Below, in pieces: positions 1-49,954 of a DNA stretch of 49,954 bases. Both the position numbers and the translations under genes were made by a program. Each line of letters opens with the position of its first letter. Position 1 is the stretch's first letter. The DNA is from an uncultured Eubacteriales bacterium (lineage in GTDB: Bacteria > Bacillota > Clostridia > Oscillospirales > Oscillospiraceae). The stretch lies in assembly GCA_900319275.1 (NCBI GenBank), contig ONNS01000070.1, positions 1-49,954 of the forward strand, given 5' to 3'. The notes beneath the pieces were generated by a model. The model worked only from the letters and a program-made list of their open reading frames with translations. It searched no databases and was not told the origin of the DNA.

Positions 1-2767
1 TAGAACCCTTTCCGTATGTACTTTCTACCTCCAGACGGCTGCCCATCATTTCCAGCAGGCGTGTGACGATGGACATGCCGAGGCCGGTGCCCTCAATGCC
101 GTGGTTTCTCACCTCGTCCAGACGTTCAAAGGATTCAAAGAGCTTGGACATATCCTCCTGCTTGATGCCGATGCCTGTGTCCTGAACACTGACCTCTAAG
201 GCAATACCGCCGTTCGCCCGCTCGCCGCCGGAAATGGAGAAGCGGACAGAGCCCTTTTCGGTATACTTCACGGCATTTGTCAGCAGGTTCATGATGACCT
301 GGGAAAGGCGCACGTCGTCCCCGATCATACGGGCGGGCAGCGCCGGGTCTGCCTCCACGATCAGCTCCAGATTTTTCGCCTTTGCCCGCTCTGAAATCGA
401 GGCCACCAGATTGTTGATGACCGAGGTCGTATCGTAGGCAACGGGAATGATCTCCATTTTGCCCTCTTCGATTTTGGAGAAGTCCAGAATGCTGTTGATG
501 AGCGACAAGAGCGTTTTTCCCGCTGTCTGAATGTTCGAGGCGTAATCCAGAATGCTGTTGTCCTTGGATTCCCGCAGGATCATTTCGTTCATACCGAGTA
601 CCGCGTTGATCGGTGTGCGGATCTCATGAGACATCTGGGCAAGGAAGCGGCTTTTCGCCTGCCCTGCGGCAATGGCGGTGTCTGCCGCCTCCTGCATCCG
701 GACATTCATTTCGTCCTGCCACTTCATGAGCGCCGTGAGCAGGCGGTAGACCATCACAGCGCAGACCAGCAGCGCGATCAGTACCAGGAAGCCGGAGAGA
801 ACGGTCGGCGCGTAGATTCTGGCAAAGCTGGCCGCCTCATACACGGTAAAGCGGGACTGGGCATTGCGCTTGGCTGTGATGATGCGCAGGCTCCCGTCAT
901 AGTCCCGCACGACGATGGTGCTGCGCCCGTCCGCCTGCACCTCGCTGTAATTGAGCTCCGAGATGTTGGTGCTGCCGTCCTCGGTCATCTGGTAGCTGCC
1001 GTATGGATGATTGAGGATGACCCCCTCGTTATCCGTCAGAAAGGCATAGCTTGTCTCGGAATAGCTGCCGCCCAGTATGTCGATGAGCTTATCCAGAATA
1101 AAGTCGATGCCGAAGTTTCCCAAAAATTCGCCCGTCTCAGCGTCATGGATCTGTTCGACGAATGTGACACAGTAAAGCCCTGTCCGCACGTCATAATAAG
1201 GGGCCGAGATCGTCCATCCGCTCTCGGACGCCATAACGTCGCTCCACCACTGCCGTTCCTCAACGAGCCAGCCTTCCGGCGGAATATAGCCGTTATTCAT
1301 GTACACCGTCGGCGTCATGTTGGGGTTGGCAATAAAGGTGTCCGAGATTTCCGGGTACTGTCCGGTGATGCGGTCAAGATAAGCGATTGTGCCGTCATAG
1401 TCCTTCAGCATCTCTGGGTTTGTGGAAATCACGCTGCAGAACATGTCCAGAATACTCTTTTGCTGGCTGACCCATTCGGAGAGCGTATAGTCGTAGTTGT
1501 TGACCTCGCTGCGGATCTTTTCATTGCCCCAGCGCAGGGAAATCCACACATTGGTGGCCACACTGATGCACACGACAAGCGCAATCAGAAGCAGGATGCG
1601 CGTCCGGAAGCGCTTGTTCATCCGCAGATTCTGCTCGTTCCCCGCGCGCTTGTTGACCTTTTCCTCCGTGGCGGAGGTCTGACGGTTGATGCTCTGGATG
1701 GTATCCAGAATCTGACGCCCCGCGCTGCGCAGGGAGGCAAAGCTTTGCCTGATCGCTTCCTGCGATTCGCTCGATTCGTCATAGGAGGCCAGAGTATTCA
1801 GAGGCCCGATGAGCTGCGCGGTGATCTTTTGCAGCATGGCATCCCGCTCCTGAAGCAGCTTCTGCGCATTTCGCTGTCGCCGGTCGCTTACAAGAAAGAA
1901 GATCAGGATGATCGTCGTCAGCAGCAGCGCGATGATGCCGCTTGCAATAAACTGGATATATGCGTCCTTATAGAGCGCCCAGTCACTTTCGCTGACAATC
2001 AGATACCAGCCGAAGCCGGATTTGGTGGCAAACAGGTTTTCATGGTGAAGCCCGGTTTTAATGCGGGTGGTCACGAAGGCACCGCGGGATTTGACAAGCG
2101 AGAAGATGCTGGCATATTCCGGCATCACGAAGGTCAGGTGCCGCCCGAGAAGCGTCTCGTCCGAGCAGCCGGCGATGATGCCGTCCCCGGTCACGATCAG
2201 GGCTTTCTGCGTATCTTCCTCATTCATCTGCCTGATATGCGCCTGGATCGGCTCCATGGTATAGTCCAGGGCCAGCACCGTATCCTGATCGTGCAGCAAA
2301 ACGGAGACAGAGAAGCAGACATTGCCCGTCATAGCATCCTTGTATGGCGCGGAGACATAGGTGCGGTAGCGCTTTGCGCCCTTGTACCAGTCGCGCTCCG
2401 TGGCCACATAATCGGCAGGCATGTCGAAATCCGGAATGATGGCCCAGCCGGTTCCGGCCATATAGACATTGAAGCAGCCGTCCACCTCTTCCAGAACCTC
2501 TGCCTTGTGGGAGTAGACAAAGCGCCGGATCTCCTCCTGGTCGCCCAGATACGGCTGCGCCGAGATGGCAAGGCGCATGGCAAGCTGTTCGGCGTCCCTG
2601 ATGGTCGATTCAAGTTCTCCGCTGATGCTCTCCAGATGATAGCGCCCCGCGCTGCGCGTCAGGTCAGAGGTCAGGCGAAACACCTGCCAGATATCCAGCA
2701 GCAGTACGACAACCAGTGCCGCCGCGATCAGCAGGACGGTCAGCGTGGATTTGCTTTTCGTTTTCAT
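1..2767 (-). CDS. Large sensor histidine kinase with two tandem Cache-type sensor regions (C-terminus cut by window)
   Basis: Partial gene: 922 codons are visible from ATG 2767 (GGAGG 8-10 bases upstream) to the window edge, with no in-frame stop. The order seen is: short cytoplasmic start; TM near residues 8-27; a first extracellular sensor region with Cache-like features; a second TM ending in LIFFLVSDRRQR; a cytoplasmic linker of about 100 residues; an internal MNKRFRTRILLLIALVV segment that looks like a second kinase N-terminus with a third TM; a second extracellular Cache-like region; a fourth TM; then HisKA (SHEIRTP, phospho-acceptor His714) and HATPase (N box near Asn831, QDTGIGI, GTGLGMSI). 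The role is autophosphorylation on His after sensing an extracellular ligand. Receiver domains may follow outside the window. The domain calls are secure. The ligand is unknown. Confidence 0.9.
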   Translation of the reverse strand, partial: MKTKSKSTLTVLLIAAALVVVLLLDIWQVFRLTSDLTRSAGRYHLESISGELESTIRDAEQLAMRLAISAQPYLGDQEEIRRFVYSHKAEVLEEVDGCFNVYMAGTGWAIIPDFDMPADYVATERDWYKGAKRYRTYVSAPYKDAMTGNVCFSVSVLLHDQDTVLALDYTMEPIQAHIRQMNEEDTQKALIVTGDGIIAGCSDETLLGRHLTFVMPEYASIFSLVKSRGAFVTTRIKTGLHHENLFATKSGFGWYLIVSESDWALYKDAYIQFIASGIIALLLTTIILIFFLVSDRRQRNAQKLLQERDAMLQKITAQLIGPLNTLASYDESSESQEAIRQSFASLRSAGRQILDTIQSINRQTSATEEKVNKRAGNEQNLRMNKRFRTRILLLIALVVCISVATNVWISLRWGNEKIRSEVNNYDYTLSEWVSQQKSILDMFCSVISTNPEMLKDYDGTIAYLDRITGQYPEISDTFIANPNMTPTVYMNNGYIPPEGWLVEERQWWSDVMASESGWTISAPYYDVRTGLYCVTFVEQIHDAETGEFLGNFGIDFILDKLIDILGGSYSETSYAFLTDNEGVILNHPYGSYQMTEDGSTNISELNYSEVQADGRSTIVVRDYDGSLRIITAKRNAQSRFTVYEAASFARIYAPTVLSGFLVLIALLVCAVMVYRLLTALMKWQDEMNVRMQEAADTAIAAGQAKSRFLAQMSHEIRTPINAVLGMNEMILRESKDNSILDYASNIQTAGKTLLSLINSILDFSKIEEGKMEIIPVAYDTTSVINNLVASISERAKAKNLELIVEADPALPARMIGDDVRLSQVIMNLLTNAVKYTEKGSVRFSISGGERANGGIALEVSVQDTGIGIKQEDMSKLFESFERLDEVRNHGIEGTGLGMSIVTRLLEMMGSRLEVESTYGKGS

Positions 2768-2812
2768 GATCAGGTACCTCCGCGTTTTGCCGAAGCACAT
2801 TTTATCTATTTT

Positions 2813-2841
2813 ATTATAGGAGCTTTGCTTTAGGATTTGTA
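2813..2841 (-). promoter_or_regulatory. Probable sigma-A promoter of the histidine kinase gene
   Basis: On the minus strand the -10 is a perfect TATAAT (2813-2818). It lies 17 bases from a weak -35, TACAAA (2836-2841). It is 46 bases upstream of the kinase start, and no other gene lies between. Confidence 0.5.
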
Positions 2842-2879
2842 TTGTACGAAGGTGCAAGTTTTCACGTTTTTTTCCTTGA

Positions 2880-3018
2880 GGCAACACCGCACAATGCGCC
2901 TGCGGCATCTTCCGGAAAAACCGCGCCCTGATTTCGTCACTTTTTCTTGCAATACACAAAGTATTTCTGCGAAAAAGTGCCATCATCAGAACTCGTTGCC
3001 GCATTATGCGGTATTGCC
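2880..3018. repeat. 139 bp palindromic MITE-like element with 19 bp terminal inverted repeats
   Basis: The ends are imperfect inverted copies: 2880-2898 reads GGCAACACCGCACAATGCG, and the reverse complement of 3000-3018 differs from it at two positions. The inside holds a long hairpin whose core, AATACACAAAGTATTTCTGC (2951-2970), recurs inverted in the elements near 15.88 kb and 19.55 kb. No coding potential. Together with the flanking 3019-3110, which looks empty, it fills the gap between the HD-GYP gene and the kinase. Confidence 0.7.
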
Positions 3019-3110
3019 TTGCTGACGCTCTGGAGCATAGATCGTAATTTCTGATATATTATCATTTATATTTAAATGTATTTTTTCATTCCTCGCGGCA
3101 TATCATAATG

Positions 3111-3156
3111 AAAGACACCGGACAGGGGCTTTTTCAGCCTCCGTCCGGTGCTTCTT
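3111..3156 (-). terminator. Rho-independent terminator after the HD-GYP gene
   Basis: The inverted arms CACCGGAC (3116-3123) and GTCCGGTG (3143-3150) enclose a 19-base loop. On the minus strand the stem is followed by a short U-rich tail. It lies about 35 bases past the HD-GYP stop codon. Confidence 0.6.
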
Positions 3157-3189
3157 TATTGGTTTGTGTCGCCCACCTCTTGGAGAACG

Positions 3190-4443
3190 TCAGGCTGTCT
3201 CCAGATTGCTCAATTTGAATATATCCTGCTCCGCGATCTCGTTCAGGATTTCCGTATCCATCAGAAGCAGGAAGGCGTCCAGCAGTTCCGGGTCGAACTG
3301 TGTGCCGCGCCCGCGGAGCATCTCACCCCGGATCGTCTCCGGGGGCAGGCCCTTGCGGTAAATTCGGTCAGAGCGCATGGCATCGTATGCGTCGGCAATC
3401 GCTACCGTGCGGGCGTGGAGCGGAATCTCATCTCCCTTGAGTCGGTCGGGATAGCCTCTGCCGTCATAGCGCTCATGGTGATGTCGGGCAACCTGGGCCG
3501 CTTCCAGAAGGTTGCCGGATTGGTTCAGGATCTCATCGCCGATCGTCGTGTGGGATTTGATGACGGCAAACTCCTCGTCAGTCAGGCGTCCCGGTTTGTT
3601 CAGGACAAGATCGGGCACCCCGATTTTGCCGATATCATGCAGCAGCCCCTCCACGCCCAGGACTTGAATTTCCTCCTCACTCCAGCCCAGGCTCCGGGCC
3701 AGCGCCATGGAATAGCGGGAAACCCGGAAGGAATGGCCGTTTGTGTATTTATCCTTTGCGTCGATCGTCACGGCGAGGGTCTGGACGATTTCCCGGCTCA
3801 GGGTCTCAAGTTTGTCCGCTCTCTCCTTTGCGACCTTTGTCTGCTTCTCCACCTCGCGGCTCAGTTCCTCCTGGTAGCTCTGCTCCAGCAGGGAAACACG
3901 ATGGTACTGCGCCATGGCAATTGCGGTAAAAATCGTCAGGCTTGCAAACAGCAGCGGGAAGCGGGCCATAAAAGCGTCCGTGTAATACATGGACATGCGC
4001 GCTCTGAGCGGGGTGTAGAACACGACAAAAAACAGCAGCGTGTAGTACACCGACAGCAGGATGCCATATTTGACGCTCACAAAATAGCACATCCCGATGG
4101 GCAGCAGAATCGACCAGAGCATGGCCGTCCCCTCGGCCAGACCGAAGAAGGTATAGATCGTGAACACGATCGCGCAGAAAACTGTGGGAATGACGGCAGC
4201 AGCCTCACGGTTTTTCAGCGGCCCTGCGCAAATCCAACACCCCAGCCCGCCGAGAAAGGTATTGACGGCGGCGACGGTCATGATCGTTTCGCCCTTCGCA
4301 ATGTCATACACGGTCAGCACCAGACCCAGTATTGCCGTGACGATGCTGACAGTCACAAGCGCGCGGAGGTTTTCTTCAAGCCTCTTCCCGGTGTATATGG
4401 AACGGTTGAGCATACGCCATTCCTGTTTCATCTTTTCGATCAT
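3190..4443 (-). CDS. Membrane-bound HD-GYP cyclic-di-GMP phosphodiesterase
   Basis: 417 residues from ATG 4443, chosen because AAAGGAA lies 7 bases upstream. A longer frame reaching 4782 would overlap the upstream regulator and is unlikely. The N-terminal ~180 residues contain about five hydrophobic segments, and a short coiled coil follows. The C-terminal half is a complete HD-GYP domain: HSFRVSRYS, the HD pair in LLHDIGKIGVPD, HTTIGDEIL, then HHERYDGRGYP and ADAYDAMRSDR. The family hydrolyses c-di-GMP, controlling adhesion, motility or sporulation. The membrane region may sense a signal. It lies 62 bases downstream of the LuxR-type regulator on the same strand, so co-transcription is likely. 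Confidence 0.93.
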   Translation of the reverse strand: MIEKMKQEWRMLNRSIYTGKRLEENLRALVTVSIVTAILGLVLTVYDIAKGETIMTVAAVNTFLGGLGCWICAGPLKNREAAAVIPTVFCAIVFTIYTFFGLAEGTAMLWSILLPIGMCYFVSVKYGILLSVYYTLLFFVVFYTPLRARMSMYYTDAFMARFPLLFASLTIFTAIAMAQYHRVSLLEQSYQEELSREVEKQTKVAKERADKLETLSREIVQTLAVTIDAKDKYTNGHSFRVSRYSMALARSLGWSEEEIQVLGVEGLLHDIGKIGVPDLVLNKPGRLTDEEFAVIKSHTTIGDEILNQSGNLLEAAQVARHHHERYDGRGYPDRLKGDEIPLHARTVAIADAYDAMRSDRIYRKGLPPETIRGEMLRGRGTQFDPELLDAFLLLMDTEILNEIAEQDIFKLSNLETA

Positions 4444-4505
4444 ATCCGGTTCCTTTCCCAATTTATACGAGTCAAAAACATATCTTGCATGGAGCGGAGG
4501 TACAA

Positions 4506-6887
4506 TCAGATGCTTGTATCGCCCAGCTCGCGTGCCCGCGCGATGGCCTCGGCGCGGGTCGTGACGCCGAGCTTCTGGTAGATCTCCCCGGCATAGTATT
4601 TGACCGTGCGCTCGGAGATACCAAGAAGCGCGCCGATCTTCGCGTTGGAGTAGCCCGCTATGAGCAGGGAATATACGGCATACTCCCGGTCGGTGAAGAC
4701 GGGCCTTGTCCCGCTGGGCTTCATGTAATGGGGACAGCGGGCCGCCTGCTGCCGTGTCAGATTCAAGACACCCTGCTCCCACGGGCCTGTCGGCAGCTCA
4801 AGCTCTGTGAGCATGTCGAGAATGCCCATACCCTCATCCGCAATCACGCGGGCAAGCCGGTAGCGTTTGGCAAGCTCCACCGCCGCCGTCAGTTCCGCCC
4901 GCCAGTCACCGCGCCCACTGCGCCGGTCGATCATGGCCTGCAGCATGTGGAGCTGGATGCGCATATACGGTCGGTCATAGGCTTCAAAATACTGCTTGAG
5001 CTGCGCCGTGAGAAGCCGCGTCCTGTCAAACTTCCCTGTGATAATATACAGCCGCAGCTTTAACAAATACTTGTAGCGGTCCAGAATGATAAAATCGCGC
5101 GTTTCGTCCGGCGCGTCGGTTTCCAGCCAGGAGCGCGCTTCCTGCGTTTCCCCGCGCATAAGCAGCAGCGTCAGGCGGTGTACCGTCAGGTTTTCGCGCA
5201 GCCTGAGCGGCGCGTCGTCCGGCAGCGTTTTCAGCAAATTCCCGATGAGCCCCAGGGCCTCGGGCAGATTTCCCTCCGCGGTCAGAATCCGGCTCTGGAT
5301 GCCGACGGCTGCACAGCGCATCTCCAGATCGTCGCCCACACGGCTCAGGCCCGACAGCACCTTCTCCATGGCAAGGGCATAGTCGCCCTTGAGATTGCTC
5401 TCCAGCTCACACTCGCCGATCGCAATATCGCCCATGCCGCTGCCGCCGCGCCCCAGCGCCATTTCCACCGGGGTTTTCGCAAGGCGGTAGATGTTCCAGC
5501 CGTGGGGATTCCAGCGGCAGAAGTCCTTGCCGCCGTTCATCAGGCTCACGCTGTTCCCCGCGACGTTGAAGCCGCTGCGCCAGGAGGCCGACTGCGTGAG
5601 GCTTTTGAGCTTTGCTGTCGCAACCAGTGTTTGCAGGATGTTCCGCGTCCCGCGCCATGAAAGACCGATATCGAGATAGGCAACTGCTTCCTCCGCCGCC
5701 CGGTATCGCCCATCACGGGGCGATGTGTTTTTGAGGAAGCGCTTTAGTTCCTGATACCAGCGCGCACTTTCCTCCGGCCTGCCCTGAAGGCTCTCGATCA
5801 TGCACATGCCCTTCATCAGCTCCGGCGAGGAAAGGATCATTTCCTCCGGCAGCACAGAATACGCTTTGCGCAGCGTGACATAATCGCCGTTGGCGGGGCG
5901 GAGCTGTGTGTCCCGGATCAGCAGTTCCCGGATTTTGGGAGTATCATTTAAGCGCAGATAACAGGCGATCGCCTCCGGGATCTGGCCCGAGAGCTCATAG
6001 TAAAGCGCCGCGCGGCTGTACTGCCCGTCAATATAATCGGAGGTGTACAGATTCTTCATCTCATAAAAAAGCGCTTCCCTCACAAAGGGGATAAAGGAAA
6101 AGCTGCCCGCGCCGTCCTTCAGGAAGGCCCAGGAGTTGTCCTCGATCCGCTCAATCATCGCGGGCGCATCTGTGCGCCCCGTCACGATACGGGCCATATC
6201 CTCGCTGAAGCGTTCAAAGGGTGAAAGATTGTAGAGAAAAATACGCTCCTGCTCCGGGAATCCAAGCACGACATCATAGATCAACAGACGCTTGATTTCT
6301 TCATAGGTCTGCGCCCAGACTGTGCGGACAGATTTTCCCGGCTCCTTTACCATTCGCTGTGCCGCCGCCTGCAGCGCAAAGGGCGAGCCCCAGCAGGCGT
6401 TCATCAGATAATCCAGGTCTTGGGGCAGGAGCTGAAGCCCATAGTCCAGCAGAAGCTGCTCCGCTTCATCACGGTTGAACAGGACGAAATCTTTATCCAG
6501 CGCCGCCGCGCGGCCCTTCATCATGAGCGTGCGCAGGCAGGCGGGCTTTTTCGCCCTACCCGCCAGCACGGCGCGCTGGGTACACGGCAGATTTTCAAGA
6601 AATGCGGTCAGCGCTTCCTCGGTATCCAAGTTCGGAAACTGCTGCAAATCATCGATCAGCAGCACGGCATTGGGATTCTGGGATGCCCTGGCGGTAAAGG
6701 CGCTCCAATCGTCTCCTCCCGCGCAAAAGCGCAGCACCGGCCCGGTCAGACTGTCGGCCAGCTGATCGAGCAGCACAGTTTTCCCACTGTAAAAGAAAGA
6801 GGACAGATACACGATCTGATGATCGCTCAGCAGCTCCCGCAGGTGTTTCACCTTTTCCGGCCTGCCGATCAAATGTGCCTGTGCCAT
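4506..6887 (-). CDS. MalT-like LuxR-family transcriptional regulator with STAND ATPase domain
   Basis: 793 residues; ATG 6887 is preceded by a G-rich ribosome site. The N-terminal ATPase has a degenerate P-loop, FFYSGKT (31-37), and a clear Walker B, AVLLIDD (74-80). The middle ~450 residues are helical, TPR-like repeats as in MalT-type STAND regulators. The C-terminus (about 728-793) is a LuxR helix-turn-helix: TDREYAVYSLLIAGYSNAKI, ISERTVKYY, then YQKLGVTTRAEAI. Such proteins bind a small inducer and nucleotide, oligomerise and activate promoters. The inducer here is unknown. The likely target is the adjacent HD-GYP gene or kinase, by position only. The missing GxxGxGK glycines in the P-loop suggest altered nucleotide handling. 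Confidence 0.9.
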   Translation of the reverse strand: MAQAHLIGRPEKVKHLRELLSDHQIVYLSSFFYSGKTVLLDQLADSLTGPVLRFCAGGDDWSAFTARASQNPNAVLLIDDLQQFPNLDTEEALTAFLENLPCTQRAVLAGRAKKPACLRTLMMKGRAAALDKDFVLFNRDEAEQLLLDYGLQLLPQDLDYLMNACWGSPFALQAAAQRMVKEPGKSVRTVWAQTYEEIKRLLIYDVVLGFPEQERIFLYNLSPFERFSEDMARIVTGRTDAPAMIERIEDNSWAFLKDGAGSFSFIPFVREALFYEMKNLYTSDYIDGQYSRAALYYELSGQIPEAIACYLRLNDTPKIRELLIRDTQLRPANGDYVTLRKAYSVLPEEMILSSPELMKGMCMIESLQGRPEESARWYQELKRFLKNTSPRDGRYRAAEEAVAYLDIGLSWRGTRNILQTLVATAKLKSLTQSASWRSGFNVAGNSVSLMNGGKDFCRWNPHGWNIYRLAKTPVEMALGRGGSGMGDIAIGECELESNLKGDYALAMEKVLSGLSRVGDDLEMRCAAVGIQSRILTAEGNLPEALGLIGNLLKTLPDDAPLRLRENLTVHRLTLLLMRGETQEARSWLETDAPDETRDFIILDRYKYLLKLRLYIITGKFDRTRLLTAQLKQYFEAYDRPYMRIQLHMLQAMIDRRSGRGDWRAELTAAVELAKRYRLARVIADEGMGILDMLTELELPTGPWEQGVLNLTRQQAARCPHYMKPSGTRPVFTDREYAVYSLLIAGYSNAKIGALLGISERTVKYYAGEIYQKLGVTTRAEAIARARELGDTSI

Positions 6888-6921
6888 GCCGCACCCCCCA
6901 AATAATAGGTTTAAGTTGTAT

Positions 6922-7037
6922 TATATCATAAGGCCAGAGGGCTGATGATATAATTCGTCATGTTTTTCGGTTGCCGCGCAAGCGGCGAGAAAAACGACAT
7001 AAAATCAAATATAATAAGCGCATCTGTGCTTATTATA
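6922..7037. repeat. Three-hairpin palindromic repeat, family A (copy 1 of 3)
   Basis: Three consecutive hairpins: an AT-rich one with arms TATATCATAAG and CT(G/T)ATGATATA, a GC-rich one with GTTTTTC and GAAAAAC arms around GCCGC, and a third built on TATAATAAGCGCA and its complement. The same three hairpins in the same order occur twice in tandem at 32502-32730. It starts 34 bases upstream of the LuxR-type gene, so its TATAAT-rich arm could act as that gene's -10. Confidence 0.75.
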
Positions 7038-7079
7038 ACATGTGTTTTTTGAGATTTGTATTGTACCAAAGTACAGTAA

Positions 7080-7240
7080 TACTGATACCCGATAGAAAGT
7101 AGACAAAGATTTACGAGACAGAATTGCGCCAGACAAGGCGGGCTCCGCAGAGCATAATGGACATATATGGTCAAGGAGCCCAACGCAGTATGGCACAATT
7201 CTGGCCGTAAAGATTGTCTTGTTTTTATTGGGTATCAGTA
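7080..7240. repeat. 161 bp imperfect palindrome with ~66 bp arms (MITE-like element or structured RNA)
   Basis: The left arm 7080-7146 and the right arm 7175-7240 are inverted copies with scattered mismatches. Both begin TACTGATACCC, share AGACAA, TTTACG and CAGAATTG, and end GGGCTCC. The spacer is 28 bases. A GC hairpin followed by six T lies downstream on the plus strand (7277-7305) and could terminate a transcript crossing the palindrome. The short frames here show no protein-like composition. Confidence 0.65.
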
Positions 7241-7276
7241 TAAGGTAAATTCTGTGCCGGAAAAAGTTGACCTTAC

Positions 7277-7305
7277 CGCTGCCGCCCGGTGCGGCTGCGT
7301 TTTTT
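7277..7305 (+). terminator. Terminator-like hairpin
   Basis: The arms CGCTGCCGC and GCGGCTGCG (one mismatch) enclose a 5-base loop, followed directly by a run of T. No plus-strand gene precedes it. It could end a non-coding transcript from the adjacent palindrome, or be a relic. Confidence 0.35.
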
Positions 7306-7378
7306 ACCTTGATTCCGATAACAATTATACGACAAATGCGGTGAAAAGGAAAAGAGACGGGTGCATAAGATCGAATTA

Positions 7379-7528
7379 CCGATCGTGTTTCTCTTCGATC
7401 GCACGATCGGATTCTCACTTAACTTTGCGACTCGCTCCGCTCGCTGCATAAGTAGGGAGCGATCCCCTGATCGCTCCGCGGATTTTTGCGCAGGTTTTAA
7501 CGGAGGCATCAAGGGATGCCTCCCTACT
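7379..7528. repeat. Cluster of three 9-bp-stem hairpins, two of them enclosed by AGTAGGGA / TCCCTACT arms
   Basis: Perfect stems: CCGATCGTG with CACGATCGG (7379-7410), GGAGCGATC with GATCGCTCC (7456-7477), and GGAGGCATC with GATGCCTCC (7502-7523). Outer arms AGTAGGGA (7451-7458) and TCCCTACT (7521-7528) enclose the last two. Non-coding. Nothing else is recognised between 7241 and 7668. Confidence 0.6.
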
Positions 7529-7668
7529 GGCGTTTTTGGAGCCTTACTTATCGAACATGCGGGTCTCGTCATCAAACAGCACCATGTGAATGAGCGCGTA
7601 AAAATGTACCAAGTCATAGAAAGAAAGCCTAAAACACACCAGTGCATAGTCCCACAAACTGGAATTTG

Positions 7669-8055
7669 TCAATCTGTGTATATTTTCAGCTCTTTGCACT
7701 TTCTGATTGCCAAAATCTGATTCTGTTCAGCGGCTTTTTTATACCATGCTTTTGCCGCTTCCATGTCAATTCCAGTCCCAGTGCCTTCTTCATAAAAGCA
7801 GGCAAGATTAAACTGTCCGTCCCTATCACCATGTTCAGCTGCTCGTTTTGTCCAATAAAATGCTTTTTCTGCGTCTTTTTTCACGCCCAAACCAATATAG
7901 TAGAAATAGCCAATCTGACACTCTGCCAGCGGATAACCTTTCTCAGCAAGCGGTATATGTCCCTGAAAGCACTTTTCATATTGCTTGGTTTCAAAGTATT
8001 CATTGATGAGACGATTGCATTCATCAAATTCTGAGCATGGCTGATAGTATCCCAT
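7669..8055 (-). CDS. Small Sel1-repeat protein
   Basis: 128 residues; ATG 8055 has GGAGGAG at ideal spacing. Two Sel1-like (TPR-related) helical repeats are visible: AECQIGYFYYIGLGV followed by DAEKAFYWTKRAAEHGD, and GQFNLACFYEEGTG followed by DMEAAKAWYKKAAEQ. There is no signal peptide or membrane segment, so it is probably a cytoplasmic protein-binding scaffold. The base composition is distinctly more AT-rich than the window average, and it lies among mobile-element debris beside tRNA genes, so horizontal acquisition is plausible. Its start is 27 bases after the stop of the four-helix pseudogene, so the two may once have been an operon. The specific function is unknown. Confidence 0.8.
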   Translation of the reverse strand: MGYYQPCSEFDECNRLINEYFETKQYEKCFQGHIPLAEKGYPLAECQIGYFYYIGLGVKKDAEKAFYWTKRAAEHGDRDGQFNLACFYEEGTGTGIDMEAAKAWYKKAAEQNQILAIRKCKELKIYTD

Positions 8056-8082
8056 ATAGTCTCCTCCACAACTCCCGAGTTA

Positions 8083-8521
8083 TCAATTTGATTCCATGTT
8101 CTGCTTAACGGTTCTGCAGGACGATATCAACATTGCGCGGATAGATGTACACTGCGCGTAGTTTGCTTCATATATGTTTGCGCCGATCGAGGTGCCGGAA
8201 CGACCAATCTGATTGGATATAACGGATTCGTGTTTCGCTTTCAATTCTTTAACAAGATTTATAATGATTATCGGATGGCGAAATCAATCGAGGATTCGAT
8301 TGATTTCGCTGCCAAACGACACGTTTGGCAGCGAATGATTCCTTGAATCATTCGCCCTCGCCCGATGCTCATTGCAATGAATATACGGCAAAACAGCTGT
8401 GCTGTTTTGCTGCGCCACAAAGTGGCGCGGCGAAAAGCTGTTTGGCTTTTCGCCATCCTATATTCATTATGATCTGTACGGAGAAATCCATGGATAAATC
8501 GGCAAGTTTGTTTTCTTTCAT
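8083..8521 (-). pseudogene. Four-helix-bundle protein (23S intervening-sequence / Avd-like family), disrupted
   Basis: It begins MKENKLADLSMDFSVQII at ATG 8521. It is then interrupted by a 208 bp element and resumes in another frame as NLVKELKAKHESVISNQIGR, then SGTSIGANIYEANYAQ, a hallmark of the four-helix-bundle family first noted in 23S rRNA intervening sequences and related to the diversity-generating-retroelement accessory protein Avd. Immediately after YAQ the sequence jumps to CTSIRAMLISSCRTVKQN, which resembles the family's C-terminus. About 60 residues of the middle helices are therefore missing as well. The stop is TGA 8083-8085. Two independent lesions make it a pseudogene. Identification rests on remembered family motifs, not a search. 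Confidence 0.75.
8263..8470. mobile_element. 208 bp hairpin-array element inserted in the four-helix gene
   Basis: The ends carry near-perfect inverted repeats: 8261-8283 and 8448-8470 match at 21 of 23 positions and share GGATGGCGAAA. The flanking tetranucleotide TTAT is present on both sides, consistent with a target duplication. Removing exactly 208 bases rejoins FSVQII to NLVKEL in one frame. The inside is a string of perfect small hairpins: CGAAATCAATCGA, GCTGCCAAACG, GAATGATTC, GCAAAACAGC, GCCAC and GCGAAAAGC arms. It has no coding capacity, so it must have been mobilised in trans. Confidence 0.75.
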
Positions 8522-8577
8522 AACCCGAAATCCTTTCTGCTGATACTATCAAGCCAAAAACAGGTATGATTGTATTT

Positions 8578-8759
8578 CAATGATGTCGCCGCCCACGGCG
8601 GCTGATGATGCTTCTCCGCTGCGCTCCGAAATGATGTTGCGTCACTTCGTGCCGCAATGATGCGATGTTTGCCCTTATGTGCCCGCAGGCACGCATCATT
8701 GCCGCAGGCAACATCATGTGCGGAGCACACATCATTGGCCCGGTAGGGCAAACATCATT
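8578..8759. repeat. Modular array of AATGATG boxes alternating with variable mini-hairpins
   Basis: Four ATGATG boxes (near 8580, 8605, 8631, 8657) point one way and four CATCAT boxes (near 8694, 8712, 8730, 8753) the other. Different short GC modules lie between them, most of them hairpins (for example GCCGCC-CAC-GGCGGC, TGCG/CGCA, GTGCC-CGCA-GGCAC, GTGC-GGA-GCAC, GCCC-GGTA-GGGC). A 12 bp stem, GATGTTTGCCCT (8664-8675) with AGGGCAAACATC (8745-8756), closes the right half. It lies between the tRNA-Leu terminator and the four-helix pseudogene start. It is not a CRISPR array. Confidence 0.7.
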
Positions 8760-8760
8760 C

Positions 8761-8796
8761 AAAAACGCGTGATTTGCAAGCAAATCACGCGTTTTT
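8761..8796 (-). terminator. Rho-independent terminator of tRNA-Leu
   Basis: A 17 bp perfect stem (8761-8777 with 8780-8796) has a two-base loop. Runs of A and T at the two ends make it usable in both directions. It lies two bases past the encoded CCA of tRNA-Leu. Confidence 0.85.
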
Positions 8797-8798
8797 GC

Positions 8799-8883
8799 TG
8801 GTGCGGGTATGGGGACTCGAACCCCAACGCCTCTCGGCATGAGAACCTAAATCTCACATGTCTACCAATTTCATCATACCCGC
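8799..8883 (-). tRNA. tRNA-Leu (anticodon TAG)
   Basis: 85 bases including an encoded CCA. The acceptor arms GCGGGTA and TACCCGC pair fully. The anticodon loop TTTAGGT gives anticodon TAG (reads CUN leucine codons). The long variable arm expected of a class II leucine tRNA is present, and the T arm has GTTCGAGTC. Confidence 0.95.
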
Positions 8884-8889
8884 AATTAT

Positions 8890-8922
8890 AAAAAACAAAC
8901 CCTGCTGCAACTGCAACAGGGC
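8890..8922 (-). terminator. Terminator between tRNA-Gly and tRNA-Leu
   Basis: On the minus strand, GCCCTGTTGCA pairs with TGCAGCAGGG and is followed by TTTGTTTTTT. It follows tRNA-Gly, so the two tRNAs may be separately transcribed. Confidence 0.7.
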
Positions 8923-8926
8923 TTAG

Positions 8927-9002
8927 TGGAGCGGCCAACGAGGCTCGAACTCGCTACCTCCACCTTGGCAAGGTGGCGCTCTACCAGATGAGCTATGGCC
9001 GC
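8927..9002 (-). tRNA. tRNA-Gly (anticodon GCC)
   Basis: 76 bases including an encoded CCA. The acceptor arms GCGGCCA and TGGCCGC pair. The anticodon stem CCACC/GGTGG encloses loop TTGCCAA, giving anticodon GCC (reads GGC and GGU). Confidence 0.96.
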
Positions 9003-9149
9003 ATCAGCAACGTGTATATAATACCACGTATTTTTGATTTGTCAAGCTTAAACTTTTCCATTTTTTGCGCCTGGCCGCAGCCTTTCCAGGCGGAACAAAT
9101 CCGCCTGAAAAGGCTGCGAAATAGACGGTTTTCGCCGCATTTTTGTCTC

Positions 9150-10037
9150 TCAACGCACCTCAGCAATATTCTCGAAGCCGTTGCCGAAAACGTTTTTGGC
9201 ATCGGAAACGATGAAGAAAGCGTGCTCGTCGATCGCGCGGACCATGCGGCGCATATCGGGGATCTGGGTGCGCTTGACGACGCACATGATGATATGCTTC
9301 TTTGCGCGCGAATAGGCGCCCTCCCCTTCCAGGATCGTGACGCCGCGGTGAACGCGCCCGTCGATGATCTCGTGGATCAGCTGCTCGCTGTTGTCGCTGA
9401 TGATGTAGCAGATGCAGGAGTTGTCGATACCGTAGAGGATCAGGTCAATGACCTTGGTGACAACATACATGCCGATCAGCGAATACATGGCGCTCGCATA
9501 CTGGTCAAGAATCAGCGCATAGGCGACAACAATGGCGCCGTCGAGCAGCAGCATCATCGTGCCGAAATTGATCTGGCTGAAGCGCTGGCGTACAAACTTG
9601 ATGACTATGTCCGCGCCGCCGGTCGTGGCCCCGACCGAGTAGATAATGCCGAGCCCCGCGCCCTTGATGACGCCGCCGATGATCGCGCCGAGCATCGGAT
9701 CGAGCGTTGCGACGACGCCCGTAGCCGCGAGCGCGTCCACAAGGAACGAAGAGATATACGTTCCGGCCAGCGATCCGATCAGAAAGCTGAGCCCGAAGTG
9801 CTTCCAGGCGATCAGAAACAGTGGGATATTCAGCACCATGTTCGTCACGCCGACGGGCAGGCCCGTCAGACGGTTGATGATCATCGAAATACCGACGCAG
9901 CCACCCGCAACGATGTGGTTCGGATACATGAAAAACTGGAAACCGACCGCATAGATCAGCGAGCCGAGCAGGATGGTGAGATACTTTTTCACGAGCTGGG
10001 GGGCAGTCTGGTTGTTGGGCAGTCCGGGCTTGATCAT
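9150..10037 (-). CDS. YitT family membrane protein (DUF161 plus DUF2179)
   Basis: 295 residues; ATG 10037 has AAGAAGG upstream. The N-terminal ~200 residues contain five to six membrane segments with the family's glycine-rich stretches (NHIVAGGCVGISMIINRLTG, VGATTGGADIVIKF). The C-terminal ~90 residues form the soluble DUF2179 domain (GVTILEGEGAYSRAKKHIIM, then VKRTQIPDMRRMVRAIDEHA). Family members are plasma-membrane proteins of poorly defined transport or sensing role. The domain arrangement and length are typical. It sits 65 bases downstream of parC on the same strand but is functionally unrelated. No promoter was identified in that gap. Confidence 0.93.
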   Translation of the reverse strand: MIKPGLPNNQTAPQLVKKYLTILLGSLIYAVGFQFFMYPNHIVAGGCVGISMIINRLTGLPVGVTNMVLNIPLFLIAWKHFGLSFLIGSLAGTYISSFLVDALAATGVVATLDPMLGAIIGGVIKGAGLGIIYSVGATTGGADIVIKFVRQRFSQINFGTMMLLLDGAIVVAYALILDQYASAMYSLIGMYVVTKVIDLILYGIDNSCICYIISDNSEQLIHEIIDGRVHRGVTILEGEGAYSRAKKHIIMCVVKRTQIPDMRRMVRAIDEHAFFIVSDAKNVFGNGFENIAEVR

Positions 10038-10102
10038 AGGAACGCCTTCTTTATTCTTTATTCTTTTTTACAGTGTGGTGGGATAAGCGAGCAGCCGCCT
10101 TT

Positions 10103-12340
10103 TTATTCGATCAGACTGATCTGCTGCTCCTCGCGGTCTTCATTTTTCAGCACAGCGCCGGCGGCGGGAATGCTGCGGACGCGGTAGCGCGTGACGTTCT
10201 GGATGCTGGTCTCGGTGAGCGGACAGGCGCGTGTCACACTGCGGCGCGGCTTTAAGCTCATGACGCCGACGCCCTGGGTATTGCGGGTGGACTTGACCGC
10301 GAGCAGCGAGGTGTTCACGACCACGCAGCGGTCGTCGCTCGCGAAGAGCGCGAGATCCATCTCGTCGTGCAGCGCAAGCGCCGCAACAACCGGGCTCTTG
10401 TCTGAACAGGCGTTGAGAAGCTTCTTGCGGTTGGTCTTGGTATCATAGGCGGCGAGCTCCACGCGCGCGATCTTGCCGTTTTCAAAGACAAACAGCAGGT
10501 TGCCGCGGTAGTCGCCGGGATCGAACATGGCGATGACATTCTCGCCCTCGTCCATCTGCAGCTTGGTCGGCAGATAGACGCCGAGGACCGAGGCCTTGCT
10601 CTCTTCAAAATCGGCCACCTTGGCCTTGTACATCTGCTGGTGGTCGGTGAGGAAGAGGAGTTCGCCCTTGTTCGAGATCTCAAAGGAGGTTTTCAGGCTG
10701 TCGCCCTCTTTGTACTTCTGTTCGCTGCTCATGCGCAGAGACTGTGCCGTGATCTTCTTGAAGTAGCCCTGCTGCGAGAGGAAGAGCGTCACCGCATAGT
10801 CGGGGACGTGGTCCTCCTCGACGAATTCCTCGATCTCGTCAGCGTAGACGATGCCGGTCCTGCGCGGAGACGGGTACTTTTTGTTGATCTGCCTGAGCTC
10901 GTCGATGATGATGCTCTTGATCTTGCGGCGGCTGTTGAGGATGGACTCGAGTTCGGCGATCTCCTGCTCGAGCTTTTCGGTCTCGGCTGTGCGCGTGAGG
11001 ATATACTCGCGGTTGATGTTGCGCAGCTTGATCTCGGCCACATACTCGGCCTGGATCTGATCGATGCCAAAGCCCATCATCAGGTTGGGCACGACCTCGC
11101 TCTCGAGCTCGGTCTCGCGGATGATGGCGATGGCCTTGTCGATGTCGAGCAGGATCTTGCCGAGACCCTGCAGCAGATGCAGCCGCTCCTGCTTTTTGTG
11201 CAGGTCAAAGAACACACGGCGGCGGATGCTCTCCATGCGCCAGGCGCTCCACTCCTCCAGGATCTCACGCACGCCCATGACGCGCGGATTGCCGGCCACG
11301 AGGATATTGAAGTTGCAGGGGAAGGGATCCTGCAGCGGCGTGAGCTTGAAGAGCTTCTGCATCAGCTTGTCGGGATCGGTGCCGCGCTTGAGGTCGATCG
11401 CGAGCTTTAAGCCCGAGAGGTCGGTCTCGTCGCGCATGTCGTTGATCTCGCGGATCTTGCCGGTTTTGATCAGATCGGCCACCTTGTCGATGATGGCCTC
11501 GGAGGTCGTGGTATACGGAATCTCGTAGATCTCGATCAGGTTTTCCTTTTCCACATAGCGCCAGCGGGCGCGCACCTTGAAGCTGCCGCGGCCTGTGCGG
11601 TAGATCATCTCGATCTCCTTGCGGTCGTAGATCAGCTCGCCGCCGGTCGGAAAATCGGGGGCCGGGAGTGTCGCGTAGATATCGCAGTCCGGGTCCTTGA
11701 GATAGTTGATCGTCGTCTCGCAAACCTCGTTGAGGTTGAAGCCGCAGATCGCGCTGGCCATGCCCGCTGCAATGCCGCTGTTGGCGGAGACGAGCACGTT
11801 TGGGAAGGCCGTCGGCAGCAGGGAGGGCTCCTTCATGCTGCCGTCGTAGTTGTCGACGAAATCCACGGTGTCCTTGTCAATATCGCGGAAGACCTCGCCG
11901 CAGATCGGGGCGAGCTTGGCCTCGGTATAACGCGAGGCGGCGTAGGACATATCGCGGGAATAGACCTTGCCGAAGTTGCCCTTGGAGTCGACAAAGGGCG
12001 TCAGCAGCGCTTCGCAGCCCGTCGAGAGGCGCACCATCGTCTCGTAGATGGCGGCGTCGCCGTGGGGGTTGAGGCGCATGGTCTGGCCGACGATATTGGC
12101 GCTCTTCGTGCGGCTGCCGCTGAGAAGGCCCATTTTATACATCGTGAAGAGCAGCTTGCGGTGCGAGGGCTTGAAGCCGTCGATCTCCGGGATCGCGCGG
12201 GAGATGATAACGCTCATGGCATAGGGCATGAAGTTCGTCTCCAGCGTCTCGGTGATCGGCTGCTCGACGACCGCGGCCTTCAAGCCGAGGACGTTCGGAT
12301 TGTTATATTTTTTCGCTTCGGTTTCTTTTTTCTTAGCCAT
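10103..12340 (-). CDS. parC: DNA topoisomerase IV subunit A (ParC-like)
   Basis: 745 residues; ATG 12340 has AAAGGTAAG upstream. It is the breakage-reunion subunit of a type IIA topoisomerase, which decatenates and relaxes DNA with the ParE subunit encoded just upstream. The winged-helix region has NPHGDAAIYE (91-100), and the catalytic tyrosine lies in AASRYTE (Tyr138). The C-terminal beta-pinwheel lacks the GyrA box of true gyrase, which supports topo IV rather than gyrase. The position equivalent to E. coli GyrA Ser83 is Ala96 and the Asp87 equivalent is Glu100. These are changes at quinolone-contact positions. It follows parE by 31 bases in the same operon. Confidence 0.9.
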   Translation of the reverse strand: MAKKKETEAKKYNNPNVLGLKAAVVEQPITETLETNFMPYAMSVIISRAIPEIDGFKPSHRKLLFTMYKMGLLSGSRTKSANIVGQTMRLNPHGDAAIYETMVRLSTGCEALLTPFVDSKGNFGKVYSRDMSYAASRYTEAKLAPICGEVFRDIDKDTVDFVDNYDGSMKEPSLLPTAFPNVLVSANSGIAAGMASAICGFNLNEVCETTINYLKDPDCDIYATLPAPDFPTGGELIYDRKEIEMIYRTGRGSFKVRARWRYVEKENLIEIYEIPYTTTSEAIIDKVADLIKTGKIREINDMRDETDLSGLKLAIDLKRGTDPDKLMQKLFKLTPLQDPFPCNFNILVAGNPRVMGVREILEEWSAWRMESIRRRVFFDLHKKQERLHLLQGLGKILLDIDKAIAIIRETELESEVVPNLMMGFGIDQIQAEYVAEIKLRNINREYILTRTAETEKLEQEIAELESILNSRRKIKSIIIDELRQINKKYPSPRRTGIVYADEIEEFVEEDHVPDYAVTLFLSQQGYFKKITAQSLRMSSEQKYKEGDSLKTSFEISNKGELLFLTDHQQMYKAKVADFEESKASVLGVYLPTKLQMDEGENVIAMFDPGDYRGNLLFVFENGKIARVELAAYDTKTNRKKLLNACSDKSPVVAALALHDEMDLALFASDDRCVVVNTSLLAVKSTRNTQGVGVMSLKPRRSVTRACPLTETSIQNVTRYRVRSIPAAGAVLKNEDREEQQISLIE

Positions 12341-12371
12341 CGGACTATCTTACCTTTTTTCGTTCAATCGC

Positions 12372-14366
12372 TTAGGACAAATCCGCCAGATCGAGGTACT
12401 GCGCGCCGAATTCGGCGATATGGTTCTTGCGGCCCTCGAGATTGTCGCCCAGCAGCAGCTCAAAGACCTCGCTCATGCGCGCGGCGTCCTCAGGCATGAC
12501 CTTGATGAGACGGCGGGTCTCGGGGTTCATGGTTGTCATCCACATCATATCCGGGTCGTTCTCGCCGAGACCTTTGCTGCGGTTGATCGTCGCCTTGGCG
12601 CCGTTCAGGCCGGCGACAATGTCGTTTTTCTCCTTGTCGGTGTAGGCAAACCAGGTCTTGCCCTTGCTCTCGATCTCGTACAGTGGAGATTCCGCGATAT
12701 AGACGTAGCCCTCGCGGATCAGCGTGGGCACGAGGCGGTAGAGCATCGTGAGGATCAGCGTGCGGATATGGTAGCCGTCGACGTCGGCGTCCGTGCAGAT
12801 GATGATCTTATTCCAGCGCAGGTTGTTGAGATCGAAGCTGGACAGATCTTTGGTGTGCTTGTCCTTGACCTCGACACCGCAGCCGATGACCTTCATGAGG
12901 TCGGTGATGATCTCGCTTTTGAAGATGCGGACGTAGTCGACCTTGAGGCAGTTCAAGATCTTGCCGCGCACCGGCATGACGCCCTGGAATTCGGCGTCGC
13001 GCGAGAGCTTGACCGAGCCCAGAGCCGAGTCGCCCTCGACGATATAGAGCTCGCGCCGGTCGAGATCGCGGCTGCGGCAGTCGACAAACTTCTGCACGCG
13101 GTTGGAGATGTCGATCGAGCCGGAGAGCTTTTTCTTCATGCCCTGGCGGGCCCGCTCGGCCGTCTCGCGGCTGCGCTTGTTGACGAGCACCTGCTCGGCA
13201 ATGCGGTCGGCCTCGGGCTTGTTCTCGATGAAATAGATCTCCAGCTGTTCCTTGAAGAAGTCGGTCATGGCCGTCTGAATGAAGCGGTTGGTGATGGACT
13301 TCTTGGTCTGGTTTTCATAGGAGGTCTGTGTTGAGAAGCAGTTGGTGACCAGGATCAGACAGTCCTGCACGTCCTGGAACTTGATGGCGCTCTCGTTCTT
13401 CTGGTATTTACCCAGCTTTTTGATGTAGGCGTCGACGGCATAGGTGAAGGCGAGCTTGGCCGCCTTGTCCGGCGCGCCGCCGTTTTCCAGCCACGAGGAG
13501 TTGTGGTAGTACTCGATGGCCTGCGATTTGTTGGAAAAACAGAAGGCCGCCGAGATCTTGACCTTGTATTCGCCCTTGTCCTCGCGGTCGCGGCCGCGCC
13601 GCTCGGCGGAGATGAAATACGGGGCCGTCAGCGCGCCCTCGCCGGCGAGCTCGCGCACATAGTCGGTGATGCCGTTTTCATAGCAGTAATCGACCGTTTC
13701 AAAGCTCTTGCCGTGCTGGAGACGGAGCCGGAACGTGATGCCCGCGTTGACGACGGCCTGCCGGTGCAGCACGTCGCGAAAATACTCCTCGGGGATCGCG
13801 ATGTCCGTGAAGACCTCTAAATCCGGGCGCCAGCGGATCGTGGTGCCGGTCTTTTTGCGGTCGGCGTCCTCGATCTGCAGCTCCTGGCCCTTTTTGCCGA
13901 CGACCTTGCCCTTTTTGAAATGGAGCGAGTACTTCTTCCCGTCGCGCCAGACCGTCACGTCCATGTACTCCGAGGCGTACTGCGTCGCGCAGGAGCCGAG
14001 GCCGTTGAGACCGAGGGAGAATTCATAGTCGCCGCCGTCGTCGTTCTTATACTTGCCGCCGGCGTAGAGCTCACAGAAGACCAGCTCCCAGTTGAAGCGC
14101 TTCTCGACCGGGTTATAGTCCAGCGGGCATCCGCGGCCGAAGTCCTCGACCTCGATGGAGCCGTCCTCAAAGCTTGTCAGGGTTATCAGATCGCCGTAGC
14201 CTTCGCGAGCCTCGTCGATCGAGTTGGATAAAATTTCAAATACCGCGTGCTCGCAGCCGTCCAGCCCATCCGAGCCAAAGATCACGCCGGGGCGTTTGCG
14301 CACCCGGTCGGCACCTTTGAGCTGGGAGATGCTGTCGTTTCCGTACTGTTCGCTTCGTTTTGCCAT
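12372..14366 (-). CDS. parE: DNA topoisomerase IV subunit B (ParE-like)
   Basis: 664 residues from ATG 14366 (MAKRSEQYGND), preferred over an ATG seven codons upstream because AGAAAGG lies at proper spacing before it. The GHKL ATPase has EILSNSIDEA, VEDFGRGCPLD and LGLNGLGS. The transducer domain follows, then the Toprim domain with EGDSALG and the metal-binding DADVDGYHIRTL. RSKGLGEND lies near the end. It supplies ATP-driven strand passage with ParC. The length fits the ParE/GyrB family. It has its own promoter at 14410-14438 and is divergent from the toxin-antitoxin pair. Confidence 0.92.
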   Translation of the reverse strand: MAKRSEQYGNDSISQLKGADRVRKRPGVIFGSDGLDGCEHAVFEILSNSIDEAREGYGDLITLTSFEDGSIEVEDFGRGCPLDYNPVEKRFNWELVFCELYAGGKYKNDDGGDYEFSLGLNGLGSCATQYASEYMDVTVWRDGKKYSLHFKKGKVVGKKGQELQIEDADRKKTGTTIRWRPDLEVFTDIAIPEEYFRDVLHRQAVVNAGITFRLRLQHGKSFETVDYCYENGITDYVRELAGEGALTAPYFISAERRGRDREDKGEYKVKISAAFCFSNKSQAIEYYHNSSWLENGGAPDKAAKLAFTYAVDAYIKKLGKYQKNESAIKFQDVQDCLILVTNCFSTQTSYENQTKKSITNRFIQTAMTDFFKEQLEIYFIENKPEADRIAEQVLVNKRSRETAERARQGMKKKLSGSIDISNRVQKFVDCRSRDLDRRELYIVEGDSALGSVKLSRDAEFQGVMPVRGKILNCLKVDYVRIFKSEIITDLMKVIGCGVEVKDKHTKDLSSFDLNNLRWNKIIICTDADVDGYHIRTLILTMLYRLVPTLIREGYVYIAESPLYEIESKGKTWFAYTDKEKNDIVAGLNGAKATINRSKGLGENDPDMMWMTTMNPETRRLIKVMPEDAARMSEVFELLLGDNLEGRKNHIAEFGAQYLDLADLS

Positions 14367-14409
14367 GCTGTTTTGCCTTTCTTGCATAAATCACCATTGT
14401 AGTGTCCGT

Positions 14410-14438
14410 AGTATAGCGCAAAGGCCGAAAAAATGCAA
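14410..14438 (-). promoter_or_regulatory. Sigma-A promoter of parE-parC
   Basis: The minus strand has TTGCAT (14433-14438), a 17-base spacer and TATACT (14410-14415), 43 bases before the parE start. Confidence 0.7.
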
Positions 14439-14505
14439 GTGCGGGACAGGTTATCCTCAGGTTCTTGTCGTCTCTGCCCTGCTAAAATTCTGTAATTACA
14501 ATGTA

Positions 14506-14534
14506 TTGACATAATCATCTCTATGTCATATACT
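14506..14534 (+). promoter_or_regulatory. Sigma-A promoter and probable operator of the toxin-antitoxin operon
   Basis: A perfect TTGACA (14506-14511) and TATACT (14529-14534) are separated by 17 bases. The inverted repeat GACATA (14508-14513) and TATGTC (14522-14527) lies between and over them, a natural site for autorepression by the antitoxin or the complex. Confidence 0.75.
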
Positions 14535-14555
14535 ATATCCAAGGAGATGATCGAT

Positions 14556-14879
14556 ATGGATTCTAACATTAATGTTTTAAACGCCCCAAAAACAGCGACC
14601 TTTCAGATGCGGATCAATCCGGAGGTCAAGCGCCGGGCGGAGGCTGTGTATGCCAGTCAAGGGCTTTCTCTGACGGACGCCATCAATGTTTTCATCCAGC
14701 AATCGTTGAACGAAAACGGCCTCCCCTTTCTGGTATCGCCTGAAAATGCAGAGTTTATGAAAGCAAAGGCGATGCGGCGTCTGCTGGAAGAAACACAGAA
14801 GGGCTGGGACAGTGCGGAAAAGGACGGCTGGCTCACGCTGGAAGAGGCGGAGGGCCAACTGGGGATTGCAGATGCATAA
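14556..14879 (+). CDS. RelB/DinJ family antitoxin
   Basis: 107 residues from ATG 14556 (MDSNINVLN), chosen over 14523 because AAGGAG lies 9 bases before it and because the earlier ATG overlaps the promoter. The N-terminus has the ribbon-helix-helix pattern of DinJ/RelB: TATFQMRINPEVKRRAEAVY, then ASQGLSLTDAINVFIQQS. The acidic C-terminal tail (LLEETQKGWDSAEKDGWLTL) is the usual toxin-wrapping and protease-sensitive part. It binds and neutralises the toxin encoded by the overlapping next gene and probably represses its own promoter through the GACATA repeat. Confidence 0.88.
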   Translation: MDSNINVLNAPKTATFQMRINPEVKRRAEAVYASQGLSLTDAINVFIQQSLNENGLPFLVSPENAEFMKAKAMRRLLEETQKGWDSAEKDGWLTLEEAEGQLGIADA

Positions 14880-15213
14880 AGTTTGTCTAACGCCGGAAGC
14901 CGTCAGGGATCTGGCGGAAATCAAACAGTATATCTCCGTGGAGCTGAAGAATCCGGCTGCTGCCAAAAAAACCTTGCAGACAATTACCGGGGAACTCCGC
15001 ACACTGGCCCGTTTTCCCGCGTCCGGCCCGTCGATCGAGGCTCTGACCGGATATCCGACAGAGCTTCGTTTCTTTATCTGCGGAAAGCATCTTGCGCTGT
15101 ACAGGATCGAAGAGGCAACGGTATCTATTGCAAGGATTGTCGATCCCCGTCAGGATTATCTGCGTATTCTCTTCGGGGATAAGTATTGGGAGCAGGAAGA
15201 CACGCAAAAATAA
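14872..15213 (+). CDS. RelE/ParE superfamily toxin
   Basis: 113 residues from ATG 14872 (MHKVCLTPEAVRDLAEIKQY), overlapping the antitoxin stop by eight bases, which is classic translational coupling. The fold pattern fits ParE_toxin: an N-terminal strand, two helices (DLAEIKQYISVELKNPAAA, then TLQTITGELRTLARFP), then GPSIEALTGYPTELRFF, and a final strand with IARIVDPRQDYLRILFGD. RelE members cut mRNA at the ribosome and ParE members poison gyrase. The sequence alone does not decide which applies. A terminator follows, so this is a self-contained two-gene module. Confidence 0.85.
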   Translation: MHKVCLTPEAVRDLAEIKQYISVELKNPAAAKKTLQTITGELRTLARFPASGPSIEALTGYPTELRFFICGKHLALYRIEEATVSIARIVDPRQDYLRILFGDKYWEQEDTQK

Positions 15214-15216
15214 GTC

Positions 15217-15258
15217 AAAAGGACAGGGGGCAGTGCATTGTCCGCCTGTCCGTCTTTT
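15217..15258 (+). terminator. Terminator of the toxin-antitoxin operon
   Basis: Stem GGACAGG (15221-15227) with CCTGTCC (15245-15251), flanked by AAAA and TCTTTT. Probably bidirectional. Confidence 0.65.
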
Positions 15259-15273
15259 CCATAATACGACAAA

Positions 15274-15297
15274 GCGGGCCGGCGATCGCCGGCCCGC
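15274..15297. repeat. 24 bp perfect palindrome centred on GATC
   Basis: A perfect self-complementary GC-rich sequence, GCGGGCCGGCGA followed by its complement, with no loop. It could be a cruciform, a protein site or a repeat remnant. No T-run follows. Confidence 0.6.
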
Positions 15298-15494
15298 TCG
15301 CAGCGTGACCATCAGGAAGTTCGGCCCCGCCGCTTGACAAAACAGCCTTTTGGATGTATCTCTATATCCGACAGGATATTCGATATCATCCGCGGCGCTG
15401 TCTCTGTATCGCGCCCGCCGCTTCGTCCATGGCATAGTATGAACCAAAGCGGAAAAGATAAACTGGAAATAGCATCCAAAAAGGAGGAGATCGC

Positions 15495-15758
15495 ATGGAA
15501 TACGTATCGAGCCTTGTCATGCTGGCCGCCGTTGTCGTCGGCGTCATTGCGCTGATCCGCATATTGGCCGCGCCGATCAAAAAGCTTTTCAAGTTTGTAT
15601 TGAATGCCGTCGTCGGCCTGGTGCTGCTGTGGCTGGTGAACTTTTTCGGCGATTTTGTCGGCATCCGGATCGAAATCACCTGGGTGACGCTGCTGATCTC
15701 TGCGCTCTTCGGCGCACCGGGGATCGTGCTGATGGTGGTGTATCAGATTCTGTTTTAA
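15495..15758 (+). CDS. bofA: Pro-sigma-K processing inhibitor BofA family protein
   Basis: 87 residues; AAGGAGGAGA lies just before ATG 15495. It is a small integral membrane protein with two to three hydrophobic segments and the family signature KLFKFVLNAVVGLVLLWLVN followed by a GIRIEITWVTLLISALFGAPG stretch. In Bacillus, BofA sits in the outer forespore membrane and holds the SpoIVFB protease inactive, delaying sigma-K activation. Its presence argues for a spore-forming lineage. It is a single gene here. The recR neighbour often seen in other Firmicutes is absent. Confidence 0.88.
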   Translation: MEYVSSLVMLAAVVVGVIALIRILAAPIKKLFKFVLNAVVGLVLLWLVNFFGDFVGIRIEITWVTLLISALFGAPGIVLMVVYQILF

Positions 15759-15792
15759 AAAATGTATAAGGGTATCGGTTTGAGGCAGATAA

Positions 15793-16023
15793 AGCCTTCC
15801 CCTTTGAGTAAACGATGATTAAATGCGGCGAGAGCAGCTGACGAGGAAATCTTCGTCAGATCAAGGCACAAAAACGCGGGAATACTTTGTGTATTCCAAG
15901 TTTTTAATGACGGATGAGGTGGCACGCTGCGATATCACTTATCTATAATACGGACGCTGACACCTCATCAGTCACGGCGCCGGCGTTTAGACGCGCCGCG
16001 ACAGCTTCCCCTCAAGGGGAAGC
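15793..16023. repeat. Composite family B repeat with a truncated nested element
   Basis: Two family B units face each other. 15961-16023 reads CACCTCATC, a GC-rich segment, then TTCCCCTC-AA-GGGGAAG. 15793-15922 is the inverse (GCCTTCCCC at one end, GACGGATGAGGTG at the other). Its interior is occupied by about 100 bases beginning AGTAAACGATGATTAAATGC that match the nested insert at 19471-19566. Non-coding. It fills the gap between bofA and the nucleotidase. Confidence 0.7.
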
Positions 16024-16076
16024 CATAACCGTATATCCGGGCTTGCTGTGCAAAGCCAACACCAACAAGATGTATA

Positions 16077-16784
16077 CTATTCCTCGGCCGCCAGCCGCTC
16101 CAGCAGCGGCGGGAGCTCGGCGAGGTCGGTGATCGTAAAGCTCGGCTGAATGTCTGGGTCGACGGGGCGGCCGCGGTAATTATACCAGCAGGTACGCAGC
16201 CCGGCGCGCTGCCCGCCGAGGATATCCGAGCTCAGGCTGTCGCCGACCATCAGCGCACGCACGGGGTCGAAGTCCGCCATCCGGGCAAAGCAGGCCTCGA
16301 AGAAGGCGAGGCTCGGCTTGTCGACGCCCATCGTTTCCGAAACAAAAATATCCGCGAAATACGGAGAGATCCCGGCGCTCTGCAGGCGGGCGGCCTGCAC
16401 GCGCGAATTGCCGTTGGAGAGCAGATAGAGCGGGTATTTCCCGTGCAGCTCCTCGAGCAGCGCCTCGGCACCGGGCATGAAAAAGTGTCCCTGACAGAGA
16501 TAGTTCTCGTACAGGTCCTGGGCCGTTTTTCCGGGAAAATCGACGCCGCGCTCGCGAAAGAGCGCGTCAAAGCGCCCGACGAGGATCTGCTCGCGGCTCA
16601 TGACGCCTTTCTCTAACTGCTGCCAGTACCAGGCGTTGATCTCGCTGTAACGGTCGAGCGTCGGCTGGCTGTAATCGAGACCGAGTTCACTAAAAGCGCG
16701 CGTGAGTGCGCGGTGCTCGGCCGTGCGGAAATCGAGGATCGTGTCGTCCAGGTCCAGCAGGACAAAGAAGGGTTTTGTGCTCAC
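16077..16784 (-). CDS. YjjG-type HAD hydrolase (noncanonical pyrimidine nucleotidase)
   Basis: 235 residues. It starts at GTG 16784, whose bases overlap the murF stop by four (GTGA), implying coupled translation. The HAD signature DLDDT (Asp11, Asp13), the LLSNGNSRVQ motif II, the lysine in VDKPSLAFFE and the VGDSLSSDILGG motif IV are all present, with a helical cap. The family dephosphorylates nucleoside monophosphates, with YjjG preferring damaged or noncanonical pyrimidines (housecleaning). Substrate preference is inferred from family resemblance. It is co-transcribed with murF, with no known functional link. Confidence 0.85.
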   Translation of the reverse strand: MSTKPFFVLLDLDDTILDFRTAEHRALTRAFSELGLDYSQPTLDRYSEINAWYWQQLEKGVMSREQILVGRFDALFRERGVDFPGKTAQDLYENYLCQGHFFMPGAEALLEELHGKYPLYLLSNGNSRVQAARLQSAGISPYFADIFVSETMGVDKPSLAFFEACFARMADFDPVRALMVGDSLSSDILGGQRAGLRTCWYNYRGRPVDPDIQPSFTITDLAELPPLLERLAAEE

Positions 16785-18133
16785 AGGGCCTTCACCGCCT
16801 CTGAGACCTTGTCAAAGTGCATGCCGAGCGAGGCCTTCACGAGCACGCGGTCGCCCTCGCGCAGCAGCTGCGGCAGCGCCGCGATCAGCGCCTCGCGGCT
16901 CTCAAACCAGGTGCCGCCCTCGCCGAAGGCGCGGACCGTCTCCCTGCTGTTCGGCCCGGCGCACAGCAGCAGCTCGACGCCCTGCTCGCGGGCATAGCGG
17001 CCGAGATCGTAGTGCATCTGCGCTCTGTCCTCCCCGAGCTCGAGCATATCGCCGAGGATGGCGACGTGCCGCCCCGGCAGGCTCAGCAGCGTGTCGATGC
17101 CAAAGCGCGTGGAATCGGGGTTGGCGTTATAGCAGTCGTCGATCAGCGTGAGCTTGCCGGTCTCGATGACCGCGGCGCGGCGGCCCACGACGCGGAAGGC
17201 CGCAATGCCCGCCGCGATCTCGGCGTCGCTGAGGCCGAAGCGGATACCGACTGCCGCTCCCTCGAGTGCGGCATAGATCAGATGCTTGCCGAGCGACGGG
17301 ATGACGGCGCGGATATCCCGCCCCAGACCCACGATGCGCAGCGCGGTGCCGCGCTCGCCCAGGGGCTGGATATCGACGGCGCGCAGGTCGCAACCCTCGC
17401 CCAGTCCGTAGAGCGTCTTATTCTGGCGGCAGCGGAAGTCCCGCTGTTTTTCGTCGTCGCCGTTCATCAGCACCGGCGCGTCCTCCGGCATCAGAGCGAG
17501 CATTTCGGTCTTTGCCTGCAGCACGCCGTCGAGATCGTGCAGAAACTCGAGGTGCGCGTGGCCGATGACCGTATAGACAGCCATCGTCGGGCGGGCGATC
17601 GCCGCGAGATGCGTCATCTCGCCAAAGCCGGAAATGCCCATCTCGACCACGGCGATCTCATGCTCCTTCGTGATGCGCGAGACCGTCATCGGCACACCGA
17701 TCTGGTTATTGAGATTGCCCTCGGTCTTCAAAACTTTATATTTTTGCGACAGGACGGACGCGATCATCTCCTTGGCCGAGGTCTTCCCTACACTGCCCGT
17801 AATGCCGATGACCGGCAGCTGCAGCGTTGAGCGGTAGTCCGCGGCGATTTTCTCGAGCGCTGTCTGTACGTCGTCCACCAGCAGGATCGGCCGCATCTCC
17901 CCGTCGGGGATGCGCTCGGCGAGACAGCAGGCCGCACCCTTATCAAAGGCGGCGGTTATATAGTCGTGTCCGTCCACGCGCTCGCCCTTATAGGCAACAA
18001 AGAGATCGCCGGGCTCGATCGCGCGGCTGTCGATCACGACGCGGCCAAGCGCCTGCTCGCCGTTCACTGCGCCGTAAACTGCTGCACCGCAGGCCGCGGC
18101 CGCTCTGTTGATTGTCATTCCATCCATATTCAC
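16781..18133 (-). CDS. murF: UDP-N-acetylmuramoyl-tripeptide--D-alanyl-D-alanine ligase
   Basis: 450 residues if GTG 18133 is used; ATG 18127 two codons later is equally placed behind AGGA. It catalyses the ATP-dependent addition of D-Ala-D-Ala to the cytoplasmic peptidoglycan precursor. The Mur ligase P-loop GITGSVGKTS (110-119), EGNLNNQIGVP, EMGISGFGEM, then NGDDEK and DDCYNANPDS are all clear. The length matches the family. It lies apart from other mur genes; the only operon partner is the downstream nucleotidase. A promoter and a leader hairpin (18147-18166, arms CCCCCGC and GCGGGGG) precede it. Confidence 0.95.
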   Translation of the reverse strand: MNMDGMTINRAAAACGAAVYGAVNGEQALGRVVIDSRAIEPGDLFVAYKGERVDGHDYITAAFDKGAACCLAERIPDGEMRPILLVDDVQTALEKIAADYRSTLQLPVIGITGSVGKTSAKEMIASVLSQKYKVLKTEGNLNNQIGVPMTVSRITKEHEIAVVEMGISGFGEMTHLAAIARPTMAVYTVIGHAHLEFLHDLDGVLQAKTEMLALMPEDAPVLMNGDDEKQRDFRCRQNKTLYGLGEGCDLRAVDIQPLGERGTALRIVGLGRDIRAVIPSLGKHLIYAALEGAAVGIRFGLSDAEIAAGIAAFRVVGRRAAVIETGKLTLIDDCYNANPDSTRFGIDTLLSLPGRHVAILGDMLELGEDRAQMHYDLGRYAREQGVELLLCAGPNSRETVRAFGEGGTWFESREALIAALPQLLREGDRVLVKASLGMHFDKVSEAVKAL

Positions 18134-18173
18134 ATCATCCTGTTCTCCCCCGCCTCTTTGCGGGGGTCAAGTC

Positions 18174-18202
18174 AGTATACCATAGTGCCCGGGCTCGGTA
18201 AA
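18174..18202 (-). promoter_or_regulatory. Extended -10 promoter of murF
   Basis: The minus strand has TTTACC (18197-18202), a 17-base spacer ending TGG, and TATACT (18174-18179). A 7 bp GC stem-loop lies in the leader between the promoter and murF. Confidence 0.55.
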
Positions 18203-18224
18203 GATAAAAAAGGGAAAAAAGATA

Positions 18225-18253
18225 GTGCAAGCTGACGGCAGATATGCTATAAT
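18225..18253 (+). promoter_or_regulatory. Extended -10 promoter of the exonuclease gene
   Basis: TATAAT (18248-18253) is preceded directly by TGC. The -35 hexamer GTGCAA (18225-18230) is weak, with 17 spacing. It is divergent from the murF promoter. Confidence 0.5.
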
Positions 18254-18306
18254 GTCAATGTTGACTTGTTTTCAGCTATCATTATATATACAAAGGATTG
18301 TTTGCT

Positions 18307-19320
18307 ATGCACTATGTGGTGGTCGATTTGGAGTGGAACCAGGCGATGAGCTCCAAATCCTCCGTATTCAACAAGCTCCCGATCCACCTGAGCGGTGAGA
18401 TCATCGAGATCGGCGCGGTCAAGCTCAACGACGATATGACCCCCGGCGAGGAGTTTACGATCGACGTCAAGCCCGTCTATTTCCGCCAGATGCACTATAA
18501 GGTCAAAAATATCACCGGCTTTGACAAGGAGCGACTCTCCGCCGGTGAGAGCTTTCCCGACGCACTGCAGAAGTTCCGCGAGTGGTGCGGCGATGGCGTC
18601 ACTTTCCTGACCTGGGGCAATGACGACCAGCGCGTGATGGAGCAGAATATCATCATTCACGATCTCGACTGGGACTGGATCAACGAATGGATTAACCTGC
18701 AGCTGATTTACAATGTGCAGAACGGGCTCGACAAAAACCAGAAATCGCTGGCGAGCGCGATGGAGCACTACGAAATCGAGCAGACCCGTGTGGCGCACGA
18801 CGCGCTGGGCGACGCTTACAACACGGCTCTGGTCGCCTCCCATCTCGATATGGCCGAGGGGCTGCGCCACTATGACGAGGCCGGACAGATCCTCGCCGCC
18901 CGTATGCCGAATTACAAGCCGAAGGGCGAGTCGCAGGAGCCGAACTTCCTGCTGCACGAGGTATATGACGGCTTTCTCACGAAGAATGCCGCGTTCGACG
19001 ATCCGCGCGTGCTCCATTTCAGCTGCCCCGCCTGCGGCCGCGAGCTTGAGGGCAACAAGTGGGTCAACCAGGGCGATCAGCGCTATATGAACCTGTTCAC
19101 CTGTGAGGAGCACGGCAGCTTCCTTGTGCGCGCCCGCTTCAAAAAGCTGGCCGAGGACGGCAGTTGGGTCGCCAACCGTCTGGTCTACGAGGCTGATGAA
19201 GAGATGCAGGACTTTTACCGGCAGAAGGCCACGCAGGCTCGCCGCCGCAGCCGCGGTCGTTCGGGTCGCCGGGGGCGCGACGCCCGGCAGGCGCAGCCGC
19301 AGGAATCCTCGAACGAATAA
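18307..19320 (+). CDS. DEDDh 3'-5' exonuclease with zinc-binding motif and basic tail
   Basis: 337 residues from ATG 18307 (MHYVVVDLEWN), preceded by AAAGGA at nine bases; a TTG at 18298 is less likely. The exonuclease fold shows DLE (Asp7, Glu9), the mid-domain Asp in TWGNDDQRV and the HDALGDA motif, as in KapD/Eri1-like and DNA polymerase epsilon-type nucleases. After the catalytic domain comes CPACG, and some 25 residues later CEEHG, a likely zinc knuckle. The last ~30 residues are RRRSRGRSGRRGRDARQ-like, a nucleic-acid-binding tail. Probably an RNA or DNA trimming enzyme. The substrate is unknown. The zinc and RG-rich additions are unusual extras. Confidence 0.85.
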   Translation: MHYVVVDLEWNQAMSSKSSVFNKLPIHLSGEIIEIGAVKLNDDMTPGEEFTIDVKPVYFRQMHYKVKNITGFDKERLSAGESFPDALQKFREWCGDGVTFLTWGNDDQRVMEQNIIIHDLDWDWINEWINLQLIYNVQNGLDKNQKSLASAMEHYEIEQTRVAHDALGDAYNTALVASHLDMAEGLRHYDEAGQILAARMPNYKPKGESQEPNFLLHEVYDGFLTKNAAFDDPRVLHFSCPACGRELEGNKWVNQGDQRYMNLFTCEEHGSFLVRARFKKLAEDGSWVANRLVYEADEEMQDFYRQKATQARRRSRGRSGRRGRDARQAQPQESSNE

Positions 19321-19338
19321 TCGTTAATACGATAAATA

Positions 19339-19387
19339 ACCCGTCCGGTTCAGAGCAGACAGGCTTCTGTACCGGGCGGGTGTTTTA
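19339..19387 (+). terminator. Terminator of the exonuclease gene
   Basis: ACCCGTCCGGT (19339-19349) pairs with ACCGGGCGGGT (19371-19381), followed by GTTTTATT. Confidence 0.75.
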
Positions 19388-19415
19388 TTCTGAAATGATA
19401 CGTCGTCTGAAGCTC

Positions 19416-19620
19416 CACCTCATCCGTCTTGCCCCTCGCGGGGGAACGGGGCAAGCCACCTTCTCCTCAAGTAAACGATGATTAAATACGGCGAGAGCGA
19501 ATGGCGAGCAAATCTTTGTCAGATCAAGGCATAAAAACGCAGAAATACTTTGTGTATTTCAAGTTTTTTTGCCGTCAGGCGCCGAAGGCGTATTAATCAG
19601 CGGTTACTCAAGGAGAAGGC
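19416..19620. repeat. Family B repeat interrupted by a nested MITE-like insert
   Basis: It begins CACCTCATCCGTC. A hairpin with CTTGCCCC/GGGGCAAG arms follows, then CCACCTTCTCCTCA. The complementary arm CAAGGAGAAGG appears only at 19609-19619. Between them lies an insert with its own ~20 base inverted ends (AGTAAACGATGATTAA and the complement of TTAATCAGCGGTTACT), flanked by CTCA on both sides. It fills the gap between the exonuclease terminator and ribF. Confidence 0.7.
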
Positions 19621-19623
19621 ATA

Positions 19624-20541
19624 TTATGCATCTCGTTCGTCTTGCAGAGCGGCAAAGAACGCGCGGGCGTTGTCGGCGTCGCGGCGGATCTGTTCGCCGA
19701 GTGCTTCGACGCTGTCAAAGCGTTTTTCCGGACGCAAAAACTCGTAAAACTCCACGCGCGCCTGGCGGCCGTAGAGATTGCCCTCGTAGTCGAGCAGGTA
19801 GCTTTCGACGCTGACCTTGTTATCCTCACTGACCGTCGGGCGGATACCGACGTTCGTGACCGCGATATAGCTCTTCCCGTCCTCGATGAAGACCTTTGCG
19901 GCGTATACGCCGTGGCGCGGCACCAGAACGCCGCTGGGGAAAAACATATTGATCGTCGGCGTACCCATGCGGGTGCCCAGGTGGTAGCCCGAGTGCACCG
20001 TGTCGCTGAGACTGTGCGGATGGCCGAGGAAGCGGTTGGCCTCGCGGATATTGCCCTCGGCGATCAGTTTTCGGATATAGGTGGAGCTGACAACCGTGCC
20101 GTCGAGCATAACGGGTTCGATAATGTCGCAGCCGAGGCCGCGGCTCTCGCAGTAGTCCTTCAATCGTGCGGCCGTCCCCTCACCCCGGTAGCCGAAGCAG
20201 AAATCGTGGCCGACGACCATCCAGGCAACGTGCAGCTCGTCGATCAGCCGGTCGGCGAATTCCTGCCAGGGCATGTGCATGACGCGGCGATTGAAGTGGA
20301 TAAATACCACATTCTCGATACCAAAGCAGCGGCGGATGATATCCTCGCGGCCGATCGCGCTGTTGATCAGCGGAACCTCGCCGCCGCGCACCAGCGTATC
20401 CGGGTGCACGTCGAAGCTCAGCACCGAGGGCATCGCGCCGATCTCGGCGGCGCGCGCCTTGGTCTTATTCAAAAGCGCGGCATGGCCGATGTGTACGCCG
20501 TCAAAAAAACCGAGCGCGAGAGCGCGCTTCGTTTCCGTCAT
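19624..20541 (-). CDS. ribF: Bifunctional riboflavin kinase / FAD synthetase
   Basis: 305 residues; its ATG overlaps the truB stop by four bases. It makes FMN from riboflavin and then FAD. The N-terminal nucleotidylyl-transferase has LGFFDGVHIGH and VGHDFCFGYRGEG, with SSTYIR closing the domain. The C-terminal flavokinase has GTRMGTPTINM and HGVYAAKV. The length is typical. It is the last gene of the rbfA-nrnA-truB-ribF operon, a conserved Firmicutes order. Confidence 0.95.
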   Translation of the reverse strand: MTETKRALALGFFDGVHIGHAALLNKTKARAAEIGAMPSVLSFDVHPDTLVRGGEVPLINSAIGREDIIRRCFGIENVVFIHFNRRVMHMPWQEFADRLIDELHVAWMVVGHDFCFGYRGEGTAARLKDYCESRGLGCDIIEPVMLDGTVVSSTYIRKLIAEGNIREANRFLGHPHSLSDTVHSGYHLGTRMGTPTINMFFPSGVLVPRHGVYAAKVFIEDGKSYIAVTNVGIRPTVSEDNKVSVESYLLDYEGNLYGRQARVEFYEFLRPEKRFDSVEALGEQIRRDADNARAFFAALQDERDA

Positions 20542-21404
20542 GTTGACACCTCAAAAAAGCTTTTTACTGTAGATAGTCTGCCGTCTTCCACGCGGCAGAG
20601 CGCCAGGTATTCGCCGTTTTCCGCGTAGACACGATACTCACCGGGGGCCGAATCCGTCTGCAGGTCGTTCCCGCAGCGCAGCTTCTGTTCGGCGCGGCCC
20701 CGAACCGTCAGGCGCGGCCGGTCGACAAACAGGCGGTCGGTCGGGATCAGCAGCGCCTCCTTGTCCTCCGCGGCCTGAACCGCGGCGATCGTGCGGGCGT
20801 TTTCGACCGACAGCGCGCCGATCTCCAGCCGACGCAGGCCGCTCATGCAGCCGCCGCAGCCGAGCGCCTGCCCGATATCGTGGCAGAGCGTGCGCACATA
20901 GGTGCCCTTCGAGCAGCGGACGTCCAGCAGCCAGTCGTCCCCCTCGCGGCCGAGCAGTGTGAGCGCTTCGACCGTGACCGGCCGCGCCTCGCGCTCGATC
21001 TCGCCGCTGCGGCGGGCGATGTCGTAGAGCTTGCGGCCGTTGATCTTGATGGCCGAATACATCGGCGGGATCTGCTCGATCTCGCCGGTAAACGCTTTCA
21101 GCACTTCCAACAGCCGCTCTTCGGAGACGTCGGCCGACTGCTCGCTGAGTGTGCGGCCCCAGATGTCCTGCGTGTCGGTCGTCTGCCCCAGGCGCAGTCT
21201 GGCGAGGTAATGCTTGTGCTGTGCCTCGGCATACTGCGCAGCACGCGTAGCGCGCCCGACAAGCACGACCAGCAGGCCGGTCGCCATCGGGTCGAGCGTC
21301 CCGGCATGGCCGATGCGCCGTTCATGCAGCACGCCGCGGAGCTTCACCACCACGTCGTTCGAGGTCCAGTCCGGCTCCTTGTCGATCAGCAGCAGGCCGT
21401 TCAT
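20538..21404 (-). CDS. truB: tRNA pseudouridine-55 synthase
   Basis: 288 residues. It isomerises U55 in the T loop of tRNAs. MNGLLLIDKEPDWTSNDVV and the catalytic GHAGTLDPMATGLL (Asp38) are diagnostic, with YSAIKINGRKLYD and CSKGTYVRTLCHDIG downstream. A PUA-like C-terminal region follows. It overlaps nrnA upstream and ribF downstream by four bases each, so translation is coupled across the operon. Confidence 0.96.
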   Translation of the reverse strand: MNGLLLIDKEPDWTSNDVVVKLRGVLHERRIGHAGTLDPMATGLLVVLVGRATRAAQYAEAQHKHYLARLRLGQTTDTQDIWGRTLSEQSADVSEERLLEVLKAFTGEIEQIPPMYSAIKINGRKLYDIARRSGEIEREARPVTVEALTLLGREGDDWLLDVRCSKGTYVRTLCHDIGQALGCGGCMSGLRRLEIGALSVENARTIAAVQAAEDKEALLIPTDRLFVDRPRLTVRGRAEQKLRCGNDLQTDSAPGEYRVYAENGEYLALCRVEDGRLSTVKSFFEVST

Positions 21405-22336
21405 CGCAGCACCTCGTCAACCACGGCGAGGAGCATTTCTTTGGCCCGCTCCGGCGTCTCGGCGATCGTGCAGCCGGCGGCCTGCGCGTGTCCGCCGCCG
21501 CCGAAGGCCGCACAGACTGCGCTGCTGCTGATGCCAGGCAGCGAGCGGACCGAGACCTTGCTGCTGCCGTCCGCCTGCTCGCGGATCAGCAGTGTCAGCT
21601 CGCCGCTCTCGGCGCGTCCTGGCAGACCCGCGAGATCGTCGCAGTCGTCCTCGGTCGCACCGGCCGCCTGCATCATCTCGCGCGTCACCGTGGCCACAAC
21701 GACACGCCCGCCGTTGTGAAAGCTCATACTGTTATAGAGCATGCCCTCGAGCCGGATGCGCGCGTCGCTGACCTTGCGGAAAAAGCTGAGATTCAGCGGT
21801 TGCAGCTCGGCCCCGGCCTCGGCCAGCTCGGCGGCTGCGCGAAAGCTGCGGGCATTGACGTTGGAATACTGGAAGCAGCCCGTGTCGGTCGAGAGCGCTA
21901 TGTAGAGGAGGTTGGCCTCCTCGCGGTTCGGTTTGGCGCACAGCGCCTTGATCACATCCAGCACGATCTCGCCGCAGGACGAGCGGTCCGCCAGGATCAG
22001 CTCACGCCGGGCGTAGTGGGTGTTCGTGGGGTGATGGTCGATGCAGAAATCCGCACGGCCCTCAAAGCCCAGAGCAAACAGCTTCTCGTCCGCCACATCC
22101 ACGGCCACGGTGTATTCCGGCTTGAAGTCGTCCGGGGCGAAATAGCACTCGCACCAGCGCGCAAGCTTTGTGCTGGCCTGCCGGTTGGGATAGAGCCACA
22201 CGGTCTTGCCGCGGCGGCGCAGGGCCGCGCACAGCGCGCTGGCCGATCCGATCGTGTCGCCGTCGGGATTTTTGTGTGTCAGCAGCAGAATGTTGTCTTT
22301 CTCCAGCAGCAGTCTGGCCGCGTCTTTGGCATTCAT
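21401..22336 (-). CDS. nrnA: DHH family nanoRNase / pAp phosphatase
   Basis: 311 residues from ATG 22336 (MNAKDAARLLL). A longer frame into rbfA is spurious because it would run through rbfA in another frame. It degrades 2-5 nucleotide RNAs and the sulfate-assimilation by-product pAp. The motifs are HKNPDGDTIGS (motif I), VAVDVAD, DHHPTN (the DHH motif) and the DHHA1 signature GGGGHAQAAG. It overlaps rbfA and truB by four bases each. Confidence 0.94.
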   Translation of the reverse strand: MNAKDAARLLLEKDNILLLTHKNPDGDTIGSASALCAALRRRGKTVWLYPNRQASTKLARWCECYFAPDDFKPEYTVAVDVADEKLFALGFEGRADFCIDHHPTNTHYARRELILADRSSCGEIVLDVIKALCAKPNREEANLLYIALSTDTGCFQYSNVNARSFRAAAELAEAGAELQPLNLSFFRKVSDARIRLEGMLYNSMSFHNGGRVVVATVTREMMQAAGATEDDCDDLAGLPGRAESGELTLLIREQADGSSKVSVRSLPGISSSAVCAAFGGGGHAQAAGCTIAETPERAKEMLLAVVDEVLR

Positions 22337-22704
22337 GCCTCTTCCCCGCTCTCTTCGTCGTGTTGGATATCGAGAGATTCGATCACCTGGCTGATATGTG
22401 CGCCGTATTCGATGGAATGATCGAGCTCGAAGACGAGCTCGGGCGTATAGCGCAGGTTCAGCGTGCTCCCGAGCTCGCGCCGCAGCCAGCCGGAGGCGGA
22501 TTTCAGTCCGCGCTTGAATTCCTTTTCGTTCTCCAGCCCGAGCACCGACAGCCACACCTTGGCATAGCGCAGGTCGCCGGTCGTCTCGACACGGGTGACG
22601 CTGATCATCCCCTGCTGGACGCGGGGGTCCTTCACGTCGCGCAGCCGTGCCGACAGCACACGCTGGATATCGTCATTCGTTCTTGCAAGTTTATTGGAAG
22701 GCAT
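22333..22704 (-). CDS. rbfA: Ribosome-binding factor A
   Basis: 123 residues from ATG 22704 (MPSNKLARTNDDIQ), chosen because AAGGAG precedes it. It binds the 30S subunit and promotes late 16S maturation. The KH-like pattern is visible: RVLSARLRDVKDPRV, then ISVTRVETTGDLRYAKVWLS, and LNLRYTPELVFELDHSIEYG. It is the first gene of its operon here. The nusA-infB genes that normally lie upstream are absent and replaced by a repeat and an S41 gene, and a clear promoter precedes it. Confidence 0.95.
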   Translation of the reverse strand: MPSNKLARTNDDIQRVLSARLRDVKDPRVQQGMISVTRVETTGDLRYAKVWLSVLGLENEKEFKRGLKSASGWLRRELGSTLNLRYTPELVFELDHSIEYGAHISQVIESLDIQHDEESGEEA

Positions 22705-22757
22705 TGTACTTCTCCTTTTCACGGCATACACAAGCTATCTTTTACCTGTATCAGTTT

Positions 22758-22786
22758 ATTGTACCATTAACAGCTTGTCTCTTCAA
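22758..22786 (-). promoter_or_regulatory. Sigma-A promoter of rbfA-nrnA-truB-ribF
   Basis: TTGAAG (22781-22786), a 17-base spacer and TACAAT (22758-22763) on the minus strand, 54 bases upstream of rbfA. Confidence 0.75.
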
Positions 22787-22818
22787 GAGCTATTCATGCA
22801 GCAAAGCAAAAAAAGGGC

Positions 22819-23051
22819 GTGTTGCAAAATGCAGGAAACCGAGTAAAAGAAGGTCTCTTACGTAGGGGAGGGGCTTGCCCCTCCCGCGCACGCAAATAAA
22901 CTAATTTACAAATTATGTACGGCGCAACCGCAAAATGCTGCGATTGCGCCGTTTATTGCCGATAAATAATAACATGGTACCGCCGGGAGGGGCAAGCCCC
23001 TCCCCTACGGCAGAACCGTCATTTGTGCAGCTAAACCGTATTTTGCAACAC
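22819..23051. mobile_element. 233 bp composite inverted-repeat element abutting the S41 stop codon
   Basis: The outer ends are 12 bp perfect inverted repeats, GTGTTGCAAAAT (22819-22830) and ATTTTGCAACAC (23040-23051). Inside them a 26 bp perfect inverted repeat pairs 22861-22886 with 22984-23009 (rich in GGGGAGGGGC). The centre is a hairpin with GGCGCAA and TTGCGCC arms. The right end is immediately followed by the TAA of the S41 gene. It has no coding capacity. Confidence 0.7.
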
Positions 23052-24296
23052 TTACGAGAACATCGACAGCTGGCGCAGCGATTCTCTCAGCTGGGCATCG
23101 TCGTTATAGCTGGCGGTGCCGTTGCCGTCGTTGACAGAGGCGTCGATCGCCTCGGTGACCGTATTATAGATGATGGTATCGGGCACAACGCCGCCTTCGC
23201 TGGAGATATCGCGGCCGCCGGCCGTGCGGTAGCTCTTGGTGGACAGCCGGATCGCGCTGCCGTCGGCAAGCTCGATGGTCTGCTGGGCGCGGGTCTTGCC
23301 GGAAGTCGCCTCCCCGACCAGAGCGGCCCACTGGAACTCCTGCATGACATTGGCAAACACCTCGGCTTCACCGTAGGTATGATTATTGATGATCACGCGG
23401 AAATTGGTTTTGAGACACTGGTTATCGGAGCTATAGACGTCCTGCCTGCCGTTCTTTGTTGCCGTATAGAACAGCTCGCCCTGCGGCAGCAGATAGTCGA
23501 GCAGCGTGTGGATCTCACCCACGAGGCCGCCGGGATTGTTGCGCAGGTCAAGGACAAAGCCTGTGACGCCCTGGCCGAGCAGGGTCTCGATGGCAGTGAT
23601 CGTGTCCTCGGCAGAGCCGGCTTCGAAGTTGGCGATCGTGATAATACCGGCGCCGGTGCGGTCGACCTTATAGGTGACAGGGCTCACATAGGTTGTCGAG
23701 CAGTCGACCTTGATCGGATCTTTCTGTCCGTCGATCTTCAGCGTAAACACCCGGTTGAGGCGCGAGCGGATCATCGTGCGCACTTCATCGGTATCCATGC
23801 CGGTGACATCGACATCGTCCACAGCGACGATGACCATGTTGGCGCCGAGACCGGACCAGGCCGCCGGAGAGCTCGGGTTCACCTGTGTGATCTGAAAGCC
23901 GCCGGAGGGCATTTTCAGGATCGACATACCGATACCGGAATACTCGTTGGCCGAAGACATCTGATAGGTGCGGTATTCGTCGGCGGACATAAAGCTGGAC
24001 CACTGATCGCCAAGGCCGCTGATCATGGCCGCGGCCGCCGAGTTGCCCATGGAAGCGCGGTTGACCGAGTCGATGAAATTGTCCTCCACGATATCCTTGA
24101 TCTCAATATAGCGCTTGGCCTCGTTATAGTCGGACTTGCCGCCCATGGCGCGCATCATGCTCGACGAGGTCCAGCCGTAGACGCCGCCGACCGCCAGGGC
24201 CAGCAGGATCAGCACGACCTTCAGCGGGATGCCGATATTGAACAGACGCCGGAGCGCTCGGCCGATCGGCGCGAGGATGCGTAAGAGAATATCCAT
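23052..24296 (-). CDS. S41 family (C-terminal processing) peptidase homologue, nucleophile Ser replaced by Gly
   Basis: 414 residues. Single TM anchor near 24-41, extracytoplasmic body with a PDZ domain (~110-195) and an S41 core (FVLDLRNNPGGLV). The catalytic Lys334 (GEATSGKT) and Gln338 are kept. The nucleophile motif, normally (T/S)xSAxE as in NxxTYSAAE, reads NNHTYGEAE (304-312), so Gly309 occupies the serine position. By family knowledge this removes the nucleophile of the Ser/Lys/Gln triad. It is the last gene of the ftsEX-M23-M23 series, which suggests a scaffolding or regulatory role around the wall hydrolases. The assignment is firm; inactivity is an inference. Confidence 0.9.
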   Translation of the reverse strand: MDILLRILAPIGRALRRLFNIGIPLKVVLILLALAVGGVYGWTSSSMMRAMGGKSDYNEAKRYIEIKDIVEDNFIDSVNRASMGNSAAAAMISGLGDQWSSFMSADEYRTYQMSSANEYSGIGMSILKMPSGGFQITQVNPSSPAAWSGLGANMVIVAVDDVDVTGMDTDEVRTMIRSRLNRVFTLKIDGQKDPIKVDCSTTYVSPVTYKVDRTGAGIITIANFEAGSAEDTITAIETLLGQGVTGFVLDLRNNPGGLVGEIHTLLDYLLPQGELFYTATKNGRQDVYSSDNQCLKTNFRVIINNHTYGEAEVFANVMQEFQWAALVGEATSGKTRAQQTIELADGSAIRLSTKSYRTAGGRDISSEGGVVPDTIIYNTVTEAIDASVNDGNGTASYNDDAQLRESLRQLSMFS

Positions 24297-24338
24297 AGTT
24301 TATCCCCAATCGTTGTATTTGTATGAGATCGGGCCGCG

Positions 24339-25667
24339 TCATTCCCCGGCGTCGGCCGCGTAGGTCAGGCCGCTAAAGCCCGCAACCGCTTCCGGGTCGA
24401 GCGCGGTGCTGCCGCTGCGGATCTCAAAGTGCAGATGCGGCCCCGTGGCCCAGCCGGAGGAGCCGACATAGCCGATGGTCTGTCCCTTGGTGACCGTCTG
24501 CTCGTAGCTGACGGCATAGCCGGACAGATGGCCGTAGAGCGTATAGTAGCCGTTGCCATGGTCGATCATGATGCAGTTGCCATAACCGCCCTTTTCGCCG
24601 CAGTAGCAGATGGTGCCGCTGTCCGAAGCGATAACCGACGAGCCGTAGGACGCCCCGATATCCATGCCTGAATGATAGCGCCACTCCGAGAAAATCGGAT
24701 GATAGCGGTTGCCCATGCGGCTGGTGACATAGGTGCAGCTCGGGCAGGGCCAGCTGAAGCTGCCGCTGCCGACAACCGCCGGTGTGCTGCTCTCGCTCTC
24801 GCCGCTGTCCGTACCGCTGTCGCCGCTGCCGGTATCGCCGCCCTGGTTCAGCGTGCCGGCGGCTGCGGCCGCAGCGCGGCGGGCGGCTTCTTCGGCGGCG
24901 CGCTGCGCCTCCAGCTGGTTGAAGAGATCGTTCAGCTCGTTCTGCGTCTGCTGTTCCTCAGCGGCGTAGGCGGCGACCTCCTCTTCGGTCAGGTCGATGC
25001 GGCTCTCATAGTCAATAATCAGCTGTGCCGCCTCTTCACTCTGCCGCTCAAGCTCCTCAATCTCAAGATTGAGCTGATCGATCTTTTCCTCAAGACTTTT
25101 CTTTGTCTGCTCGTACTCGGCCTTGACGCGCTCGTGGTGCTGCCGCGCGGCGATCAGCGATTCCTCAAGCTCGCGGTCGGCCGTCATGATATCGTTGATA
25201 TCGTTGATATTTGTCAGCAGCTCGCCGAGATCGGTGGTGTTGAGCACCAGATCGAGCACGTTATAGCCGCCGTTTTCCTCCATGGCGCGCACGCGTGTGC
25301 GGTAGAGCGCCAGCTGTGTGTCCACTTCCTCCTGGGCGGCCTCGACCTCGAGCTGCTTGTCGGCGATCATACCGCTGTAAAGTTCGATCTCCTGCCGGGT
25401 CAGATTGATCTGATCCTGCGTGTATGCGTTGCGCTCGTCCAAAGCCTGCTTCTGGGCGCGGACGTCGGCCTGCTCGGCCATCAGACGGTCAACCTCGGCC
25501 TGTTTGGATTGCTTCAGGGCGCGAATACGGTCCCGTTCAACAGCCAGGACGTCCACATCGTGCTGTGTGACTGCGAAGGCCGACACCTCCGGCACGCCGA
25601 GCAGCAGCGCCAGGACCGTCAGAAGCGTCACGACCGTGTGTAACGCGCTATGGGTTGTTTTCTTCAT
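24339..25667 (-). CDS. Secreted coiled-coil M23 (LytM) peptidoglycan endopeptidase
   Basis: 442 residues; AAAGGAAGAG precedes ATG 25667. A signal peptide ends near VSAFA (residue ~32). A long coiled coil covers ~40-270, as in EnvC/CwlO-type hydrolases regulated by FtsEX. A Ser/Gly/Asp-rich linker follows, then the M23 domain with HSGMDIG and HLHFEI supplying the zinc ligands. It cuts peptide cross-links in the wall. It is a tandem paralogue of the gene immediately upstream. Nearby ftsX is its likely activator. Confidence 0.93.
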   Translation of the reverse strand: MKKTTHSALHTVVTLLTVLALLLGVPEVSAFAVTQHDVDVLAVERDRIRALKQSKQAEVDRLMAEQADVRAQKQALDERNAYTQDQINLTRQEIELYSGMIADKQLEVEAAQEEVDTQLALYRTRVRAMEENGGYNVLDLVLNTTDLGELLTNINDINDIMTADRELEESLIAARQHHERVKAEYEQTKKSLEEKIDQLNLEIEELERQSEEAAQLIIDYESRIDLTEEEVAAYAAEEQQTQNELNDLFNQLEAQRAAEEAARRAAAAAAGTLNQGGDTGSGDSGTDSGESESSTPAVVGSGSFSWPCPSCTYVTSRMGNRYHPIFSEWRYHSGMDIGASYGSSVIASDSGTICYCGEKGGYGNCIMIDHGNGYYTLYGHLSGYAVSYEQTVTKGQTIGYVGSSGWATGPHLHFEIRSGSTALDPEAVAGFSGLTYAADAGE

Positions 25668-25734
25668 AGATCTCTTCCTTTGTCTGTTCTCTGACCGTCT
25701 GTCGGCGGAAGAAAGAGAACGCGGGAATGTTTAT

Positions 25735-25761
25735 AAAGCCTTCCCTCACAGGGAAGGCTTT
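25735..25761. repeat. Intergenic hairpin between the two M23 genes
   Basis: A perfect 11 bp stem, AAAGCCTTCCC with GGGAAGGCTTT, and a 5-base loop. It resembles the core of family B. On the minus strand it could attenuate transcription into the second M23 gene. Confidence 0.6.
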
Positions 25762-25803
25762 CATCTGCCGCAGAGCTTTTCAGGCTTTGTCGACAGAAGG
25801 GAT

Positions 25804-27081
25804 TCAGCCTGCGCTGAGGTAATCGGACGGATCGACACGGCTGCCGTCGACAAAAACCTCGACATGACAATGGGTGCCCGTCGCACGGCCAGTGGAGCCG
25901 AGCATACCGATGGTATCGCCCTGCGAAACCGTGGTGCCCGCGGCGACCGTCGTGCCGGACATGTGCGCATAGAGCGTTGACACGCCATTGCCGTGGTCGA
26001 TGACGACATAGTTTCCGTAGCCGTCGTTATAGCCGGACGTGACGACCGTACCGCCGTCGGCGGCGACGATCGAGTCGCCCTCGTGGCCATAGCCGTCGAT
26101 GTCCATGCCGGCGTGGTTCCGCTCTTCGCCGGTGAAGGGGTCAGAGCGCTCGCCGTAGTCGCTCGATACGTTGTAGCAGCCCGGAACGGGCCACAGCAGT
26201 GTGCCTGTAGATGTCTTTGCGGACGACGAAGTGCCGGAGCCGTCGCTCCCGCCGCCGGATGCGCCGCTCTGCGCGGCTGCGGCCTGTGCAGCCGCCCAGG
26301 CGGCGGCCGCAGCGGCGCGCTGCTCCTGAGCACGGCGCTCCATGAGCACGGCGATCTCGTTTTCGGCCTGAACCTCGGCCTCGGCGGCCGCCTCGTACGC
26401 GGCCTGAGCGTCCTCGATGCTGACAGTCAGCTCAGAGAGCACTGCGGCTGTTTCCCGCACCTGCTGCTGCAGCTCCTCGATCTTATCCTCGAGATCCTCC
26501 TGCTTGGCGTCGTATTTCAGCTTGGTGGCCTCATACTCGGCCTTTACGCCCTCGTACTCCTCGCGCGCGGCGATATAGGCGTCCTCAACAGCGCGATCGC
26601 GCTGCATGATGCCCTGGATATCCGTCAGGGTTGTCAGAAGAGAGGAGAGGTTCGTGGCGTTCATCATCACGCCGAGGACATTGACGCTGTAACCGCCGTT
26701 TTCCTCCATGGCGCGCACGCGCGCGCGGTAGAGGGCCAGCTGTTTTTCTTCCTTCTCCCGGGCGTCCTCGACCATGTGTCCCTGCTCTTCGATCATCTCT
26801 GTATAGAGCCGGATCTGCTCGAGTACGGCGTTGAGATCTTCCTGGGTAAGACGGTTGCGCTCCTCAAGAGCGCTTTTCTTCTCCTCGGCGCTGACCTGAC
26901 GGGCAGTCAGCTCGTCGATCTGCGCCTGGATGCTCTCCTTCTCAGCCGCAAGCTGCTGACGGCGTGCCTCCACGGCGTCGATATCGGCCTGCGTGACGGC
27001 CCAGGCCCTGGACGGAGCGAGTGCAAACACGAGCACTGCCGCCAGGACGAAAGAGATAATGGATTGAAACTGTTTGTTCAT
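25804..27081 (-). CDS. Secreted coiled-coil M23 (LytM) peptidoglycan endopeptidase, paralogue
   Basis: 425 residues; AAGGACA precedes ATG 27081. A signal peptide ends near SRAWA. A coiled coil spans ~30-260, an alanine-rich linker follows, then the M23 domain with NHAGMDIDGYGHEGD and THCHVEV. It shares MEENGGY and the overall plan with the downstream paralogue, indicating a tandem duplication followed by divergence. It lies directly downstream of ftsX, so it is the best candidate partner for FtsEX-dependent activation at the septum or sidewall. Confidence 0.93.
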   Translation of the reverse strand: MNKQFQSIISFVLAAVLVFALAPSRAWAVTQADIDAVEARRQQLAAEKESIQAQIDELTARQVSAEEKKSALEERNRLTQEDLNAVLEQIRLYTEMIEEQGHMVEDAREKEEKQLALYRARVRAMEENGGYSVNVLGVMMNATNLSSLLTTLTDIQGIMQRDRAVEDAYIAAREEYEGVKAEYEATKLKYDAKQEDLEDKIEELQQQVRETAAVLSELTVSIEDAQAAYEAAAEAEVQAENEIAVLMERRAQEQRAAAAAAWAAAQAAAAQSGASGGGSDGSGTSSSAKTSTGTLLWPVPGCYNVSSDYGERSDPFTGEERNHAGMDIDGYGHEGDSIVAADGGTVVTSGYNDGYGNYVVIDHGNGVSTLYAHMSGTTVAAGTTVSQGDTIGMLGSTGRATGTHCHVEVFVDGSRVDPSDYLSAG

Positions 27082-27119
27082 GAAATGTCCTTCCGATCAG
27101 ATGATCCGAAAGCCTTTTC

Positions 27120-28010
27120 TCAAACCTTGAGATAGTCGCGGATCGCGTTGGCCGCACCGAACACACCGACCAGAACGCTCAGCGCCATGTAGGCGACAAA
27201 CATCGGCAGTGCGATCTGCTGGAGCGGCACGACCTTGAACAGAGCCTCGCCGAAAGAGGCGACAACGCGCTTGGAAATCAGCTGATAGAGCAGCGCCGTG
27301 GCCGCGAAGCCCAGCGCGCCGCCCATAACGCCGAGAACCAGGCCCTCGACCACGAACGGCAAACGGATAAAGCCGTTGGTGGCGCCGACCATGCGCATGA
27401 TGCCGATCTCCTCACGGCGGCTGAAGGTGGCAAGCTTGATCGTGTTTGTCATGATGAAAACGGAAATGAAGGTCAGCAACACGATCATGACAAGCGAGAT
27501 AACGGATACGACGTTGCGGATCGTGACAAAGGCTTTCGCGTAGTCAAGATGGGCCAGTACATTGCCCGCTCCGATGCCGGGGATCGCCTCGATCTGGACT
27601 TTGGTCTGCGCCATAAAGGTGATGTCATCCAGCGTAATGACAAAGCGGTTGCGGAACACCGTCTCGTCGATCCCCTCCTGCACATAGGAAGAGAAGTTCG
27701 ACATGAAGTTCTGCATGGCCGCAGCGCGGTTGACAAATTCGACCGTGGCGATATTTCCGATCGCCTCGATCTGGGGCTGGAGAGCCCGGGCGTCCTCCTC
27801 GGACAAGGTCTCGTCGATATAGGCCACGACCTCGTTCTGGTTTTCCAGCGCGCGGATCGCGGCGTTGATATTCTCGGTCACCAGAGAAAACGAGCCCATA
27901 ATCAGCAGGCAGGCCATAATGATGGCGACCGAGGCAAAGGACATGAAACGGTGGGTGCCGATGCTGCGGAAGCCCTCCCGGATCAGATACGCACTACTGT
28001 TCAGTCTCAT
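27120..28010 (-). CDS. ftsX: Cell division ABC-like permease subunit
   Basis: 296 residues. Four TM segments flank a large extracellular loop after TM1: FMSFASVAIIMACLLIMGSF, then the loop to about residue 165, then SVISLVMIVLLTFISVFIM and two C-terminal segments. SRREEIGIMRMVGATNGFIR is the typical cytoplasmic FtsX motif. With FtsE it converts ATP hydrolysis into activation of a coiled-coil M23 hydrolase. It overlaps ftsE by 17 bases. Confidence 0.95.
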   Translation of the reverse strand: MRLNSSAYLIREGFRSIGTHRFMSFASVAIIMACLLIMGSFSLVTENINAAIRALENQNEVVAYIDETLSEEDARALQPQIEAIGNIATVEFVNRAAAMQNFMSNFSSYVQEGIDETVFRNRFVITLDDITFMAQTKVQIEAIPGIGAGNVLAHLDYAKAFVTIRNVVSVISLVMIVLLTFISVFIMTNTIKLATFSRREEIGIMRMVGATNGFIRLPFVVEGLVLGVMGGALGFAATALLYQLISKRVVASFGEALFKVVPLQQIALPMFVAYMALSVLVGVFGAANAIRDYLKV

Positions 28011-28689
28011 CGAAATACCCGCCTTTTCTATCGCTGATGATTTTGCCCTCGCTGATATAGATTACGCGCTTGTTCAGGGCGTTGACCAGCTCTTTTTCGT
28101 GGGTGACGACGAGAATCGTGGTTCCCGTGTCCTCGTTGATCTTCTCGAGCAGGAGCATCAGCTCGAGCGAGCGCACCGGATCGAGGTTGCCAGTGGGCTC
28201 ATCCGCAACGATCATGCGCGGATTGTTCACCAGCGCACGCGCAATGGCGACACGCTGCTGCTCGCCGCCGGAGAGCTCCTTGGGCATACGCTTCTCGCGC
28301 CCCTCCAGCCCGACGAGCGCCAGTACCTCCGGTACGCGCTTTTTGATTTTCTTGTTGCGGACGCCGGTGACGCGCATGGCGAAAGCCACATTGTCATAGA
28401 CGTTCATGTTGTCGATCAGGCGGAAGTCCTGGAACACGACGCCAAGTGTGCGGCGCATCTTCGGCAGCTTCCGGATCTTGATGTCGCGCATATCGAAGTC
28501 GTTGACAACGATCTGCCCGGCGTCGGCACGGATCTCGCCGGTCAGAAGCTTCATGATCGTAGTCTTGCCGCTGCCGCTGGGGCCGACCAGGAAGACGAAC
28601 TCGCCCTCGTTGATCGACATGGACACGCCGTCGAGCGCGACCGTGTCGCTGCTGCGGTAGACCACTTTCACTTTTTTCATCTGTATCAT
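27994..28689 (-). CDS. ftsE: Cell division ATP-binding protein
   Basis: 231 residues. A complete ABC ATPase: Walker A GPSGSGKTT (36-44), Q loop VVFQDFRLID, signature LSGGEQQR (139-146), Walker B and catalytic Glu in MIVADEPTGNLD, and the switch His in VVTHEKELVN. It is the partner of FtsX, encoded with overlap. It lies 59 bases downstream of the cdaR-type regulator on the same strand, with no evident promoter between, so cdaR-ftsEX is probably one transcript. Confidence 0.96.
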   Translation of the reverse strand: MIQMKKVKVVYRSSDTVALDGVSMSINEGEFVFLVGPSGSGKTTIMKLLTGEIRADAGQIVVNDFDMRDIKIRKLPKMRRTLGVVFQDFRLIDNMNVYDNVAFAMRVTGVRNKKIKKRVPEVLALVGLEGREKRMPKELSGGEQQRVAIARALVNNPRMIVADEPTGNLDPVRSLELMLLLEKINEDTGTTILVVTHEKELVNALNKRVIYISEGKIISDRKGGYFDETEQ

Positions 28690-28748
28690 AACTTTGTCTC
28701 CTTCTGCCTGTCACAGCCTGGCGCGCTGCGGCAGCGCAAGGCCGTCGC

Positions 28749-29849
28749 TCAGCTGTGCTTGGCAGTATTCAGGGAATCCAGGTATTGCTTGACCATCATG
28801 GCCACCTTGAAGACGATGGCGTGGTCAAATTCGCGCAGGTCGAGGCCCGTGATCTTTTTGATCTTCTCCAGGCGGTAGACCAGCGTGTTGCGGTGGACAT
28901 AGAGCTTGCGGGAGGTCTCGGACACGTTGAGATTGTTCTCGAAGAACTTGTTGATGGTTTCGATCGTGTCCTCGTCCAGCGTTTCGATGGGGCTCTTTTT
29001 GAAGACCTCGTTTAGGAACATCTCGCAAAGCGTCGTCGGCAGCTGGTAGATGATGCGGCCAAGGCCGAGACTCTCGTAGTTGATGACAGTCTTCTCGGGC
29101 TCGAACACACGGCCGACATCGATGGCGACCTGCGCCTCCTTATAGCGGTCGGCCAGCTCGCGCAGGTGGTGGGAATCGGTGCTGATGCCGATGACCGAGC
29201 GGATGCCGAGCTCTTCCTGCAGGGCCTTTTCGATCTCCTGGGCAACCTTGATGATCTCGTCGCGGCTGTTCTCTTCGTTGAGAACGGCCTTGACGACAAC
29301 GATATCGCTCTCGTTCATGTTGATGACGAAATCGCGCTGCTTGTCCGGGAAAAGGCGCTGCAGCAGCTCGACCGCGGCAATATCGGAGTTGGTGGTCTGG
29401 CGGATCAGCAGCACACTGCGCGGTTCGTCGGTGACAAAGTGCAGTTCCTTCGCGCGGACATACACGTCACCGGGCAGAATGTTGTCGCTGATGATGTTTT
29501 TCACGAAGGCCGCCTTATTGTGCTTCTCTTCGTAATTCTCCTTTGCCTCGTTGAAGGCGACCGCGGCAAGCGCACAGATCGTACGGGCCAGCGCGTCCGT
29601 CCCTTCGACAAAGGCGACATAGTTGAGCTTGCTGCCGTTTCTGGCAAGCGGGACAAAGGTCCGCACGTCACTCGTCACGGAATGTTCGGTGTTTTCGATC
29701 TCCTGTGCGTGGAAATCCTCCAACTGAGAGCCAATCAGCGCCAGCTCGCTGGCGGCCACCACATAGCCCTGGTCGTCAACAACGCCGACGGATCGATCGC
29801 AGGCGTCCTTCATCTGAATGATCGCATTCTGGAATATTCTCGTGGACAT
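28749..29849 (-). CDS. CdaR/PucR family transcriptional regulator
   Basis: 366 residues from ATG 29849 (MSTRIFQNAIIQMKDA), preferred over a start 12 codons upstream because GGGAGGAAG precedes it. The N-terminal ~120 residues form a sensor-like domain (SVGVVDDQGYVVAASE). A middle GGDEF-like CdaR domain follows, then a C-terminal PucR-type helix-turn-helix (NKFFENNLNVSETSRKLYV, HRNTLVYRLEKIKKITGLDL). It probably controls the wall-hydrolase genes it precedes. The effector is unknown. A strong promoter lies 60 bases upstream. Confidence 0.9.
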   Translation of the reverse strand: MSTRIFQNAIIQMKDACDRSVGVVDDQGYVVAASELALIGSQLEDFHAQEIENTEHSVTSDVRTFVPLARNGSKLNYVAFVEGTDALARTICALAAVAFNEAKENYEEKHNKAAFVKNIISDNILPGDVYVRAKELHFVTDEPRSVLLIRQTTNSDIAAVELLQRLFPDKQRDFVINMNESDIVVVKAVLNEENSRDEIIKVAQEIEKALQEELGIRSVIGISTDSHHLRELADRYKEAQVAIDVGRVFEPEKTVINYESLGLGRIIYQLPTTLCEMFLNEVFKKSPIETLDEDTIETINKFFENNLNVSETSRKLYVHRNTLVYRLEKIKKITGLDLREFDHAIVFKVAMMVKQYLDSLNTAKHS

Positions 29850-29908
29850 CTTGCTTCCTCCCATGCACGACTGGCAAAGTGCCAAGCCTGAATTTTTCTT
29901 CTGTGCAC

Positions 29909-29937
29909 ATGATACCGCAAGAGTAAGTAATATTCAA
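29909..29937 (-). promoter_or_regulatory. Sigma-A promoter of the cdaR-ftsEX locus
   Basis: TTGAAT (29932-29937), 17-base spacer, TATCAT (29909-29914) on the minus strand. Confidence 0.75.
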
Positions 29938-30023
29938 TAGTTTTTCGACCGATTTTTTGTGAATTTTTTAGAGTTTGTTGTGACACCGCCAAATTTTAGC
30001 AGCAATAACTATGAGTTTTTTGA

Positions 30024-30737
30024 CTATTTGTCCATAAACACTCTGCACAAATCGTCTTCCCGGAGTTCGGTGATATCTCCGGGTGAAGAATCGCGCGGCA
30101 GCGACAGGCTGCCGATCGAAAGACGGCGCAGCGAAATGACAGGTTTTCCCCGGCTTGCCAGCATACGGCGCACCTGATGGTACTTCCCTTCCCGCACCCT
30201 GACGAGACAGCGGCAGCCCTCCAGCGCCTCGAGCATGGCCGGAAGACATACCGTGCCGTCTTTCAGCGTCAGCCCCGCGGCGAATGCCGCCGCGTCGTCG
30301 GGCGTGACGCGACCTTCGGTCTCGGCCAGGTAGCACTTCCAGACCTCGTTTTTCGGCGAGATGACCCTGTGGGCAAAATCTCCGTCGTCGGTCAACAGCA
30401 GCAGGCCGCCGGTGTCCTTGTCGAGCCGCCCGACGGGGAAGAGCTTCCATTGCTTCAGCGCTGATGGCAGCAGGTCCAGCACCGTTTGCTGCCTGCGGTC
30501 CTCTGTGGCCGTCACGACACCAAGCGGTTTGTCCAGCATATAATAATGAAAGCGCTGATAGCAAAGCTCTTGCCCATCCAGCATGATGCGGGCGGAATCG
30601 GGATCGACCTTTGCGTCGACCGCCGCGGCGGCTGTTCCGTCCAAGGTGACGCGGCCGCTTTTGATCAGCGCCCTCGCCTCCCGGCGGCTGCAAACGCCGC
30701 AGTCGGACAGATATTTATCCAATCGCAGCAGAGCCAC
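30024..30737 (-). CDS. RsuA/RluB family rRNA pseudouridine synthase
   Basis: 237 residues from GTG 30737 (VALLRLDKYLSD). This start is chosen because GGGAGGAA lies directly before it; an ATG ten codons earlier has no ribosome site. An N-terminal S4 RNA-binding domain (LRLDKYLSDCGVCSRREARA) is followed by the synthase domain with the catalytic GRLDKDTGGLLLL and KYHQVRRMLASRGKPV. RsuA acts on 16S U516 and RluB/E-type enzymes on 23S. The exact target is not decided here. Confidence 0.92.
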   Translation of the reverse strand: MALLRLDKYLSDCGVCSRREARALIKSGRVTLDGTAAAAVDAKVDPDSARIMLDGQELCYQRFHYYMLDKPLGVVTATEDRRQQTVLDLLPSALKQWKLFPVGRLDKDTGGLLLLTDDGDFAHRVISPKNEVWKCYLAETEGRVTPDDAAAFAAGLTLKDGTVCLPAMLEALEGCRCLVRVREGKYHQVRRMLASRGKPVISLRRLSIGSLSLPRDSSPGDITELREDDLCRVFMDK

Positions 30738-30944
30738 GGCGATTCCTCCCAAAAAGTTACACATCAAGTAAGTAATTGTAACTGGATTGCAACTAATTAT
30801 ACCGCAAAGCGTGTCCAGATGCTATCGGCAAGATGCACAAATTTCCCGGCTGAAACTAAGCATTATGTCATAGTCATACAAATTCCTCCCTTTCCCGTAC
30901 TACTTTGGCCTTGTCTGGCGTATTGTACCACGAGGTGAGGAACG

Positions 30945-31394
30945 ATGCGAGTATATCCGGTCGAACGCGGTCGACGAAATTCTCTGTGCGCGGCGATATT
31001 GGCTGTGCTGCTTGGAATCGGGCTGTTTTTCTACTATGCGCTCCCCTTCCCGAGAGGACAAAAAATGGCGGCGCGCGAGGAGCGCACCGCGTATTTGGCT
31101 TCGCTTGGATGGGAATGCAGCGCCGGGGCAGAAACGCACAAGCGGATCAAGCTGCCTGACTGCCGCACAGGCGGCATGAAGGAATACAACGAGATGCAGC
31201 GCGTATGCGGCTATGATCTCGCGCCATATAGCGGGAAAACCGTGGACGTCTACACCTTGCCGATCACCAACTATCCGGGCTGGACGGGGAGCGTATACGC
31301 CACACTGTATCTGCACCGCGGACATCTGATCGGCGGGGACATCCACGCCGCGTCGCTCGACGGCTTTATGATCGGTCTGGAAAGCCGATCGTAA
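30945..31394 (+). CDS. DUF4830-domain membrane-anchored protein
   Basis: 149 residues; GAGGTGAGG precedes ATG 30945. One TM segment (LCAAILAVLLGIGLFFYYAL) near the N-terminus is followed by an extracellular domain with REERTAYLASLGWEC, YNEMQRVCGYDLAPYSGK and LHRGHLIGGDIHAASLDGF, the pattern I associate with DUF4830. The function is unknown. It is divergent from the pseudouridine synthase gene and followed by a repeat-filled spacer. Confidence 0.75.
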   Translation: MRVYPVERGRRNSLCAAILAVLLGIGLFFYYALPFPRGQKMAAREERTAYLASLGWECSAGAETHKRIKLPDCRTGGMKEYNEMQRVCGYDLAPYSGKTVDVYTLPITNYPGWTGSVYATLYLHRGHLIGGDIHAASLDGFMIGLESRS

Positions 31395-31416
31395 AGCCGT
31401 ATTATACACAGGTCCC

Positions 31417-31809
31417 CGGAGGCATCTGGGGAAACGGGACCTTCCCGCTGCCGGTGGCAGAGAAAGGGAAGGTTCCGTTTCCGCAGCCGCGCCTTTGGCG
31501 GGCCGTCGCGTAAGCCTCCCTACGGCGCGTGGCGGGGCGAGCTGGGGCTCCTTTTCTTGCCTCTCCCCGCGTCGGGGAGAGGTGTCACGCAGTGACGGAG
31601 AGGGGCCGCTGTTCCGAGAAACCGATGGCCCGGCGCTATCCTTGCCCCTCTCAGGCGCTGTCGCGCCAGCTCTCCCCTCGCCTTGCGGCGGGGGCGAGCC
31701 AAGGCAGCGCGGAGGCATCTGGGGAAACGGGACCTTCCCGCTGCCGGTGGCAGAGAAAGGGAAGGTTCCGTTTCCGCAGCCGCGCCTTTGGCGGGCCGTC
31801 GCGTAAGCC
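31417..31809. repeat. Mosaic repeat block: 100 bp perfect direct repeat flanking a family C unit
   Basis: 31417-31516 and 31710-31809 are identical over 100 bases. Each contains a long hairpin with GAAACGG..ACCTTCCC and GGGAAGGT..CCGTTTC arms. Between them, 31556-31703 is a family C unit (CTTGCCTCTCCCC to GGGGCGAGCCAAG) also present at 40295-40414. A further shared segment, CTCCCTACGGCGCGTGGCGG, follows the first copy and recurs at about 31858. The whole 31395-31896 gap is repeat DNA. Confidence 0.8.
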
Positions 31810-31896
31810 CGTCGCGTAAGCAGGCCCGGGAAAGGCATTCGCGGCAAGGCGGACTGCCTCCCTACGGCGCGTGGCGGGGCGAGCCAACAGGCCGCG

Positions 31897-32466
31897 TTAT
31901 TTTGCGCGCAGGCACAGCGAAGCGAGCAGCTCGTTCAAGCCGCCGCTGTAAGCTTCGAATCGGGCACCGCCGGCGGTGCAAGTAAGGACATAAGCATCTT
32001 CCGTACGAAGCAGCAGTGTCCAGGTCATCGTACCACCGACGTCCTCGGTCATCAGAATGGCGGGGATATCTTCGCCGACGTGCACCTCCCGTTCGGTGAT
32101 ACCGGTGCCGCACCGGGCAAAGCCCTCGGGCCAGTATGTGACAGTCACGCGAAAGTCCTCGCCGAGCTCGGGCCATAGCGCTACGCCGGCGTGTTCGCCG
32201 TCTACGGCCTCCCAGGTCCAGTCGGCGGGCGGCTCGAGCGTCAGAACGGAGGATAAGCCGTTGACGCGCAGGGAACCCGCCGCCTCGCTGCCGGAAGTCT
32301 GGTGGGCTGTAAAGGGCGTCGGCTCCGCTGTCGGTGCCGCGCTCTCCGGCGCGCTCTCGGCCACAGCGGGAAGCCCGGCGGTGGCGCGCGGCGCTTCGGC
32401 ACTGCGGCCGCTGCAGGCTGTGAGCAGCAGCGCAAGTATAATTACAGAAAACAGGATTCGTTTCAT
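31897..32466 (-). CDS. Small secreted lipoprotein of unknown function
   Basis: 189 residues. A lipoprotein signal peptide ends in the lipobox LLTAC (Cys18). A low-complexity Ala/Pro/Glu linker of about 35 residues follows, then a compact domain (SLRVNGLSSVLTLEPPADWTWE to NELLASLCLRAK). It should be tethered to the outer face of the membrane. No family is recognised. The segment of about 115 residues after WTW, with its alternating strands, could be a small beta-rich binding domain. Confidence 0.75.
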   Translation of the reverse strand: MKRILFSVIILALLLTACSGRSAEAPRATAGLPAVAESAPESAAPTAEPTPFTAHQTSGSEAAGSLRVNGLSSVLTLEPPADWTWEAVDGEHAGVALWPELGEDFRVTVTYWPEGFARCGTGITEREVHVGEDIPAILMTEDVGGTMTWTLLLRTEDAYVLTCTAGGARFEAYSGGLNELLASLCLRAK

Positions 32467-32501
32467 ACGAAGCCCCTTTCGTTTCGATGCTTTGCCGCTA
32501 C

Positions 32502-32730
32502 TATATCATAAGCCCAGAGGGCTTATGATATAATTCGTCATGTTTTTCGGTTGCCGCGCGAGCGGCGAGAAAAACGACGTAAAAATCAAATATAATAAGC
32601 GCATCTGCGCTTATTATATCATAAGGCCGAAGGTCTTATGATATAATTTGTCATGTTTTTCGGTTGCCGCGCGAGCGGCGAGAAAAACGACATAAAATCA
32701 AATATAATAAGCGCGTTTGCGCTTATTATA
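32502..32730. repeat. Family A palindromic repeats, tandem copies 2 and 3
   Basis: Two units, 32502-32618 and 32615-32730, each have the same three hairpins as 6922-7037. They share the TATAT at the junction. The spacer and loop sequences differ slightly between copies while the stems remain paired. Confidence 0.8.
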
Positions 32731-32735
32731 TCACA

Positions 32736-32766
32736 AAACAGGCACGGAATCAATCCGTGCCTGTTT
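32736..32766 (-). terminator. Terminator of the acyl-CoA ligase gene
   Basis: A 13 bp perfect stem, AAACAGGCACGGA with TCCGTGCCTGTTT, and a 5-base loop, 42 bases past the ligase stop. Confidence 0.7.
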
Positions 32767-32807
32767 ATATGTATATCCTTCACTCGTTATGAACGAATCA
32801 CTATCCA

Positions 32808-34523
32808 CTAACCACTAACCTTCGCGAGCTCCTCTTCTTCGAGTACGCGGTAGGCGACCTTGCCGACGAGCGTTTTGGGCATATCGTCGCGGAACTCGAT
32901 ATCATAGGGCATGGCGTATTTCGCAATGCGGTCGCGGCAGTAGTCGAGCAGCTCCTGTTTGGTGTTCTCGCTCTTCTCCACGCCGGGTGCCAGAACGACA
33001 AAGGCCTTGACCTTCTGCATCTTATAGGGGTCGGGCACGCCGATGACGCAGCTCATCTGAACCTTTTCGCTGGCGTCGAGGATGTTCTCGATCTGGGCGG
33101 GGTAGACATTGTAGCCCGAGGAGATGATCATGCGCTTGGCGCGGCCGCGGAAGAAGATGTATCCCTCCTCGTCCATGATGCCGAGATCCCCGGTATAGAC
33201 CCAGGTGAGACCGTCGCTGTGGCGGCGGAGGGTCTGGGCTGTCTCGTCGGGGTGGTGCATGTATTCCTTCATCACGGTCGGTCCGGCCAGCAGGATCTCA
33301 CCCTCCTCGCCGTAGGGCAGCTCGCGGTCGGTGCCGGGCTCGACGATCTTCATATAGACGTCGGGCAGCGGGATGCCGATGCTCCCCTCCTTGGCCTTGG
33401 TCAGCGGCGTCAGGCAGCAGGCTGTGACGGTCTCGGTGGTGCCGTAGCCCTCGCGCACCTGGATCGTCGCGCCGTGTTCGGCGAGGAAACGGTCGAACTT
33501 CTTTTTCAGCTCGATCGACAGGCTGTCGCCGCCGGAGAACACGCCCTTGAGACAGCTGAGATCCGCGCCGTCCATGCTGGGCAGACGCAGCAGCGCCTCG
33601 TAGAGGGTCGGGACGCCGGCGATATAGTTGCAGCGGTATTTGACAAGGTCCTTGGCATAGGTCGAGGCCGTGAAACGCGGGATCAGCACGCAGCGCCCGC
33701 CCTGCGAGAGCATCGTGTGGATGCACACGCCCAGACCGAAGCCGTGGAACAGCGGCATGGCCGAGAGCATCTTGTCGCCGGGCCGGAAAATCGGGTTGGC
33801 CGCAATGACCTGCTGGCCGAGCGCGTTGAAGTTCCGGTTGGTCAGCACAATGCCCTTGGTGGTGCCGGTGGTGCCGCCGGAGTAGAGGATGACAGCCGGA
33901 TCGTCGCTCCTGCGCTGTACCTGATACTTATAGAAGCACACGCGGCTGAGCTTCATGAACTGCTTCCAGCGGATGACGGGCGCGTCCGCGGGGATGCGCT
34001 TGATCTTCCGTCCCTGCGTGAGCATGTAGCCCGCGCGGATCGTGGGCGAGAGCGCGTCCTTGACGCTCGCGATGATGATGTTGACGACCTTCGTGTTGGC
34101 GCGGATCGACTCGAACTTGTTGTAAAACTGGTCGAGCGTGATGGCCGTGACCGACTCGGACTCGTTGAGGTAGAATTCGATCTCCTTTTCAGCCGAGAGC
34201 GGATGGATCATGTTCGCGATCGCGCCGACGAGGTTGACCGCGTAGAACATATAGATGGCCTGCGGGCAGTTCGGCATGGCGATCGTGACCTTGTCGTTCT
34301 CGCGCACGCCGATGGTCTTGAGCGCGCGGGCACAGCGCTCGATCTCCGCGATCAGCTGCCGGTAGGTCGTTGACTTGCCCATGAAGTCAAAGGCGACGTT
34401 GTCCGGGTACTTGTCGGCGATGGCCTTGACGGCGTCGAACATCGAGCCCTCAAAGTAGTCGAGGTGCATCGGCACCTCGCCCATAAACGGCACCCAAGGG
34501 GTCTTGGCAGTGATAGTAGACAT
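32808..34523 (-). CDS. AMP-forming acyl-CoA synthetase (long-chain fatty acid--CoA ligase type)
   Basis: 571 residues from ATG 34523 (MSTITAKTPWVPF), behind AAGGAAGAGAG; an ATG ten codons earlier lacks a site. It activates a carboxylic acid to acyl-AMP and then acyl-CoA. The signature YSGGTTGTTKGIVLTN, the GYGTTETV motif, TGDLGIMDEEGY and the C-terminal RAKRMIISSGYNVYP are all present. The terminal lysine region is KTLVGKVAYR. The chain length of the substrate is not deducible. It is monocistronic, with its own terminator. Confidence 0.9.
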   Translation of the reverse strand: MSTITAKTPWVPFMGEVPMHLDYFEGSMFDAVKAIADKYPDNVAFDFMGKSTTYRQLIAEIERCARALKTIGVRENDKVTIAMPNCPQAIYMFYAVNLVGAIANMIHPLSAEKEIEFYLNESESVTAITLDQFYNKFESIRANTKVVNIIIASVKDALSPTIRAGYMLTQGRKIKRIPADAPVIRWKQFMKLSRVCFYKYQVQRRSDDPAVILYSGGTTGTTKGIVLTNRNFNALGQQVIAANPIFRPGDKMLSAMPLFHGFGLGVCIHTMLSQGGRCVLIPRFTASTYAKDLVKYRCNYIAGVPTLYEALLRLPSMDGADLSCLKGVFSGGDSLSIELKKKFDRFLAEHGATIQVREGYGTTETVTACCLTPLTKAKEGSIGIPLPDVYMKIVEPGTDRELPYGEEGEILLAGPTVMKEYMHHPDETAQTLRRHSDGLTWVYTGDLGIMDEEGYIFFRGRAKRMIISSGYNVYPAQIENILDASEKVQMSCVIGVPDPYKMQKVKAFVVLAPGVEKSENTKQELLDYCRDRIAKYAMPYDIEFRDDMPKTLVGKVAYRVLEEEELAKVSG

Positions 34524-34610
34524 GATATCTCTCTTCCTTCTTCCGGATCTCACAGCGATTCGGTGAAAGTATTCTTTGTATTAGCTCAGTTACCTGCGCA
34601 TGGGGGCGTT

Positions 34611-34699
34611 CAGAGGGGCTCTCCCCTCTGATTTTTCGCCTCGAAAGGCGAAAAACTGTTTTAATATGTTTTTTCCGGGGACATGCGCCTCGGAAAAAA
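34611..34699. repeat. Short hairpin array upstream of the acyl-CoA ligase
   Basis: Three consecutive hairpins: CAGAGGGG/CCCCTCTG, TTTTTCGCCT/AGGCGAAAAA and TTTTTTCCG/CGGAAAAAA. The gap 34524-34770 contains no gene. Confidence 0.6.
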
Positions 34700-34770
34700 C
34701 TCTCATCGCGGCGCAAGTGTGCGAGGCGTCCCCCGCAAGCCGAGTGCGCGCAGCGCCGTGCAACCCCTAT

Positions 34771-34802
34771 AAATGTTCAGTCCCCTAAGGGACTGAACAT
34801 TT
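34771..34802 (-). terminator. Terminator hairpin overlapping the gpmI stop codon (family E)
   Basis: A 14 bp perfect stem, AAATGTTCAGTCCC with GGGACTGAACATTT. The gpmI stop codon lies at its edge. The GTTCAGTCCCCTAAGGG core recurs at 49789. Confidence 0.6.
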
Positions 34803-36318
34803 ATGCTTCGATCAGGCACTCGCCCGTCATCTCCGCGGGCTGGGAGAGGCCCATCAGGCGGAGCATCGTGGGGGCAATGTCGGCCAGGCGGCCCGGCTTG
34901 ACCTTGAGGCCCTTCTCGCAGACCACAAAGGGCACAGGGTTCGTGGTGTGGGCCGTGTTGACCTTGCCGGTCTCGTCAAACATCACGTCGGCGTTGCCGT
35001 GGTCGGCGGTGATGAGCAGCACGACGTCGTCATGCTTTTCAACCTCAGCCCAGATACGGCCGATGCAGGCGTCCACAGTCTCGACTGCCTTGACAGCCGC
35101 GTCCATGACACCGGTATGGCCGACCATGTCGCAGTTGGCGAAGTTGCAGATGATCATGCCGTACTTGTCGCTCGCGATTGCTTCGACAACCTTGTCGCAG
35201 ACGGTTTCGGCGCTCATCTGGGGCACGAGATCGTAGGTGGCAAACTCCTTCGGGGAGGGCACGAGGCAGCGATCCTCGCCCTCGGTCTCCTTCTCGACGC
35301 CGCCGTTGAAGAAGAAGGTGACGTGGGCGTACTTCTCGGTCTCGGCCACGCGGAACTGCTTGAGGCCGTGGGCGGCCACATAGTCGCCGATCGTGTTCTC
35401 GATGACCTCGGGCGGGTAGGCGATCGGGAGCGGCAGGCTCTCGTCGTACTGGGCCGTGCAGACATAGCTGAGCGGATAGACGGTCTTCTTGCGCGCAAAG
35501 CCCGCAAAGTCGGGCAGGTTCAGCGCCCAGGTCATCTCGCGGGCGCGGTCAGGGCGGAAGTTCATGAAGATGACAGAATCGCCCTCGTTGATCTGGCCCT
35601 CGGGGCAGATCACGGTGGGCTTGACGAACTCGTCGGTCACGTTCTCGGCATAGCTCGCCTCGATGGCGGCCACGGGATCGTCGGCGCGGACACCCTCGCC
35701 GCAGACGATGGCGTTATAGCCCGCCTCGACGCGGTCCCAGCGCTTGTCGCGGTCCATGCCCCAGAAGCGGCCCTGCAGCGTCGCGATCTTCGCATTGCCG
35801 ACCTCGGCGCACTTGTCGCGCAGCTCGGCCATGAAGCCCGCGCCGCTCGTGGGCGGCACATCGCGCCCGTCGAGGAAGCAGTGGACATAGACCTTCTCCA
35901 CGCCGCGCTGCTTGGCCATATCGAGGATGCCGAAGATGTGGTTGAGATGGCTGTGCACGCCGCCGGTGGACAGCAGACCCATGATGTGCAGCGCCTTGCC
36001 GTTGGCCTTGGCGTCCTCCATGGCCTTGATATAGACCTTGTTTTCAAAGAACTTGCCGTTGGAGATCTCCTGGGTGATCTTCGGCAGGATCTGGAACACG
36101 ACGCGGCCGGCGCCCATGTTGGTGTGGCCGACCTCGCTGTTGCCCATCTGGCCGTCGGGCAGACCGACGTCGAGACCGGAGGCCTGCAGCAGGCTGTTGG
36201 GATACTCGCTGAAGATCTTGTCGAGATTGGGCTTATGGGCCGTGGTGATGGCATTGCCCGGCGCGGCCGGCGCAATGCCGTAGCCGTCCATGATGATCAG
36301 AACTGTTTTTTTGTTCAT
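34801..36318 (-). CDS. gpmI: 2,3-bisphosphoglycerate-independent phosphoglycerate mutase
   Basis: 505 residues; GCAGGAGAG precedes the ATG. It interconverts 3- and 2-phosphoglycerate using two manganese ions and a phosphoserine. MDGYG (Asp11) and the catalytic Ser61 in GQMGNSEVGHTN are clear, as are ITADHGNADVM and NTAHTTNPVP at the C-terminus. The length is typical. It lies downstream of tpiA, but a terminator and a repeat separate them, so it may be transcribed alone. Confidence 0.97.
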   Translation of the reverse strand: MNKKTVLIIMDGYGIAPAAPGNAITTAHKPNLDKIFSEYPNSLLQASGLDVGLPDGQMGNSEVGHTNMGAGRVVFQILPKITQEISNGKFFENKVYIKAMEDAKANGKALHIMGLLSTGGVHSHLNHIFGILDMAKQRGVEKVYVHCFLDGRDVPPTSGAGFMAELRDKCAEVGNAKIATLQGRFWGMDRDKRWDRVEAGYNAIVCGEGVRADDPVAAIEASYAENVTDEFVKPTVICPEGQINEGDSVIFMNFRPDRAREMTWALNLPDFAGFARKKTVYPLSYVCTAQYDESLPLPIAYPPEVIENTIGDYVAAHGLKQFRVAETEKYAHVTFFFNGGVEKETEGEDRCLVPSPKEFATYDLVPQMSAETVCDKVVEAIASDKYGMIICNFANCDMVGHTGVMDAAVKAVETVDACIGRIWAEVEKHDDVVLLITADHGNADVMFDETGKVNTAHTTNPVPFVVCEKGLKVKPGRLADIAPTMLRLMGLSQPAEMTGECLIEA

Positions 36319-36398
36319 AAGAAACTCTCCTGCTTGATTAGTCTGAATGGTTGGTTTCTCCGCAAACGATTTGCAGCCAGAGCAAAAGCTGCCGCTCT

Positions 36399-36452
36399 CA
36401 CCTCATCCGCCCCAGTGTGAGCACTGGGGCACCTTCCCCTCGAGGGGAAGGC
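36399..36452. repeat. Family B repeat (simple copy)
   Basis: CACCTCATCCG, then a hairpin CCCCAGTG-TGAG-CACTGGGG, then CACCTTCCCCTCGAGGGGAA (perfect palindrome within) ending GGC. This is the uninterrupted form of the family. Confidence 0.75.
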
Positions 36453-36498
36453 ATTCTGTGCTGTTTCCGTCTGTGAAAACCATTCTGTAGTGCTCGTT

Positions 36499-36532
36499 GA
36501 AAAAGGCGCGGCGAGATGCCGCGCCTCTTTTG
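36499..36532 (-). terminator. Terminator after tpiA
   Basis: Minus-strand stem AGGCGCGGC with GCCGCGCCT followed by TTTTTC, just past the tpiA stop. Confidence 0.75.
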
Positions 36533-36541
36533 ATTGGTTAC

Positions 36542-37315
36542 TTATTCCTGGTTGGCAGCTGCAATGATCGTGGCAAAGTCAGCGGGCTTGAGGGAGGCGC
36601 CGCCGATCAGGCCGCCGTCGATGTCGGGCTGAGCGAGCAGCTCGGCCGCGTTCTTGGCGTTCATGCTGCCGCCGTAGAGGATCGAAACCGCACGGGCGGG
36701 ACGGGCGCCGTAGATCTTGCGGATGACGGCACGAATGCCCTCGCAGACCTCTTCAGCCTGCTCGGCCGTGGCGGTCTTGCCGGTGCCGATGGCCCAGATG
36801 GGCTCGTAGGCGATGACGCAGTGGCGCAGCGCCGTGGCATCGATGCCGGAGAGAGCGGTCTTGACCTGATAGGCCACATACTCCATGGTCAGGTCGGCTT
36901 CGCGCTGCTCAAGGCTCTCGCCCACGCAGATGATAGGGTTGACACCGTGGGCCAGCAGGGCCTTGGCCTTGGCGTTGACGAGCATATCGTCCTCGCCGTG
37001 GTACTGACGGCGCTCGCTGTGGCCGACAACGCAGTACTTGGCGCCGACGTCGGCCAGCTGGGCCGCGGAGACTTCGCCGGTGTAGGCGCCCTTTTCAAAG
37101 CAGGAGCAATCCTCGCCGCCGGCGGCAACCTTGGCGTCCTTGCCGGACTTGACCATGGCCGGAACCATGACGCCGGGCACGCAGAGGACGACGTCGCAGG
37201 CGCGCTTTGCGGGCATATTAGCCTTCAGTTCTTCAATGAAGGGCTTGATCTCGGAGGCAAGCATGTTCATCTTCCAGTTGCCGGCGATGACCGTCTTGCG
37301 GTATTTTCTGTTCAT
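36542..37315 (-). CDS. tpiA: Triosephosphate isomerase
   Basis: 257 residues; GAAAGG upstream. It interconverts glyceraldehyde-3-phosphate and dihydroxyacetone phosphate. The catalytic lysine in AGNWKMN (Lys15), the histidine in VVGHSERR, the glutamate in AYEPIWAIGTGKTA and the phosphate loop YGGSMN are all present. It lies 38 bases downstream of pgk in the same operon. Confidence 0.97.
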   Translation of the reverse strand: MNRKYRKTVIAGNWKMNMLASEIKPFIEELKANMPAKRACDVVLCVPGVMVPAMVKSGKDAKVAAGGEDCSCFEKGAYTGEVSAAQLADVGAKYCVVGHSERRQYHGEDDMLVNAKAKALLAHGVNPIICVGESLEQREADLTMEYVAYQVKTALSGIDATALRHCVIAYEPIWAIGTGKTATAEQAEEVCEGIRAVIRKIYGARPARAVSILYGGSMNAKNAAELLAQPDIDGGLIGGASLKPADFATIIAAANQE

Positions 37316-37353
37316 TTGCTTATTTCGACCTTTCGTAATGTTTGAATACTGAC

Positions 37354-38622
37354 TTACTTGTCCAGCAGGCAGACCACGCCCGGCAGCTCCTTGCCTTCGA
37401 GGAACTCGAGGGAAGCGCCGCCACCGGTGGAGATGTGGGTGATCTTGTCGGCATAGCCGAGCTTCTCGACCGCAGCCGCGCTGTCGCCGCCGCCGACGAT
37501 CGTGATGGCGCCGCTGTCGGCGAGCGCCTGGGCCATGGCCTTGGTGCCGACGGCGAACTTGTCAAACTCAAACACGCCCATAGGGCCGTTCCAGACGATG
37601 GTGCCCGCGCCGCGGACGGCATTGGCAAACAGCTCGATGGTCTTGGGGCCGATGTCCATGCCCATCAGATCCTCGGGGATGTTGCCCTCGACGAGGACAG
37701 GCTCGGCGTCGGCGGAGAACTCGGCCGCGCACTGGTTGTCGACAGGCAGCAGGAACTTCACGCCGTTGGCCTCGGCCTTGGCGAGCATCTCCTTGGCATA
37801 GTCGAGACGGTCAGCCTCGAGCAGAGACTTGCCGACCTCGAAGCCCTGGGCCTTCTTGAAGGTGTAGGCCATGCCGCCGCCGATGATGATGGTGTCGGCC
37901 TTTTCGAGCAGGTTGTTGATGACGTTGATCTTGTCGGAGACCTTGGCACCGCCGAGGACAGCGACAAAGGGACGCTTGGGATCGTCCAGAGCCTTGCCCA
38001 TGACGCTCAGTTCCTTCTCGACGAGCAGGCCGGCGTAGGCGGGCAGATAGGCGGCGACACCGGCGGTGGAGGCGTGGGCGCGGTGCACGGTGCCGAAAGC
38101 GTCGGAGACATAGACCTCAGCCATGTCGGCCAGGGCCTTGGCGAAGTCGGGATCGTTCTTGGTCTCGCCCTTGTCGAAGCGCAGATTCTCGAGCAGCAGG
38201 ATCTGGCCGGGCTGCAGCGCAGCGGCCTTGGCCTGGGCGTCGGGGCCGATGGTATCCTTGGCAAAGATAACGTCCATGCCGAGCAGCTCACCGAGGTGGG
38301 CGGCAACAGGCGCGAGCGTCAGCTTCGCGTTGGACTTTTTCCAGGCGTCCTCGGTGCGCTTGGACTCGTCGGTAACACCCTTCTTGTCCAGCTTCTTCAG
38401 ATAGGCATCAAAGGTGGCGTCGGGCTTGCCCAGGTGGGAGCAGGCGATGACGGCGGCACCCTGGTCGAGCAGGTACTTGATGGTCGGCAGCGCGGCGACA
38501 ATGCGCTTGTCGCTCGTGATGGCGCCGGTCTTCTTGTCCTGGGGAACGTTGAAATCGCAGCGGAGAAGAACTTTCTTACCCTTTACGTCGGCATCGTAAA
38601 CGGTCTTTTTGCTGTAGTTCAT
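37354..38622 (-). CDS. pgk: Phosphoglycerate kinase
   Basis: 422 residues; AAGGAGGAAAA precedes the ATG. It transfers phosphate from 1,3-bisphosphoglycerate to [39 protein letters not shown] and [13 protein letters not shown] are diagnostic. It is the first gene of the pgk-tpiA pair. The gap gene that commonly precedes pgk is not here, where trmL is found instead. Confidence 0.97.
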
Positions 38623-38675
38623 TTGGATTTTTCCTCCTTAATAATATAAACAAATTGGGAAACGCAGAGAAACAA

Positions 38676-39164
38676 TTATTCAGCCAGCATGCTCCCGGTT
38701 CCTTTCAGTCCCGGAAACCCCTGCTGGCGCAGGGCCTCGTAGACAAGCACGGCGACGGAGTTGGAAAGATTCAGGCTCCGCGCGTCACTGATCATGGGGA
38801 TGCGGATGCACCTGTCGCGATAGCGCTCACGCAGCCACTCGGGCAGCCCCGCGGTCTCCTTGCCAAACATCAGCGTGACGCTCTCCGCCGTGAAGTCGGC
38901 CGTGGCATAGCTGCGCGCGCCCTTGGTCGTGGCGAGATAGAGACCGTCGTCGCCGTTTTTGGCAAAGTACTCATCGAGATTATCGTATACCGTCAGATCG
39001 ACCAAAGGCCAGTAATCCAGCCCGCAGCGCTTGACGTATTTATCCGATATGTCAAAGCCCAGAGGGCGGATCAGGTGCAGCCTTGCGCCCGTGCAGGCGC
39101 AGGTGCGCGCGATCGCGCCTGTGTTGTGCGGAATTTCCGGCTCAAATAGTACGATATTCAGCAA
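38676..39164 (-). CDS. trmL: tRNA (cytidine/uridine-34 2'-O)-methyltransferase TrmL
   Basis: 162 residues, assuming the TTG at 39164 (LLNIVLFEPEIPHNTG), which has GAGGTGA nine bases upstream. The longer ATG frame adds 27 residues unlike the family. The SPOUT trefoil-knot motifs are NTGAIARTC, LMFGKETAGLP and IRIPMISDARSLNLSNSVAV. It methylates the wobble ribose of leucine tRNAs. It is divergent from the radical SAM gene and 53 bases upstream of pgk on the same strand. Confidence 0.9.
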   Translation of the reverse strand: MLNIVLFEPEIPHNTGAIARTCACTGARLHLIRPLGFDISDKYVKRCGLDYWPLVDLTVYDNLDEYFAKNGDDGLYLATTKGARSYATADFTAESVTLMFGKETAGLPEWLRERYRDRCIRIPMISDARSLNLSNSVAVLVYEALRQQGFPGLKGTGSMLAE

Positions 39165-39302
39165 AACGCTTGTCACCTCGAAGGGGGATTTGCCATCCCG
39201 GTGTGTCTGGTGGGCATATCTATTATGAATCCACATCAAACGCACTTAGTTTAGCACAGAATGATGAAAATTCCTATCCTTTTTTTCAACTTTTCTGAAT
39301 TC

Positions 39303-39331
39303 TTGCAATTTGCCCAAAACTGCGCTATAAT
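39303..39331 (+). promoter_or_regulatory. Sigma-A promoter of the radical SAM gene
   Basis: TTGCAA (39303-39308), 17-base spacer, TATAAT (39326-39331), 67 bases before the start. Confidence 0.75.
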
Positions 39332-39398
39332 CAGGCCGATAGGAATGGGAATTCTTCATCAAATTGCCTATTTGGTATAAAATGGTAGGAAAAACGAC

Positions 39399-40280
39399 GT
39401 GAAATTCACCTGCTCTGACTGTCCGCGGCACTGCGCCGCCGAGCGCGGAGAGAAGCCTGCGGGTTTCTGCCGCTCCGGCGCGCTGCCCCGTGTCGCACGC
39501 GCGGCGGCACACTACGGCGAAGAGCCCTGCATCAGCGGCACGCGCGGCGCGGGGACGATCTTTTTTACCGGCTGCAATCTGCACTGCGTCTTCTGTCAGA
39601 ACCGCGAGATCTCGCGCGGCGGCGCAGGACAGGAGCTGACGGTCGAGGCGCTGGCGGATACGATGCTGCGCCTGCGCGACACGGGCGTCCACAACATCGA
39701 GCTTGTCACCGGCAGCCATTTTGTGCGCCCCATCGCCGAGGCTCTGTCCCGTGTTTCGCTCGGCGTGCCGGTCGTGTGGAACTCGTCCGGCTACGAGAGC
39801 GTGGAGACGCTGCGCCTTCTTGACGGTCTGATCGACGTCTATCTGCCGGATATGAAATATGAGAAGAGCGAGCCGGCCCGGCGCTACTCGGGCGCGGCGG
39901 ACTACCCCGCGGTGGCCGAGCGCGCGATCGAAGAAATGTTCCGCCAGGTCGGGCCCTATGTGCTCGACGGCGAGGGGCTTATGAAACGCGGCGTGCTGAT
40001 CCGGCACCTCATTCTGCCGGGCCAGGAGCTCAACGCGATGGACGTGATGGACTTTGTGGCCGAGCACTTCCCCGCGGGCAGCGTGCTCTTCAGTCTGATG
40101 AGCCAGTATACCCCGATGCCCGGGACCGAGCGGTGGAGCGAGCTGCAACAGACGATCGATGCAGAGACAAACGAAAATCTGATCTGCTATATGAAAAAGC
40201 TGGGCCTGGAGGGCTACAGCCAGGACGTCGCCGCCGCAACCGGGGCGATGATCCCGGATTTTGACGGAACGGGGCTATAA
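39399..40280 (+). CDS. PflA-like radical SAM protein (COG1313 type)
   Basis: 293 residues. The radical SAM cluster motif CNLHCVFC has Cys59, Cys63 and Cys66 with the correct CxxxCxxC spacing. The N-terminus carries a second cysteine set, CSDCPRHC and CRSG (Cys5, Cys8, Cys12, Cys24), which could bind another metal centre. LVTGSHFVRP, WNSSGYES and DVYLPDMKY complete the barrel. Members are usually labelled pyruvate-formate-lyase activating enzyme-like, but no glycyl radical enzyme is encoded nearby, so the substrate is unknown. Confidence 0.87.
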   Translation: MKFTCSDCPRHCAAERGEKPAGFCRSGALPRVARAAAHYGEEPCISGTRGAGTIFFTGCNLHCVFCQNREISRGGAGQELTVEALADTMLRLRDTGVHNIELVTGSHFVRPIAEALSRVSLGVPVVWNSSGYESVETLRLLDGLIDVYLPDMKYEKSEPARRYSGAADYPAVAERAIEEMFRQVGPYVLDGEGLMKRGVLIRHLILPGQELNAMDVMDFVAEHFPAGSVLFSLMSQYTPMPGTERWSELQQTIDAETNENLICYMKKLGLEGYSQDVAAATGAMIPDFDGTGL

Positions 40281-40294
40281 CTGTCGCCAAAGCC

Positions 40295-40414
40295 CTTGCC
40301 TCTCCCCGCGTCGGGGAGAGGTGCCACGAAGTGGCGAAGAGGGGCCGCAGACTTCCCCTCTCAGGCGCTGCCGCGCCAGCTCTCCCCTCTCGCTTCGCTC
40401 CGGGGCGAGCCAAG
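40295..40414. repeat. Family C repeat (copy 2)
   Basis: CTTGCCTCTCCCCGCGTCGG to CGGGGCGAGCCAAG, with internal hairpins (CTCTCCCCGC / GGGGAGAG, GCCAC / GTGGC, GGCGCTGCCGCGCC). It matches 31556-31703 apart from the middle. Confidence 0.8.
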
Positions 40415-40484
40415 TTTCACGGACAGGATTTAAGCGATATCCACATATATAAATAACAAGTAATACTATGAGAGGGGCTGTACA

Positions 40485-41504
40485 ATGACTTATCAGGAAA
40501 TCCACGACGCGGCGGCCAATCAGGTAGGGCCGTACTGCAAAAACTGCGCGGTGTGCAACGGGCGCGCCTGCGGCAACGCGGTGCCGGGGCCGGGCTGCAA
40601 GTACCCCGGCAACACGGCCGCGCGCAACTTCGACAAGTGGCAGGAGATCTGTGTCAACATGGACACACTCTGTGCGAACACCGCGCCGGACGTCTCGTTC
40701 GAGATGTTCGGACACCGCTTCTCCGCACCGATCTTCGCGGCCCCGCTCGGCTCGATCGACCTGCACTACGGGCCGAAATACAAGGACCAGGAATATAATG
40801 CGATCCTGATTCCCGCGGCGGCCGGCTACGGCGTCGCCGCCTGGACCGGCGACGGCGTCGACCCCGCGGTCATGGAGTCGGCTGCGCGCGACATGGCAGC
40901 CGTCGGCGGCATCGGCATTCCGACGATCAAGCCCTGGAACCGGGAATTTGTGATGGAAAAGCTCGATATTCTCAACGCTGCCGGAACCTTTGCCGTCGCG
41001 ATGGATATCGACGGCGCGGGGCTCCCCTTCCTGAAAAAGCTCAACCCGAACGCCGGCAGCAAGTCGGTCGAGGAGATGCGCGAGCTGATCGCTTATGCGA
41101 AAATGCCCTTCATCATCAAGGGCATCATGACGCCGCAGGGCGCGCGCAAGGCCGTTGAGAGCGGCGCCGCGGCGATCGTCGTATCCAACCACGGCGGCCG
41201 CGTGCAGGGCGCCTGCCCCTCGACGGCCGAGGTGCTGCCCTCGATCGTTGAGGCGGTCAAGGGCGAGATCGTCATTCTCGTCGACGGCGGCATCCGCTCG
41301 GGCGTCGACGTGTTCCGCGCGCTCGCGCTCGGGGCCGACGGCGTGCTGATCGGCCGCCCGATCCTCAACATGATCTACGGCGGCGGAGAAGAGGGCTTCC
41401 GTGTGTACATGGACAAGATCGTCGCCGAGCTCAAGGGCACGATGACGATGTGCGGCGCGGCAACGCTCAAAGATATTGACGCGGACAAGATCTGGAGAGG
41501 TTAA
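40485..41504 (+). CDS. FMN-dependent alpha-hydroxy-acid oxidizing protein with cysteine-rich N-terminus
   Basis: 339 residues; GAGAGGGG precedes ATG. A TIM-barrel flavoprotein of the lactate oxidase / glycolate oxidase superfamily: SAPIFAAPLGS, the lysine in FIIKGIMTPQGA, the catalytic His in VVSNHGGR, and the FMN phosphate site VDGGIRSGVDVFRAL and GADGVLIGRP. Unusually, the N-terminus has CKNCAVCNGRAC and a further cysteine (Cys18, 21, 24, 29, 38), suggesting an iron-sulfur cluster or zinc site. In an anaerobe it more likely acts as a dehydrogenase than an oxygen-dependent oxidase. Confidence 0.87.
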   Translation: MTYQEIHDAAANQVGPYCKNCAVCNGRACGNAVPGPGCKYPGNTAARNFDKWQEICVNMDTLCANTAPDVSFEMFGHRFSAPIFAAPLGSIDLHYGPKYKDQEYNAILIPAAAGYGVAAWTGDGVDPAVMESAARDMAAVGGIGIPTIKPWNREFVMEKLDILNAAGTFAVAMDIDGAGLPFLKKLNPNAGSKSVEEMRELIAYAKMPFIIKGIMTPQGARKAVESGAAAIVVSNHGGRVQGACPSTAEVLPSIVEAVKGEIVILVDGGIRSGVDVFRALALGADGVLIGRPILNMIYGGGEEGFRVYMDKIVAELKGTMTMCGAATLKDIDADKIWRG

Positions 41505-41527
41505 GCTGGATTAAAACCAAGCATACG

Positions 41528-41566
41528 ACATAAGGCCGGAGGGACACAATCCCTCCGGCCTTATGT
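41528..41566. terminator. Bidirectional terminator between convergent genes
   Basis: A 17 bp perfect stem, ACATAAGGCCGGAGGGA with its complement, with a 5-base loop, flanked by T-rich sequence on the plus strand. It sits between the oxidase and lipoprotein 3' ends. Confidence 0.85.
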
Positions 41567-41568
41567 TT

Positions 41569-44028
41569 TTACCTTTGTTCGTTTACGTAGATATTCGCCT
41601 TGCTCTGGATCAGTTTGGCGACCTCCTCGGCGCTCTTGTCGCCGGCGAAGAAGGCCTCGGCCTGCTCGCTGATGATTTTCAATATCTCGTCGTTGGCGCT
41701 CGTCGTGCGCGTGGTGTTGTTGATGGCCTCCATCAGCTTGTCGGCCATCGGCTGGCTGACGGCGTAGAACTGGAAGTCGATGCCGTTGCCAAGGCTGCTG
41801 CCGCCGATGCTCCGCTCGATGCGCTCGCCGTTGGCGTCCAGCTTGTAATTGCCGTCGGCGTCCTTCTCGTACTGGGGCGTCATGGCCTCCTTCAATCGCT
41901 GCTCAAAGGCGGCGCGGTTGGTCGGGAAGCCGTAGCTGTTGCTGTCGAGCTGGCTGTCCTTGCTCAAGGTCGAGCGTATGAACTCCCAGGCGAGCTGGCT
42001 GTCCCTGCAGTCGCGTGTGATCGCATAGGCGCTGTTGGCCACATCAAACAGACTGCCGACGCCGCTCGTGGTCGGGTAGCCGATCAGCGTATAGCCGTTC
42101 TCGCGCCCGCCGAAGAGATAGACGTACTGGAACAGATCGTGGAAATCGCTGAGATAGGCTGTTGTCAGCAACTGCTGGCCGGAGATGATGCGCTCGTAGT
42201 CGTTGTCTTCGATGGTCTCGTAATTGATCGTGCTCTCATCGGGGAACTGCGCACAGTATTTGAGCAGCTCGACAAAGCCGGGATCGGTGAAGTTGACCTC
42301 GCCGGTCTCCCAGTTGACATAGCGGTCAAGCTCAAGAATCACGGTCGAGCGCAGCATGGCGCTGCGGCCTGTATAGGGAGAGAAGGCCGTGGCACCCTCG
42401 GGCAGCTCACGCAGCGCGGCCTCCATATCCTGCGCGGTCCAGCCGGGCTCCTCACCGACAAGCTCCGAGGCCGCGGCGAGCGTGATGACGCTGAAGGTGC
42501 TGGGGATGCCGTAGAGCTTGCCGCCCTCCTCGAGCGCTGTCAGCAGCGTCGGGAAGAAAGAGTCGCGGGTGATTTCGCTGTCGGCGTCGAGGAAGGGATA
42601 GAGATCCTGCAGCAATCCGCGCGCGCCGAGCTGGTCGGCCGGCATCTGGTTGAGATCGAGGATGTCGGGCATGCGCCCCGATAGGATCTCGGTCTTCAGC
42701 TTGGTCAGACCGGCGGAATAATCGTTCTCTGTGTTATACTCGGAGTAGTCGACAACCTCAATGTGCGCCGTCGGGTGGCTGCGGTTGAAGTCGATGATCG
42801 CATCGCGCGCGTCAAAGCCGAGCCCCTGCGTGGCGAGCGTCAGCGTCGTGCGTGCCGGGAGACTCGAGGCGGGGACGCGGCGGAGCGTGACCATTTCCAT
42901 CTCGACGCTGTCGGTGCTGTTGCGCCAGCGCGTCTCGACGCCGATCACGCTGCCGTCCCCGGCCATCGAATAAAAGGCCAGGCGAACAGGGTTCACATCG
43001 CAGTTGACCCAGTTGAACAGCTTTTCGTCACCCTCGGCCTTTGCGCCGTAGAAGGACATGCCGTCGGAATAGTAATAGAGATAGTCGCCGCTGCCATCGA
43101 TCAGGCGGTAGAGGTCGATGCCGGTGTTGACGGGCAGCTTCTCCCCGAGCTTGCCGTCGGTGAGCACCGCGAGCTCCGGCCCGTTGTCGCCCCAGTAGCC
43201 GACAGCCAGGCGGCCGTCAGAAAGGCGGACGATCTTTTCGGCGTATGAAACGCCGTCGATGGTCGAGAGCAGCGCGCCGCTGCCGATATCGAAGACACAG
43301 AGCTTGTCGCTGCAGACGATCAGTTTGTCCTTATCCACAGCGGCCGAGTAGATCCCGAAATAGCCCTCCTCGGCCACGCGGCTCACATCCAGCGTAACAG
43401 AGCTCTGCACAGCCCCGTTTGCGTCGAGCGTGCGGAGACACTGGCTGCTGTTGTTCTTCCAGTAGCGCCAGTAGTCCATGTCCGAGCTGGTCACACCCTC
43501 GGGCGCGTCGACCCAGCTCTCGCTGACCTCAAGGATTTCAAGGAAGCCGCCGTCCGTGCGCAGCAGCGCTGTGCCGTAGGCCGAGACATCGTGGTCGGCC
43601 GCGACCTCGGGCAGCTCCACCGGGGTGTAGCCCGCCACCGGTCTGGCCGAGCCGTCGGCAGATACGAAGTATAGGCGCGGACGGACGCGGTCGAGCTGGC
43701 CCTCGTAGTCCAGCGACTCGTTGTCACGCAGCTCGCGCTGGCCGACGACCTCGTTGCGGTAGGCGTAGTAACCGCCGTCGGCCGCCAGGACAAACGAGAG
43801 ATAGTCCGCGCCCTCGCCCTCCATGTTCAGTTCGGCAAAGGACGCGGTATAGACATACTCGCTGCCCGCCGCGGCGGGGGTAGGGGCAGCTGCGCCGCCC
43901 TTCGCACTGCCGGCACTGCTGCCGGAGGGATTGCCGGAACCGCCGGATTCACGGCCGCTGCAGGCCGTCAGCGCCAGTACCATGGCGAGGCACAGAAGCA
44001 GCGATAAGATTCTGGAAAGCTTTTTCAT
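41569..44028 (-). CDS. Large lipoprotein: N-terminal propeller-like region fused to an extracellular solute-binding domain
   Basis: 819 residues from ATG 44028 (MKKLSRILSLLLC), preceded by AAGGAG. The lipobox LTAC is followed by a Gly/Ser/Ala linker. Residues ~60-390 are made of repeating beta-strand segments (for example LLRTDGGFLEILEVSES, KLIVCSDKLCVFDIGSGALL) suggestive of a beta-propeller. Residues ~400-815 resemble an ABC solute-binding protein: LTLATQGLGFDARDAIIDFN, MPDILDLNQMP, GGKLYGIPSTFSV, and a C-terminal EFIRSTLS stretch. No permease or ATPase lies nearby. It is membrane-tethered outside the cell. The ligand is unknown. Confidence 0.85.
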   Translation of the reverse strand: MKKLSRILSLLLCLAMVLALTACSGRESGGSGNPSGSSAGSAKGGAAAPTPAAAGSEYVYTASFAELNMEGEGADYLSFVLAADGGYYAYRNEVVGQRELRDNESLDYEGQLDRVRPRLYFVSADGSARPVAGYTPVELPEVAADHDVSAYGTALLRTDGGFLEILEVSESWVDAPEGVTSSDMDYWRYWKNNSSQCLRTLDANGAVQSSVTLDVSRVAEEGYFGIYSAAVDKDKLIVCSDKLCVFDIGSGALLSTIDGVSYAEKIVRLSDGRLAVGYWGDNGPELAVLTDGKLGEKLPVNTGIDLYRLIDGSGDYLYYYSDGMSFYGAKAEGDEKLFNWVNCDVNPVRLAFYSMAGDGSVIGVETRWRNSTDSVEMEMVTLRRVPASSLPARTTLTLATQGLGFDARDAIIDFNRSHPTAHIEVVDYSEYNTENDYSAGLTKLKTEILSGRMPDILDLNQMPADQLGARGLLQDLYPFLDADSEITRDSFFPTLLTALEEGGKLYGIPSTFSVITLAAASELVGEEPGWTAQDMEAALRELPEGATAFSPYTGRSAMLRSTVILELDRYVNWETGEVNFTDPGFVELLKYCAQFPDESTINYETIEDNDYERIISGQQLLTTAYLSDFHDLFQYVYLFGGRENGYTLIGYPTTSGVGSLFDVANSAYAITRDCRDSQLAWEFIRSTLSKDSQLDSNSYGFPTNRAAFEQRLKEAMTPQYEKDADGNYKLDANGERIERSIGGSSLGNGIDFQFYAVSQPMADKLMEAINNTTRTTSANDEILKIISEQAEAFFAGDKSAEEVAKLIQSKANIYVNEQR

Positions 44029-44129
44029 GGGCGTTCTCCTTCTGATAGCCGTAATATCCATCGCAGTTGCAATTCACGAATCGCCCGCGACGACTGTATT
44101 AACCCTATTGATACGCTTAAGTCTGCCTC

Positions 44130-44158
44130 AGTATAGCGCAGGCGCCCTCCGCTGTCAA
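44130..44158 (-). promoter_or_regulatory. Sigma-A promoter of the lipoprotein gene, inside a hairpin
   Basis: A perfect TTGACA (44153-44158), a 17-base spacer and TATACT (44130-44135). The -35 sits in the loop between arms CCCTCCGC and GCGGAGGG, and the hairpin may serve as a plus-strand terminator. Confidence 0.75.
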
Positions 44159-44201
44159 TCGGCGGAGGGCGGTTTTAAGAATTCTTAAGAATGTGCAAAC
44201 G

Positions 44202-45344
44202 CTATCGGCAGTTCTCGTCGAGAATATCCAGTACGATCTCCTTCGCCGTCTCCAGCCGCTCGAGTGTGATATGCTCGTAAGGGCCGTGGCAGGCGTAGCC
44301 GCCGGTACCGATGTTCGGGCAGGGCAGACCGCGAAAGCTCAGCTGCGCGCCGTCGGTGCCGCCGCGCACGGGAACGCGGACAGGCGCAAGACCGACACGG
44401 CGGATGGCCCGCTCGGCCAGCTCCACGACCTCCATGTGATCGGCGAGCACTTCGGCCATGTTGCGGTACTGATCGCGGACCGTCAGCACGGCAGTGCCGG
44501 CGCCGTAGATCTCGTTGATGCGCGCCTCGACGCGGCGCAGCAGATCCTTGCGCGCGGCAAAGACAGCCGCGTCATGGTCACGGATGATGTAGCTGAGCGA
44601 CGCATGGTCGACGGCGCCGTGCATCTCGATCAGATGGAAGAAGCCCTCGCGTCCCTCGGTGTGCTCGGGGCGGTCGGTCGCGGGCAGCATCGCGTCGATC
44701 TCCATGGCGATGTGGGAGGCGTTGACCATCATGTTCTTGGCCGCGCCGGGGTGGATGTTGACGCCGTTGATCTCAAAACGCGCACTGGCGGCGTTGAAGG
44801 TCTCGAAATTGATCTCTTCCAGCTCCTCGCCGTCGACCGTGTAGGCAAAGGCGGCGCCGAGGCGCTCGAGATCCAGCAGGGCCGCGCCGTGGCCGACCTC
44901 CTCGTCGGGTGTGAAGCACACGGCCACACGGCCGTGGGGACGGTGCTCGTCGATCAGCGTCTGCACATGGCCGTGCATCACCGGCAGATGCGGGAACTTG
45001 GCCGTGCTCAGCACGCGGCCGGAGCTGCCGAGCACCACGTCGCCGCCGTCGTAGTTTTCAATGATCTGGGGCTTCACATTCTCACCGGGAAAATCGGGGA
45101 TCGTGTCGATATGCGCGATCAGACCGATGCAGGGCTTCTCCTCAAGGCCCGGCGTGGCGGGCAGATAGCCGTAGACATAGGCGTGCTCATCGACGTATAC
45201 GCCCGATACACCGAGCTCGTTGAGCTCGCGCTCCAGCTCGCGCGAGAGCGTAAACTGGCAGTCGGTCGTCGGGGTGCGCGAGGTGTCCTCCGAAGAGGCT
45301 GTGTGGGTGGTGACATAGGTCAGAAAACGTTCCAGGGTGGTCAT
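44202..45344 (-). CDS. pepT: Peptidase T (M20 tripeptidase) homologue lacking the bridging metal ligand segment
   Basis: 380 residues, against about 405-410 for the family. The metal residues His78 and Asp80 (GLIAHIDT), Glu148 and Glu149 (FTPDEEVG), Asp171 (YTVDGEEL) and the C-terminal histidine (GGYACHGPYEH) are present. Between FPHLPVM and HGRVAV the family normally has about 25 more residues containing LLGADDKAG, whose Asp bridges the two zinc ions. Here that stretch is absent in frame. The family removes N-terminal residues from tripeptides. This copy is probably inactive or altered. Confidence 0.9.
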   Translation of the reverse strand: MTTLERFLTYVTTHTASSEDTSRTPTTDCQFTLSRELERELNELGVSGVYVDEHAYVYGYLPATPGLEEKPCIGLIAHIDTIPDFPGENVKPQIIENYDGGDVVLGSSGRVLSTAKFPHLPVMHGHVQTLIDEHRPHGRVAVCFTPDEEVGHGAALLDLERLGAAFAYTVDGEELEEINFETFNAASARFEINGVNIHPGAAKNMMVNASHIAMEIDAMLPATDRPEHTEGREGFFHLIEMHGAVDHASLSYIIRDHDAAVFAARKDLLRRVEARINEIYGAGTAVLTVRDQYRNMAEVLADHMEVVELAERAIRRVGLAPVRVPVRGGTDGAQLSFRGLPCPNIGTGGYACHGPYEHITLERLETAKEIVLDILDENCR

Positions 45345-45418
45345 GATTTTTGTATTGTCCTTTCCATATATTTATGATGAAGCACATTGGGTTAACGGGT
45401 AAGAAGCGGTTCGGCGCC

Positions 45419-45482
45419 CACCTCATCCGTCATTCGGCTTGCGGGAGACGCCGAATGCCACCTTCCCCTCACAGGGGAAGGC
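45419..45482. repeat. Family B repeat
   Basis: CACCTCATCCG, then a hairpin with CATTCGGC and GCCGAATG arms, then CCACCTTCCCCTC-ACA-GGGGAAGGC. Confidence 0.75.
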
Positions 45483-45484
45483 AT

Positions 45485-46231
45485 TTATTGCCATATTTCG
45501 GCCGTCACAAACTGGCGGCCTTTTTTGCTGAGCCCGCCAAGACTGATGAGCTGGCCCTTGCCGCTGCCGCGCAGGGAGAGAATATCGCCCTCCTTGACAG
45601 CAAAGTCCGGTTTAAGGGTCTCGGAATAGTTTATACTGACGGCACCGAGGGCGATCTGGCGGGCGGCCTCACTGCGGGAGATGTGGAACATGCCGGCGAC
45701 GATCGCATCGAGACGCAGGCTCTGCACCGAGAACGTGAGTTCTTTGACTTTCCGCACGCGCGGCGGGATGTCGGCGAGCGCGATCGGCTGCGCCGTCACA
45801 CTGACGCGGCCCGCCTTCTCGATACCGAGCAGATGCCGCTCGACCGACGGGAGACAGAAGACGATGGCCGTGCTCTCGTCGACCCAGATATCGCCCAGCC
45901 ATTCGCGGCCGATGCCCATGCCGAGCAGCGCGCCCATGTAGTCGCGGTGGCCCGGCGTGCCGAAGTGTGCCGTCAGGCGGAAGGCGCGGATATATTCGTT
46001 GACATCCAGCAGCTCCTCCTCGAGCCAGTCCGGCAGGAAAAACGCGAGCTGCCGCTCGCAGCCCTCAGCGCCGCCGCTGAAACAGAGTTTCACGTCACGG
46101 CGGTTTTTAAAGTACTGCGTCAGATCATACTGTTCGGCCGGGGTCAGAAAGAGCGTCGCGGCGACGACGCTCTGCCGCTCGGCCCGTTCGGCGAGTTCCT
46201 CAGCTCTTTTTCGTAATTCTTGCTGTTCCAT
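45485..46231 (-). CDS. ylmH: YlmH family S4-domain RNA-binding protein
   Basis: 248 residues; the start lies inside the 3' end of the upstream GTPase gene (32-base overlap). The N-terminal two-thirds match the YlmH pattern (ATLFLTPAEQY, LTAHFGTPGHRDYMGALLGM, GREWLGDIWV). The C-terminus is an S4 domain (LRLDAIVAGMFHISRSEAAR, then IALGAVSINYSETLKPDFAVKEGD). YlmH in Bacillus has been linked to ribosome-associated quality control on stalled 50S subunits. The coupling to a ribosomal GTPase-nuclease fusion fits that role. Confidence 0.92.
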   Translation of the reverse strand: MEQQELRKRAEELAERAERQSVVAATLFLTPAEQYDLTQYFKNRRDVKLCFSGGAEGCERQLAFFLPDWLEEELLDVNEYIRAFRLTAHFGTPGHRDYMGALLGMGIGREWLGDIWVDESTAIVFCLPSVERHLLGIEKAGRVSVTAQPIALADIPPRVRKVKELTFSVQSLRLDAIVAGMFHISRSEAARQIALGAVSINYSETLKPDFAVKEGDILSLRGSGKGQLISLGGLSKKGRQFVTAEIWQ

Positions 46232-48794
46232 CCTGTAAGCTTGTCAGATGCGCGAGCTCGTTGGAGCGGCGCAGGACCTCCTCGATCTGGGAGCGGACAA
46301 AGCGTACCTCCTCTTCAAATTCCCGGCTGGAGCCGCGCAGGATCCCGGCGCCGAGGGCCGAGAGCTGGATCAGGCTGTCACTGGTGATGACGCGCACGGC
46401 GTAGTTTTTGCCGATGGAGCTCGCGATCCGCTCGATATAGGCGTCGGCGGTCTCACCCTGTTCGGTATAGGCGACGTGGATATTGTGATAATCTTCGCGT
46501 CGGCCGGTGCTGGCTGGCGTGCGGTAGGCGTCGAAGACCAGGACAAGCTCGGACTTGGTGTAGCTCGCGTAGTTCGAGAGCTCGTCCATCAGCCGCTGTC
46601 GGGCCAGGTCGAGATTGTCCGCGGCCAGCGCGCGCAGCTCCTCCCAGGCGAAGATCACATTGTAGCCGTCGACAATGAGGTATTTCTGCTTCTGGCTCTG
46701 GCTCCAGGCGAGGATCGGGGCCTCGTTTTTCGGCGGCGTGCGGTAGAGCGGCCGCCGCACCGGGCCGAACTCCCGCTCCATGATGGCCTCGAGCTCCCGC
46801 TCGTCGATCGAAAAGCTGCGCGGCCGTGCCGGCGGCGCGGCGTCGTTCCGCGGCTTTAAGACACTCGGCAGGTGCATGTACTCCGGCACCTTGTCCCACT
46901 TGACGGTGTAGCCCGCGCCGTGCGCGCAGAACACCGAATCGGGCGTGTTGTCGAGATCGGCCTCGGGGTCGTAGCCGAGCTCGGCAATAATCGGCGCGGC
47001 GTCCTTCACCTCGCGATAGCCGTTCGGGCGCAGACTGAGCCGCCCCTTGCCGCGTGTATAGGCGACAAGCTCCTCGGCGTAGCCGTTGAGCTTTGCCACC
47101 GGCGCAGAACCGGTGAGACGGCTGCGGCCGCCGAGCTCCTCGGGCGAATCGAACGCGCCGCCCATCGAGCGGATATCGCTGATTGCGCGGCCGATCTGCT
47201 CGGTCGGCAGTTCGAGCGTGAAGGCGTACCAGGGCTCGAGCAGCACGCTTTCGGAGCGCATCAGCCCCTGGCGCACAGCGCGGTAGGTCGCCTCGCGAAA
47301 ATCCCCGCCCTCGGTGTGCTTCAAGTGCGCCTTTCCGGCGCAGAGCGTCAGCTTGATATCGGTGATCGGCGAGCCGGTCAGCACGCCGAGATGGCGCTTC
47401 TCCCCCAGGTGCGTCAGGATCAGGCGCTGCCAGTTGCGGTCGAGCTCGTTTTCCGGGCAGACCGTATCGAGCACGATCCCGCTGCCGCGCGGCAGCGGCT
47501 CGAGCGTCAGGTGCACCTCGGCGTAGTGGCGCAGCGGCTCGAAATGGCCGACGCCCTCTACCTTATTCTGAATGGTCTCGCGGTAAAGGATGCGCCCGCT
47601 CGAGAGCGAAATATCCAGGTCAAAGCGCTCCTTGACGAGACTCTTTAAAATCTCCGTCTGCACCTTGCCCATCAGCTGCACCGCGATCTCGCGGCTGCGC
47701 TCGATCCAGACGACGTGCAGCTGTGGGTCCTCCTCCGAGAGCTGCAGGAACTTCGGCAGCAGCAGCCGTGCGTCGGCCTTGGGCGGCAGGATCACGCGGT
47801 AGCTCAGCACGGGCTCGAGCACCGGCGCGTCGGAATCCGGCTCGTCGCCGAGGCCCTGCCCGGGCCAGGTGCCCGTCAGGCCGAGGACGGCGACGGTCTG
47901 TCCGGCCGTGACCGCCTCCACGGCTTCGTATTTGCTGCCGGAATAGAGCCGCAGCTGGCTGACCTTCTCGTCGAGCTCCTCGCCGCCCTCGGTGCGGTAG
48001 CGCAGCGCGTCGCGCACGCGCAGCACCCCGGCCGTAACCTTCAGCCAGGTCAGGCGCTTGCCCTGGGCATCGCGCGCAATTTTATAGACCTTGGCCGAGA
48101 ATGGCCCGGAGCGCGTGCGGTCAAGTGTCCAGGTGTCGATCGCCGTGAGGAGCTCGTCGACGCCCTCGGTCTTCAAGCCGGAGCCGAAGAAGACCGGAAA
48201 CAGCTTTCGTTCGGTGATCAGCGCAGCGATCTCGCCGTCCGTCAGCGCGCCTTTTTCGAGATAGCGCTCCATGCTCGCCTCGTCGCAGAGGGCAAAGCGC
48301 TCGTCGCGGTCGTCGCCGTCAGCGGCCTGACAGCTCTCGCCGAGCTCGCGCTGCAGTCCGGCCAGGATCGCTTCGCGGCCGGGGCCGGGCAGGTCCATCT
48401 TCGTCACAAAAATAAAGGTCGGAACGCGATAGCGCCGCAGCAGCCTCCAGAGCGTCGCCGTGTGGGCCTGGACGCCGTCGGTGCCGGAGATCACAAGCAC
48501 CGCATAGTCGAGCACCTGCAGCGTCCGCTCGGCCTCGGCCGCAAAATCGACGTGGCCGGGCGTATCGAGCAGCGAGAGGTGCGTGTGCCCGAGCTCCAGC
48601 AGGGCCTGCTTCGAGAAGATCGTGATGCCGCGCTCGCGCTCGAGCGTATGGGTGTCAAGAAAGCTGTCGCGGTGGTCGACCCGCCCGAGCGTTTTCAGCC
48701 GCCCCGAGCGGAAGAGCATCGCCTCGGACAGCGTGGTCTTCCCCGCGTCCACATGGGCGAGGATCCCGAGTACGGTATTTTTCATTTCAGACAT
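46200..48794 (-). CDS. TetM-like ribosomal GTPase fused to a C-terminal Rae1/YacP NYN endoribonuclease
   Basis: 864 residues. Residues 1 to ~650 are an EF-G/TetM-type translational GTPase: P-loop AHVDAGKTT, switch RERGITI, DTPGHVDF, TKMD, then domains II to V (LPRGSGIVLDT near domain IV, GRAISDIRSMGGAF near domain V). A linker of about 50 residues leads to a second domain at ~704-840 that matches YacP/Rae1: LIVDGYNVIFAW, LVLVFDAYRT, GETADAYIERIA, VITSD and GAGILRGSSREF. Rae1 cuts mRNA in the ribosomal A site and TetM-like factors bind next to that site. The fusion suggests a ribosome-directed nuclease rather than tetracycline resistance. The ylmH start overlaps its end. Confidence 0.92.
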   Translation of the reverse strand: MSEMKNTVLGILAHVDAGKTTLSEAMLFRSGRLKTLGRVDHRDSFLDTHTLERERGITIFSKQALLELGHTHLSLLDTPGHVDFAAEAERTLQVLDYAVLVISGTDGVQAHTATLWRLLRRYRVPTFIFVTKMDLPGPGREAILAGLQRELGESCQAADGDDRDERFALCDEASMERYLEKGALTDGEIAALITERKLFPVFFGSGLKTEGVDELLTAIDTWTLDRTRSGPFSAKVYKIARDAQGKRLTWLKVTAGVLRVRDALRYRTEGGEELDEKVSQLRLYSGSKYEAVEAVTAGQTVAVLGLTGTWPGQGLGDEPDSDAPVLEPVLSYRVILPPKADARLLLPKFLQLSEEDPQLHVVWIERSREIAVQLMGKVQTEILKSLVKERFDLDISLSSGRILYRETIQNKVEGVGHFEPLRHYAEVHLTLEPLPRGSGIVLDTVCPENELDRNWQRLILTHLGEKRHLGVLTGSPITDIKLTLCAGKAHLKHTEGGDFREATYRAVRQGLMRSESVLLEPWYAFTLELPTEQIGRAISDIRSMGGAFDSPEELGGRSRLTGSAPVAKLNGYAEELVAYTRGKGRLSLRPNGYREVKDAAPIIAELGYDPEADLDNTPDSVFCAHGAGYTVKWDKVPEYMHLPSVLKPRNDAAPPARPRSFSIDERELEAIMEREFGPVRRPLYRTPPKNEAPILAWSQSQKQKYLIVDGYNVIFAWEELRALAADNLDLARQRLMDELSNYASYTKSELVLVFDAYRTPASTGRREDYHNIHVAYTEQGETADAYIERIASSIGKNYAVRVITSDSLIQLSALGAGILRGSSREFEEEVRFVRSQIEEVLRRSNELAHLTSLQDGTARITKKS

Positions 48795-48987
48795 GGTTCA
48801 TCTGTCCCGTGAATCATTTTTCATACATTGTATTTGAGCGTATTATTCTATCATCTCAGCGCCGATTGCGCAATACGAACTTCAGGTGTTTTGTGGTTTC
48901 CATAATCCAAATTGTTTACATAATGAGACCTCTTCATAGATTATTAAAACTTTTTTGCAACTTTGACTACCAATTTTGTAAAGGCTG

Positions 48988-48996
48988 TGTTATAAT
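48988..48996 (+). promoter_or_regulatory. Extended -10 element upstream of the response regulator
   Basis: TGT directly precedes TATAAT (48991-48996). The -35 at standard spacing is poor, while a TTGACT at 48963-48968 is too far at 22 bases. The rest of the 297-base divergent spacer 48795-49091 is AT-rich with no further recognised feature. Confidence 0.5.
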
Positions 48997-49091
48997 TCTT
49001 TAGAATGCTCTTACCCATGCGTTTTCCACCTGACCTGTGCAGGTCGGGCGGCAGTATTAGTCTGATCCATTTCCGAAAGGAGATTTAAGCT

Positions 49092-49781
49092 ATGAAAAAA
49101 ATCCTTGTCCTGGAGGACGAGTCCAATATTCGCTCCTTCGTCGTCATCAATCTGCGCCGCAGCGGATTTGATCCGATCGAGGCTGAAAACGGCGCGATGG
49201 CCCTGGAAAAGCTCAAGGCCAATCCGGATATCTGTCTGGCGCTGCTGGACGTGATGCTGCCGGACATCGACGGCTTTGAGGTCTGCCGCCGCATCCGCGC
49301 GACCGGCTCGAAAATCGGCATCATCATGCTCTCGGCCAAGAGCCAGGAGATCGACAAGGTCACGGGATTGATGAACGGCGCCGACGACTATGTGACCAAG
49401 CCCTTCTCCCCCGCCGAGCTGACCGCGCGTGTCGACGCGCTGATTCGCCGCCTCGGTGTGGATGAGGCCGAGGCCAACGCCAATGAGCTGCGCAGCGGCC
49501 CCTTCACGCTCAACACCCGCAACCGCACGCTTGAGAAGAACGGCCAGCGGCTGAAGCTGACGCAGATCGAGTACCTGCTGATGAAGCTCTTTATGGAAAA
49601 CCCCGGCAAGGCCATGAGCCGCGAGGATATTCTCTCGGCCGTCTGGGGCAGCGACTTCAAGGGCGAACTCAAGACCGTCGACGTCAACATCCGCCGTTTG
49701 CGCATCAAGATCGAATCCGACCCGACCGAGCCCGAGTTTCTCACGACAGTCTGGGGCTACGGCTATAAGTGGGGGTACTAA
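49092..49781 (+). CDS. OmpR/PhoB-family response regulator
   Basis: 229 residues; CGAAAGGAGA precedes ATG 49092. The receiver domain has the acidic pair in LEDES, the phospho-acceptor Asp53 in LLDVMLPDIDG, the switch Ser in MLSAKS and the lysine in DDYVTKPF. The C-terminal winged helix (LTQIEYLLMKLFMENPGKAM, TVDVNIRRLRIKIE, TTVWGYGYKW) binds DNA. A partner histidine kinase is not found in the 173 bases that follow, so it lies outside the window or elsewhere. Confidence 0.95.
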   Translation: MKKILVLEDESNIRSFVVINLRRSGFDPIEAENGAMALEKLKANPDICLALLDVMLPDIDGFEVCRRIRATGSKIGIIMLSAKSQEIDKVTGLMNGADDYVTKPFSPAELTARVDALIRRLGVDEAEANANELRSGPFTLNTRNRTLEKNGQRLKLTQIEYLLMKLFMENPGKAMSREDILSAVWGSDFKGELKTVDVNIRRLRIKIESDPTEPEFLTTVWGYGYKWGY

Positions 49782-49782
49782 C

Positions 49783-49820
49783 ATCATCGTTCAGTCCCCT
49801 AAGGGGGACTGAACGATGAT
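49783..49820. repeat. 17 bp stem hairpin, family E
   Basis: ATCATCGTTCAGTCCCC pairs perfectly with GGGGACTGAACGATGAT around TAAG. It shares the inner core with 34776-34798 but has different outer stem bases. The remainder to 49954 has no gene. Confidence 0.65.
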
Positions 49821-49954
49821 AGGAGCACTCGCGCTCATCGCACACGGCGCACGGGGACGCGCCGTTGCGTCAGAAGAAGCTCGCGGCACTCCGTTTCCGT
49901 CAGGCATGACGAAAACTACGCTCTGCTCGCTCCTTCTTCCTTTACAAAATCAAA

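Follow-up and report, generated by a model that had tools for sequence, protein, structure and literature searches.

In the window (the whole stretch of DNA analysed, 49,954 nucleotides), we identified a gene for an 864-residue protein that joins a translational GTPase of the EF-G/Tet family to a nuclease of the NYN_YacP (Rae1) type. On the basis of sequence comparisons, we predict that this fusion is a two-module ribosome factor performing the job of Rae1, a reading to which we give a probability of roughly 0.6. It would most likely act on stalled ribosomes as an mRNA nuclease docked by its GTPase, and in many Clostridia the fusion is probably a self-docking message cutter on stalled ribosomes, not a tetracycline resistance protein. 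The fusion as an observation is already published: in excerpts of Atkinson 2015 (PMC4342817), Tet proteins of ten clostridial species carry a fused YacP-like NYN domain, with rRNA cleavage or resistance proposed as the role. This was the only relevant paper found in our literature search on the fusion (Condon 2018, on Rae1 distribution, may mention it), and a search for a ribosomal GTPase and mRNA cleavage in one chain found no tested function. The findings that extend Atkinson 2015 are the distribution of the fusion, the apparent replacement of Rae1, the loss of the tail arginine, the GTPase clade and tip loop, and the overlap with ylmH. The features of the locus are as follows.

46200..48794, minus strand: fusion gene for 864 residues, a translational GTPase of the EF-G/Tet family followed by a Rae1-type NYN_YacP nuclease (ORF, Pfam, structure alignment, AlphaFold)
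48129..48773, minus strand: G domain, residues 8-222, G motifs AHVDAGKTT, RGITI, DTPGH and TKMD (Pfam GTP_EFTU, 160 bits; motif conservation)
47868..48104, minus strand: EF-G domain 2, residues 231-309 (Pfam EF-G_D2, 28.6 bits, cut-off 27)
47604..47816, minus strand: EF-G domain III, residues 327-397 (Pfam EFG_III, 26.3 bits, slightly below the cut-off of 27; fold)
47253..47597, minus strand: EF-G domain IV, residues 400-514 (Pfam EFG_IV, 59.9 bits)
47298..47333, minus strand: loop III at the domain IV tip, residues 488-499, KAHLKHTEGGDF, family-specific and different from TetM/TetW
47001..47246, minus strand: EF-G domain V, residues 517-598 (Pfam EFG_C, 63.4 bits)
46860..47000, minus strand: family-specific tail, residues 599-645, consensus SVFCxHGxGxxVxWxxVxxYMH (alignments)
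46686..46859, minus strand: linker, residues 646-703, variable and poorly predicted (alignment and AlphaFold)
46257..46679, minus strand: NYN_YacP nuclease domain, residues 706-846, acids D709, D755, D784, E788 and D806 (Pfam, alignments)
45485..46231, minus strand: ylmH-type S4-domain gene, overlapping the 3' end of the fusion gene by 32 nt

The fusion is encoded in a single frame with an ATG start. A chance read-through or an assembly chimera was rejected because 105 of 291 class genomes share this architecture. The G motifs are intact, and together with the G domain and domains II-V they mark the first part as an EF2-type translational GTPase. The Pfam search called for by the earlier note matched NYN_YacP strongly at residues 706-846 (146.1 bits, cut-off 24.6, E 1.3e-42) besides the five GTPase domains; it thus bears out the claim that one frame joins a complete EF-G-type GTPase to a YacP/Rae1 domain, and the motifs cited for that claim (DGYNVIFAW, VFDAYRT, GETADAYIER and SREFEEEV) and Asp709 lie where the note had placed them. 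The NYN domain also aligned to the solved B. subtilis YacP/Rae1 structures 5mq8 and 5mq9 (E 1.1e-23). AlphaFold returned a mean pLDDT of 84.9 and a pTM of 0.67, with a folded GTPase part, a mostly confident NYN domain (weak patch at 807-813), and linker stretches below pLDDT 50 at 650-667 and 677-701. The 50 VIA matches listed include EF-G, EF-2, RF3, LepA and spliceosomal entries that match residues 1-639; neither Rae1 nor TetM is among them, and because one domain takes up all the matches listed, they are uninformative on the NYN domain. An Rfam search of 44000-49954 gave no match.

The five acids of the nuclease were unchanged in all 51 of the diverse fusions compared, and the same acids were present in 32 of 32 stand-alone Rae1 proteins (D7, D53, D81, E85 and D104 of B. 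subtilis Rae1, counted on the alignments), so the loss across orthologues that the earlier note had named as telling against its reading did not appear. Among more closely related proteins, the four D residues were kept in 61 of 61 fusions and E788 was E in 60 of 61. The two forms differed at the C-terminus. The motif L-x-x-x-R-R/K was found in 29 of 32 stand-alone proteins and in 0 of 51 fusions, and the column of B. subtilis R165 held R in 31 of 32 stand-alone proteins as against 0 of 51 fused ones. According to excerpts of PMC6613710, R166P, which adjoins R165, is a rae1 suppressor allele of B. subtilis, interpreted as loss-of-function. The absence of the motif from all 51 fusions suggests that the fused NYN domain has grown reliant on the GTPase to position it. 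In the domain tree, two stand-alone Rae1 proteins grouped among the fused NYN domains (G243, support 97; G262, support 70), and one fusion event or several are therefore both possible. Fission is a possible origin of the G243 protein, which grouped with fused domains but has a stand-alone-like tail.

The distribution of the two forms revealed a pattern of exclusion. Among 291 genomes of the class, where in drafts an absent gene may reflect missing contigs, 105 carried the fusion (including eight with a short, contig-end-cut or broken frame: G051, G070, G081, G139, G180, G215, G221 and G224), 83 carried stand-alone Rae1 and none carried both, with one sub-threshold match (G248) counted in neither class; Fisher's test gave p 1.5e-20, shared ancestry being ignored. 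A draw of 249 genomes from the phylum comprised 16 with the fusion (5 of them also belonging to the class draw), 117 with an NYN not fused to the GTPase and 0 with both. The exchange was also seen within genera. In one genus (g36), G025, G136, G201 and G242 are fused and G059 has stand-alone rae1 only; in another (g31), G020 and G054 are fused, G259 has the stand-alone form and G178 has neither. In G059 and G259, rae1 lies between rlmB and sigH, and it is intact in G059, a congener of G025. At the corresponding sites in 42 fused genomes, rlmB lay near sigH with no intact rae1 between them in 28, and no sigH occurred in the examined stretch in 14. Recognisable rae1 remnants were found at 3 of the 42 sites: a pseudogene with stops and frame changes in G025 (tblastn 2e-18), a fragment in G112 (5e-6) and a C-terminal fragment in G133 (9e-9). 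In the source genome, rlmB is on another contig and has no rae1 beside it. The mutual exclusion and the rlmB-sigH sites that hold no intact rae1 indicate that the fusion seems to replace stand-alone Rae1, and the ribosome-directed cleavage of mRNA that was proposed earlier is accordingly a likely role.

On this two-module reading, the GTPase would bind, at their factor site, to ribosomes whose A site is free, whether stalled or starved, and its docking would bring the tethered nuclease to the mRNA; it may thereby do the ribosome targeting for which stand-alone Rae1 may use its basic tail. Because a docked domain IV would clash with Rae1 in the A site, cutting would have to be a second step or to take place elsewhere on the mRNA. 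Domain IV could leave the A site, after which the NYN domain would swing in on its linker and cut the message within the A site or beside it; the mRNA entry side is an alternative position for the cut. The ribosome would then be rescued, in the lineage of the window perhaps with YlmH and an RqcH-type protein that extends the nascent chain. YlmH acts in ribosome quality control, as excerpts of PMC11317155 state. The neighbouring gene matched YlmH_RBD (34.9 bits, cut-off 23) and S4 (28.0 bits, cut-off 22.8) and is the sole YlmH_RBD match in the genome, which also encodes an RqcH-type NFACT protein. The fusion overlaps ylmH here and in 15 of the best 80 nearest loci, which came from a scan of genome contigs and are no census. 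By a simple script, the fusion frame was intact and full-length in 63 of these 80 (60 of which entered alignment A3), cut by a contig end in 8, odd in 8 and absent in 1, the odd class arising partly because a text search also caught other proteins. The pairing was found in 0 of 51 diverse loci (50 fused and the unfused L. salivarius locus); only near relatives show the YlmH link.

We weighed three other explanations. The protein could be a tetracycline ribosomal protection protein to which a nuclease was added, its GTPase removing the drug and its NYN domain cutting rRNA or mRNA as added resistance, as excerpts of Atkinson 2015 (PMC4342817) propose; we regard this as quite unlikely. Its domain order is that of Tet proteins, and the best named NCBIfam match was tet_protect at 388.9 bits, yet this is half the curated cut-off of 775. 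With TetM and TetW the GTPase shares 28% identity, and its tree placed the fusion family in a clade separate from the TetM/TetW/TetB(P)/OtrA-like proteins (supports 98 and 100; L. fermentum was left out as a partial frame). Loop III is not of the TetM type, although Tet(M) can tolerate loop III changes if the shape of the loop is kept (excerpts of PMC4750697). Presence in 105 of the 291 class genomes, mostly in one copy and in exchange with rae1, is also at odds with a resistance gene. Terminator-like sites, which could include attenuators, lie upstream of 13 of 51 fused genes as against 3 of 153 mononucleotide shuffles; their positions are scattered, which leaves a conserved, tet(M)-like leader attenuator unsupported. 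Some of these sites are possibly the ends of upstream genes. The label itself is nevertheless in use, as the earlier note had foreseen: in Agathobacter rectalis the fusion bears the annotation 'TetM/TetW/TetO/TetS family tetracycline resistance ribosomal protection protein', and in Monoglobus it is called 'translation factor GTPase family protein'. That note's interpretation is thus supported in part, for the fusion, the conserved catalytic residues, the intact GTPase motifs, the likely cleavage of mRNA and the mislabelling; its term 'TetM-like' overstates the kinship, and the fusion itself had been observed by Atkinson 2015.

Another possibility is that the chain carries two independent activities, the GTPase being a second EF-G-like factor for translocation, recycling or splitting and the NYN domain acting as Rae1 by itself, so that fusion only fixes their ratio. 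The unfused GTPases of the same family bear on this point. Stand-alone Rae1 occurred in 10 of 17 genomes with such a GTPase (including G237, with a broken frame, and excluding G131, whose contig-end-cut GTPase piece has no NYN) and in 83 of 186 non-fused genomes overall, and the association was dropped (p 0.31). The GTPase therefore has a nuclease-free role, and the fusion gives weak evidence that the two parts act together. Seven of the 17 genomes lack any NYN, the linker is long and poorly predicted, and excerpts of PMC6613710 and PMC12320835 describe B. subtilis Rae1 as working on its own. The loss of the C-terminal motif from every diverse fusion argues against independence, and we consider this explanation rather unlikely. 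Least probable, in our judgement, is that the GTPase is an assembly factor and that the NYN domain matures or trims rRNA or tRNA while ribosomes are being assembled. Stand-alone rae1 lies near the rRNA modification gene rlmB and near mrnC, an rRNA maturation gene. The fused gene, however, is distant from the rlmB locus, and no maturation gene is conserved beside it; indeed, no neighbour recurred in more than 7 of 51 loci. An early proposal of this kind for YacP/NYN proteins is cited by Atkinson 2015 (PMC4342817), but excerpts of PMC6613710 and PMC12320835 present Rae1 of B. subtilis as an endonuclease that acts on mRNA in the A site.

Returning to the fusion as a ribosome factor with Rae1's job, we tentatively extend the reading to a class-wide set of GTP-driven rescue nucleases, a possibility to which we give less than even odds. 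An EF-G-type motor would sense the empty A site, a swap of domain IV for NYN timed by the GTPase would cut the mRNA, and the cut complex would pass to YlmH/RqcH, making this a main mRNA-cutting rescue route in many Clostridia, partly hidden by the tetracycline label. If so, a large share of Clostridia would police translation with a one-chain ribosomal GTPase and mRNA cleavage factor. How Rae1 finds ribosomes and how mRNA cutting links to quality control would become directly testable, and a set of false tetracycline-resistance calls would be removed from genomes.

Compared with known systems, the fusion resembles TetM, TetO and TetW in its five-domain EF-G-family GTPase and G motifs, and differs from them in its loop III, its tail and its added nuclease, besides the low identity to TetM and TetW. 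Closer to it are the unfused 'translation factor GTPase family' proteins of L. salivarius pMP118, Paenibacillus, Subdoligranulum and some Clostridia, which are 40-48% identical over residues ~1-641, share the HTxGGDF tip-loop core (4 of 4 checked) and the fusion-family tail at 599-645 (3 of 3 complete), a region unaligned in TetM and EF-G, but have no nuclease domain. B. subtilis Rae1/YacP belongs to the same NYN family by sequence and has all five acids; it is a stand-alone protein of ~170 aa with a conserved C-terminal R-R/K motif, and rae1 lies between rlmB and sigH in the stand-alone loci examined, whereas the fusion is located elsewhere, lacks this motif and has a GTPase in front. The proteins of Atkinson 2015, as far as the excerpts describe them, have the identical domain order and come from the same taxonomic group, the two sets being equated by architecture only; they were filed as Tet proteins, whereas the family described here forms a clade apart from the TetM/TetW/TetB(P)/OtrA-like proteins, excludes stand-alone Rae1 and carries no TetM tip loop.

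We surveyed the distribution of the NYN_YacP nuclease domain in two draws: 291 genomes sampled evenly from the window's class, and 249 sampled from the phylum. In the class draw, the domain exceeded the cut-off in 188 genomes, of which 105 carried it fused to a GTPase (eight with a short, cut or broken frame), 83 carried a stand-alone gene, and none carried both (Fisher p = 1.5e-20 for the exclusion, a value that ignores shared ancestry). By label, 25 families had fusions and 30 had stand-alone genes, with four having both in different species. The phylum draw yielded 133 genomes over the cut-off: 16 fused (five also in the class draw), 117 with the domain in frames without GTPase fusion (up to 308 aa), and none with both. 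The window's genome had a single NYN_YacP match, the fusion itself, and separate EF-G-type factors at other places. The single reading frame described in the earlier note is thus real, and the fusion is widespread. Two fusion genes were present in the draft genome G133, which is 61% complete (L026 and G133:C48:3530-4012).

Rae1 (YacP) was reportedly identified as an A-site nuclease by Leroy in 2017, later than the proposal made by Atkinson in 2015 for the fused domain. That proposal describes a YacP-like NYN RNase domain acquired by Tet proteins in ten clostridial species and suggests that the domain cleaves rRNA or confers resistance by a new mechanism (Atkinson 2015, PMC4342817); other reports describe Rae1 as an A-site nuclease (PMC6613710, PMC12320835). 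The fusion has been in print since 2015, and no paper on it after Atkinson 2015 was found in the literature searched.

We examined the usual site of rae1. The gene lay between rlmB and sigH in seven of eight stand-alone loci, with cysS and mrnC upstream and other ORFs sometimes between; the eighth kept rae1-sigH alone. Among 42 fused genomes, which we selected from a combined 116 distinct ones in the two draws, 28 had sigH downstream of rlmB within the examined stretch with no intact rae1 between them, and in 14 sigH was not found in that stretch. Clear remains of rae1 were identified at this site in three of the 42: a decayed copy with stops and frame changes in G025 (2e-18; L261, about 2353-2806, between rlmB and sigH), remains in G112 (5e-6), and the C-terminal end in G133 (9e-9). 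Weak remains were detected in G199 (2.7e-4) and G086 (1e-3), and none in the others of the 42. The fusion of G025 is intact; G059, from the same genus, has no fusion and an intact rae1 between rlmB and sigH. In genus g31, two species were fused, one was stand-alone, and one had neither. The gene context of the fusion was not conserved among 51 fused loci (commonest neighbour, 7/51). Most simply, these patterns would mean that a fusion, relocated or transferred, assumed the Rae1 task and that the old gene decayed. In genome G243, which also has an unfused GTPase, a stand-alone Rae1 (L311 5983-6504) lies away from rlmB-sigH, and its NYN domain groups with the fused ones (support 97). The genes near it are presumably aspS/gatCAB.

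The five NYN acids were invariant in 51/51 fused and 32/32 stand-alone proteins. In a nearer set of 61 fusions, window included, D709, D755, D784, and D806 were invariant, and position 788 was E in 60. The C-terminal motif of stand-alone proteins was present in 29/32 of these vs 0/51 fused proteins. The column of B. subtilis R165 held R in 31/32 stand-alone and 0/51 fused proteins, and that of R166 held R or K in 30/32 and 12/51, respectively, the alignment being doubtful in the fused proteins. R166P is one of the rae1 alleles that suppress loss of EF-P and were interpreted as loss of function (PMC6613710). We infer that the tail may help Rae1 on the ribosome and that the GTPase would make it unnecessary. 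The NYN tree placed two stand-alone proteins among the fused and three fused proteins beside the stand-alone clade, a mixture compatible with one or with several fusion events.

The GTPase had been called TetM-like. Its G motifs are intact. The tree united TetM, TetW, TetB(P), and the OtrA-like protein in one clade (100) and the fused and unfused family in another (98). Within the latter, 21 unfused proteins grouped together (96), next to the fused ones (82), and the unfused L. salivarius protein fell among the fused with low support. At the G4 motif (residue 131), the window has TKMD in place of NKMD, with a T seen in no other member of an initial alignment of 43 fusions; within the nearer set, 24 proteins have T, 33 have N, and 4 have S. 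Loop III of domain IV was identical at H490, K492, H493, T494, G496, G497, D498, and F499 in 43/43 fusions, with A489 in 39 and E495 in 37, whereas TetM and TetW have YYSPVSTPADF. This difference is a hint rather than proof against resistance, because loop III, although reported to be key for displacing tetracycline, tolerates some changes (PMC4750697). After domain V, the family tail has the consensus SVFCxHGxGxxVxWxxVxxYMH.

Unfused GTPases were found in 17 genomes of the class draw; 10 of these also had stand-alone Rae1, and 7 lacked any NYN. No association with stand-alone Rae1 was detected in this draw (p = 0.31). The unfused L. salivarius UCC118 member (L072 3995-5929, megaplasmid pMP118) adjoins a plasmid rpsN (ribosomal protein S14) and is annotated as TetM/W/O/S-type resistance. 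As the earlier note had foreseen, the fusion itself is sometimes mislabelled as tetracycline resistance. Genome G207 (L254 1276-3477) encodes an EF-G/Tet-like GTPase of 733 aa that carries about 75 additional residues at its N terminus and is 35% identical to the window GTPase.

In view of the new evidence, the best reading from these comparisons is that the fusion is a probable Rae1-replacing ribosome nuclease. The GTPase module would dock at the ribosomal factor site, and the linker (65-146 residues from H641 to D709 in 61 relatives) would deliver the nuclease to mRNA for a cut in or near the A site. Because the A site cannot hold domain IV and Rae1 together, cutting would be expected once domain IV has vacated it, with GTP hydrolysis perhaps setting the timing. 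Alternatively, the cut may be made where mRNA enters the ribosome or on an adjacent ribosome after a collision.

The local arrangement is as follows:

46200-48794, minus strand: the fusion gene
45485-46231, minus strand: ylmH-type gene (YlmH_RBD and S4 domains), next after the fusion, with a 32-nt overlap
49092-49781, plus strand: response regulator of OmpR/PhoB type, oriented divergently to the fusion

The response regulator was 85-90% identical in seven near relatives keeping that position. The ylmH-type gene is the genome's only YlmH_RBD match, and an RqcH-type NFACT protein is also present. In the best 80 loci among the matches listed, 72 had at least 900 nt downstream, and ylmH was next to the fusion in 19 of these: 16/17 at fusion identities of at least 60%, 3/27 at 55-60%, and 0/28 below. 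A candidate in-frame ylmH start codon lay within the fusion 3' end in 15 of the 19. None of 51 diverse loci (50 with a fusion, one with an unfused GTPase) had the pair. YlmH is reported to act in ribosome quality control (PMC11317155), and the pairing links the fusion, in the window's lineage only, to the rescue of stalled ribosomes. In B. subtilis, ylmH lies within the ylm operon, whereas in the window and its close relatives it lies beside the fusion.
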